DNA from: an uncultured Eubacteriales bacterium
Lineage (GTDB): Bacteria > Bacillota > Clostridia > Saccharofermentanales > UBA5734
Direction: 5' to 3'
DNA: 41,169 nt
Assembly: GCA_903835065.1 (NCBI GenBank)
Contig: CAILLO010000029.1
Coordinates: 1-41,169 of the forward strand
The notes beneath the pieces were generated by a model. The model was given only the letters and a program-made list of their open reading frames with translations. It was not told where the DNA came from and did not search any database. Both the position numbers and the translations under genes were made by a program. This document shows, piece after piece, positions 1 through 41,169 of this stretch. Position 1 is the first letter of the stretch. Every line of letters begins with the position of its first letter.

Positions 1-62
1 AGCACCTCTACTTCACGCAGTTTCACGATGATCTGCTCCGTCGTGTACTTGACTCGTGCCAT
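1..62 (-). CDS. IS3-family transposase OrfA, N-terminal fragment
   Basis: Twenty codons are visible before the window ends, beginning MARVKYTTEQIIVKLREVEV. This matches the opening of IS3-type OrfA proteins, whose short N-terminal helix-turn-helix typically starts with a basic stretch, then (F/Y)TxEQI and a predicted helix. An AAGGAGG ribosome site lies about nine bases upstream of the ATG. OrfA is expected to bind the terminal repeats and to be joined to the DDE catalytic OrfB by programmed frameshifting; neither OrfB nor the slippery site is in view. Confidence 0.7.
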   Translation of the reverse strand, partial: MARVKYTTEQIIVKLREVEV

Positions 63-137
63 GACCCTGTCCCTCCTTGTCGGGCATCCCTGCCCTCTAT
101 ACTAACAAGGAACCTGGACCAGTTCTCGGGGGAGACA
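1..137 (-). mobile_element. End of an IS3-family insertion sequence (partial)
   Basis: Read on the minus strand, the first 137 bases begin with TGTCTCCCCCGAGAACTGG, which resembles an IS3-family terminal inverted repeat, followed by about 75 untranslated bases and the start of an OrfA-like frame at 62. The other end lies outside the window, so the opposite inverted repeat and the target duplication cannot be checked. The element abuts the truncated integrase at 142. The family assignment rests on the OrfA N-terminus and the general look of the end, not on an alignment. Confidence 0.65.
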
Positions 138-141
138 CCAG

Positions 142-1134
142 ATGTACCGACGGTCGACCTACGACCAGGACGAACAGATGCTCCGGCTCCATATCTGGCC
201 TGTGATCGGCGACAAGGATCCCGCCGTTGTCCGTGCCAGTGATATCCAGCGGATCATCGCGAGGATGGCGGAAGTCGGCTTATCGACAGCGACGATGGGG
301 CATGCTCGCAAAGTGGTCCATGTCCTGTTCGAATGGCTCGTCGGCAACGGAATCCTGAAAGAGAATCCCTGCAGCCGAATCAAGATTCCCAAAGTCCCGA
401 CGTCCCCACGCAGATCGCTCTCTCCCGCGGAAATCGGTGCGCTGATGGACGCGATGAAATCCAGCCGATGGGAGAACGCAGTCGACTTCCTCATCAAGAC
501 CGGGTTGCGTCGTGGTGAAGCACTTGCGCTGAAGTGGCGCGACATTGATGAACAGGGCTGGATCAATATCGAACGCGCTCTCTCCTCTCATATGGAGGAA
601 AGCCGTCCCAAGTCAATGGCGAGCTGCCGACGTTTCAGGCTACCAAGAGCCGCTCTGGAGGTTCTCCAACACCAGAAAGAACAGCTGCGAGCAGAACGCA
701 TCGTTCTACCGAATGAGATCCTAGAGGCGCATCGTGCGCTACCTGGAGCCCACTTCATCGCGTCGGAGTATGTTTTTCCGGCCCGAACCGGTCAACAGGT
801 CTCACCAAGGACCTTTTCGAGGACGTTCGCTCTGGTCTGCAAGAAGGCAAACCTCGATACGAGCGTCCACGAGCTCCGCCACGTGTTCGTGAGCACCTTC
901 GGCCCCTCGATGGACCTGCACGCGCTGCAGACGATCCTGGGGCACTCCAAGGCCACCCACACACTCGACATCTATGGTCATCTGATTGACGGCGCCCTCG
1001 ACGAGGCTGCCGACGCGATGGACGCTGCCGGTGAGGTTCTCGACCGAAAAGTTGAAGAAGCGAGGAGAAAAACCTCAACGCGTCCAAACATCTCCCAAAT
1101 CATCTCCCAGACGAAGAAAGCGGGTTCCCGGTAA
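142..1134 (+). CDS. Tyrosine site-specific integrase, 5'-truncated by an IS
   Basis: Phage/ICE-type tyrosine recombinase. From the first ATG (330 residues) it has a core-binding SAM-like domain at about 5-80 and a catalytic domain at about 90-290. The catalytic set is visible: Arg123 in TGLRRGE, a candidate Lys157, His243 and Arg246 in HELR, His268 in GHS and the nucleophile Tyr278 in IYGHL. Relatives usually carry a further ~50-60 residue arm-type DNA-binding domain upstream. Here the frame is open back only to 106, inside the abutting IS3 end, so that domain appears to have been removed by the IS insertion. The gene runs toward the 3' end of tRNA-Val(GAC), the usual layout for an island integrase beside its attachment site. 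Its base composition is lower in GC than the rest of the window. Activity is doubtful, and it could be scored as a pseudogene. Confidence 0.85.
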   Translation: MYRRSTYDQDEQMLRLHIWPVIGDKDPAVVRASDIQRIIARMAEVGLSTATMGHARKVVHVLFEWLVGNGILKENPCSRIKIPKVPTSPRRSLSPAEIGALMDAMKSSRWENAVDFLIKTGLRRGEALALKWRDIDEQGWINIERALSSHMEESRPKSMASCRRFRLPRAALEVLQHQKEQLRAERIVLPNEILEAHRALPGAHFIASEYVFPARTGQQVSPRTFSRTFALVCKKANLDTSVHELRHVFVSTFGPSMDLHALQTILGHSKATHTLDIYGHLIDGALDEAADAMDAAGEVLDRKVEEARRKTSTRPNISQIISQTKKAGSR

Positions 1135-1148
1135 ACCCGGAAACCCGC
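1120..1148 (-). terminator. Rho-independent-type hairpin between integrase and tRNA-Val
   Basis: GCGGGTT pairs with AACCCGC, and inside it CCGG pairs with CCGG around a five-base loop. On the minus strand, reading out of tRNA-Val, the stem is followed by TTTCTTC, as expected for a tRNA terminator. The stem overlaps the integrase stop codon and may also end plus-strand transcription. Confidence 0.65.
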
Positions 1149-1157
1149 TCTGTGTCT

Positions 1158-1234
1158 TGGTGGGTAGTAGAGGACTCGAACCTCCGACCCCATGCATGTC
1201 AAGCATGTACTCTAACCAGCTGAGCTAACCACCC
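1158..1234 (-). tRNA. tRNA-Val (anticodon GAC)
   Basis: A full cloverleaf can be drawn: a seven-pair acceptor stem GGGTGGT/ACTACCC (one G-T), D-stem GCTC/GAGT, anticodon stem CATGC/GCATG with loop TTGACAT, T-loop TTCGAGT, discriminator A and an encoded CCA. Anticodon GAC reads GUC/GUU valine codons. A consensus promoter lies 12 bases upstream. The 3' end faces the integrase and is the likely integration target of the island to the left. Confidence 0.97.
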
Positions 1235-1245
1235 ACGGCATTGGA

Positions 1246-1274
1246 ATTCTACCAAGCCGACGGCGGCCTGTCAA
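1246..1274 (-). promoter_or_regulatory. Sigma-A type promoter of tRNA-Val(GAC)
   Basis: TTGACA at 1274-1269 and TAGAAT at 1251-1246, separated by exactly 17 bases, with the tRNA 5' end 12 bases past the -10 box. Confidence 0.85.
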
Positions 1275-1338
1275 CCGCTTCGTGACCTATTTCCGCGAGG
1301 GGTCCGTCGCTTCCGGCGAGCCGTCCGGTATGCTCGCA

Positions 1339-4300
1339 TCAGTTGCTCGTCGTGCCCTCGAGGACGTACACCCAGCCGGGCAGGGTGCTGACGCGGACGT
1401 GCGTGCCGCGGGCCGCGACCGAGTCGACCAGCCGGCCGTCGACGTCGTATCGGAGCACGCGGCCGTCCTGCAGGGAGAAGGGCAGGTCGATGTCCAGGAA
1501 GACGGGCTTCGTGGCGCGGTTGTCGAGGACCACGGAGACCGCGTTGCCGTTGCGGAAGCCGTAGGCGCCGACAAGGGAGCCGAGGTCGCTCTGCGAGGCC
1601 GTCGTCTGCACCGCGCCGGACGATGGCAAGGGGACCAGCGTCTCGGTGACCGTCAGGGAGGTGCCGGCGGCGTACTTCGACAGGATGGCCGCGATGCGGC
1701 TCTCGAGCGTCTCCGGGTTGCGGGCCGAGAAGTCCGGCAGCGTCACGAGCGCGCCGTTCGTGAGGCCACCGAGATCGCGGAGCGTCACCTCGGCGTAGTC
1801 GGCCGCCTGCGGAAAGGCGCCGGCGTTGGACAGGAGGACGGAGCGCATCGTCTCGAGCGGCACGGACGCGGGGCGGTCCGGCACGCGCGGCGAGGCTTCG
1901 TAGAACTTGTCGAGCAGCGCCTCGAGCGAGGCGGAGCGTTCGGCCGTGAGGCCGCCGGCGAAGTCGGAGGCGTGCAGGTCCGCGCGCGACAGCATGACGC
2001 CGGCGTCGTAGACCATGCCGTCGACGAAGATGATCTTCGACTTCAGGTACTTGTAGTAGGGCGACTGCTCCACGGCCGCGATCATCGTGTTGACGTACAG
2101 GGCGCGCTCCCCGTCGGAGCCGAACACCTTGTCGTCGTCGGAGAACTCGAGGACGATCCGGTCGAAGGAGCCGGACCAGGGCGGAGTCGTCCCGTTGTCC
2201 ATGCGCTTCTGGCCGTAGACTTCCGAAATCGGACCGGCGATGTATTCGAGGAGATTGCGCACCTCGGCTTCGGAGGCATAGGAGCCGATGACCAGCCAGG
2301 GGTCGGCACCGGACTTCTGCGCGAGGCGGAGACCCGCTTCGAGGGAGGTGTCGGAGCGGGACACGGACGTCGCGCCGTCGAGCAGGAGACTGCCGGTGTC
2401 GGGGAGACCGGCCCAGCGGTCCGGGAGGACGCCCGCACTGCCGATGCCGAGACCGCCGAGGCGGAGCAGGGTGGGCTTCACGGAGGAGAGCGTCGCCAGG
2501 AACGTCGAGTCGGCGAGCGTCGCGTCCGAAGAGGCCGTGCCCAGGTACAGGCCGTCGATGTCGAGCTGGCCGGATCCTTCGAAGCCGATGTTGATCCGGA
2601 CCTCGCCGGTCGTGACGCCGGTCGCCGTGACCGGAGCGAGGAACGTGAAGCTGTACTTCTTCCATTTGTTGCCGATGCGGTCGAACTTCTGCCCGATCGG
2701 GTCGAAGGGGCCGGTCAGCCAGACGGTAGCGCTCTTCGAGCCGGTCCCCTCCTGGCGCATCCAGAGCTCGACGCGGCACAGGACCTGTTTGGGCAGGCGG
2801 GAATAGCCGCCTTCCGGAATCACCTTCTGCGTGAGATAGACGCCCGAGGTGTTGGTCTTCGCGCCGACGGAGGCGTCGTAGGACAGGCGGAGGAATCCGT
2901 CGCCGCATCCGGGCGCGGCGTCGCCGGCGATGCGCGCGGCGGTCCCGTTGCCATGGAGGGTCCAGGAGGCGCCGGTCGCGGAAATGGAGGTCGTGCTGGC
3001 GCCGAGGTAGCTCGCGGGGGGCGTCGCGGATTCGAGGTCGAGGTAGCAGATGTCGCCGGTCGTGAAGGTGCCCTCGAGGAGGGGCGAGTCGATCTGGATC
3101 TGGGAGACGAGGCGCGTGGTGCCGACGACACCCGCCGCACCGGCGCTGAGGACGAGGTCCTTGCCGTCCGTGTCGAAGATGCGGCAGTCCATTCCGGTGT
3201 CGATGGAGGAGGCGACCCAGGTGTAGCCGCCGTCGAGGGAGTTGTAGAAGCCGCCCTTGGAATCGAGCGCGACGACCTCGCGGTTGTCGAGCATCACCAC
3301 GTCGACGATGTCGGGTTCTCCGGGAATCGACGTCCGCCCGAAGGTCGTCAGGTCGCTGCTCAGGACGACGACGCCGTTGTAGCCTGCGGCGACGAAGCGG
3401 CCGTCCTTGCTCGCGACCGCGTTCAGGCCGGTCTTCACGCCGACGTCGACGGTCCGCCACGCGTAGCCGTCCTCCGAAGCGAGCACGGTGCCCTTCGCGC
3501 CGACCGCGACGAACCGGCCGGAATCGGACGCCACGTCCTTCAGGTTCGACGTCGTGCCGGAGGAGAGCGTGTAGAAGGCGCCCTGGACGCCGATGCGGAG
3601 GGCGCCTCCGTCCCCGACGGCGACGTGGACGCCGCCGGACGAGGCGACCGCTCGCAGCGCGACGGGCAGGTCGACCGGCACCGGGGTCCAGGTCATGCCG
3701 TCCGCGGACGTCGCGGCTTCACCGGTCGAGCTGACGACGAGGAAGCCGTCCGAAGTTCCGCAGACGTCGGTGAGGTCGCCCGTCAGTCCGGTCTCGACCA
3801 TCGTGGGGGACTGCGTGCCGATGCCGAGCAGGAAGATGCCCTTCTGGGCCGTGGCGCCCACGAGGTCGCCGTAGACGCCGAAGCTGGAGACGAGGACGCT
3901 CTTCGGGAGGTCCTGCGGCAACTGGGCGCGGGCGAATGGGCCGATGCGGTTGACGCTGAAGTGCGTCACGTGGCCGCTCTTGCGCAGGACCATTCCGTCC
4001 TGGGTCGTGGACAGGATGCGCACGGTCGCGCCGTCGAAGAATCCTTCGCCATAGAGTCCGGCGCCGGCTTCCTCGGAGGACACCGTGACGGAGGAGGCGT
4101 CGCCGGAATACACGCGCAGCGCCGTCCGGAAGCCGTACGGCTCGAACGACGGGTCGACGAGGAGATTCGCGCCGGGAATCGAGTCCAGCGAGATTCCGAC
4201 GCCGGTCAGCTTCGAGGCCGACGGGTTCTCTGCGACCTGGAAGGAGACGAGGTCGGCGCCGCCGGTCGGGCTGATCAGCGAGGCGGAGTAGAAGGACAGC

Positions 4301-4392
4301 GCCGTGCCGACGGCGACCGAAAGCACGACCAGCGCCAGGGCGAGGAAGAAGACGCGCCTGCCGAGTCCGGCGAAGATGCGGAACCGCATCAT
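1339..4392 (-). CDS. Membrane-anchored propeller/GH51-like surface protein
   Basis: A 1017-residue protein of unknown function. The start at 4392 is chosen because its ATG overlaps the upstream stop (ATGA) and puts a hydrophobic anchor at residues 13-35 (FFLALALVVLSVAVG) after a short basic cytoplasmic end. About 205-430 holds recurring units of the type ...GRFVAVG.KGTV..S.DG..W, like BNR/YCF48-type beta-propeller blades. About 465-620 resembles a carbohydrate-binding jelly roll ending in GQLDIDGLYLG. About 625-920 begins LKP-LRLGG-like (SVKPTLLRLGG), as in GH51 alpha-L-arabinofuranosidases. A C-terminal beta-sandwich follows. Where GH51 enzymes carry a G-N-E acid/base motif, this protein reads L-E-F-S-D-D around 748-752, so enzyme activity is doubtful. 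It is the last gene of the ireB operon. Domain calls are by eye; extracellular location is inferred from the anchor. Confidence 0.75.
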   Translation of the reverse strand: MMRFRIFAGLGRRVFFLALALVVLSVAVGTALSFYSASLISPTGGADLVSFQVAENPSASKLTGVGISLDSIPGANLLVDPSFEPYGFRTALRVYSGDASSVTVSSEEAGAGLYGEGFFDGATVRILSTTQDGMVLRKSGHVTHFSVNRIGPFARAQLPQDLPKSVLVSSFGVYGDLVGATAQKGIFLLGIGTQSPTMVETGLTGDLTDVCGTSDGFLVVSSTGEAATSADGMTWTPVPVDLPVALRAVASSGGVHVAVGDGGALRIGVQGAFYTLSSGTTSNLKDVASDSGRFVAVGAKGTVLASEDGYAWRTVDVGVKTGLNAVASKDGRFVAAGYNGVVVLSSDLTTFGRTSIPGEPDIVDVVMLDNREVVALDSKGGFYNSLDGGYTWVASSIDTGMDCRIFDTDGKDLVLSAGAAGVVGTTRLVSQIQIDSPLLEGTFTTGDICYLDLESATPPASYLGASTTSISATGASWTLHGNGTAARIAGDAAPGCGDGFLRLSYDASVGAKTNTSGVYLTQKVIPEGGYSRLPKQVLCRVELWMRQEGTGSKSATVWLTGPFDPIGQKFDRIGNKWKKYSFTFLAPVTATGVTTGEVRINIGFEGSGQLDIDGLYLGTASSDATLADSTFLATLSSVKPTLLRLGGLGIGSAGVLPDRWAGLPDTGSLLLDGATSVSRSDTSLEAGLRLAQKSGADPWLVIGSYASEAEVRNLLEYIAGPISEVYGQKRMDNGTTPPWSGSFDRIVLEFSDDDKVFGSDGERALYVNTMIAAVEQSPYYKYLKSKIIFVDGMVYDAGVMLSRADLHASDFAGGLTAERSASLEALLDKFYEASPRVPDRPASVPLETMRSVLLSNAGAFPQAADYAEVTLRDLGGLTNGALVTLPDFSARNPETLESRIAAILSKYAAGTSLTVTETLVPLPSSGAVQTTASQSDLGSLVGAYGFRNGNAVSVVLDNRATKPVFLDIDLPFSLQDGRVLRYDVDGRLVDSVAARGTHVRVSTLPGWVYVLEGTTSN

Positions 4393-5333
4393 GGAGCGGT
4401 CGAGGCGGCCCCGGCGGCGTCCTGCGGCGTCGCGCTCCCTTTTCCGCGCGACAGGTGGAGCCAGACGGCGCACAGCGTGCCGACGAGGATGAAGGCGCAT
4501 TCGACGATGAACACGACATCGTAGGCGGTTCCTGCGCCGAGGGCCGACGGGACGGCCGCGCCGAGCAGGTTGAAGGCGACGTGCATCACCATCGGCACCG
4601 CGATCGACCGCGTCCAGGCATAGACGGCGCCGAGCAGGATGCCGGGGATCAGCACGTAGAGGGTCTGGACCGTGTTCATGTGGAAGAGCGCGAACAGCAA
4701 GCCCTGCAGGACGACGGCCACCCAGAGGGGCATCACCCGTCGCAGTTCGTTCATGATCAGGCCGCGGAAGATCAGCTCCTCGGCGATCGGAACGGCGATG
4801 CAGGTCGATGCGATGACCCAGAAGAGGTTCCCGTCGCCCGAGAAGGCGCGGGAGAGGTCGGCGTAGTCGGAGAGCACGCTCTTGACGTAGGGCACGGAAT
4901 TGCCGAGCGCCTCGGCGCCCTGGAACATCAGGCCGATCAGGCCCGACAGGCCGGCCGCGATCGCGACGGCCGAGAGGAGTTGCAGCGCGCGGGGCCGCTC
5001 GGTCGGGTAGAACGCCGGTTCGCGTCCCTTCAGGTAGCGGAAGATCGGTAGGAAGAGGGCGATCTGGACGATCGAATAGACGAAAGCGGCGCGCGTCGAC
5101 AGTTGGACCAGCGCATCGGAGGCGTCCTGGCCGAGAGAGGCCAGGATCGACACCAGGCCGGCGGTCGAGGAGATCCCCTGTCGGGCCATCAGCTGGGCCA
5201 TGATCACGAACACGAAGACCAGCGAGACCACGGTGGAGGTCACGATGTGGCCCGCCATGCCGGCGGCGGGGATCAGCACGGTGCGGGCGCGGAAGGGACG
5301 GCGGTCTTGCGCGGGGGTCTTGGAGTCGTCCAT
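4389..5333 (-). CDS. CPBP-family intramembrane metalloprotease
   Basis: A 314-residue polytopic membrane protein with about eight hydrophobic segments. The CPBP/Abi (PF02517-type) signature is present in order: EELIFRG with the paired glutamates and arginine, then a helix ending FALFHMN, then HVAFNL. In the family these Glu and His residues form the metal site of type II CAAX-prenyl-endopeptidase-like enzymes, which in bacteria often process or protect against peptides. The ATG at 5333 sits 11 bases after GGAAAGG; a GTG at 5342 overlapping the preceding stop (GTGA) is the alternative. It lies between a DUF2156 gene and the large anchored protein, suggesting an envelope role, but its substrate is unknown. 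Confidence 0.88.
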   Translation of the reverse strand: MDDSKTPAQDRRPFRARTVLIPAAGMAGHIVTSTVVSLVFVFVIMAQLMARQGISSTAGLVSILASLGQDASDALVQLSTRAAFVYSIVQIALFLPIFRYLKGREPAFYPTERPRALQLLSAVAIAAGLSGLIGLMFQGAEALGNSVPYVKSVLSDYADLSRAFSGDGNLFWVIASTCIAVPIAEELIFRGLIMNELRRVMPLWVAVVLQGLLFALFHMNTVQTLYVLIPGILLGAVYAWTRSIAVPMVMHVAFNLLGAAVPSALGAGTAYDVVFIVECAFILVGTLCAVWLHLSRGKGSATPQDAAGAASTAP

Positions 5334-5338
5334 GGGGG

Positions 5339-6256
5339 TCACACCCTTTCCAGCAGCGCGTTGAACTTCTTCAACTTCTCCTTGGGCCCGAGGGCGCTTT
5401 TGGAGGTGCGGATCCCTTCGTTCCCCATGTCCTCCTCGCGATTGACGAGGACGGCGTCCGGGAAGGTTTCGGAGACGGTGAACCGTCCCACGGCCGGGTA
5501 GGCACCGCGGAATCCGTCGACGGCCTTCTCGAAGTGGATCACGGCCGTATCGGCGTTGCCGGCGGAGCCGAGCGAGAAGGCCACCGTGCGCCCGCCCGCC
5601 CGCAGGACGCCGCCGTGCACGGGCAGCAGCGCGAACGCGTCGAAGACGCGGCGGATGGGGACGAAGTCGCTGCGGGAGTGGTCGTGGCAGTCGAAGCCGC
5701 GCTCCTGGCACCAGTCCGACACGATCTTCAGGCAGTCGTCGCGGTCGTCGGCGGTCACGGAGCGGTATTCGCAACCGGGATACTCGCGCAGGAAACGCGA
5801 GACGTGGTTGCGCTGCCCGTGCAGGGCCTTGCCCGACAGGGTGCGCAGCGTCTCGGCGTCGTAGACGTAGTCGCTGTAATCGTCCTCGTGCCATAGGGTC
5901 GTCTTGAAGCCTGGGAGGTCCTGGAACATCGGCAGCAGCGTCTCGGCGATATACATCACCTTGACGGGCATGCCTCGCGAGGCGAACCAGGGCGCCGCGG
6001 CGTCGACGATCTCGACGAGGTCGTCGCGGCCGAGCCGGCCCAGGGGCATCGTCATGTGCGGCTGGGTGAAACAGCCGCCGTCGCTGATCAGGCAGAACCC
6101 GCCGCGGTGGATCGCCTTCCGGTAGGAGAAGGCCTCGCCCCAGGCGTAGCGGCTCACGAAGCACATGTCGGAGATGCGCGTGCCCGACGCACGGTAGTGC
6201 CGTTCGTATTCCTCGCGGTCCGAGACGGATAGAAGGGGGAGATCGAGGAGCGTCAC
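5339..6256 (-). CDS. DUF2156 (phosphatidylglycerol lysyltransferase C-domain-like) protein
   Basis: A 305-residue soluble protein made of two GNAT-like halves. The second half carries hallmarks of the DUF2156/LPG-synthase C-terminal family: the stretch GKALHGQRNHVSRFLREYP near 140-160, and a closing NREEDMGNEGIRTSK followed by a lysine-rich KEKLKKF. MprF enzymes use this fold to transfer lysine or alanine from tRNA to phosphatidylglycerol, but they also carry a membrane flippase domain that is absent here. Stand-alone members are widespread in Bacillota and mostly uncharacterised. The start is a GTG overlapping the preceding stop by four bases (GTGA). Aminoacyl or acyl transfer is a family-based inference. 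Confidence 0.87.
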   Translation of the reverse strand: MTLLDLPLLSVSDREEYERHYRASGTRISDMCFVSRYAWGEAFSYRKAIHRGGFCLISDGGCFTQPHMTMPLGRLGRDDLVEIVDAAAPWFASRGMPVKVMYIAETLLPMFQDLPGFKTTLWHEDDYSDYVYDAETLRTLSGKALHGQRNHVSRFLREYPGCEYRSVTADDRDDCLKIVSDWCQERGFDCHDHSRSDFVPIRRVFDAFALLPVHGGVLRAGGRTVAFSLGSAGNADTAVIHFEKAVDGFRGAYPAVGRFTVSETFPDAVLVNREEDMGNEGIRTSKSALGPKEKLKKFNALLERV

Positions 6257-6591
6257 AGTCCGCCGGCCGATTCGAAGCGCGACAGGAACACCTCGAAGAC
6301 GGCCTTCCTTTCCTTCCTGCTATGCAGGGCGATATAGACCTTTTCCGCGTTCGCGCCCGAGAGGGTCTTGAACACGACGATCTCCGGGACCTTGCGGGTT
6401 CCGTCGTCGAGCTGGTAGGGCACCATGACGACGTATTCCTGGCCGAAGGCCGGGAACGCGTCGATCACGTGCATGTAGTATTCCGTATGGGTCCAGGTAT
6501 CGACCAGGACGGCGATCTCATCGTCGGCCGACAGTCCGGACTTCGGTCGGTCGCTTTTCAGCTCACGCTTCGGCGTCTGTCCCGTCTTCAT
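6253..6591 (-). CDS. DUF1292-like small protein
   Basis: A 112-residue protein. After a basic, low-complexity first 20 residues comes a compact beta-rich domain (EYYMHVIDAFPAFGQEYVVM... then PEIVVFKT...) with the spacing of Bacillota DUF1292/YrzB proteins: a first strand pair, the acidic-loop position, then a V-F strand. It seems to be a diverged second copy of the gene just upstream. The ATG at 6591 lies nine bases after a GAGG site and 29 bases inside the 3' end of the upstream gene, so the pair is translationally linked. Function unknown. Confidence 0.7.
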   Translation of the reverse strand: MKTGQTPKRELKSDRPKSGLSADDEIAVLVDTWTHTEYYMHVIDAFPAFGQEYVVMVPYQLDDGTRKVPEIVVFKTLSGANAEKVYIALHSRKERKAVFEVFLSRFESAGGL

Positions 6592-7009
6592 CGTCGTCGG
6601 CCTCTTCTTCGGATTCCGCTTCGTCGCAGAGTCGGTCGTACTCGGCATACACGCGCTCGGATTCCTCGGCGTCGAGGCTGACCAGCCCTTCCGTGCCGTC
6701 CTCCATCTCGACGACCTTGGTGATCACGAGTTCGGGGTCCGCTTCGTCGGTCGTGACGAGGACGTAGAACATGTCGCCTTCGTATTCGAACATGTCCTCG
6801 ACCTGGAAGGTGTATTCCTTGCCGGTCTCGGTGTCCGTCATCACGATCGTCGCGTGTTCTTGTCCGTGGTCGTGTCCGTGCTCGTGCCCGTGGTCGTGCC
6901 CGCAGTCGCAGGCCTCGCCGGAGCCGGAGTCGTCGGAGCATCCGCAGCCGTCTTCGCAGCAGCCGCCGGACTTGGTCTTTTCCTTGTCGTCCTGGAAGTT
7001 CGAGTTCAT
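6563..7009 (-). CDS. DUF1292 protein with Cys/His-rich N-terminus
   Basis: A 148-residue protein of the YrzB/DUF1292 family, normally found next to ruvX and ireB as here. The DUF1292 core occupies about 60-125 (TIVMTDTETGKEY, MFEYEGDMFYVLV, a Glu-rich C-terminus). The first 55 residues are unusual: GGCCEDGCGCSDD, then ACDCGHDHGHEHGHDHGQEH, giving seven cysteines and eight closely spaced histidines, the composition of a Ni/Zn/Cu-binding tail. AAGGAGG is eight bases before the ATG. The role of DUF1292 is not established; metal binding is inferred from composition. Confidence 0.85.
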   Translation of the reverse strand: MNSNFQDDKEKTKSGGCCEDGCGCSDDSGSGEACDCGHDHGHEHGHDHGQEHATIVMTDTETGKEYTFQVEDMFEYEGDMFYVLVTTDEADPELVITKVVEMEDGTEGLVSLDAEESERVYAEYDRLCDEAESEEEADDDEDGTDAEA

Positions 7010-7081
7010 GAGAGGTCCTCCTTGATTGGGCTTCGCGGTCTTCGCAGTATTATACCATCCCACCCCCGTGCAGGGCACGTG

Positions 7082-7513
7082 TCATTTGCGCCGGCTTTCG
7101 AGGTGGTCCTGCAGGATGATGGCGGCGGCCATCCGGTCCACGGCGCCGTCCTTCCGGTCGTGTCGGGCCCCGGATTCGCGCAGGACGCGGCCCGCAATCA
7201 CCGAAGTGTACCGCTCGTCGCGCAGGACGACCGGAATCGACAGGCGCTGTGAAAGCGCCTCGGCGAAGGACCGCGCGCGCTCCTCGGAGGGCCCGGTACG
7301 GCCGTCCGTCCGCCGAGGCAGCCCGACGACGATCTCGCACACCCCGTGCTCCTCGACGAGCGCGGCGATGCGGTTCTCCGCCTTCGAGCGGTCCTCTCCG
7401 TTCCACTTGAGCGTCTCGAGGGCGCTGGCGATCATCCCCATCGGGTCGCTCATCGCGATGCCGATGCGCCGTTCGCCGGGGTCGATGCCGAGAATCCGGG
7501 TCCGTTCCGCCAT
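7082..7513 (-). CDS. ruvX: Putative pre-16S rRNA nuclease / Holliday junction resolvase-like RuvX (YqgF)
   Basis: A 143-residue RNase H-fold protein of the usual family length. It opens LGIDPGERRIGIAMSD with the first catalytic Asp, has VVGLPRRTDG in the middle (GLP motif), then the DERYTS motif with the second acidic pair, and ends DGAVDRMAAAIILQDHL where the family has I-D-x-x-A-A-x-x-I-L. The family matures 16S rRNA 5' ends and was earlier proposed as a resolvase. In many Bacillota the order is alaS-ireB-ruvX-DUF1292; here an aldo/keto reductase has been inserted between ireB and ruvX, with only three bases between reductase stop and ruvX start. Confidence 0.95.
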   Translation of the reverse strand: MAERTRILGIDPGERRIGIAMSDPMGMIASALETLKWNGEDRSKAENRIAALVEEHGVCEIVVGLPRRTDGRTGPSEERARSFAEALSQRLSIPVVLRDERYTSVIAGRVLRESGARHDRKDGAVDRMAAAIILQDHLESRRK

Positions 7514-7516
7514 GCG

Positions 7517-8539
7517 CTACACCACCTTGATCGCGAAGTCGCGGCACGCGGCCGCGCAGTATCCGCACAGGACGCACGCTGCGGCGTCGACGAAGGCCTT
7601 CCCGTCCGGTCCGAGACTCATCGCGCCTCGAGTGCAGCGGGTCACGCAGGCGCCGCAGCCCGTGCACCAGTCGTGGACGAACAGGCGCTTCCTGCGGGCC
7701 CTGGCCTCGAACGCCGCCTCCGCCGGAATCGGCCGCTCCTCGAACAGGGCGAGGTCCACCTCGACTTCCGCGCGGGTCTGCATGCCCACGGCGAAGGCGT
7801 CGACGTACGGGAGCGACCGGCCGAAGGCGGCCTCCTCCTCCAGCGTGCCGAGCAGGTTGCCGCCACCGAACAGTTTCATGCCGAGGACGCCGATTCCCGC
7901 CCCGTGCGCGTCCGAAGCCGCCTGCAACATGCGCTCCGCCGGACCGTCGATCAGGCCGAGACCCGCACGGTTGAGAATCGGGTGGATCACGTCGACCTCT
8001 TCGTACGGCCCGTGCCCCAGGTCCTCCCAGAAGTCTCGGTCATAGGGGTCTTCGGCACCGCGTCCGGCCGCCGCGGCCTGCACCGCGGCGAAGACCGGCG
8101 AGGCGGCGTGCGTCGAGAAGCCGACCGCGCGCACGAGACCCTTCGCCTTGCTCTCGAGCAGGAATTCGTAGGCCTGGCGGTGGCCCAGGAGGGTCAGCGG
8201 CGTCTCCTGTTCATGGAGCAGGAAGAGGTCGATCGTGTCGAGCCCGAGCTCGCGCCGCGCCTTCTCGAGACTCGCCCGGGCGCCCGCGCGGTCGTAAGCG
8301 TACGACTTGGTGCACACGGTCGGATACCGACCCGCGATGCGCGCGGCTTCCCGGATGTGCGCGTAAGTGCCGTACAACTCCGCCGTGTCGACGAAATCGA
8401 CGCCACGGTCCATCGCATATGCAATCAAGGCTCCCCCCTCTTCCGGAGGAAGCCCCGTCTGCAGCGGGCCGAGGGGCAACGTGCCGAAGCACAGGCGCGG
8501 CACCGGGATCCCGGTTCGGCCGAGCGTCCTTCGTTCCAT
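7517..8539 (-). CDS. Aldo/keto reductase with C-terminal 2[4Fe-4S] ferredoxin domain
   Basis: A 340-residue protein. The TIM-barrel half keeps the AKR tetrad: Asp51 and Tyr56 in VDTAELYGT, Lys78 in VCTKSY and His109 in LFLLHEQE. The last 45 residues form a ferredoxin module with CTGCGACVTRC and CVLCGYCAAAC, so two clusters are expected. Such fusions are common in anaerobic Bacillota, annotated as Fe-S AKR family oxidoreductases of unknown substrate. They presumably link NAD(P)H-dependent carbonyl chemistry to ferredoxin electrons. Its ATG shares one base with the ireB stop (TGATG), so it is translated from the ireB message although not normally part of that cluster. Confidence 0.95.
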   Translation of the reverse strand: MERRTLGRTGIPVPRLCFGTLPLGPLQTGLPPEEGGALIAYAMDRGVDFVDTAELYGTYAHIREAARIAGRYPTVCTKSYAYDRAGARASLEKARRELGLDTIDLFLLHEQETPLTLLGHRQAYEFLLESKAKGLVRAVGFSTHAASPVFAAVQAAAAGRGAEDPYDRDFWEDLGHGPYEEVDVIHPILNRAGLGLIDGPAERMLQAASDAHGAGIGVLGMKLFGGGNLLGTLEEEAAFGRSLPYVDAFAVGMQTRAEVEVDLALFEERPIPAEAAFEARARRKRLFVHDWCTGCGACVTRCTRGAMSLGPDGKAFVDAAACVLCGYCAAACRDFAIKVV

Positions 8540-8790
8540 CAGAGCCTGCCCAGGTACTCCTTGAGGATCACCTCGAGAAGCTCGTCGCGCTCCAGGCGGC
8601 GGATCACGCCGCGGGCGCCGTTGTGGTTCGTGATATAGGTGGGGTCGCCCGACAGGAAGTACCCGACGAGCTGGTTCACCGGGTTGTAGCCCTTCTCGCG
8701 CAAGGCGGCCAGCACCTGCGTCACGATCTCCTTGGTTTCCTGGGTGTGGTCCTGGGTGACCTCGTAGCGTGCGGTCCCGTTGTCCGGCAT
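8539..8790 (-). CDS. ireB: IreB-family regulatory phosphoprotein (UPF0297)
   Basis: An 83-residue protein, the normal size for IreB/YrzL. It shows the family pattern: a Thr-containing N-terminus ([13 protein letters not shown]), then [21 protein letters not shown], then [22 protein letters not shown]. In Enterococcus faecalis IreB is phosphorylated on N-terminal threonines by the PASTA kinase IreK and modulates cephalosporin resistance. Here two Thr positions (Thr12 and Thr16 region) are present. An AAAGGAGG site precedes the ATG and a clear promoter lies 32 bases upstream, so this is the first gene of the operon running down to 1339. Confidence 0.95.
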
Positions 8791-8821
8791 CGGATCCCCC
8801 TCCTTTGCGTTCGATGTTTCG

Positions 8822-8850
8822 ATTCTACACCTGTCCCGCGCCCGGGTAAA
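8822..8850 (-). promoter_or_regulatory. Promoter of the ireB operon
   Basis: TTTACC at 8850-8845 and TAGAAT at 8827-8822 with 17 bases between, ending 31 bases before the ireB ATG. Confidence 0.75.
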
Positions 8851-8959
8851 CGCACGCAGGATACGGCGGGGTCGGAAAAGGGCGCGCGGAAGGTGTCGCG
8901 CACCGCCCCCGACGCGGTCTCCGGGCGGATTCCGGCCCTCTCCGACGGTCCTCCGTCCA

Positions 8960-8988
8960 TTGACAGGGGGCCGCCTCCCTCTCATACT
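8960..8988 (+). promoter_or_regulatory. Promoter of the HPr-like gene
   Basis: Consensus TTGACA at 8960-8965 and CATACT at 8983-8988 with 17 bases between, upstream of the only complete plus-strand chromosomal gene here. It is divergent from the ireB promoter 110 bases away. Confidence 0.8.
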
Positions 8989-8999
8989 GGAAAAATCCG

Positions 9000-9017
9000 A
9001 AGGCCCCCCGCGGGCCT
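9000..9017 (+). promoter_or_regulatory. Small GC hairpin in the HPr-like leader
   Basis: AGGCCC pairs with GGGCCT around a six-base loop, in the transcribed leader between the promoter and the AAAGGAG ribosome site. No T-run follows. It could affect mRNA stability or be incidental in GC-rich DNA. Confidence 0.35.
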
Positions 9018-9039
9018 GACCGACCCGAAAGGAGACCCC

Positions 9040-9267
9040 ATGCGCTCCTACGCGATCCAACTCCGCACGATCGCCGACGTCAAGGAATTCGCGCGCATCG
9101 TCAACGCCTGCGACGTCGACATCGACCTCTCGTCCGGCCGCTATGTCGTCGACGCCAAGTCGATCATGGGCGTCTTCAGCCTCGACCTGGGGAAGCCCCT
9201 CCGCGTCGATGTCCACGGGGATTCCCCCGACGGCCTCGAGGCGGAGCTGAAGCGCTTCTTCCTTTAG
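9040..9267 (+). CDS. HPr-like protein without the phospho-acceptor histidine
   Basis: A 75-residue protein with the HPr fold pattern: [35 protein letters not shown] matches the second half of PtsH ([14 protein letters not shown]...I...GxDE) closely. The first half reads [17 protein letters not shown], with none of the L-H-A-R-P phosphorylation motif, so it cannot act as a normal PTS phosphocarrier. Such His-less HPr-like proteins are common in Clostridia and lack an assigned role. AAAGGAG lies five bases before the ATG. Its last 92 bases overlap the 3' end of the convergent rnr gene. Confidence 0.8.
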
Positions 9268-11218
9268 CGTTTTTCTTCCCCGTCCCCGCCTTCTTGGGCC
9301 GGGACGGACCCGCGCCGTTCGGGGCGCCGCCCCTGCCGCCCGCCCCCTTCGCCCCGCGCCCGTCCCCCCGTCGACCTTCGCCGACGGCCGTTCCGACGCG
9401 CTCGAGCAGGCGGAAGTCGATGCGCCGGCTGACCGGGTCGGCCCGCGCGACCTGGACCCTCAGGCGGTCGCCGACGTGGAAGGTCTCGCCGGTCTGCCGT
9501 CCCCGGGCGTAGAACCCCTCTTCGTCGTACTCGAAGTAGTCGTCGAGCGTCGCGAACGCGATCATCCCCTCGACGGTATTCTCCAGCTCCACGAACATCC
9601 CGGCGCCGATCATGCCCGACACGACGCCCTCGTACTCCTCGCCGACGTGGTGGACCATGAACTCCGCCGCCTTCTGCGACGTCACGTCCCGTTCGGCTTG
9701 CTCAGCGCGCCGCTCGGTGAACGAGGCGTGCAGGCAGACGGCCTCCGCGGACTCGCGGAACGAGGCGAGGCGCAGCGACAGGCCGCGCGGCATTTCCCCG
9801 GGCTTCGCCTGCGGGGCCTCGGCCAGCCAGAGGCGGATGATCCGGTGGATGAAGAGGTCGGGGTAGCGGCGGATCGGCGACGTGAAGTGGCAGTAGTAGC
9901 GCGCGGCGAGTCCGAAGTGCCCGAGGCATTCCGGGGCGTACCGCGCCTTGGCGAGCGAGCGCAGCAGGATGCGCGACAGCAGCTTGCCGTAGGGCTTGCC
10001 CTTGACGGCCTCCAGGATCCCCGCGAGCTGGGCCGACGTCGCGCCCTCGGGCCGGAAGCGGTGGATCTCGCCGAAGTTCTCGGCGATCACGGCGAAGCGG
10101 TGCAGACGGTCCGGGTCGGGCGGCTCGTGCACGCGGTAGGCGAAGGGCGAGCCGAGCCGCAGGAAGTGCTCCGCGACGGTCTCGTTCGCGGCCAGCATGA
10201 ACTCCTCGATCATGCCGTTCGCGAAGGTCGTCGGGTACGGGTGGATGTCGATCGGAGAACCGTCGTCGTCCAGGACCACCTTGGTCTCGGGGAAGTCGAA
10301 GTCCATCGCCCCGCGCGCCGTCCGGCGGCACCGCAGCGTCAGGGCCGCCTCCCGCATGCGGCGGAAGTCCGGCATCAGGGCGGCGTAACGGGCCTTGAGG
10401 TCCTCCGCCTCCCCGTCGGGCGCGGAGAGCAGCGTGAAGACGTCGTCATAGGTCATCCGCTCGTCCGTGCGGATCAGGCTCTCGAAGATCCGGTGCGCGC
10501 GCACCTCGCCCTCGGGCGAGAGGTCCATCGAGCACGTCAGCGTGAAGCGCGACCGCCCGGGGTTGAGGCTGCAGACGCCGTTCGACAGGCGCGGGGGCAG
10601 CATGGGGATCACCCGCCCCGGCGGATACACGCTCGTGCCGCGGGACCGGGCCTCCGCGTCGAGCCGCGAGCCCTCCCGCACATACCACGAGACGTCGGCG
10701 ATGTGCACGCCCAGGCGGGTCCCTCCGTCGGGAAGCGGCTCGACCGACACCGCGTCATCGAGGTCCTTGGCGTCGGCGCCGTCGATCGTGACCATGCGCA
10801 GCGGGCGCAGGTCCGTGCGTCCGCGCGCGAGCTCGGCCGCGATCTCCTCGTCCGTCGGATCGGTGCCGAAGCGCTCCGCCTCGGCGACGACGGCCGCCGG
10901 GAACGCCTCCTCGAGGCCGTACGCGCGCAGGATGCCCGCGACGGCGACGTCCGGCCGGGCCGGGTCGCCCAGCGTCTCGACCACGCGCCCCTTCGCCCGC
11001 GGAGGATTCGCGGCGCCCCAGGGCCCGCGCGCCTCCTCGTCGGGGCGGTAGACGACCTCGACGACCACCTTCATCCCGAAGGGAGCCCCGTTCAGGTCGC
11101 GGCGCGGAATCTCGACGGGCCCCGCGCCGCTCGGGCGCTCGGGCAGGACCAGGCCATCGCGCCCGTCCTCCTTGAGGATGCCGACCACTCGCTCCAGGGT
11201 CTTCGCCAGGTCGTCCAT
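9176..11218 (-). CDS. rnr: Ribonuclease R family exoribonuclease (RNB/S1)
   Basis: A 680-residue 3'-5' exoribonuclease of the RNase II/R family. A short OB-type cold-shock region covers about 15-90, the RNB domain about 135-470 and the S1 domain about 550-625. The metal-binding cluster [13 protein letters not shown] (Asp146 to Asp155) is intact, as is [14 protein letters not shown]. It lacks the N-terminal helix-turn-helix and first cold-shock domain of long RNase R proteins. The last ~60 residues are a basic, Gly/Arg/Pro-rich tail, as often seen in RNase R and thought to bind RNA. The tail runs 92 bases past the end of the convergent HPr-like gene. Start 11218 follows an AGGAGG site. The neighbour secG fits the common Bacillota secG-rnr order; smpB is not present. 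Confidence 0.93.
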
Positions 11219-11285
11219 TCCGCCCTCCTCGCCCGGTCGTCCGGCCGCGTTCCCTGCAGGCCGCGCCGATACCGTTCCTGTCCTC

Positions 11286-11291
11286 ATTATA
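11286..11291 (-). promoter_or_regulatory. Consensus -10 box upstream of rnr
   Basis: TATAAT on the minus strand, 68 bases before the rnr start and just past a terminator-like stem after secG. The expected -35 position (CGGCTC) does not match, so this is either a weak promoter or fortuitous. Confidence 0.45.
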
Positions 11292-11305
11292 CGGGAAGGA
11301 TGCAC

Positions 11306-11338
11306 GAAGAGCCGCCCCGGAATCCGGGACGGCTCTTC
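11306..11338 (-). terminator. Stem-loop after secG
   Basis: GAAGAGCCG/CGGCTCTTC and inner CCCGG/CCGGG around a three-base loop, with one C-A mismatch. It lies 25 bases past the secG stop. There is no clear T-run, so it may terminate inefficiently or protect the secG mRNA 3' end. Confidence 0.6.
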
Positions 11339-11362
11339 GGGAAGCCTGGGACGCGAGGACGG

Positions 11363-11605
11363 TCAGCCCTTGGTCAGCAGGTAGAGGACGACGGTGAGAA
11401 GGAAGAAGATCACGGCGATGCCGGACGTGAACTTCTTGAGGAGGGCGTCGATGCTGCGGGCCTTGGTCTTGCTGAAGAACGTGTCCGCGCCGCCGGCGAT
11501 CGAGCCGAGGCCCTGGGAGGCACCCTTCTGGAACAGCACCATGACGACGAGGACGACGCAGACCAGAAGGTCGAGGATCGACAGAATAATCAGGAGTGCG
11601 GACAT
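11363..11605 (-). CDS. secG: Preprotein translocase subunit SecG
   Basis: An 80-residue protein with the two-helix SecG layout: a first membrane segment at about 3-25 (LLIILSILDLLVCVVLVVMVLF), the conserved QKGASQGLGSIAGGA loop, and a second segment at about 60-78. SecG sits beside SecYE in the translocon and assists SecA-driven export. GGAGGT lies five bases before the ATG, and a promoter with 17-base spacing is 52 bases upstream. It precedes rnr, the usual order in Bacillota. Confidence 0.96.
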   Translation of the reverse strand: MSALLIILSILDLLVCVVLVVMVLFQKGASQGLGSIAGGADTFFSKTKARSIDALLKKFTSGIAVIFFLLTVVLYLLTKG

Positions 11606-11657
11606 GGGGTACCTCCGTCATTCGGGTTCGGGCCGCCATCAACGCGCGGCAAGTGCG

Positions 11658-11686
11658 ATATTACCACAAAGCCGGGAGGCGCGCAA
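11658..11686 (-). promoter_or_regulatory. Promoter of secG
   Basis: TTGCGC at 11686-11681 and TAATAT at 11663-11658, spacing 17, in the gap between the CopZ-like gene and secG. Confidence 0.65.
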
Positions 11687-11694
11687 TCGAGGGT

Positions 11695-11907
11695 TCAGCC
11701 GATCGGGGCCGCCCCGTAGCCGGTGTCGACCGACTTGGCGACGATGCTCTCGAGGCTCGTGACGGCGGGGTCGAAGTCCACGACCATCTCGGCGATCGAG
11801 AAGTCGACATCGGCCTTCTTCACGCCGTCCATCTTCGATATCACGCGCATGAGCCGGTTCGCGCAGCCCGTGCAGGACATGCCGCTGATCTGGAATTTCT
11901 GGACCAT
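11695..11907 (-). CDS. Heavy-metal-associated (HMA) domain protein, CopZ-like
   Basis: A 70-residue single-domain metallochaperone. The GMSCTGCANR loop near residues 9-18 holds the paired cysteines that bind Cu(I) or a similar soft metal, followed by the beta-alpha-beta pattern GVKKADVDFSIAEMVVDFDP. In the family such proteins hand copper to P1B ATPases. Here the neighbouring P-type ATPase is of the Ca2+ class, not a copper pump, so a functional pairing is not implied and the true partner is elsewhere. GGAAGGAG lies six bases before the ATG. Confidence 0.9.
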   Translation of the reverse strand: MVQKFQISGMSCTGCANRLMRVISKMDGVKKADVDFSIAEMVVDFDPAVTSLESIVAKSVDTGYGAAPIG

Positions 11908-12035
11908 GTTGTGCTCCTTCCGGTACCTGGGCCCCGATGGCCCGATTCGTGCCGATATCCGAAGCGTACCACACCGTCCGTGCCCCCGTCCGTATCAATC
12001 CGCACGGGTTTCGGCGGAATCGGCCGCGACCGTCG

Positions 12036-14807
12036 TCAGACGGCCTTCTTCCGGTCCAGCAGGCGGCGCGCCAGCTTGTAGATCTCGCCGGCGGCGAAGG
12101 GGACCAGCGCGAAGACGAGGACGATGGCCCAGTCCCGGAGACCCAGGGGGTCCGTGTGGAAGACCGGGTCGAGGAACGGGACGTAGATCACGGCGAGAAG
12201 CAGGCCCATCGACGCGAGGAAGGCCCAGACCATCTGCGGGTTCGTGAACCAGCCGATGCGGAAGATCGAGTGGCGTTCGGAGCGGGCGGTGAAGGCGCGC
12301 AGCAGCTCCGCGAAGATCAGAGTCGTGAAGGCCATCGTCCGGGCGTAGACGACGGTGTCGCTCGACGCGCCGGCCGCGGGGTCGAACAGGAAGAGGTGGC
12401 CGAGCGAGAGGGTGAAGACCCCGTAGACGGCGGCGAAGATCGCGGTCGACTGCACGATGATGGCGCCGATCATGTCGCCGTTGATGATCGCCTCGGCCTT
12501 GCTGCGCGGGCGGTTGGACATGATGTCGGGGTCGCCCTTCTCGCTGCCCAGCGCGAGCGCGGGGAAGCTGTCGGTGACGAGGTTCAGCCAGAGCAGCTGG
12601 ATCGGCAGCAGCGGGACGAAGCCGGGGCCCAGGATCAGCGAGGTCAGGAAGATCACGAGGATTTCGCCGACGTTGCAGGACAGCAGGAAGCCGACGAACT
12701 TGCGGATGTTGCTGTAGATGATGCGGCCTTCCTCGACCGCGGAGACGATGCTCGCGAAGTTGTCGTCGGTGAGGATCATGTCGGCCGTGCCCTTGGCGAC
12801 GTCGGTGCCCGTGATGCCCATGGCGACGCCGATGTCGGCGCTCTTGAGGGCCATCGCGTCGTTGACGCCGTCCCCGGTCATGGACGCGATGTGGCCGTTG
12901 GCGCGCAGGGCGGTCACGATGCGGACCTTGTGGTCGGGCGACACGCGGGCGTATACGGCGGTTTGCTCGACGGCCACGCGCAGCTGCGCGTCGTCCATCG
13001 CGTCGAGCTCGTGCCCGGCGAGCACGCGGTCGTCCTCGTCCATCATGCCGAGGTCCTTCGCGATCGCGACGGCCGTGTCCTTGTAGTCGCCGGTGATCAT
13101 GACCGGGCGGATGCCGGCCTTCGCGCAGAGGCGCACGGCGTCGCGGACCTCCGGGCGGGCCGGGTCGATCATGCCGACGAGGCCGAGGAAGACCATGTCG
13201 TCCTCCACGGTCGCGGGGTCCGTGAGCGTCTCCATCGGGAGGTCCATCCCGTGGCGGCGGTAGGCGAACGCCAGCACGCGCAGCGCCGACGTCGCGAGGT
13301 CGTGGTTCACGGCGAGGACCGCCTCGCGGCCCGCCGCGTCGAGTTCGACTTCGCCGTCCGCGGTCAGGACGCGGCTGCAGCGGGCGACCATCAGGTCGGG
13401 GGCTCCCTTGGTGAGCGACAGGATATGCTTCGGCTCGAAGCCGTTCTGGAAGGTCGTCATGCGCTTGCGGTCGGAGTCGAAGGGGATCTCGCCGACGCGG
13501 CGGTGGTCCCGGCGCCCCGTCTCGGGGTCGATGCCGCCCTTGGCGGCGGCGACGACGAGCGCGCCCTCGGTCGGGTCGCCGACGATGCCCCAGCCGCCCT
13601 CCTCCTTTTCGCGGAGGATCGCGTCGTTGCACAGCAGCGCGGCGTGGAGCAGGCGCTCGAGCACGGGGGAGGAGGCGTCCGCGGGGCCGGACATCGCCTG
13701 GATCCCGCCGGCCGGGGAATACCCCTGTCCGCTCACGGCGAAGAGCGTTCCGTCGCAGGCGATGCGGGTGACGGTCATCGCGTTCTGGGTCAGCGTGCCG
13801 GTCTTGTCGGAGCAGATCGTGTCGACGCAGCCGAGCGTCTCGACGGCGAGCAGGCGCTTCATGATCGCGTGGCGCTCGACCATCCGCTTCATGCCCAGCG
13901 CGAGGACGATCGTGACGACGGCCGGGAGGCCTTCGGGGATCGCGGCGACGGCGAGGGAGACCGCGGTCAGGAACAGCGGCAGCGGTTCGCCCTTCTCGAG
14001 CAGCCCGACGAGGAACACGACGGCGCATACGGCGAGGCACAGGATGCCGAGCCACTTGCCGAGCTGATTGAGGCTCTTCTGGAGGGGCGTCGCCTCCTCC
14101 ACCATGTTCTGCAGGCGGTCGGCGATGCGGCCGATCTCCGTGGTGCCGGCCGTGCCGACCACGACGCCGCGGCCGCGGCCGTAGGTGACCACGGTGCTCA
14201 TGTAGAGCAGATTGGTGCGGTCGCCGAGCGGGACCTCCGCGTCGAACGTGGCGGCGGCGGTCTTTTCGACCGGAACGGACTCGCCGGTCAGGGAGGCTTC
14301 TTCGACCTTGAGGCTGCTGCTCTCGAAGAGGCGGAGGTCGGCGGGAACGATGTCGCCGGCTTCGACCAGCACGACGTCTCCGGGGACGAGGGAGGCGGAC
14401 GGGACGTGCCCGATCTGTCCGTCGCGCAGCACGCGGGCCCCGGGCGCGGCCATCTTCTTCAGCGCTTCGAGCGCCTTTTCGGCCTTGCCTTCCTGGATCA
14501 CGCCGAGCGTGGCGTTCACGACGACGATCGCGATGATCACGAGGGCGTCGATCCACTCGCCGACGAAGGCCGAGACGACGCTGGCGACGATCAGCACGAT
14601 CACGAGGAAGTCCTTGAACTGCTCGAGCAGTTTCTGGAGCAGCGTCGCGCCGGCCTTCTCGGCCAGTTCATTGGGGCCGTGTACGGCGAGGCGGCGGGCC
14701 GCTTCCGCGGCGGACAGGCCGACGGAGGGGTCGGTCGAGAGGCGCTCGAAGGTCTCGGCGGGCGTGCTGAAGTAGTACGGTCTGCCGGAGTTCGCGGGTT
14801 CTGGCAT
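12036..14807 (-). CDS. Type IIA calcium-transporting P-type ATPase (SERCA/PMCA-like)
   Basis: A 923-residue cation pump with full P-type architecture. An N-terminal cation-ATPase domain spans about 15-85. The actuator carries LTGESVPV (173-180), PEGLPA is in M4 (291-296), and the phosphorylation site DKTGTLT has Asp334. Further motifs are KGAPD in the nucleotide domain, MITGD, and [22 protein letters not shown]. Late membrane segments hold NVGEI in M5 and NLVTD in M6, matching SERCA calcium ligands, so Ca2+ export is the best call; Mn2+ or other type II cations cannot be excluded. AGGAGG lies eight bases before the ATG. It seems to be transcribed alone, with the tRNA terminator upstream and the HMA gene downstream. 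Confidence 0.93.
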
Positions 14808-14911
14808 GTCGGTCGTCCTCCTGTTCGCCGTCTCGACGACGCATCACCGCTATGATAGCAAAGGTCCCGGCCGCGCGCGAGGGGGAGGGGGCTGAATCCC
14901 GGAAAAAGCGA

Positions 14912-14935
14912 AGGACCGCCGGTGAAGGCGGTCCT
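14912..14935 (-). terminator. Terminator of the Val-Asp-Phe tRNA operon
   Basis: A perfect nine-pair stem AGGACCGCC/GGCGGTCCT with a six-base loop, beginning at the CCA of tRNA-Phe. On the minus strand it is followed by TCGCTTTTTCC, a standard rho-independent tail. Confidence 0.85.
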
Positions 14936-15010
14936 GGTGCCCAGAGTCGGAATCGAACCAACGACACGTAGATTTTCAGTCTACTGCTCTACCGACTGAG
15001 CTATCTGGGC
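14935..15010 (-). tRNA. tRNA-Phe (anticodon GAA)
   Basis: Acceptor stem GCCCAGA/TCTGGGC, D-stem GCTC/GAGC, anticodon stem GTAGA/TCTAC with loop CTGAAAA, T-stem GTTGG/CCGAC, discriminator A and encoded CCA. Last gene of a three-tRNA cluster. Confidence 0.98.
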
Positions 15011-15015
15011 GTGAA

Positions 15016-15039
15016 CAGCCGGCTCTTTCGAACCGGCTG
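15016..15039 (-). other. Inverted repeat between tRNA-Asp and tRNA-Phe
   Basis: CAGCCGG and CCGGCTG flank ten bases, making a seven-pair stem in the 38-base spacer. No T-run follows on the minus strand, so it is more likely a processing or spacer stem than a terminator. Confidence 0.5.
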
Positions 15040-15048
15040 CACATTTGC

Positions 15049-15125
15049 TGGCGACCCGGAAGGGGCTCGAACCCTCGACCTCCAACGTGACAGGCTGGCA
15101 TTCTAACCAACTGAACTACCGGGCC
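15049..15125 (-). tRNA. tRNA-Asp (anticodon GTC)
   Basis: Acceptor stem GGCCCGG/CCGGGTC with one G-T pair, anticodon stem CCAGC/GTTGG with loop CTGTCAC, T-loop TTCGAGC, discriminator G (an aspartate identity base) and encoded CCA. Confidence 0.97.
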
Positions 15126-15155
15126 GTGTGTTTCGCCATCCACGCTGGGGCGTCC

Positions 15156-15231
15156 TGGTGGGCGCTACAGGGCTCGAACCTGTGACCCCCTGCTTGTAAG
15201 GCAGGTGCTCTCCCGGCTGAGCTAAGCGCCC
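15156..15231 (-). tRNA. tRNA-Val (anticodon TAC)
   Basis: Acceptor stem GGGCGCT/AGCGCCC, D-stem GCTC/GAGC, anticodon stem CCTGC/GCAGG with loop CTTACAA, T-stem ACAGG/CCTGT, discriminator A and encoded CCA. First gene of the cluster. With the GAC isoacceptor at 1158-1234 it covers the valine codon box. Confidence 0.98.
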
Positions 15232-15261
15232 GGAAGGGCCATCGCGTGAGCGGCAAAACGA

Positions 15262-15291
15262 AGTATAGACGAAATCCCGCGCGCCTGTCAA
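15262..15291 (-). promoter_or_regulatory. Promoter of the Val-Asp-Phe tRNA cluster
   Basis: TTGACA at 15291-15286 and TATACT at 15267-15262, spacing 18, about 30 bases before tRNA-Val(TAC). The ten-base palindrome CAACATGTTG abuts the -35 box upstream (15292-15301). Confidence 0.8.
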
Positions 15292-15329
15292 CAACATGTT
15301 GCACGGCGCGCCGGCCGTGCGGCGACCGC

Positions 15330-16157
15330 TCATCGGCGGCGCGGGAATACCGTCTCCGCATTGCGGCGGACGATGCCGCACAGCGTCTCGATCGACAGGC
15401 CGTGCAGGTCGGCGACGGTCCGGGCCACGAGCTCGACGAACGCGGGCTCGTTGCGCTCCCCGCGGTGCGGGACGGGCGTCAGGTACGGGCAGTCCGTCTC
15501 CACGAGCAGCCGCGACGGCGGAATGCTCTTCACTACCTCGAGCAGGCGGCTCGCGTTCCGGAACGTCACGGGGCCGGCGAACGAAAGGAAGAAGCCGAGG
15601 CCCATCAACTCCTTCGCGGTCTCGACGCTGCCGCCGAAGCAGTGGAACACGCCCGGCACGCGCCGCAGGCGCCCCTCGGCATGCAGGTCGCGCATCAGGC
15701 GCAGGCTGTCCTCCGTCGCTTCGCGCTCGTGGACGATCACGGGCAGGTCGAGCTCGCGGGCCATCTCCATGTGCAGCCGGAAGACGGCGCGCTGGACGTC
15801 CCGCGGGGAGAGGTCGTAGTGGTAGTCGAGACCGGTCTCGCCGATCGCGACGGGGAGCGTCCCGGTGCCGGCTCCGGTACGGGCCATCTCGCGCAACTCG
15901 GCCATCGCGGCCGCGTCGGCGTCCCTGGAGTCGTGCGGGTGGATGCCGACGGCGGCGCGCAGCGCGACGGGGCGCCCGTCGTGGCGCGCGACCGTCTCGA
16001 GGGCGAGGCGCGACGAGGGCAGGTCGTACGAGGCGACCAGGATGTCGGTCACGCCGGCGTCGTCGGCGCGCGCGAGGACGGCGGGGAGGTCTTCGGCGAG
16101 ACGAGGGTCGTTCAGGTGGGCGTGCGTGTCGAAGAAGCGCGGACCGTCGGGGTCCAT
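15330..16157 (-). CDS. tatD: TatD-family metal-dependent hydrolase
   Basis: A 275-residue TIM-barrel amidohydrolase-fold DNase. Metal ligands are visible: FDTHAHLND near the start, GETGLDY mid-protein, VIVHERE, FHCFGG and ETDCPYL with its terminal Asp. TatD/YabD proteins act as 3'-5' DNases or tRNA/peptide hydrolases; the physiological substrate is unsettled. It starts three bases after the metG stop and so belongs to the metG operon, as metS-yabD does in Bacillus subtilis. Confidence 0.95.
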   Translation of the reverse strand: MDPDGPRFFDTHAHLNDPRLAEDLPAVLARADDAGVTDILVASYDLPSSRLALETVARHDGRPVALRAAVGIHPHDSRDADAAAMAELREMARTGAGTGTLPVAIGETGLDYHYDLSPRDVQRAVFRLHMEMARELDLPVIVHEREATEDSLRLMRDLHAEGRLRRVPGVFHCFGGSVETAKELMGLGFFLSFAGPVTFRNASRLLEVVKSIPPSRLLVETDCPYLTPVPHRGERNEPAFVELVARTVADLHGLSIETLCGIVRRNAETVFPRRR

Positions 16158-16160
16158 GGG

Positions 16161-18119
16161 TCAGCCCACCGGCGTGCCGGCGGGGACCTCGCCGTCGACG
16201 GTCAGCACGCGGTACGTGCCGTGGTCGAGGGCGCACAGGATCATGCCTTCCGACACGATGCCGCGCAGCTTGGCCGGCGTGAGGTTGGCGACCAGGACGA
16301 CGCTCTTCCCGACCAGTGCCTCGGGCGCATAGGTCGTCGCGATGCCGGAGACGACCTGCCGCTTCCCGTCGCCGAGGTCGAGCGACAGGAGGAGCAGCTT
16401 GTCGGACCTGGGGACGCGCTCGCAGGCCAGGACGCGGGCGACGCGCAACTGCACGCGGGCGAAGTCGTCGATGCCGATCAGGGCGACGCCTTCGGGGACG
16501 ACGTGCGCGTCCGCGGTCGCAGCGGGGGCGGCGGCCGGCGCGCCGGGTGTGACGGCGACGAGCGCCTCCATCTCCTTCGCGAGGTCGAGGCGCGGGAAGA
16601 GCGCGTCCATCTTTCGGATCCGGTCGGACTCGAACAACCCGAACAGTGCGGCCGATTCCCACGACGTCGTCTGGATCGTCGACAGGCCCAGGGCCTCCTG
16701 GATCTTCGGGCCGGTGGAGGGCATGAACGGCGTCACGAGGATCGACACGACGCGCAGCACCTCGGCGAGGTGCGCGAGCACCGCGGCGAGACGCGGGCGC
16801 AGGGCTTCGGTCTTCGCGAGGGTCCAGGGCGCGGTCTCGTCGATGTACTTGTTGCTGCGGCCGACGACCTTCCAGATCTCGACGAGGGCGGTGCTGAACT
16901 GGAGCTGGTCGAGCAGCGTCCCGACGCGGCCGGACAGGCCGTCGCACAGGGCGCGCAGCTCGCGGTCGGCCGGCTCGAGCGGGCAGTCGAGCGCATCTTT
17001 CGGCAGTACGCCGTCGAAGTAGCGCTCGACCATGGCGGTCGTGCGGCTGACGAGATTGCCCAGGTCGTTGGCGAGGTCCGAGTTGATCCGGCCGATCAGC
17101 GCCTCGTTCGTGAAGGCGCCGTCCGCGCCGAACGGCATCTCGCGCAGCAGAAAGTAGCGGATCGCGTCGACGCCGTAGCGGTCGCACAGGATCGTGGGGT
17201 CGACGACGTTGCCGGTCGACTTGCCCATCTTGGCGCCTTCGAGCGTGAGCCAGCCATGACCGAATACGTGCTTCGGTTGCGGGAGCCCGAGGGCCATCAG
17301 CATCGCCGGCCAGATGATCGTGTGGAAGCGGACGATCTCCTTGCCCACGAGCTGGACGTCGGCCGGCCAGTAGCGCCGGAAGTCCGCCTCGTCGTCGGAG
17401 GCGTAGCCGAGCGCCGTGATGTAGTTCGAGAGGGCGTCGACCCACACGTACACGACGTGCCCCGGGTCGAAGGTCACGGGTATGCCCCAGGTGAAGGTCG
17501 TGCGGGACACGCACAGGTCCTCGAGACCCGGGCGCAGGAAGTTCTGCAGCATCTCGTTGACGCGCGACGCCGGCAGGACGAAGCCGGGGTTCTCCGCGTA
17601 GAGCTCGACGATCCGGTCGGCGTACTTCGACAGGCGGAAGAAGTAGGCCTCCTCGCGGGTGCGCTCGACGTCGCGGCCGCATTCGGGGCACTTGCCGTCC
17701 TTGAGCTGCGTCTCCGTCCAGAAGGACTCGTCCGGCGTGCAGTACCAGCCCTCGTATTCGGACTTGTAGATGTCGCCCTGCTCGTACAGGCGGCGGAAGA
17801 TCTCCTGCACGGCCCCGACGTGCTTCTCGTCGGTCGTGCGGATGAAGCGGTCGTAGCGGATGTCGAGCAGCTTCCAGAGGTCCTTGATGCCCGCGACGAT
17901 GCCGTCGACGTAGACTTGAGGCGTGACGCCCGCGGCGTCGGCCTTGCGCTGGATCTTCTGCCCGTGCTCGTCGGTGCCGGTGAGGAACATCGTGTCGAAG
18001 CCGTTCATCCGCTTGAAGCGCGCGATCGCGTCCGCGGCGACGGTCGTGTAGGCGTGCCCGATGTGAAGCTTGCCGCTCGGGTAGTAGATCGGGGTGGTGA
18101 CCATGAACGTCTTCGTCAT
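16161..18119 (-). CDS. metG: Methionyl-tRNA synthetase
   Basis: A 652-residue class I synthetase that charges tRNA-Met. The HIGH motif is at residues 19-22 (KLHIGHAY). A zinc-finger insert shows WYCTPDE and KCPEC, and the anticodon-binding helical domain follows. A C-terminal OB-fold tRNA-binding domain (about 545-652, FARVQLRVARVLACERVPRSDKL) is attached. The usual KMSKS loop reads KMGKS here (GAKMGKSTGN). GGAGG lies ten bases before the chosen ATG, and a TATAAT box overlaps the rsmI stop just upstream. The position between rsmI and tatD matches the conserved Bacillota cluster. Confidence 0.97.
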   Translation of the reverse strand: MTKTFMVTTPIYYPSGKLHIGHAYTTVAADAIARFKRMNGFDTMFLTGTDEHGQKIQRKADAAGVTPQVYVDGIVAGIKDLWKLLDIRYDRFIRTTDEKHVGAVQEIFRRLYEQGDIYKSEYEGWYCTPDESFWTETQLKDGKCPECGRDVERTREEAYFFRLSKYADRIVELYAENPGFVLPASRVNEMLQNFLRPGLEDLCVSRTTFTWGIPVTFDPGHVVYVWVDALSNYITALGYASDDEADFRRYWPADVQLVGKEIVRFHTIIWPAMLMALGLPQPKHVFGHGWLTLEGAKMGKSTGNVVDPTILCDRYGVDAIRYFLLREMPFGADGAFTNEALIGRINSDLANDLGNLVSRTTAMVERYFDGVLPKDALDCPLEPADRELRALCDGLSGRVGTLLDQLQFSTALVEIWKVVGRSNKYIDETAPWTLAKTEALRPRLAAVLAHLAEVLRVVSILVTPFMPSTGPKIQEALGLSTIQTTSWESAALFGLFESDRIRKMDALFPRLDLAKEMEALVAVTPGAPAAAPAATADAHVVPEGVALIGIDDFARVQLRVARVLACERVPRSDKLLLLSLDLGDGKRQVVSGIATTYAPEALVGKSVVLVANLTPAKLRGIVSEGMILCALDHGTYRVLTVDGEVPAGTPVG

Positions 18120-18144
18120 CGCTGTCGTCCCTCCGGTTCCATCG

Positions 18145-18150
18145 ATTATA
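18145..18150 (-). promoter_or_regulatory. Consensus -10 box upstream of metG
   Basis: TATAAT on the minus strand overlapping the rsmI stop, 26 bases before the metG start. No -35 match at 16-18 bases spacing, so promoter activity is uncertain. Confidence 0.4.
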
Positions 18151-19042
18151 GCAGACGGGGCGGCTCCCCGGCACGCAGGGCGAGCGCCGCGGCGTACGCC
18201 TCCTTCTTCGGGACGGCGAATTCGGCGGCGGCCTGCGCGGCGGCATCCTTGACGGAGAGGCCGTCGGCGAGGAGTCGCGCGAGGCGGGCTTCGAGGGCGG
18301 CGGCGGATGCGGCGGCGCTCCCCTCCCCGTCCGCGGTCGACGGCGCGGTGCGTGCGGCGAAGGACGCGGCGCCCTCGAGGACGAGGCAGAACTCGCCGCG
18401 GGGTTCGCGCTCCTCGAAGACGGCGACGGCCTCGCGGACCGTCGTGCGCAGGAACTCCTCGTGGAGCTTCGTGACTTCTCGGCACAGCGCGGTCCGGCGG
18501 GCTCCGAACCCGGCGGCGACGAGGTCGGCCAGGGTTCTGCGCAGTCGGTGCGGCGCCTCGTAGAGGACGAAGGTGCGAGGCTCGGCGGCGAGGACCGCGA
18601 GGGCGGCCCCGCGAAGCTTTCCGGCCGTCGGGAGGAATCCTTCGAAGACGAACCGCGCCGTGTCGAGGCCGGACCCGGCGAGTCCGGCCACGAAGGCCGT
18701 CGGGCCGGGCACGACGACGACCGGGACGCCCGCCTCGACGCAGAGGGCGACGAGGTCGGAACCGGGGTCGGAGACGCAGGGCATGCCGGCGTCGGAGACG
18801 AGGGCGACGTCGAGACCGCCGAGCAGCCGCTCGACGAGCTGCGGGCCCTTCGTGCGCAGGTTGTGCTCGTGGTAGCTTTCGAGCGGGACGTGGAGGCCGA
18901 ATGCCGACAGGAGGCGACGGGAGTGGCGCGTGTCCTCTGCGGCGACCAGGCCGACGGCGCCGAGGACCTCCACGGCGCGCGGCGACAGGTCCTTCAGGTT
19001 CCCGATCGGGGTGCCGACCAGATACAGGGTCCCGCACGGCAT
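18146..19042 (-). CDS. rsmI: 16S rRNA (cytidine-1402-2'-O)-methyltransferase RsmI
   Basis: A 298-residue SAM-dependent methylase of the tetrapyrrole-methylase fold (YabC/YraL). Motifs in order are GTLYLVGTPIGNL, AAEDTRHSRRLL, ESYHEHN, ALVSDAGMPCVSDPG, VVPGPTAFVAGL and FVFEGFLP. It modifies C1402 in the ribosomal decoding centre. The ATG at 19042 is ten bases from GGAAGGAG; a GTG at 19051 overlapping the trmN6 stop (GTGA) is an alternative only one base from the ribosome site, and so less likely. The C-terminal ~80 residues are Ala-rich and typical of Bacillota RsmI. Confidence 0.95.
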   Translation of the reverse strand: MPCGTLYLVGTPIGNLKDLSPRAVEVLGAVGLVAAEDTRHSRRLLSAFGLHVPLESYHEHNLRTKGPQLVERLLGGLDVALVSDAGMPCVSDPGSDLVALCVEAGVPVVVVPGPTAFVAGLAGSGLDTARFVFEGFLPTAGKLRGAALAVLAAEPRTFVLYEAPHRLRRTLADLVAAGFGARRTALCREVTKLHEEFLRTTVREAVAVFEEREPRGEFCLVLEGAASFAARTAPSTADGEGSAAASAAALEARLARLLADGLSVKDAAAQAAAEFAVPKKEAYAAALALRAGEPPRLL

Positions 19043-19047
19043 GGCGG

Positions 19048-19929
19048 TCACGCTCCTTCCGGGAGGGGGACGGACAGGGGGTCCGGTCCGGCGGGCGACA
19101 GCCCCGCGAGGAGGGCTTCCGGGGACAGCGGCGGGTCGTCCCCGTAGATGCCGGCCGCCTCCGGGCCGTAGCGGCCGGTCTCGTCCCGGACGACCAGCGG
19201 AGGCAGGATCCGGAATCCGCCGGGCCGGCCGTTCGCGGTGGCGGACACCAGCAGGCAGGACGGGGCGCGGCCTTCGGCGGACAGCACCATCCGCAGCGTC
19301 TCGGGTTCGAGGTGGCGGCGGCGCAGCGCCTCCATCAGGTCGGGCAGGCGGTCGGGTCCGTGTACGAGGACGAGCCGGCCGCGGGGCTTCAGCAGCGTCG
19401 CGGCGGCGAGCACGAGGTCGTCGAGCGAGCAGGCGACCTCCTCGCGGGCGACGACGAGCTCGGGCGGCGCGGCGGGGCCGGCGGGCGCGGCCGTGGTCGG
19501 CAGGCGGTAGGGCGGGTTCGAGACCACGAGGTCGAAGCGGCCGTGCGGGAAAGGCCCGTCCGGCTGCGGAACCGCGAGGCGGCGGACGTCGCCGCGGACG
19601 AAGCGGACGCGCGCGTCGAGGCCGTCGAGCCGGGCGTTGCGGGCGGCGACCGCGGCGATCCGCGGCACGAGCTCGACGCCGGTCAGGTCCGCGGCCGGCA
19701 GCCGGCGCGCGAGCAGGACCGCGACGGCGCCGCAGCCGCAGCCGAGGTCGGCGGCGCGCAGGGGGCGGTGCGGGACCGCGACCGGCGCACCCCCGCCGTA
19801 GAACGAGGAGGCGAAAGCGGCGAGGAACACGGAGTCCTCGCCGAAGCGGAACCCGTCCTTCTTCTGGATCAGACGGAAGCCTCCGGTGCGGAGGTCCTCG
19901 ACCGTCTCGTCGTCGTAAAGGGGGATCAC
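19048..19929 (-). CDS. trmN6: tRNA1(Val) (adenine-N6)-methyltransferase TrmN6-like
   Basis: A 293-residue Rossmann-fold methyltransferase. The SAM site ADLGCGCGAVAVLLA and the N6-adenine motif VVSNPPYRLP are clear, and the opening PLYDDETVEDLRTGGFRLIQKKDGFRFGEDSVFL has the family's recognition segment. YabB/TrmN6 proteins methylate A37 of tRNA-Val in Escherichia coli and sit beside yazA-yabC in Bacillus; here yazA is missing and rsmI follows directly. The start is a GTG at 19929 behind GGGAGG. Substrate is inferred from family and position. Confidence 0.9.
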   Translation of the reverse strand: MIPLYDDETVEDLRTGGFRLIQKKDGFRFGEDSVFLAAFASSFYGGGAPVAVPHRPLRAADLGCGCGAVAVLLARRLPAADLTGVELVPRIAAVAARNARLDGLDARVRFVRGDVRRLAVPQPDGPFPHGRFDLVVSNPPYRLPTTAAPAGPAAPPELVVAREEVACSLDDLVLAAATLLKPRGRLVLVHGPDRLPDLMEALRRRHLEPETLRMVLSAEGRAPSCLLVSATANGRPGGFRILPPLVVRDETGRYGPEAAGIYGDDPPLSPEALLAGLSPAGPDPLSVPLPEGA

Positions 19930-19955
19930 GGGGCCTCCCTTCGCCCGGGAAGCAG

Positions 19956-19988
19956 AAGGGACGGCGACCTCAGCGGCTGCCGTCCCTT
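19956..19988 (-). terminator. Stem-loop between ferredoxin and trmN6
   Basis: A ten-base arm AAGGGACGGC pairs with GCCGTCCCTT around a 13-base loop, 25 bases past the ferredoxin stop. No T-run follows, so it may be a partial terminator or an mRNA end stabiliser. Confidence 0.5.
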
Positions 19989-20012
19989 CCGTTGCGGGTC
20001 CGGAACGTCGCT

Positions 20013-20183
20013 CTACAGCGGCTTCGGAGAATCCGTCGGGCAGACGCTGGCGCAGGCGCCGCAGTCGATGCACGCGGATTCGTCGATCACGTAGATGCCG
20101 TCGCCCATGCTGATGCAGGAGACCGGGCACTCGCCCTCGCAGGCGCCGCAAGCGATGCAGGAATCTTCGATTCGATAGGCCAT
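20013..20183 (-). CDS. 2[4Fe-4S] ferredoxin
   Basis: A 56-residue clostridial-type ferredoxin. Two complete binding motifs, CIACGACEGECP and CIDCGACASVCP, are separated by a short acidic middle (GDGIYVID), typical of low-potential electron carriers in anaerobes. GGAGGTG lies seven bases before the ATG and the gene has its own promoter at 20208-20236, so it may be expressed apart from ricT upstream and trmN6 downstream. It occupies the place held by yabA in Bacillus. Its redox partner is not evident from the neighbours, though RicT, encoded just upstream, also carries a cysteine cluster. Confidence 0.96.
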   Translation of the reverse strand: MAYRIEDSCIACGACEGECPVSCISMGDGIYVIDESACIDCGACASVCPTDSPKPL

Positions 20184-20207
20184 GGTGGAACACCTCCGTT
20201 CGCACGC

Positions 20208-20236
20208 ATTCTACCATCGGGTCGCAGGGGATTCAA
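20208..20236 (-). promoter_or_regulatory. Promoter of the ferredoxin gene
   Basis: TTGAAT at 20236-20231 and TAGAAT at 20213-20208, spacing 17, 24 bases before the ATG. A small inverted repeat AGGGG-ATTCAA-CCCCT (20226-20241) covers the -35 box. Confidence 0.75.
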
Positions 20237-20278
20237 CCCCTTCCGGGCGCCCGAGCGGTCGTCGGAATGCCGGATTCC

Positions 20279-21301
20279 CTAGCCGACGGAGGGGGTTTCG
20301 CCGTCGGAAGCGTCATGACGCGGGCCATCCTCGCGGGGACCTCCCTCGCGCGGACCGCTTTCGCGACGGCCGCGGCCGCGGTTGCGGCCGCCCGTCCCGG
20401 GCGCTCGCTGCACCTGGGGAGGCGGGGGCGGCGGCGGGACATAGCCGTTCGCCACGGCGCGGGCCACGACGGAGCGCGGGCAGCGGGGCGACGGGCGCAG
20501 GATCTCGACCTCGTCGTTGGCGTAGGTCTCGAACTCGTTCTCGCCGGGGTGGTCCAGACGGACCATCAGGGTCTCTTTCAGCACATGCACGTCGACCACG
20601 ATGCCCTGGCCGTCCTTGGTCACGACGACCGCTCCCGCGCGAGGAATGCGCGAGTTGGCGTCCTCGTAGGCCTCCTGCTCGTACTTGAGGCAGCACAGGA
20701 GCCGGCCGCACGCGCCGGAGATCTTGGCCGGGTTCATGGACAGGTTCTGCTCCTTGGCCATCTTGATCGACACGGGAGCGAACTCCCGCAGGAACGAGCA
20801 GCAGCAGAGCTCCCGGCCGCAGATCCCGAGGCCGCCGACCATGCGCGCCTCGTCGCGGACGCCGATCTGTCGCAGTTCGATGCGCATGTGGAACTGCGTC
20901 GCGAGGTCCTTCACGAGTTCGCGGAAATCGATCCGGCCCTCGGCCGTGAAATAGAAGGTCATCTTGGAGCCATCGAACGAGATCTCGGCGTCGGTGATCG
21001 ACATGTCGAGCCCGCGCTGGCGAACCTTCTCGCGGCAGGACACGAAGGCCACCTTCTCGTGCTCGCGGTTCTTCTCGACGCGGTCGAGGTCCTCGGCGGT
21101 CGCCCGGCGGACGATCGTCTTCAGGGGCGCGGCGACCTTCTCCTGGGGGATCTCCATCGGGACGTCGGAGACGCGCCCGAGCTCGAGGCCGCGGGCCGTG
21201 TCGACGATCACCGTGTCCCCCGCGCGCAGCTCGTAGCCGGTGGGGTCGAAATGATAAGGGCGGCCGGAATTGCGGAACCGGACGCCGACGACTCTAGGCA
21301 T
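20279..21301 (-). CDS. ricT: PSP1-domain regulatory iron-sulfur protein RicT (YaaT)
   Basis: A 340-residue protein. The PSP1 domain spans roughly 1-260 and contains the cysteine clusters CGRELCCCSFL and CGRLLCCLKYE, which in Bacillus bind [4Fe-4S] as part of the RicA-RicF-RicT (Y) complex. That complex promotes RNase Y-dependent mRNA maturation and affects sporulation and competence. A Pro-rich and then Gly/Arg/Glu-rich repeat tail (GPREGGPREDGPR) fills the last 60 residues and is not part of the core. The ATG overlaps the holB stop by eight bases. RicA and RicF partners are not in the window. Confidence 0.93.
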   Translation of the reverse strand: MPRVVGVRFRNSGRPYHFDPTGYELRAGDTVIVDTARGLELGRVSDVPMEIPQEKVAAPLKTIVRRATAEDLDRVEKNREHEKVAFVSCREKVRQRGLDMSITDAEISFDGSKMTFYFTAEGRIDFRELVKDLATQFHMRIELRQIGVRDEARMVGGLGICGRELCCCSFLREFAPVSIKMAKEQNLSMNPAKISGACGRLLCCLKYEQEAYEDANSRIPRAGAVVVTKDGQGIVVDVHVLKETLMVRLDHPGENEFETYANDEVEILRPSPRCPRSVVARAVANGYVPPPPPPPQVQRAPGTGGRNRGRGRRESGPREGGPREDGPRHDASDGETPSVG

Positions 21302-22313
21302 GGGAGAACTCCTTCCGGAGCTGCAGGAGCAGCTGGCAGACCGTGGTCTCGAAATTGGTGCTGGCGGCGAGTCCGCGTCGCGCGGTCTCGACGGCCGTAG
21401 CGGCATTCTGGCACCGGCGGGACGCGTCGTCGCCCTTCGGCCGGATTCGCTCCATGATATCCTTTTTGTCGACGTGTATCAACAGACCGGCGTCCCCGGC
21501 GGCGGACAGGACCAGCAGGTCGCGCACCGCGGAGGCGAGCAGTTCGAGGAGGTCGTCGACCTCCTTCCGGTTGCCGGGGACGTTGAAGTAGGCGAATCCG
21601 TCGGTCAGCAGTTCGCCGCGGGTCGCGGTGCCGAGCCGGCCGAGGAGGTCGAAGACGCCGTCGCGCAGCTGGACGAAGTCCTCCGAGCGGGCGAGCGCGA
21701 GGGCCACTCCGGGGATGCCCTGCGCATACCGCGCGAGGAAGGCGATTCGCTCGGTCCCGGTCACGCCGGCGGCCTCGAGCACCTGGCCGACCTCCGCCTC
21801 CGGACTCGGGCGGAGCCGGACATGGCAGACGCGGGACAGCACGGTGGGCAGCAGCGACGCCGCGGTTCGGGCGACCAGCACGATCACGACGGTCGGAGGC
21901 GGCTCCTCGAGGGTCTTGAGCAGCGTGTTCTGGCCCTGCTCGTTCAGGTCGTCGGCTTCGACCACGTACACCTTGCGGCGCGAGAACTGCGGGCGCATGT
22001 CGACGTCGGCGGACAGTTCCCGCCGGACGCGCTCGACCTTCAGGTTCTTGTCCTTCTCGCGCTTCGTGTTCTCGAGCAGGCGGAAATCGGGGTTGGTGCC
22101 GGCTTCGAAGAGGACGCACGGATTGCAGCGCCCGCAGGCGCCCCGGTCGGTCGGCTCGTCGCAGAGGGCGTACTGCGCGAAGGCACGGGCGAGCGTGCTC
22201 TTGCCGCTCCCGTCGGGCCCCGTGATCAGGAACGCGTGCGACCGGCCGTCCGTCAGGGTCCGGACGAGGCGGGTCTTCGCGTCCTGCTGTCCGACAAGAA
22301 GGTCGAAGGTCAA
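21294..22313 (-). CDS. holB: DNA polymerase III subunit delta'
   Basis: A 339-residue clamp-loader AAA+ subunit. The Walker A GPDGSGKST is at 32-40, and a zinc site is formed by Cys residues in ALCDEPTDRGACGRCNPC at about 49-66. VYVVEADDLN is the Walker B position, and KTLEEPPPTVV plus LSRVC (sensor/SRC motif) follow. The start is a TTG at 22313 with a weak ribosome site. A CTG at 22325 lies seven bases behind GGAG and would add LAAP in front, so the exact start is uncertain. It sits between darA and ricT as in Bacillus. Confidence 0.93.
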   Translation of the reverse strand: MTFDLLVGQQDAKTRLVRTLTDGRSHAFLITGPDGSGKSTLARAFAQYALCDEPTDRGACGRCNPCVLFEAGTNPDFRLLENTKREKDKNLKVERVRRELSADVDMRPQFSRRKVYVVEADDLNEQGQNTLLKTLEEPPPTVVIVLVARTAASLLPTVLSRVCHVRLRPSPEAEVGQVLEAAGVTGTERIAFLARYAQGIPGVALALARSEDFVQLRDGVFDLLGRLGTATRGELLTDGFAYFNVPGNRKEVDDLLELLASAVRDLLVLSAAGDAGLLIHVDKKDIMERIRPKGDDASRRCQNAATAVETARRGLAASTNFETTVCQLLLQLRKEFSHA

Positions 22314-22335
22314 CGGTGCTGCCAGGGCGTCTCTC

Positions 22336-22665
22336 CTACATCTTCTCGAAGTGGGCCACGTCGATGACGAAGACCGTCGCGCCGCCGACCATCACCTCGA
22401 CGGGATACGGGATATAGGCACCGCCGATCGCGGCCGGCGTGACGTTCGTGTTGATCGCGGCCTTGCGGCTGCTCGAGAACTTGCGGATGATGTCGAGGGC
22501 GCCCTGGAGGCTGTCGTTCTCCACGCCGACCATCAGGGTCGTGTTGCCCGAGCGGAGGAATCCGCCGGAGGAGTTGAGCTTGGTCACGCGGAACCCGCTG
22601 CGGTTCAGTTCGGCCATGAGTCTCGGACTGTCCTCGTCGTGCACGACCGCAAAGATCAGCTTCAT
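22336..22665 (-). CDS. darA: Cyclic-di-AMP receptor DarA (PstA/YaaQ)
   Basis: A 109-residue PII-like protein of the usual size. The signature GFRVTKLNSSGGFLRSGNTTLMVGVE is intact, and the C-terminal strand TVFVIDVAHFEKM is normal. DarA trimers bind the second messenger c-di-AMP; the downstream target is unknown in any species. Its ATG overlaps the tmk stop by four bases (ATGA), showing translational coupling, and the gene order tmk-darA-holB is conserved in Bacillota. Confidence 0.96.
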   Translation of the reverse strand: MKLIFAVVHDEDSPRLMAELNRSGFRVTKLNSSGGFLRSGNTTLMVGVENDSLQGALDIIRKFSSSRKAAINTNVTPAAIGGAYIPYPVEVMVGGATVFVIDVAHFEKM

Positions 22666-23288
22666 GATGTCATTTCCTCCTTCAGGATCGCGTCGATGCG
22701 CTCATCGACCTCATCGACGCTTCCGGACGCGGAGACGACCCGGAACCGTTCCGGACTTCTCTGCGCCAGCTTCCGATATCCATCGCGCACCCTCTTCATG
22801 AAGGATGCGCCTTCGTCGTCGAGCCGGTCCGCCGCTTCGGGGCGGACCCCCATCCTGCGCGCGGCCTCGTCTTCGTCGAGGTCCAGCAGGACGGTGGAGT
22901 CGGGGACCAGTCCCCCCGTCGCGAAGCGGTTCACCTGGCGGATCTCGTCCAGGTCGAGCCCTCGCCCGTAGCCCTGGTAGGCCTCGGACGAGTCCGTGAA
23001 GCGGTCGAGCACCACCACGGTCCCGGCGGCGAGCGCCGGTCGGACGACCTCCCGGACGAGTTGGGCCCGGGCGGCGGTGAAGAGCAGCAGTTCCGCCTCC
23101 ATCGCCATGTTCATGTGCGCCTTGTCGAGGAGGATCCCGCGGATCCGCTCCCCTATGTCGGTGCCGCCCGGCTCCCGGAGCAGGAGGGCCTTCACGCCGC
23201 GCGCGGCGAGCCGGTCGACGAACGAGCGGGCGTGCGTCGATTTCCCGCAGCCGTCGATGCCTTCGAAGGTGATGAAGCGTCCTGCCAT
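22662..23288 (-). CDS. tmk: Thymidylate kinase
   Basis: A 208-residue dTMP kinase making dTDP for DNA synthesis. The P-loop is in FEGIDGCGKST (8-18), the DR(F/Y) motif in VVVLDRFTDSSEAYQG, and the lid region at RMGVRPEAADRLDDEG. The ATG at 23288 lies six bases after GGAAGGA. A TATAAT box precedes it in the short gap after the decarboxylase gene. Confidence 0.96.
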   Translation of the reverse strand: MAGRFITFEGIDGCGKSTHARSFVDRLAARGVKALLLREPGGTDIGERIRGILLDKAHMNMAMEAELLLFTAARAQLVREVVRPALAAGTVVVLDRFTDSSEAYQGYGRGLDLDEIRQVNRFATGGLVPDSTVLLDLDEDEAARRMGVRPEAADRLDDEGASFMKRVRDGYRKLAQRSPERFRVVSASGSVDEVDERIDAILKEEMTS

Positions 23289-23322
23289 GCTGTCCTTCCC
23301 TGCTCCCCTTCCGAGTGATTCC

Positions 23323-23328
23323 ATTATA
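23323..23328 (-). promoter_or_regulatory. Consensus -10 box upstream of tmk
   Basis: TATAAT on the minus strand just past the decarboxylase stop, 34 bases before the tmk start. The -35 region lies in decarboxylase coding sequence and shows no clear match. Confidence 0.45.
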
Positions 23329-24894
23329 TCATTTGTCCTCCGCCACGCACCGTACCGCACCGTCGGAAAGCCCGTCGACGGTCCCTCCGGCGGCGAGCAG
23401 CGCGAGGACAAGCCCGGCGCGGGCGGCGTCGAGGCGTTCGCCGGGCCAGACGAGCGGGATGCCGGGCGGGTACGGGACCAGCGGCTCGGCGAGCGCGCGG
23501 CCGACGGCCTGCGCCAGCGGGACGGCTTCGCGGCGTTCGGGGCCGAACCAGACGGCGGGCGGCAGGGCGGGCTCGGCCGGCGTCGACAGCAGCGCGCCGA
23601 ACGCTTCACCCGGGAGCGGCCAGGGGGGGCCATCGGCGGGGCCCTCCGCCAGGATGGCCCGGAGCGCCCGCTCGAGTGCACGGAGATCGGGGAAGTCGGG
23701 GTCCCCCTCGGCGTCGCCGCTCTCCTCGACGAGCAGGGGCGGAATCAGGACGAGGCGCCGCGGGTCGGCCATCTCGACGGAGATGCCGTGCGCGGCGAGG
23801 CGGCGGGCGGCCTCGAAGCCCGTGAGACCCGACCGGTGGACGTCGAGGACGAAGCGGAACGGGTCGCGGCCGGGGGCTTTGAAGCGGCGGTCCCGGGAGA
23901 ACGCCTCGTCGACGGGGACGAATGGCTGGCCCGCCATGCCGCGGAGTCGCTGTCCGAGGGCGCGGAGGGCGCGCTCGCGTCGCGGCAGCAGGCGTTCGGC
24001 ATCCGCCTGCAGGGCGGCGCGCGCGAAGTCGATCGAGGCGGCGACGAGGAAGGACGGGCTCGAGGTCTGGAACATCCGCAGGGCCTCGGAGACGCGGCCG
24101 AGGTCGACGCGGCCGGAGGAGACGGCGCCGCGGGAGACGTGGAGCAGGGCGGCCTGCGTGAGCGCGGGCAGGGTCTTGTGGGCGCTCTGGACGACGAGGT
24201 CGGCGCCGCTCGCGAGGGCGGTCCGGGGGCAGGCGCGGGAGAACGCGAAGTGCGCACCGTGGGCCTCGTCGACGAGGAGCGGGACAGCGTGCGCATGGGC
24301 GGAGGCCGCGACCGCCGCGAGGTCGGAGACGGTGCCGTAGTAGTCGGGACTAGTGACGAGCACCGCGCGGATGCGCGGGTCGCGGTCGAGCGCTGCGGCG
24401 ACCGCGGCGGGCGAGACAGGCGGGAGCGGAGCGGCGGCGGAACCGTCCGGCGAGGGCTCGCGTGCCGCGCGGGAGGCATCCCTTGGGTCGACGGGCAGGA
24501 AGACCGGCTCGAGGCCGAGCAGCGCCACGGCGGACACGACCGAACGGTGGCACGTGCGCTGGACGAGGAGGCGCGAGCCGCGCGGGCAGGATGCGGCAAC
24601 CAGGGCGAGAACGCCGGACGTCGCCCCGCAGGTGAGGAAGCGCGTCCAGGCAGCGCCGAAGGCCGCGGCGGCGAGCTCCATCGCCTGCAGCGCCGCTCCC
24701 GTCGGTCGATTCAGGTCGCCGGTCTCGGGCAGTTCCGTGGTGTCCATCCGCAGCGCCATCCCGGCGAACCACGTCGGAAATCCGTTCCCGTCCGCGTGGC
24801 CCGGCATATGAAAGGAAACGCGCCCGGAGGACGCGTTTCCCAGCAGGGACGATACGAGGGGCATGTCGGACGGCGCGGGCCGGTCGGCGTGCAT
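23329..24894 (-). CDS. Orn/Lys/Arg decarboxylase-family PLP enzyme
   Basis: A 521-residue fold-type I PLP protein of the short Bacillota class (YaaO-like). Motifs are HMPGHADG (29-36), the CGATSG cofactor loop (89-94), LVDEAHGAH (207-215) with the PLP-binding Asp, and Lys240 in SAHKTLPALTQ as the Schiff-base lysine. The C-terminal Orn/DC domain is present (VPYPPGIPLVWPGE). YaaO-type proteins are placed with arginine/lysine decarboxylases, but substrate cannot be read from sequence. An inserted Ala/Pro-rich loop (about 140-165) is not usual in the family. The start lies four bases after the repeat-protein stop; no strong ribosome site is seen, so coupling is likely. Confidence 0.9.
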   Translation of the reverse strand: MHADRPAPSDMPLVSSLLGNASSGRVSFHMPGHADGNGFPTWFAGMALRMDTTELPETGDLNRPTGAALQAMELAAAAFGAAWTRFLTCGATSGVLALVAASCPRGSRLLVQRTCHRSVVSAVALLGLEPVFLPVDPRDASRAAREPSPDGSAAAPLPPVSPAAVAAALDRDPRIRAVLVTSPDYYGTVSDLAAVAASAHAHAVPLLVDEAHGAHFAFSRACPRTALASGADLVVQSAHKTLPALTQAALLHVSRGAVSSGRVDLGRVSEALRMFQTSSPSFLVAASIDFARAALQADAERLLPRRERALRALGQRLRGMAGQPFVPVDEAFSRDRRFKAPGRDPFRFVLDVHRSGLTGFEAARRLAAHGISVEMADPRRLVLIPPLLVEESGDAEGDPDFPDLRALERALRAILAEGPADGPPWPLPGEAFGALLSTPAEPALPPAVWFGPERREAVPLAQAVGRALAEPLVPYPPGIPLVWPGERLDAARAGLVLALLAAGGTVDGLSDGAVRCVAEDK

Positions 24895-24898
24895 GGAA

Positions 24899-25723
24899 TC
24901 AGTCCAGCTTGATGTTGCGGATCTCGGCGATCTCGAGCCAGATCTCCTTTTCGAGGCGGTCGTTCTCGCGCTTCACGTCTTCGAAGGTCTCCTCGATCTT
25001 GACGGGACGGCCCCAGTCGCGCATCGGACGCTCTTCGCGGGGCCGTTCCTCGCGCGGGCGATCCGGCGAGCGCTGGCCCTGCGGAACATTCTGTCCCTGC
25101 GGGCGCGGCGGAGGAGTCTGCGGGCCGCGGGACTGGCTCTGGACGTGAGGGCTCTGCGGCCCCGGCTGCCCCTGCGGACGCGGCTGCGGCTGGCCGGACT
25201 GGCCCTGCGGGCGCGTCTGCGGCTGACCGGGCTGGCCCTGCGGGCGCGGGAATCCTTCGCGGGGCTGGCCCTGCGGACGCTGCTGCGGCTGGCCGGGCTG
25301 GCCCTGCGGGCGCGGGAATCCTTCGCGGGGCTGACCGGGCTGACCCTGCGGGCGGCCGCTCTGGCCGGGCTGGCCCTGCGGACGCTGCTGCGGCTGTCCG
25401 GGCTGCCCTTGCGGGCGCTGGAACCCTTCGCGGGGCTGCCCCTGCGGACGACCCTGGCCGGGCTGGCCCTGCGGACGCTGCTGCGGCTGTCCGGGCTGTC
25501 CCTGCGGGCGCTGCGGACGATCCTGGCCCTGCGGGCGCTCGGGGCGGGGTGCGGGCGATGCGGCCGAAGCCGCGGGGGAGACCGTCGTACCGGGCTCCTC
25601 GATCTCGTATCCGGACATCACGTCGTCGAGCGACTCGGCCGACCGGGGCATGCCGTCCGGCCGGACGCCGGGCGCCGGTCCGAAATGGCGGGAATGTCTC
25701 CTTCGGTTTCCACCTCTGCTCAT
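24899..25723 (-). CDS. Gln/Pro/Gly-repeat protein with charged helical C-terminus
   Basis: A 274-residue protein of unknown function. Residues 1-60 are basic then acidic; about 60-200 are imperfect copies of an 11-residue unit, R-P-Q-G-Q-P-G-Q-P-Q-Q, with occasional REGF(P/Q) inserts; then an Arg/Glu/Pro stretch; then a predicted helix from EETFEDVKRENDRLEKEI to IKLD at the end. There is no signal peptide or membrane segment. The middle must be disordered. The tail looks like a conserved functional piece, since its amino-acid use is unlike the rest. Its ATG overlaps the birA stop (ATGA) and its stop is four bases from the decarboxylase start. The repeat resembles collagen-like or surface-display linkers, but with a Q-P-G rather than strict G-X-Y pattern. 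Confidence 0.72.
   Translation of the reverse strand: MSRGGNRRRHSRHFGPAPGVRPDGMPRSAESLDDVMSGYEIEEPGTTVSPAASAASPAPRPERPQGQDRPQRPQGQPGQPQQRPQGQPGQGRPQGQPREGFQRPQGQPGQPQQRPQGQPGQSGRPQGQPGQPREGFPRPQGQPGQPQQRPQGQPREGFPRPQGQPGQPQTRPQGQSGQPQPRPQGQPGPQSPHVQSQSRGPQTPPPRPQGQNVPQGQRSPDRPREERPREERPMRDWGRPVKIEETFEDVKRENDRLEKEIWLEIAEIRNIKLD
25150..25555. repeat. Imperfect tandem repeat, about 33-base unit
   Basis: Plus-strand reading shows repeated GGCCCTGCGG(A/G)CGC blocks, with TGCTGCGGCTG and CGGGAATCCTTCGCGGGG variants recurring. This is the DNA form of the 11-residue R-P-Q-G-Q-P-G-Q-P-Q-Q protein repeat. Copy number is likely to vary between strains through slippage, with changes kept in multiples of three. 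Confidence 0.8.
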
Positions 25724-27063
25724 GAGGATATCCCTTCCTGAACCGTTCGTACGGTCATGTTTCCGGAATCCAGCGCGTGCGGTCCATCGGCCGCTTCCAC
25801 GAGCAGCCTGCCCTGGTCGTCGACGTCCGTCGCTCGGGCGTCGAAGGTCCCGTCCGGTCCCTGGACGCGGACCGCCCGTCCGAGAAGGAGGGAGTCGCGC
25901 CGGTATTCATCCAGCAGGAGCCGGTCCGCGCCGGTCGACAACATTCTAACCGTTTCCCCCAGCTCGTACAACACCGCCGCCGCCACGCGGGCTCTCAGCT
26001 CGCCGTTCCCGGCGCCCGGAGCGTCCTGTTCGCGGCAGATCCGCAGGGAGACGGCGGGCTCGTCCAGTCCGGCCGGCAGGTCGTCCGGGCCGTGGAGGAC
26101 GTCGATCCCGATGCCCACGACCACCCATTCGACGCGTCCGCCGGACGAGGCGCTCTCGCAGAGGATGCCCGCGATCTTGCGCCCACGGTCCAGCAGGTCG
26201 TTCGGCCACTTGATCCCCGCGTCGACGGCTCCGAGACGGCGCAGCGCGCGGCATGCGGCGACCGATGCGGCGAGCGGCACGAGTCCCACGTGTTCGGCGT
26301 TCATGGAGGGCCGGAGCAGCACGCTCATCCAGACCCCGAGACCACCGACGGACTCCCAGGACCGGCCCTTGCTTCCGCGGCCGGCGGTCTGCTCCTCGGC
26401 GACCACGACGGTCCCGTCGGAAGCCCCGTCCTGCGCGAGGCGCTTCGCCTCGTCGTTCGTCGAACCCGTCGACGCCAGGTAGAGGACCTGCGTCGGGTAC
26501 CGGGCGCCCACGAGAACGTGGTTCATCAGCCGGTGAGGCGCGAGGTCCGAGCCGGACTCGCGGGAACCGGGGTCCTCCGCGAGCGGCGTCCAGCCCCACA
26601 GCCAGGGTTCGATGCCGGGCGCGCGTCCCGTGCACCCCGTGCGGAGTTCGGCGAGCGGAACCTGGACGAACTGGCGTTCGGCGGCCCGGATGTGCGGCAG
26701 CGTCAGGCGCGGGGACGACATCGAGATCTCGCCGGGATCGCCCGCTTCCTCCGCTTCCCGTTCGCATGCGACGATATCGACGTCGAGGGTGCGCGGCGCA
26801 TTCGGGAAGGTGCGCATGCGGCCCTCCGCCTGCTCCGCGGCCTGGCAGACGTCGAGCAGCCCGAGGGGCGGGAGGTCGGTGCGGAGACGGACGCAGACAT
26901 TGAGGAAGGCCGGCTGCGCGAGGTATCCGACAGGCTCCGTCTCATAGACCGAGGAGACGCCGTCGATGCGGATCCGCGGGCCCGCGGCGAGGTGCCGGAC
27001 ACCGGCCGTCAGCGTCGCGAGGCGGTCGCCGAGATTGGATCCGAGGCTGAGCCAGGCGATCAA
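25720..27063 (-). CDS. FolK-BirA fusion: hydroxymethyldihydropterin pyrophosphokinase + biotin-protein ligase
   Basis: One 447-codon frame without a stop joins two enzymes. Residues 1-145 are HPPK (FolK): LSLGSNLGDR at the start, YETEPVGY, then PRTLDVDIV with the Mg-binding Asp95 and Asp97. Residues about 182-445 are a group I biotin-protein ligase without the DNA-binding domain: ASTGSTNDEAKRL, EEQTAGRGSKGRSWES, KWPNDLL, KIAGILCE and GIGIDVL. A 35-residue polar linker lies between. The start is TTG at 27063 overlapping the folB stop (TTGA). An internal ATG at codon 180 has no good ribosome site, which favours a true fusion over two genes. FolK makes the folate pterin pyrophosphate that FolP uses; BirA biotinylates carboxylases. 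I know of no reported pairing of these two. Confidence 0.87.
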   Translation of the reverse strand: MIAWLSLGSNLGDRLATLTAGVRHLAAGPRIRIDGVSSVYETEPVGYLAQPAFLNVCVRLRTDLPPLGLLDVCQAAEQAEGRMRTFPNAPRTLDVDIVACEREAEEAGDPGEISMSSPRLTLPHIRAAERQFVQVPLAELRTGCTGRAPGIEPWLWGWTPLAEDPGSRESGSDLAPHRLMNHVLVGARYPTQVLYLASTGSTNDEAKRLAQDGASDGTVVVAEEQTAGRGSKGRSWESVGGLGVWMSVLLRPSMNAEHVGLVPLAASVAACRALRRLGAVDAGIKWPNDLLDRGRKIAGILCESASSGGRVEWVVVGIGIDVLHGPDDLPAGLDEPAVSLRICREQDAPGAGNGELRARVAAAVLYELGETVRMLSTGADRLLLDEYRRDSLLLGRAVRVQGPDGTFDARATDVDDQGRLLVEAADGPHALDSGNMTVRTVQEGISS

Positions 27064-27452
27064 TCGGCCCCCCGCTCGCGCCGGATCGAGACGCCCATGG
27101 AGGCGAACCGGCCGCGGATTGGCGCGTGGGGCTTTCGGACCGTGACGTCGACCGCGAGGACCGACGGATATTCCGCGAGCACGCGGGCGGCGACTTCCCC
27201 GGCGAGCCGCTCGACGAGGTCGAACCCCGATGTCTCGACCACGCGGCGGACGGTCTCGAAGACGAGTCCATAGTCGACGGTCCGGTCGAGCCGATCGTCG
27301 TCGCAGGCGGGAATCCGCAGGAACTCGAGGACGAGGTCGACGACGAAGTCCTGCCCTTCCCGCTTCTCGGCGTCGAGCACGCCCGTGCGGCCGAAGAAGC
27401 GCATGCCCTCCAGCAGGATCCGGTCATGGGCCCGCGGGTCGAGGCCGCTCAC
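27060..27452 (-). CDS. folB: Dihydroneopterin aldolase
   Basis: A 130-residue FolB-family protein. Visible motifs are ILLEGMRFFGRTGVLDAEKREGQDF, with the active-site Glu of the family near EKREGQ, TVDYGLVFETVRRVVE, DLVERLAGEVAARVLAEYPSV, and the closing VTVRKPHAPIRGRFASMGV. It converts dihydroneopterin to the hydroxymethyl pterin used by FolK. The start is GTG at 27452, six bases after GGAGG, overlapping the folP stop (GTGA); its own stop overlaps folK (TTGA). Confidence 0.94.
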   Translation of the reverse strand: MSGLDPRAHDRILLEGMRFFGRTGVLDAEKREGQDFVVDLVLEFLRIPACDDDRLDRTVDYGLVFETVRRVVETSGFDLVERLAGEVAARVLAEYPSVLAVDVTVRKPHAPIRGRFASMGVSIRRERGAD

Positions 27453-28744
27453 TTCGCGCCTCCGCTCCGTCCGGCCGCGCGCAGGGCATCCGCCATCCTC
27501 GCGACCTCCTTCATCTCGGCGATGTCGTGGACGCGGATGAAGTCGGCGCCGCGCGCGATGCCGTACGCGACGGAGGCGGCCGTGCCCAGCAGGCGCCGGT
27601 CGACCGGCAGGTCGAGGACCTTGCCGATGAAGGACTTGCGGGACGGCCCGATCATGATGGGGCGTCCGAGGCTGCGGACCACGCCGAGCCCATCGATCAT
27701 GCGCATCGAGTCCTCCGGCGACACGCCGAATCCGATGCCGGGGTCGACGACCAGGCGGTCGCAGGAGATGCCGGCGGCGAGCGCCGCGTCCAGGCAGTCC
27801 TCGAGATAGTCCACGACGCTCGAGAGGACGTCGGACGGACCCGAAGCCCCCCCGGACTCGGCAGGCCGGGCCGGCGCCCCCGCGGGGGCGGCCTCGGTGC
27901 CGCGGTTGTGCATGAGGACCAGACCGGCGCCCGACTCGGCGACGACGCCGGCGATGCCCGGGTCGCGCTTCATCCCCCACACGTCGTTGACGACATCGGC
28001 CCCTTCGCTCAGGGCCGCCCGGGCGACCGCCGCCTTGGAGGTGTCGATCGAGATCGGGATCGACGATTCCTTGCGGATGCGCCGGATCACGGGCAGCACG
28101 CGGTCCATCTCCTCCTGGGCGTCGATGCTCCGATGCCCCGGTCTCGTGGACTCGCCGCCCACGTCGATGAAGTCCGCGCCCTGGCTCTCCATCTCGAGCG
28201 CGCGCCGCAGCGCCGGCTCCGAGGAGGCGAAGAAACCGCCGTCCGAGAACGAGTCCGGCGTCGCGTTCAGGATGCCGAACAGGTAGGTCCTCTCCCCGAT
28301 CGGGTAGATGCGGTCGCGCGCTCGGAAGACCTTCGGAGCGCCGTCCTCGGCGGACTTCAGATAGCCCTCGATCGCCTGGCCCACCGCCCGCAGCGTCGGG
28401 ACCTGGATGCGGAGCTTCTCGGTCAGGGGTCCCATCTGCCCCGGAGTCGCGAGGAGCAGGACGTCGGACCGGTCGACGGTCAGCGTGCAGGCGCCGCGAT
28501 GCACGACGGCGTCCGCGCCGACCGCGAGGGCCTCCTGCTTGAGCAGGTTGGCCGCGAAGGCGGGAACGCCCGCGATGCGGACCGCGATCATGCGCGACTT
28601 GGGAAGGAGGTAGGGGACCGCCGCCGGGTCGCACCCGATCGAGAGGATCTCCCGCGCGGCGCTCCGGTCGTCGGGGAATTCGACGCGACGGACGCGGAAG
28701 GGGCCGTTCGGGGCAGGGGTCCTGCCGGTCGGCGCCTTCGCCAT
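27449..28744 (-). CDS. folP: Dihydropteroate synthase with N-terminal extension
   Basis: A 431-residue protein. The TIM-barrel DHPS domain starts near 150: GILNATPDSFSDGG (pterin/phosphate loop), DVGGESTRPG, SIDTSKAAVARAAL, VVNDVWG, VVDPGIGFG and the sulfonamide-site loop IGPSRKSFIG. About 135 residues precede it (PYLLPKSRMIAVRIAG...), a domain also found on FolP of some Clostridia and archaea. It joins p-aminobenzoate to the pterin made by FolE-FolB-FolK. It starts one base after the folE stop. An inserted Ala/Gly/Pro loop near 285-300 is unusual. Confidence 0.95.
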   Translation of the reverse strand: MAKAPTGRTPAPNGPFRVRRVEFPDDRSAAREILSIGCDPAAVPYLLPKSRMIAVRIAGVPAFAANLLKQEALAVGADAVVHRGACTLTVDRSDVLLLATPGQMGPLTEKLRIQVPTLRAVGQAIEGYLKSAEDGAPKVFRARDRIYPIGERTYLFGILNATPDSFSDGGFFASSEPALRRALEMESQGADFIDVGGESTRPGHRSIDAQEEMDRVLPVIRRIRKESSIPISIDTSKAAVARAALSEGADVVNDVWGMKRDPGIAGVVAESGAGLVLMHNRGTEAAPAGAPARPAESGGASGPSDVLSSVVDYLEDCLDAALAAGISCDRLVVDPGIGFGVSPEDSMRMIDGLGVVRSLGRPIMIGPSRKSFIGKVLDLPVDRRLLGTAASVAYGIARGADFIRVHDIAEMKEVARMADALRAAGRSGGAK

Positions 28745-28745
28745 G

Positions 28746-29324
28746 TCAGTCTCCTCCAGAGGGTTTCAGCCCGATCAGGGACATCGCTTCCGAACGGGAG
28801 CGTGCATCGGTCTTGCAGATGCCCCTCAGCGCCGAGGTCACGGTCCGGGAGCCGGGCTTGCGGACGCCGCGCATGGTCATGCACAGATGCTCCGCCTCGA
28901 CCACGACCGCGACGCCGTGCGGCTCGGCGGCCTCCATGACGATGTCGGCGATCTGCGACGTCAGGCGCTCCTGCAACTGCGGGCGCCGGGACATCAGGTC
29001 GACGAGCCGGGCGATCTTGCTCAGCCCGAGGACGCGGCCTCCCTTGGGAATGTAGACCACGTGCGCCTTGCCGATGAAGGGGAGCAGGTGGTGCTCGCAC
29101 ATGGAGTAGAGCGGGATGTCGCCGACGAGGACCATCTCGTCGTTCCCGGCCTCGTGGAAGATCCTGAATTCCTTGCGAGGGTCGGCGTGGAGACCCGCGA
29201 AGACCTCCTCGTACATCCGGGCGACCCGCTCGGGCGTACCCTGAAGGCCCTCCCGGTCGGGGTCCTCGCCGATGGCCGCGAGAATCTCGCGGACGGCAGA
29301 TTCGATCCGCGGCTTGTCAATCAT
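28746..29324 (-). CDS. folE: GTP cyclohydrolase I
   Basis: A 192-residue type IA enzyme of normal length. The zinc ligands are Cys76 and His79 in CEHHLLPF and Cys148 in [39 protein letters not shown] and [13 protein letters not shown] match the family. It opens the folate pathway by converting GTP to dihydroneopterin triphosphate. The ATG overlaps the araC-type stop by eight bases, so the regulator and the folate enzymes share one message. Confidence 0.97.
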
Positions 29325-30279
29325 CTCCGAGAACCCTCCTCCGGTATTCCATGGGCGTCATGCCCGTCTGTTTCCTGAACGCGGCGTTGAAGCGCTGCGG
29401 GCTGGCGAATCCTACCTGTCGCGCGATGCCGCCGACCTTGATGTCGCGCTGGGCGAGCAGGCGGCAGGCGTGCTCGACGCGGACCTGGATCAGGTAGGCC
29501 ATCGGGCTGAGGCCCGCCTCCTCGCGGAAGGCGCGTGTGAAGTACCCCTGGCTGAGGAACACGTAGCCGGCGATGTCGGCGACGGACAGCTCCCGGTCGT
29601 GGTTCTCGACGATGAAATCGCGGGCGATGCGCACGAGTTCTCGGGCCTTGCCGGTCCTCACGCGCAGGTTCTCCTCCCACTCCTCTCGGAGGCCGCGGGA
29701 CAGTGCGACGAGCAGCTCCATCGCGAGGAACTGCATCATGAGGTCCTTGCCGTACGCGTCCTCCTTGCTCTCGCGGAGCACGCGGTCGATGATCGCCTCG
29801 ATATCCTCGCGCTGGCGGCCCCGGATCATCAGGTAGGGCGAGGCCTTCGGTCCCTCGACGCCCTCCTCCTGTCCGGCGGCGAAGTCGAGGAATTTCTCGA
29901 TCGTCGCCTTGGAGACGGTCGCCTCGTCGGACGCGTCGGTCCGGAAGAGGGAGGACTCCTTGTTCCCCAGGTCGGGGTTCGTGAAGCCGAAGTACAGGAC
30001 GACGAGCTCGACGCCCGTCTCGTCCAGTTTCAGCGTGTGTGCCTTGCCGGGCCGGATCACCAGGGTGCCGCCCCGCTCGACCGGGACCTTGTGCCCTTCG
30101 ATGTCGAAGACCAGGCGTCCCTTGCGGACGTGCAGCAGTTCGTGGAATTCGTGCCGGCTGGTGCCGGTCATGCTCCAGCCCTTCTCGTACCGCCGTTCCA
30201 TGCCTTTGAAGACCACCGGGATCGATCCGGCGGACTCCGCGATGCCGCGGGTGACGGCGGGGAGAATGTCTTCGAACAA
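29317..30279 (-). CDS. AraC-family transcriptional regulator with cupin sensor domain
   Basis: A 320-residue regulator. An N-terminal cupin ([22 protein letters not shown], then [17 protein letters not shown]) is the presumed ligand pocket. The last 100 residues hold the two AraC helix-turn-helices: [40 protein letters not shown], then [33 protein letters not shown]. The frame is open to an ATG at 30366, but that lies upstream of the promoter -10 box, so the TTG at 30279 behind a GGAAGGCAGG stretch is preferred; the exact start is uncertain. It heads and overlaps folE. The ligand is unknown, and control of folate genes by an AraC protein is an inference. Confidence 0.87.
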
Positions 30280-30348
30280 CGGGCACCTGCCTTCCGGTCG
30301 TGCCGCGGTCGGTCGTCGGGTGCGGGCGGCGGCGCGAGGGATACCTAG

Positions 30349-30378
30349 ACTATAGCAGATGCGCATCTCGCGCGTAAA
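30349..30378 (-). promoter_or_regulatory. Promoter of the araC-fol operon
   Basis: TTTACG at 30378-30373 and TATAGT at 30354-30349, spacing 18, about 70 bases before the TTG start. No other promoter was seen down to the decarboxylase, so this probably drives araC, folE, folP, folB, folK-birA and the repeat protein. Confidence 0.65.
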
Positions 30379-30391
30379 CCGGACCGGTTAC
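30374..30391. promoter_or_regulatory. Inverted repeat on the araC -35 region (candidate operator)
   Basis: GTAAACCGG-A-CCGGTTAC is a near-perfect palindrome (one base missing on one arm) overlapping the -35 box. Its location suits autoregulation, although AraC proteins usually bind direct repeats. Confidence 0.4.
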
Positions 30392-30420
30392 CGTTCTGCC
30401 GCTCTCGTCGATTCCGATGC

Positions 30421-30461
30421 GAAGCCGGAACCGGGCCCCCTGGGGAACCGGATCCGGCTTC
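30421..30461 (-). terminator. Stem-loop after the ydbC gene
   Basis: GAAGCCGGA pairs with TCCGGCTTC, with further internal pairing possible (CCGG, CCCC/GGGG). It lies 36 bases past the last gene of the tad operon, just before the araC promoter. No T-run. Confidence 0.55.
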
Positions 30462-30496
30462 GTGGGACCGGGGTGTGCGCCTGACGGCGGGCGAGG

Positions 30497-30844
30497 CTAG
30501 ATGCCGCTGTCCTGCGGGAGGAAGCCCGACAGGATCACCTTCAGCTGCTCGGTCTCGAGTCCGTTGAGCGCGACGCCGCGGCTCATCTTGTCGTGGTCCG
30601 GCGCCCAGTCGCGGATGTCGAGGCGAGCGGGCTTGGCGTTCCAGCTGACGATGTTGACCTCGCGGGTCCAGCCGCGCGGGCTGATGCTCAGCACGCCGAC
30701 GTGGCGGACGATCTCGAACGAGAAGTCGTCGGCGGAGGAGCGCGGCGGCTCCGGGGCATCGCGGCGGTCGCCCGCCGTGCGGGGCGCGGCTTCCGCCGAC
30801 TGGGTCGGGGCGTGGCTCTGGGGCGCGTGCATGTTTCGGTTCAT
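30497..30844 (-). CDS. PC4/YdbC-type ssDNA-binding protein
   Basis: A 115-residue protein. The first 40 residues are Pro/Ala/Ser-rich. The rest matches the YdbC branch of the PC4 family: FEIVRHVGVLSISPRGWTREVNIVSWN, ARLDIRDWAPDHDKMSRGVALN, then a helix ETEQLKVILSG. YdbC of Lactococcus binds single-stranded DNA and RNA as a dimer, like the eukaryotic coactivator PC4. AAGGAGG lies eight bases before the ATG. It follows cpaB by 16 bases and so is transcribed with the pilus genes, an unexpected companion. Confidence 0.88.
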   Translation of the reverse strand: MNRNMHAPQSHAPTQSAEAAPRTAGDRRDAPEPPRSSADDFSFEIVRHVGVLSISPRGWTREVNIVSWNAKPARLDIRDWAPDHDKMSRGVALNGLETEQLKVILSGFLPQDSGI

Positions 30845-30860
30845 GGTCTCGTCCTCCTTC

Positions 30861-31502
30861 TCATTGCATCGTCTCATTGACGATGATCACCTTGATCCGG
30901 CCGTCGATCTCCGTCTCGGCCAACCGTTCCGCCTGCGCCGCGTCGACGTCGAGACAGAGGATTGCGGGCGCCGCCTCTCCGCTCTGGGTCCCCGTCGCAA
31001 TCAAGTGGCCCTTCGCATCCATCACGCCGGCGACGCGGACATCCGCCAGCACGTCCCGGCTCAGTCCACCCTCCGGATCCGTCGCGAGCAACTGGACATC
31101 GACGAGGCTTCCCTCCGACAACCACCAGCCGCATGCGTCCTCGGCCCGGAGCGCCAGCGCGTAGATGCGCCGACCGGGTCCGGAGCCGGGGTGCGCGGTC
31201 CCCGTCGTCTCCTCCGTCAATCTCCCCGCCTGGATCGTCTCCCCCGCGAACAGGTCGACGGCCGCATGCAGACCCACCGCCTCCTCCACCGTCCGCACGG
31301 CCCCCTCCGGCACCCGGTCGGCCGGCAGCCGCGCCAGGACCAGCATCGAGGCGTCGAGAACGGTGCCCGCCGGGGCGTCTACCGCCGCGACGGGGACCTG
31401 GATGCCCTCGGGCGCCGCGGAGGGTCGCAGGGCCATATAGGATAGCGACAGAAGGGTCGCCGCGGCGAGCACCGCGATTAGGACCTGTCTTCTTCGGGTC
31501 AT
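30861..31502 (-). CDS. cpaB: CpaB/RcpC-like pilus assembly protein (SAF domain)
   Basis: A 213-residue protein with one N-terminal membrane segment (VLIAVLAAATLLSLSYMAL) and a SAF domain: VPVAAVDAPAGTVLDASMLVLARLPADRVPEGAV..., then FAGETIQAGRL. CpaB/RcpC proteins sit in the periplasmic or outer-face part of the Flp pilus apparatus. AGGAG precedes the ATG. It comes after the TadE-like genes and before ydbC. The N-terminal anchor suits a Gram-positive-type cell. Confidence 0.87.
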   Translation of the reverse strand: MTRRRQVLIAVLAAATLLSLSYMALRPSAAPEGIQVPVAAVDAPAGTVLDASMLVLARLPADRVPEGAVRTVEEAVGLHAAVDLFAGETIQAGRLTEETTGTAHPGSGPGRRIYALALRAEDACGWWLSEGSLVDVQLLATDPEGGLSRDVLADVRVAGVMDAKGHLIATGTQSGEAAPAILCLDVDAAQAERLAETEIDGRIKVIIVNETMQ

Positions 31503-31523
31503 TTCCTCGACTCCTTTCGCATG

Positions 31524-31994
31524 TCAGGGTTCCGCGGGCAGGTCGACCCGGCAGGCGACCTCGGCCACGTCGGGGACCGCATCGCCGAAGAGCCCCTCCC
31601 GCAGCCGCCCGGGGCGGTAGCGCATCCTGCAGTCGACCGTGGAGTCGGACACGAGTTCGGCCTCCACCGACACGACGAGGCCGCCGAGCGGTCCGGACGC
31701 GGCGTTGGCCTCGATCTCGGACTCCAGGACCGCTCGGAAAGCGGCCATGTCCTCCTCGCCGATGCCCGACCCCAGGCGCGCCAGCGACAGGCACGGGAAC
31801 GCACAGGTCGCCGAAGCCTCCAGGATGGCGTGGGCCTCCCCGTCGAGCACGACGGCGTAGAGCGCCTTGGCCGCCAGCGCGAAGAGCGGCGCGGCGATGC
31901 CGACGGCCAACACGGCGATGACCAGCACCGCGCCTAGCGAACCTCGCCGGCGTACGTGGAGATCCTGCGGCAGAGCGTTTCCTTCCGGAACCAC
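31524..31994 (-). CDS. TadE-like minor pilin (second copy)
   Basis: A protein of up to 156 residues with a pseudopilin-like layout: a short basic stretch VRRRGSLG, a hydrophobic helix (AVLVIAVLAVGIAAPLFALAAKALYAVVL), then a soluble domain with four cysteines. It follows another TadE-like gene and precedes cpaB, the usual place for TadE/TadF. The start is uncertain. The GTG at 31994, ten bases after AGGAGG, overlaps the upstream gene by 61 bases but keeps the basic residues before the helix. The call is based on topology and context, not on a family motif. Confidence 0.65.
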   Translation of the reverse strand: MVPEGNALPQDLHVRRRGSLGAVLVIAVLAVGIAAPLFALAAKALYAVVLDGEAHAILEASATCAFPCLSLARLGSGIGEEDMAAFRAVLESEIEANAASGPLGGLVVSVEAELVSDSTVDCRMRYRPGRLREGLFGDAVPDVAEVACRVDLPAEP

Positions 31995-32329
31995 AGCGAC
32001 GCCACCTCCTCTCCGCCGACGAAGCCGGCGCCGATCGTCGGGAGCCGCGCCTTCGCCGTCACCTCGAGGACGAGGGGCGCCCCGAAGGGCGCCCCCTCGG
32101 TCGCTTCCACGGCGACGTCCTCGAAACCCGCCGCCTCGAGCGAGGCCGCGAGCGCCGACCGGTCCGCCTCCGGCAAGCCTCCGAGCGCATCCATGCGGAA
32201 CAGGGCGGTCCGGCAGAGCACGTCGAACTCGGCCCGGTGCAGGAAGGGGACCAGCAGGTCCACCATTCCCACCATCAGGGCGACCAGCAGCACCGCGGAG
32301 AACACCGCGACCAGCGTCCTGTCCAGCAT
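31934..32329 (-). CDS. TadE-like minor pilin (first copy)
   Basis: A 131-residue protein with a hydrophobic N-terminal helix (LVAVFSAVLLVALMVGMVDLLVPFL) directly after the start, followed by a soluble region with Cys residues and a closing RRISTYAGEVR. The layout and position between the Flp pilin and cpaB fit TadE/TadF minor pilins. GGAGG lies eight bases before the ATG. No specific motif was recognised. Confidence 0.65.
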   Translation of the reverse strand: MLDRTLVAVFSAVLLVALMVGMVDLLVPFLHRAEFDVLCRTALFRMDALGGLPEADRSALAASLEAAGFEDVAVEATEGAPFGAPLVLEVTAKARLPTIGAGFVGGEEVASLWFRKETLCRRISTYAGEVR

Positions 32330-32343
32330 GGCGGCGACCTCCC

Positions 32344-32598
32344 CTACACCAGGAAGAGGGTGTCGGCCATGTCGCCCCACCAGGAGCCCAGGCGGTCGAG
32401 CAGGTCGCCCGCGAAGGCCTGCAGGCCCGGGATCACGACCAGCGCGGCGATGATGACGCCGGCCGCGATGCCGATGACCTCGTTGATGCCGAAGCCCTTG
32501 CGGGTCTTCAGGCTGTGGACGGTGCTGGACAGTCTGCGGGCGGAGTGGTCGAGGGCGATGACGGTGAAGAGGACCGGGTGCTTGGTTTTCGTGTTCAT
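32344..32598 (-). CDS. Flp1-type type IVb pilin
   Basis: An 84-residue protein. A 33-residue polar leader ends KTRKGFG, followed by INEVIGIAAGVIIAALVVIPGLQAFAG, with the glutamate at position five after the Gly as in type IV pilins (cleavage after KGFG or nearby). Clostridial Flp1 pilins have a comparable layout. AAGGAGG lies seven bases before the ATG and is the strongest in the operon. A hairpin in the 48-base gap after tadC may help raise its expression. It is the likely main pilus subunit. Confidence 0.8.
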   Translation of the reverse strand: MNTKTKHPVLFTVIALDHSARRLSSTVHSLKTRKGFGINEVIGIAAGVIIAALVVIPGLQAFAGDLLDRLGSWWGDMADTLFLV

Positions 32599-32621
32599 GC
32601 GAACACCTCCTTTATTTCGCG

Positions 32622-32640
32622 CCGGCCATGCGAGGGCCGG
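32622..32640 (-). promoter_or_regulatory. Hairpin between tadC and the pilin gene
   Basis: CCGGCC pairs with GGCCGG around seven bases. It lies just upstream of the pilin ribosome site, in a gap where all other tad genes abut or overlap. It could mark an mRNA processing point that stabilises the pilin message. Confidence 0.45.
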
Positions 32641-32646
32641 GTCGCT

Positions 32647-33492
32647 TCAGGCGAAGACGCTGCCGAGTGCCCGATAGGCGTCGAAGAGGACCGGCAGCAG
32701 GAACAGCAGCACGAGCGGGGACGCGGAGAGCAGGGCGGCCACGACCAGGCGGGTGCGGACCCCCTCCGTCTCCTTCTGCATTCCGTTGAAGTACTTCGAG
32801 AACATGATCTCCTCCATGCGCCACAGCATCCGGCCGCCGCCGCCGGTTTCCACGCACTGGCGGATCGCGACGCACAGCATCTCGCTGTCATGTCCCTTGA
32901 ACGACCGCCGCAGCTCGTCGAGGGACCGCTCGAGATCGAGCGTCAGCTCGTAGGTCGCGACGAAGCGCACGAAGACGTCCTTCACCACCGGGTCGTCCAT
33001 GACCTCGTGCAGGCCGCGGATGGCGTCGGTCGCCCGGATGCCCGATCCGACCTGGGCGTCGAGGAACCGGTAGGCCTTGTAGGCGCTGCGCGTCAGCGCC
33101 CTCGAGCGCGAGGCGGTGCGGCCGGAGACCACGACCCGGGTCATCCCGACGACCGCCAGCGCGATGCCGAGGCCTGCGCCAGGCCCCCGCCCGGCGGCGA
33201 GGCAGGCGGCGCACAGCAATGCGGGGACAACGGACAGGCATGCGAGATAGCCTTCCCAGGCCCAGGGCGCCCGGTACCCCGCTTCCGCGACGACCGGCTC
33301 GCACTTCGCGCGCAGGGCGTCCAGCCAGGCCGGGAGCTTGCCGCTCCGACGCGTCCGGCCAAGAGGGGGCTCCGAGGGCATCGCCCGCCGCATGACCGGC
33401 TTTGCGCGGCAGACCACGGTCGGCGCCGCATAATAGGCGGCGGACCCCCCCAGGGCGGCCGCGAAGAGCGCGAATCCGAAGGCGGCGTTCAT
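32647..33492 (-). CDS. tadC: TadC-like type II secretion F-domain protein
   Basis: A 281-residue inner-membrane platform protein. It has hydrophobic segments near 1-25, 83-120 and the C-terminus (LVVAALLSASPLVLLFLLPVLF), with a T2SSF cytoplasmic helical domain between (YRFLDAQVGSGIRATDAIRGLHEVMDDPVVKDVF..., then SEMLCVAIRQCVETGGGGRMLWRMEEIM). With TadB it forms the platform for pilus assembly. Its ATG overlaps the tadB stop by four bases. Confidence 0.85.
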   Translation of the reverse strand: MNAAFGFALFAAALGGSAAYYAAPTVVCRAKPVMRRAMPSEPPLGRTRRSGKLPAWLDALRAKCEPVVAEAGYRAPWAWEGYLACLSVVPALLCAACLAAGRGPGAGLGIALAVVGMTRVVVSGRTASRSRALTRSAYKAYRFLDAQVGSGIRATDAIRGLHEVMDDPVVKDVFVRFVATYELTLDLERSLDELRRSFKGHDSEMLCVAIRQCVETGGGGRMLWRMEEIMFSKYFNGMQKETEGVRTRLVVAALLSASPLVLLFLLPVLFDAYRALGSVFA

Positions 33493-34340
33493 CCGCGCAC
33501 CCCCGAGGCGGACAGCAGCAGATAGCCGCCGGCGAGGTAGAGTCCCGCGGCGAGGTAGGCCGCGAGGTTCCCGAGGCTCGTCCCGAAGAAGAGGTCGCGG
33601 GCCGAACCGGGACCGGTCAGGATCGCGAGCGCGACGGGCGGGACGGCGGCGACCACGGCGAGGACGATGGCCCGGTCCCGGGACGTCGAGATCCTGCGCC
33701 GGTTGTATTCCTCCTCGATGCGTCCGAGCTGGGTCTCGGTGCCTTCTAGGAACTTCGACAGGTCGCCGCGGTAGCGCAGGTTGAAGCGCACCGAAGTCAC
33801 GAATTCGCGGAACTGCGCCTGGTCGGCCACGTCGCCGAACATCTCGAGGGAGCGCTCGACGCCCATTCCACCGCGGATGCGCGTCACGAGGTCGCGCACA
33901 TGCCCGCGCATGGGTTCGCCGAGCCCGGATGCCGCGCTCTTCTCGAAGGCGTACAGCAGGTCCTCGCGCACGGCGCACCAGCGGTTGAGCAGGCCGACCA
34001 GCTCGAGCAGGCGGCGCCGGGTGCGTTCCCCCTGGATGCCCGCCGCGGTGTCCAGCGCGAGGTACTCTCCGACGCCCACCGCGACCGCGACCACCGCCGA
34101 CCCGAACGCGCCGGCTCCGTATCCGGCCGCGACCGCCCCGCACGCCACGGCGACGCCGAGGCCCGCGCGGAGCAGCGAGCGGCCGTCGAGCCTGGGAAGC
34201 GCCCGCAGCAGGCCGGACCTATGCCCGAACCCCTCGATCCGGCGTTCCAGCTTCGTCGGGGACTTCCCCCGGCGCGGTGCGCGGGCGCTCCCGCCCCGCA
34301 TCCTGCCAGACCCTCCGGAATCGGAACCGCTCCCCACCAT
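33489..34340 (-). CDS. tadB: TadB-like type II secretion F-domain protein
   Basis: A 283-residue platform protein. Two hydrophobic stretches near 60-100 are followed by a helical T2SSF region (LLELVGLLNRWCAVREDLLYAFEKSAASGL..., VRDLVTRIRGGMGVERSLEMF) and two C-terminal membrane segments. Two starts are possible: ATG 34340 (GGAGG nine bases before) and ATG 34301 (GGAGG ten bases before). Both lie inside the cpaF 3' end, giving an overlap of 122 or 83 bases. This is longer than any other overlap in the operon. Confidence 0.82.
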   Translation of the reverse strand: MVGSGSDSGGSGRMRGGSARAPRRGKSPTKLERRIEGFGHRSGLLRALPRLDGRSLLRAGLGVAVACGAVAAGYGAGAFGSAVVAVAVGVGEYLALDTAAGIQGERTRRRLLELVGLLNRWCAVREDLLYAFEKSAASGLGEPMRGHVRDLVTRIRGGMGVERSLEMFGDVADQAQFREFVTSVRFNLRYRGDLSKFLEGTETQLGRIEEEYNRRRISTSRDRAIVLAVVAAVPPVALAILTGPGSARDLFFGTSLGNLAAYLAAGLYLAGGYLLLSASGVRG

Positions 34341-35490
34341 CGTCGAACCCCTCCACCGCCAGCCATTCCACCAACCGGTACCGTTCCAGGAACAGGACGT
34401 CGTCCACGCTGCCCCCGGCTATCCTCTTCAAGGTCCGTTCGCCGTCCCCCGAAGCACCGGGCCGCGCGAGCGACACCAGCCGGTCCAGGGCGTCCGACGC
34501 CCGCTCCGCGTGCACGGTCGCAAGGCACCGATGGCCCGAGAACGCCGCCCGGAGGAACTCGTACGCCTCGTCCCCCACGATCTCCCCGATGCAGTAGGTG
34601 TCGAGGGACATCGTCAGGCCATCCGACACGAGGTCCCGCAGCGTCACGGGACGGCCGCCCTCGTTCTTCTTCTTGATGCGCTGCTGGATGCAGAAGGGCT
34701 TGTCGGGAAAGATCTCCGAGTCGCTCTCGGCGACGAGCACGCGCTCCATTTCGGGCATCGCCTTCACGAACGCCCGCAGCAGAGTCGTCTTGCCTGCGGC
34801 GCCGCGCCCGCAGAACAGCACCGTCCGGCCACTCCCCGCAAGGTCTCGGAGCCTTCCGGACAGTCCTTCCGCGAGCATTCCGGCCACGGACAGCTCCTCC
34901 AGCGAAAACGCCTCGCGTCGATGCTTGCGGACGCTGATCGACGGGCCGTCCACGTTGCGGGGCGGGATCGCCACATTGATGCGCAGCCGGCGCGCCTCGT
35001 CGGTCACGCGGCAGTGGCTGTCGTTCTCGTTGAGGATTCCGCCATTGCGGATCACGACGAGGCGGCAGTAAGCGTCGAAGGTTTTCTCGTCCGGGAAGCG
35101 CACGTCGACGCGCGAGCGCTCGCCGTTCCGCTTCACGGAGAACTCGTCGAAGCGCGTGCCGTCGATGTCCGAGACCGCGTCGTCCTCCACGAGCTCCTGG
35201 AGCGGTCCGTAACCGAACATGAAGTCGAGGACGCGCCTCACCAGCTCCTCCCGGTACAGTCCGAACCGCAGTCGCTCCCCTTCGGCCTGCTTGAGAATCA
35301 GGGACTCGAGTGTCCCGCGTTCCATCCGGCCTGCCGCGACCTCAGCCACGAGGTCCGGGCTGTCCGTCAGGATCGACACGGAAATCGCCGAGACGAGCGC
35401 CGTCATGCCGGCGCCGTCGGGACCGGTCTCCTGGGGCGCGAGGCGGCCGAACCGCTCGGCCAGGGCGTGGTGGGACGTCACGACCGGCAT
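34219..35490 (-). CDS. cpaF: CpaF/TadA-family pilus assembly ATPase
   Basis: A 423-residue secretion ATPase that powers pilus assembly. It has the family's GYGPLQELVEDDAVSDI (93-109), DGPSISVRKHRR, Walker A GRGAAGKTT with Lys234, the Asp box ESDSEIF, and the MSLDTYCIGEIVGDEAYEFL and HRCLATVHAERA segments corresponding to Walker B and the His box. The sequence is divergent from proteobacterial CpaF (GEIVGDEA in place of GEVRGxEA) and typical of Bacillota forms. GGGGAGG lies nine bases before the ATG, two bases after the kinase-TadZ stop. Confidence 0.92.
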   Translation of the reverse strand: MPVVTSHHALAERFGRLAPQETGPDGAGMTALVSAISVSILTDSPDLVAEVAAGRMERGTLESLILKQAEGERLRFGLYREELVRRVLDFMFGYGPLQELVEDDAVSDIDGTRFDEFSVKRNGERSRVDVRFPDEKTFDAYCRLVVIRNGGILNENDSHCRVTDEARRLRINVAIPPRNVDGPSISVRKHRREAFSLEELSVAGMLAEGLSGRLRDLAGSGRTVLFCGRGAAGKTTLLRAFVKAMPEMERVLVAESDSEIFPDKPFCIQQRIKKKNEGGRPVTLRDLVSDGLTMSLDTYCIGEIVGDEAYEFLRAAFSGHRCLATVHAERASDALDRLVSLARPGASGDGERTLKRIAGGSVDDVLFLERYRLVEWLAVEGFDDGGERFRFRRVWQDAGRERPRTAPGEVPDEAGTPDRGVRA

Positions 35491-35492
35491 GG

Positions 35493-37151
35493 TCAGCGCC
35501 CTCCCCGCCCGGACGCGGAAGCGGCGCAGAGGCGTGTCAGCAGCGCACGGTATTCGCGGACGGTCTTCTCGTCCAGCGAGGCCGCGTGCGGGCGGCCGGC
35601 GCTCGACAGCGCGCGCCTGCGGGGCGTGTCGGAGACGCAGCCGCAGAAGGCTCCCCCGGACAGCTCCTCCATCGTCCCCCACCCGAGGTCCGCCCCCGCG
35701 TGGTGCTCGAAGGCCACGAACCGCACGCGCGACCGGTCGAGCTGGCGGCGCACGGACAGGAAACCGATGTATCGGTTGAATTCGCGGAAATCCGCCACGC
35801 GGCCGCGCACGGCGACCACGACGGATTCGGACAGCATCAGGGAAAGGCAGGTGAAGGCGTCGTACAGGAAGCGCCCGCACAGCACCACCACCGAGTCGAA
35901 GGCGGCCCCAGAGAGCCGCAGCACCTGCGCCAGGCCTTCGGCCGAGTAGTATTCGTAATCCTCCATGCGGTAATCGCCGGCGAGCGCGCTCACGCCCCGC
36001 ACCGCCGTCGGGCGTGCGATCGCGGCGACCGCGTCGGGCGTCAGCCGCCCTCGCGCGTGCTCCTCCATCGCCTCGTCCAGCCCTCCGCCGCCGAACAGGC
36101 GGGACGCGGCCGTTTCCGGTCGGCGCTCCTCCCGCAGGCCGAGCAACAGGTCGGCCCGGGGATTCAGCAGGTCGGCGTCGACGACGAGGACGCGGCGCCC
36201 CTCCGACGCCAGCACCGCCGCCAGTTCGCAACCGAACTCGGGCGCATCCCAGACGCACAGCGGCGAAGGGGGCACGGGCCGCGGACCGGTCGCGGCGCGC
36301 GGCAGCGACACGGTCTTCGGGCCGACCGCGGCCGAATCGACGGTCTTCGGTCGTCTCGCTTCGTGTTCCGGGTCGGTCGGGACGGGTCCCATCATCGGCA
36401 GCAGCGCCTCGAGGTCCGCCGCAAACTCGTTCGCGGAGCCGTACCGGTCCTCCGGGTCGATCGCGAGGCAACGTGCCGCGATGCGGGACAACGGCGCTCC
36501 GGCGTCCGCGATCAGGTCCCGGGCGGAGAATGGGCGCGCAGGGTCGGGTGCGCGACCGGACAACAGCCGCACGAGCGTCGCCCCGAGCGAATAGACGTCG
36601 CTTTCGATCCGCGCCCCCCGACCGCCCAGCACCTCCGGCGCCGCATAGCCCGGTGTGCCGTGGAGGTCGGCCGTCCCGCGCGCCAGGGACAGCGGAAGCG
36701 CCGCACCGAAATCGATCAGGCAGGGGGCCCCGCGGACCCCGACGACGATGTTCGAGGGCTTGACGTCGAGGTGCAGCAGCGGCTCGGGCTCCTGCCAGTG
36801 CAGGAAGTCCACGGCGCGCGCGATGCCGGCCATCCAGCGGACGGCGTCCGCCTCGCGGACCTTGCCGCCGGCGCTCTCGGCGACCGACTCCAGCGTCTCC
36901 CCCTCCAGGTATTCGATCACGAGCCAGGAGTCCCCGTCCTGTTCGACTTCCTCGAGCACCCGCGGCAGCGCGGGGTGGCGGAGCTCGGCGAGCAGGCCCG
37001 CGACGTCGGGCGAGCGGAAGGAGGCAGCCGGGCGGAGCGTCCAGCGTACGCTCGTGCGCACGTTCTCGGCGAGGCAGGCGTCTCCGGACCTCTCCAGCAC
37101 CCGGTATCGTCCGGCGACCAGTGCGTCCTTCTCCAACGGGTCCATGGCCAT
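35493..37151 (-). CDS. Hanks-type kinase domain fused to a TadZ/CpaE-like domain
   Basis: A 552-residue cytoplasmic protein. Residues about 14-255 form a Ser/Thr kinase fold: HLDVKPSN (127-134, catalytic Asp129), LIDFG (145-149), GTPGYAAPE (165-173) and SDVYSLG (184-190). The N-lobe is abnormal: the glycine loop reads RSGDACLAE, and where VAIK should be the sequence is WTLR (Arg40), so the ATP-anchoring Lys is absent. A linker holds two PKTV repeats (268-271, 278-281). Residues about 297-520 resemble TadZ/CpaE: VLVVDADLLNPRADLLLG is the MinD-like second strand, but the P-loop KGGVGKT position reads WDAPEFG. TadZ proteins often have degraded P-loops. It heads the tad operon, so it probably guides pilus placement or signalling. 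Catalysis is uncertain in both halves. Confidence 0.85.
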   Translation of the reverse strand: MAMDPLEKDALVAGRYRVLERSGDACLAENVRTSVRWTLRPAASFRSPDVAGLLAELRHPALPRVLEEVEQDGDSWLVIEYLEGETLESVAESAGGKVREADAVRWMAGIARAVDFLHWQEPEPLLHLDVKPSNIVVGVRGAPCLIDFGAALPLSLARGTADLHGTPGYAAPEVLGGRGARIESDVYSLGATLVRLLSGRAPDPARPFSARDLIADAGAPLSRIAARCLAIDPEDRYGSANEFAADLEALLPMMGPVPTDPEHEARRPKTVDSAAVGPKTVSLPRAATGPRPVPPSPLCVWDAPEFGCELAAVLASEGRRVLVVDADLLNPRADLLLGLREERRPETAASRLFGGGGLDEAMEEHARGRLTPDAVAAIARPTAVRGVSALAGDYRMEDYEYYSAEGLAQVLRLSGAAFDSVVVLCGRFLYDAFTCLSLMLSESVVVAVRGRVADFREFNRYIGFLSVRRQLDRSRVRFVAFEHHAGADLGWGTMEELSGGAFCGCVSDTPRRRALSSAGRPHAASLDEKTVREYRALLTRLCAASASGRGGR

Positions 37152-37346
37152 CGCGTCCTCCTCGCGCGGCCGGTTTCCTCCGGTCGCTCCTCGAGGATAC
37201 GTCGCGCGGACCCGCGACGGGTTCCGCCCGTTCCGACATCGCCGGCGGATTCCCGCCAGCCGCCGACAAACCGCGCCGGTTTTCCCGCCGCAGGGCGCGG
37301 ACCCGGCCCTCTGCGCCCGCCGCGCCCGCGTCAGTTCACGACGGAA

Positions 37347-37382
37347 AGGGCCGCCGGCGCTGTCCCTAGCACCGGCGGCCCT
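37347..37382 (-). terminator. Terminator after clpX
   Basis: An eleven-base arm AGGGCCGCCGG pairs with CCGGCGGCCCT around 14 bases, 61 bases past the clpX stop. A short TTTCC run follows on the minus strand, and CTTTCTTG on the plus. It separates clpX from the tad operon; the rest of 37152-37443 shows no gene and no clear tad promoter. Confidence 0.7.
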
Positions 37383-37443
37383 CTTTCTTGCCAGCGGTCC
37401 CGGGGTCGCCCTCTCGAGCCCTCCCCGCCGCGTACTGCCGCTG

Positions 37444-38790
<1,347 letters not shown>

Positions 38791-38799
38791 CTGCTTCCT

Positions 38800-39384
38800 C
38801 TACTTCCGCTTGTCCATGATGTGGTCGATCAGTCCGTAGGCCCTGGCTTCGTCGGAGGTCATCCAGTAGTCGCGCTCGGTGTCGACGTCGATCTTCTCGA
38901 TCGGCTGGCCCGTGCGCTCGGCGAGGATTTTGTTCAGGCGCTTGCGCGTCTTCACGATCTGCTCGGCCGCGATCCGGATGTCGGTCGCCTGGCCCTGGGC
39001 GCCGCCGCTGGGCTGGTGGATCATCACCTCGGCGTTGGGCAGGGCGAACCGCTTGCCCGGGGCGCCGGCGGCGAGCAGGAAGGCGCCCATCGAGGCGGCC
39101 ATGCCGACGCAGATCGTCTGGACGTCGGGCTTGATGTACTGCATGGTGTCGTAGATCATGAAGCCGGCCGTGATCAGGCCGCCCGGGCTGTTGATGTAGA
39201 ACTGGATGTCCTTCTCGGGGTCCTCGGCCTCGAGGAACAGCAGCTGCGCGGTGATCAGGCTCGCGGTGACCTCGTTCACCTCGTCGCTCAGCATGATGAT
39301 GCGTTCCTTGAGAAGGCGGGAATAGATGTCGTACGACCGCTCCCCGCGGTTGGTCTGTTCGATGACGATGGGCACGAGACTCAT
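38800..39384 (-). CDS. clpP: ATP-dependent Clp protease proteolytic subunit ClpP
   Basis: A 194-residue serine protease. The catalytic triad is visible as Ser98 in GMAASMGAF, His123 in MIHQPSGG and Asp172 in DTERDYWM. The N-terminal [22 protein letters not shown] and [29 protein letters not shown] segments are typical. It forms the tetradecameric chamber with ClpX. It follows tig by about 117 bases, the standard tig-clpP-clpX order. Confidence 0.98.
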
Positions 39385-39410
39385 GGGGAATGCTCCTTCC
39401 AGATGCGGAA

Positions 39411-39428
39411 GGGCGCCTCGAAGCGCCC
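39411..39428 (-). promoter_or_regulatory. Hairpin in the tig-clpP gap
   Basis: GGGCGC pairs with GCGCCC around six bases, 27 bases before the clpP start. A TAGAAT box lies just upstream (39454-39449) with no convincing -35 (TTCCGG at a 20-base spacing). It could be a leader stem of a separate clpP transcript. Confidence 0.4.
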
Positions 39429-39501
39429 ACCGCGGTGTCGATATCCGTATTCTATTGTCTTTCCTTGACCTTCGCCGGAACGTATGTGACGTTCCCTGCC
39501 C

Positions 39502-40911
39502 TCACTCGGCCTTGGCGGGCTTCTCGGCCTTGGGGGCCTTGGCGGGTTTCTCGGCCTTGGGCACCTTCTCGACCTTCTTCGCCTTCGCCGGCTTCTCGGC
39601 TTCGGCGGGCTTCTCGGCCTGCGCGGCGGTCGGCTTCGCAGCCGCGGTCAGCAGCTCCAGGGTCTTGCGGGACACGACGTTCTCGCGCAGGAAGCCGTCC
39701 TCGCCGGGGGTGATCCGGGTCTTCAGCTCTTCCGGCTTCATCCCGTAAACGGTCGCCATGCGGGCGACCTCCTCCTCGACTTCCTCGTCGGAGGCGGTGA
39801 CGCCCTCGGCCTTGCCGATGCGCTCGACCACGAGCTGGGTCTTCACGCGGACCGCGGCCATGTCGGCGAAGCCCTTGCGGAACTCATCCATCGTCTGGCC
39901 GAGATACTGCAGGTACTGGTCGAGCTCGAGCCCCTGGTAGCGCATGCGCTGGCCATAGTCCTCGACCATGTGGTCGACCTCGCGGTCGATCATCGCCTGC
40001 GGAATCTCGACGGCGGCGTTGCCGACGGCCTCCTTGAGGACGTTCTCCTCATAGGCGTGCTCGGCCTTGTGCTCCGCATCGTCCTCGAGCTTGGCGCGGA
40101 GGCTCTTCCGGTATTCCGCCAGCGTATCGAACTCGCTGACGTCCTTGGCGAACTCGTCGTCGAGGACGGGAAGCTCGCGCAGCCGGACGGCGTGGACCTT
40201 CACGGCGAAGACGGCCTTCTGGCCCTTCAGGGCCTCGCTCTGGTAGTCCTCGGGGAAGGTCACGTCGATATCGAAGGACTCGCCGGCGAAGTGTCCGACC
40301 AGCTGGGCTTCGAAGCCGGGAATGAAGGAGTTCGACCCGATCTTCAGTTCGTGGTTCTCGTCCTTGCCGCCTTCGAACGGGATTCCGTCGACGGTGCCCT
40401 CGTAGTCGAGCGTGGCGGTGTCGCCGTCGGCGATCGGCCTGTCCTCGACGGGCACCATGCGGGCGTTGCGTTCGCGCACGCGCTCGAGTTCCTTGTCGAC
40501 GTCCTCCTCGGAAACGGGGTATTCGGGCTTCTCGGCGGAGACGCCGAGGTACTGGCCCAGGGTCACGTCGGGCTTCACCGTGATCGTGGCGGTGAACTTG
40601 AGGCCCTTGGCGCCGCCGATTTCGAGGATGTCGATCTCGGGGCGGGCGACGGGCTCCAGGCCCTGCTCGACGACGATCTTCGGGTATGCCTCGTTGATGC
40701 ACGCCTCGACGGCGTCGTCGTAGAGGACGCCCTCTCCGTAGTATTTGACCACGACGCTGTACGGGGCCTTGCCCGGGCGGAATCCGGGGATGCTGAAGCG
40801 GCGGGCGTTCTTGATATAGGAACGCTGCATCGCCTTCGCGAAGGTCTCGGGGTCGACATCGATCGTCAGGACGACGACGCTGTTTTCTTTCTTCTGGATT
40901 TCGACTGCCAT
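39502..40911 (-). CDS. tig: Trigger factor
   Basis: A 469-residue ribosome-associated chaperone and prolyl isomerase. The N-terminal ribosome-binding domain carries the signature GFRPGKAPYSVV. The FKBP-like domain runs about 160-245 (GDTATLDYEGTVDGIPFEGG, FIPGFEAQLVGHFAGE, FPEDY), and the helical C-domain follows. The last ~45 residues are an added K-P-A-K-A-E-type repeat tail, low-complexity and not usual in the family. AGGAGG lies nine bases before the chosen ATG, with a promoter 63 bases upstream. Confidence 0.97.
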   Translation of the reverse strand: MAVEIQKKENSVVVLTIDVDPETFAKAMQRSYIKNARRFSIPGFRPGKAPYSVVVKYYGEGVLYDDAVEACINEAYPKIVVEQGLEPVARPEIDILEIGGAKGLKFTATITVKPDVTLGQYLGVSAEKPEYPVSEEDVDKELERVRERNARMVPVEDRPIADGDTATLDYEGTVDGIPFEGGKDENHELKIGSNSFIPGFEAQLVGHFAGESFDIDVTFPEDYQSEALKGQKAVFAVKVHAVRLRELPVLDDEFAKDVSEFDTLAEYRKSLRAKLEDDAEHKAEHAYEENVLKEAVGNAAVEIPQAMIDREVDHMVEDYGQRMRYQGLELDQYLQYLGQTMDEFRKGFADMAAVRVKTQLVVERIGKAEGVTASDEEVEEEVARMATVYGMKPEELKTRITPGEDGFLRENVVSRKTLELLTAAAKPTAAQAEKPAEAEKPAKAKKVEKVPKAEKPAKAPKAEKPAKAE

Positions 40912-40973
40912 GTGCTGGGCCCTCCTGGTGCGGCCGGATCCGGGCCGCTCGTGTCGTTCGAAAACGCCACACG

Positions 40974-41002
40974 ATTGTACCACAGAGGTCGCGCGAGCGG
41001 AA
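40974..41002 (-). promoter_or_regulatory. Promoter of tig
   Basis: TTCCGC at 41002-40997 and TACAAT at 40979-40974, spacing 17. The -10 is good; the -35 is weak. Confidence 0.6.
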
Positions 41003-41048
41003 CAGGAACGATGCGGCGCGCGTCGAGGGGGTCATTTGCAATCCTTAA

Positions 41049-41066
41049 CTCCCGTGAGGTCGGGAG
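41049..41066. promoter_or_regulatory. Inverted repeat in the tig-divergent intergenic region
   Basis: CTCCCG and CGGGAG flank six bases. It touches the first copy of the 14-base direct repeat and lies upstream of the plus-strand promoter candidate. Confidence 0.4.
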
Positions 41067-41106
41067 ATTCGTCCTGCAAACCGGCGGCGGGCGATTCGTC
41101 CTGCAA
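41066..41106. repeat. 14-base direct repeat pair (candidate operator)
   Basis: GATTCGTCCTGCAA occurs exactly at 41066-41079 and 41093-41106, 27 bases apart start to start. The second copy ends 15 bases before the TACACT box, so a bound protein would cover the -35 region of the gene beyond the right edge. Confidence 0.6.
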
Positions 41107-41121
41107 GCGGAAACCCTCTGC

Positions 41122-41161
41122 TACACTGGTCGGTAGACTTCTCCGGGCCAATCGAAGGAGG
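41122..41161 (+). promoter_or_regulatory. -10 box and ribosome site of a plus-strand gene starting beyond the window
   Basis: TACACT at 41122-41127 is a plausible -10 box with a poor -35 (TCCTGC). GAAGGAGG ends at 41161, eight bases before the window end, so a start codon is expected at or just after base 41170. The gene itself cannot be seen. Confidence 0.6.
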
Positions 41162-41169
41162 TAGGACAA

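Follow-up and report, generated by a model that had tools for sequence, protein, structure and literature searches.

The locus

Within the 41,169-nucleotide stretch analysed here (the window), a single gene on the minus strand, open from ATG to TGA and immediately preceded by a ribosome-site-like GAGGAGG, encodes a kinase-TadZ fusion (KZ) that heads a cpaF-tadB-tadC-pilin-cpaB operon (Table 1). Upstream of KZ on the same strand lie clpX, clpP and tig, and on its 3' side follow cpaF, tadB, tadC, a candidate Flp-like pilin, two TadE/F-like genes and cpaB. Because the cpaF ATG is found 2 bases past the KZ TGA, the two genes are probably cotranslated. The original prediction, made from the sequence alone, had placed the fusion at the head of a Tad pilus operon, and Pfam matches to cpaF, tadB and cpaB, together with a weaker match to tadC, bear this out; KZ is co-encoded with cpaF, tadB and tadC in the manner of TadZ/CpaE proteins. 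The candidate Flp-like pilin returned no match in a Pfam search. A PC4-like gene (30497-30877) lies between cpaB and araC in the window and is likewise placed in some relatives (L032, L041, L190).

Table 1. Features of the KZ gene and its operon (window coordinates; residues are those of KZ)
Feature	Position	Strand	Basis or remarks
KZ, kinase-TadZ fusion	35493..37151	-	552 aa + stop; full-length homologues of the same family 32-47% identical
Kinase half, residues 15-252	36396..37109	-	Pfam, structure match, motif alignment
Codon of Arg40, VAIK Lys position (WTLR)	37032..37034	-	Alignment
Catalytic-loop motif HLDVKPSN, residues 127-134	36750..36773	-	H127, D129, K131 and P132 invariant in 19 family members
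DFG motif, residues 147-149	36705..36713	-	D147 invariant
Linker, residues 256-296, two PKTV repeats	36264..36386	-	Disordered in model; not conserved
Degenerate MinD/TadZ half, residues 297-552	35496..36263	-	Structure and profile
VWDAPEFGCELA (residues 300-311), conserved, where the P-loop would lie	36219..36254	-	Alignment, profile
cpaF/TadA motor ATPase	34219..35490	-	Pfam T2SSE, E 4e-21; intact P-loop GRGAAGKTT
tadB platform protein	33489..34340	-	Pfam T2SSF, E 1.2e-6
tadC platform protein	32647..33492	-	Pfam T2SSF, E 0.003, under curated cut-off; operon position conserved
Flp-pilin-like small protein candidate (KGFGINEVIGIAAGVIIAALVV)	32344..32598	-	Appearance of sequence and position
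TadE/F-like minor pilin candidate	31934..32380	-	Kept in operon across families; no Pfam family
Second TadE/F-like minor pilin candidate	31524..31994	-	Weak conservation in operon
cpaB/RcpC	30861..31502	-	Pfam SAF, E 4.5e-11; RcpC, E 4.9e-7

The two halves of KZ

Residues 5-260 correspond to a Hanks-type kinase fold, and the kinase half matches Pfam Pkinase with an E value of 5e-28. In an AlphaFold model run on the family alignment (mean pLDDT of 83 for the whole of KZ), this region adopts the bilobal protein-kinase fold, and residues 6-252 superpose on Mycobacterium tuberculosis PknB with a Z score of 27.9 and an rmsd of 2.1 over 232 residues at 30% identity. The C-lobe retains the motifs listed in the original prediction, HLDVKPSN, DFG and APE (the last at residues 171-173), and with them the catalytic Asp129, Lys131 and Asn134 and the DFG Asp147. 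Equally as predicted, the parts that hold ATP are gone: the Gly-rich loop is absent, Arg40 occupies the position of the VAIK Lys, and Val50 stands at the position of the alpha-C Glu as judged by alignment to fusions with intact kinases. A kinase fold that lacks at least one canonical motif is one mark of a pseudokinase, and the window protein bears it. A Lys elsewhere in the N-lobe might have taken over the VAIK role; none occurs in the sequence between K8 and K96, and since Lys8 is the sole Lys ahead of residue 95, the N-lobe holds no compensating residue.

The linker is the fastest-changing part of KZ and is disordered in the model at residues 261-291. Its two PKTV repeats had been proposed as a phospho-switch, a proposal that we reject because PKTV was found in none of the relatives and the linker evolves fastest. 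The second half, in turn, matches Pfam MinD/ParA families weakly and below threshold (AAA_31, E 0.014). Modelled alone (pLDDT 88.8), it nevertheless takes up a MinD/ParA-type fold, with Z scores of 24.1 over 224 residues to MinD (1g3q) and 19.5 over 216 residues to Eubacterium rectale TadZ (3fkq), matches that identify it as MinD/TadZ-like despite the Pfam result. The claim that one frame joins a kinase fold to a TadZ/CpaE-like domain is upheld by both fold matches.

TadZ/CpaE proteins possess a deviant Walker A P-loop and bind ATP for dimerisation. In KZ this P-loop is deleted: a profile alignment to a canonical receiver-TadZ (L219, TVFGTKGGIGKTT) leaves a 6-residue gap opposite GGIGKT, in agreement with the loss noted originally, and that alignment also shows a substitution of the Walker B Asp, with the DxD past the next strand retained. 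Conserved VWD..EFGCELA and YDAFTC motifs mark this branch. At the N-terminus, a kinase fold is found where TadZ/CpaE proteins carry an (atypical) receiver. The further suggestion that the TadZ half senses nucleotide finds no support, given the deletion of the P-loop.

Distribution among the Clostridia

The original prediction had treated the fusion as something not previously characterised; the domain order stands, yet KZ is no one-off but a conserved family. Although a first contig scan with a single sequence as query gave no match, 19 other genomes from the window's family contain the fusion, and 2 more contain just the kinase half. Since about 20 genomes hold homologues with full-length open frames, the fusion is not an artefact of assembly or frame. 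Where contigs were long enough for gene order to be read, a block of tig-clpP-clpX-KZ-cpaF-tadB-tadC-TadE-like-cpaB-araC is conserved in about 20 family genomes, and, the G005 type described below aside, the fusion and the Tad operon occur together in all other family genomes with sufficient contig. The apparent absence of KZ from G001, a genome of the same genus, is not real, since its clpX locus is itself missing from the assembly. Public records of the KZ group are metagenome-assembled genomes labelled Clostridiaceae, Eubacteriales or Clostridia.

When the MinD half was used to query 391 genomes of the class, clear though more distant homologues emerged in further families. The same domain order beside cpaF-tadB, a search for which had been suggested as a check along with the original prediction, was found in many other Clostridia. 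Three kinds of N-terminal half can be told apart. Some fusions carry an intact kinase with every ATP-binding motif present (L137, L140, L141, L143, L144, L152, L156), and several of these, including L137, L140 and L141, lie directly before cpaF. Others (L135, L136, L138, L139, L142) have in the same pre-cpaF slot a receiver-like domain instead of a kinase, an assignment made by length, position and sequence appearance; Pfam Response_reg matched only the canonical L219, below cut-off. A third group carries reduced kinases (L147-L153, L161), of which L161 has lost the catalytic loop as well (HGSIHHDN).

Separate histories of the two degenerations

The original prediction of a doubly degenerate protein holds as far as both losses are concerned, but the losses have separate histories. 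The P-loop loss of the MinD half is common to kinase-type and receiver-type homologues, the P-loop-less motif being shared by the intact-kinase fusions L137, L140 and L141 and by all five receiver-like fusions; degeneration of the MinD half is therefore not tied to the kinase. Decay of the kinase is secondary and later, since several other families retain an intact kinase half. Kinase and TadZ may have been joined once or several times, a tree that unites all fused kinases passing the AU test (p 0.26), and a single receiver/kinase switch on the TadZ-half tree is not rejected either (p 0.19). Within the window's family, the Gly loop and alpha-C Glu are missing in all members and the VAIK Lys is kept in most, having been lost about four times: in the window (Arg), in L033/L051 (Arg), in L045/L047 (Arg) and in L048 (Met). 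The four changes appear on the kinase tree and on the two-half tree alike. In the deepest-branching family member (L041, 7955-9481), the activation segment reads TTISYAPME vs TPGYAAPE.

Selection and a lone kinase

Pairwise Nei-Gojobori estimates, which are approximate and come from few pairs, give dN/dS values of 0.12-0.19 for the kinase half in close pairs with unsaturated dS (0.17 for the Arg-bearing pair L033/L051) and of 0.05-0.18 for the MinD half in the same pairs; the linkers change faster. The comparison of the window with L032 is unusable (46% identity, GC-rich), and its linker value above 2 is noise. The estimates for both halves point to purifying selection and hence to maintenance of KZ proteins. 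It is also very improbable that KZ is itself degenerating along with a pilus locus under loss: high divergence, repeated loss of kinase motifs and loss of the pilus operon in one genus would fit such a course, against which stand full-length open frames in nearly all genomes, the selection on both halves, the intact P-loop of cpaF and the retention of the operon.

The genus in question is that of G005, in which a 264-aa kinase (L045) follows clpX and stops soon past the C-lobe, with araC about 30 bases on. The TadZ half and the entire Tad operon are gone, and no close cpaF remains in the G005 genome. In G012, a second genome of the genus, a contig ends with a kinase shortened in the same way. 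With Tad operon and TadZ half lost, the function of the L045 kinase in G005 cannot be pilus docking, and these two genomes hint that the kinase half could be of some use where no pilus is present. This persistence counts against a role purely as a pilus scaffold and raises the alternative that the kinase half is a pilus-independent signalling domain merely brought to the pilus by fusion, for which the purifying selection on the G005/G012 pair (dN/dS 0.14, at a dS of 1.7 that is near saturation) could also be cited. We consider this reading improbable, as it draws on just two related genomes, whereas fusion and Tad operon co-occur in every other genome with sufficient contig.

A proposed role at the pilus motor

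On balance, we think it probable that KZ serves a Tad (type IVc) pilus as a docking factor of the TadZ/CpaE type, with a Ser/Thr kinase, by now degenerated into a pseudokinase, having taken the place of the usual N-terminal receiver. Both halves lack the parts that hold ATP, so the window protein is probably a structural adaptor of the pilus motor, in keeping with the original suggestion of a scaffold rather than a kinase. The MinD half would dock on the CpaF/TadB/TadC base, and would do so independently of ATP, since without a P-loop nucleotide cannot be held in the usual way. The pseudokinase half would stand in for the receiver, offering a surface for oligomerisation, adaptor function, contact or regulation. 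Where relatives have kept an intact kinase, this arrangement would hold an active enzyme at the motor, which it could phosphorylate; in the window's family motor phosphorylation by KZ is unlikely. In Caulobacter, CpaE dimers have been modelled as surrounding CpaF, neighbouring dimers touching through their receiver domains (PMC13170226), and on that basis we propose that the pseudokinase may serve as such an inter-dimer contact.

Several features fit a pure scaffold poorly. Asp129, Lys131, Asn134 and Asp147 are kept, needlessly for a scaffold, most relatives of the same family keep the VAIK Lys, and some pseudokinases retain phosphotransfer. The kinase half might accordingly be a weak or atypical enzyme, with Arg40 or another contact in place of the VAIK Lys, that phosphorylates the pilus motor or another substrate. 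The same retained residues would suit it, as would the intact-kinase fusions of other families and the FHA-domain proteins (phospho-Thr readers) that the window's genome encodes in a second Tad-like cluster. We nonetheless judge it unlikely in view of the family-wide loss of Gly loop and alpha-C Glu, the recurrent loss of the VAIK Lys, the lack of any other Lys in the window's N-lobe and the loss of even the catalytic loop in the separate lineage of L161.

Returning to the docking-factor reading, a broader generalisation is offered more tentatively, as a real possibility that we would stop short of calling probable: that one class of Tad pili in the Clostridia has given up the TadZ receiver in favour of a motor-tethered Ser/Thr kinase, which became a pseudokinase scaffold in at least two lineages. 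To our knowledge, the role of the TadZ/CpaE receiver domain is not settled. One operon slot here offers a natural series of receiver, intact kinase, pseudokinase and, after pilus loss, kinase alone, through which that role can be addressed by comparison and domain swapping. The series also suggests a possible route for Ser/Thr phosphorylation to act directly on the pilus motor of Clostridia, and presents a case of repeated kinase-to-pseudokinase conversion within one machine.

Relation to known systems

Like TadZ/CpaE (E. rectale TadZ 3fkq; Caulobacter CpaE), KZ has a half with the MinD/ParA fold and sits in the slot before cpaF-tadB-tadC, and closely related receiver-type proteins occupy that slot in other genomes; it differs in that a kinase fold has replaced the receiver, the P-loop is deleted and the Walker B Asp is replaced. 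With PknB-type Hanks Ser/Thr kinases it shares the fold over residues 6-252, the catalytic loop, DFG and APE, but it lacks the Gly loop, the VAIK Lys (Arg) and the alpha-C Glu, has HLD for HRD, and carries a MinD-like half in place of a PASTA domain. Judged strictly, KZ is neither a TadZ, having no P-loop and no receiver, nor an active Hanks kinase; it probably works like TadZ and descends from both TadZ and Hanks kinases.

Two further systems invite comparison. EssB/YukC contributes a pseudokinase domain to the structure of the type VII secretion machine (PMC11217815); the analogy is one of function alone, and EssB, which belongs to a different machine, is a membrane protein and has no MinD half. 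If the broader generalisation above is true, the pilus case would be an instance, distinct from EssB, of a pseudokinase being taken into a secretion or pilus machine. TsfV of T7SSf is an AAA+ protein with a TadZ-like receiver (PMC11217815), and like KZ shows TadZ parts recombined with other domains in machines of Bacillota, although TsfV keeps the receiver and changes the ATPase whereas KZ has the receiver replaced. We found no description of a kinase-TadZ fusion in open-licence PMC papers, most subscription papers lying outside that search. The components of KZ are of known kinds.

Additional clusters and fusions

A second Tad-like cluster, containing a distant cpaF, occurs in some family genomes: L217 in the window's own genome (G000:C66, 8581-12982), L218 (G005:C112) and L219 (G003:C329). 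The L217 and L218 clusters also encode an FHA-domain protein (E ~1e-15), and the L219 cluster encodes the canonical receiver-TadZ with its P-loop intact. In other families, a kinase-TadZ pilus operon lies near the flagellar cap and chaperone genes fliD and fliS, as identified by Pfam in L190 (2-1189), and the neighbourhood is similar by eye in L189, L191 and L196. Three clusters (L193, 692-4823; L194, 4456-10509; L196, 4736-10341) combine a kinase-TadZ fusion with a separate candidate MinD-like ATPase next to a divergent cpaF candidate; of these assignments, Pfam upheld just the T2SSE and SAF matches, both in L196. Finally, L059 (1679-3172) and L111 (7941-9320, from Lachnoclostridium phytofermentans) encode fused kinases whose second half is of another, P-loop-like kind (GSKAGIGTTHIAL in L059), both away from any recognised cpaF.
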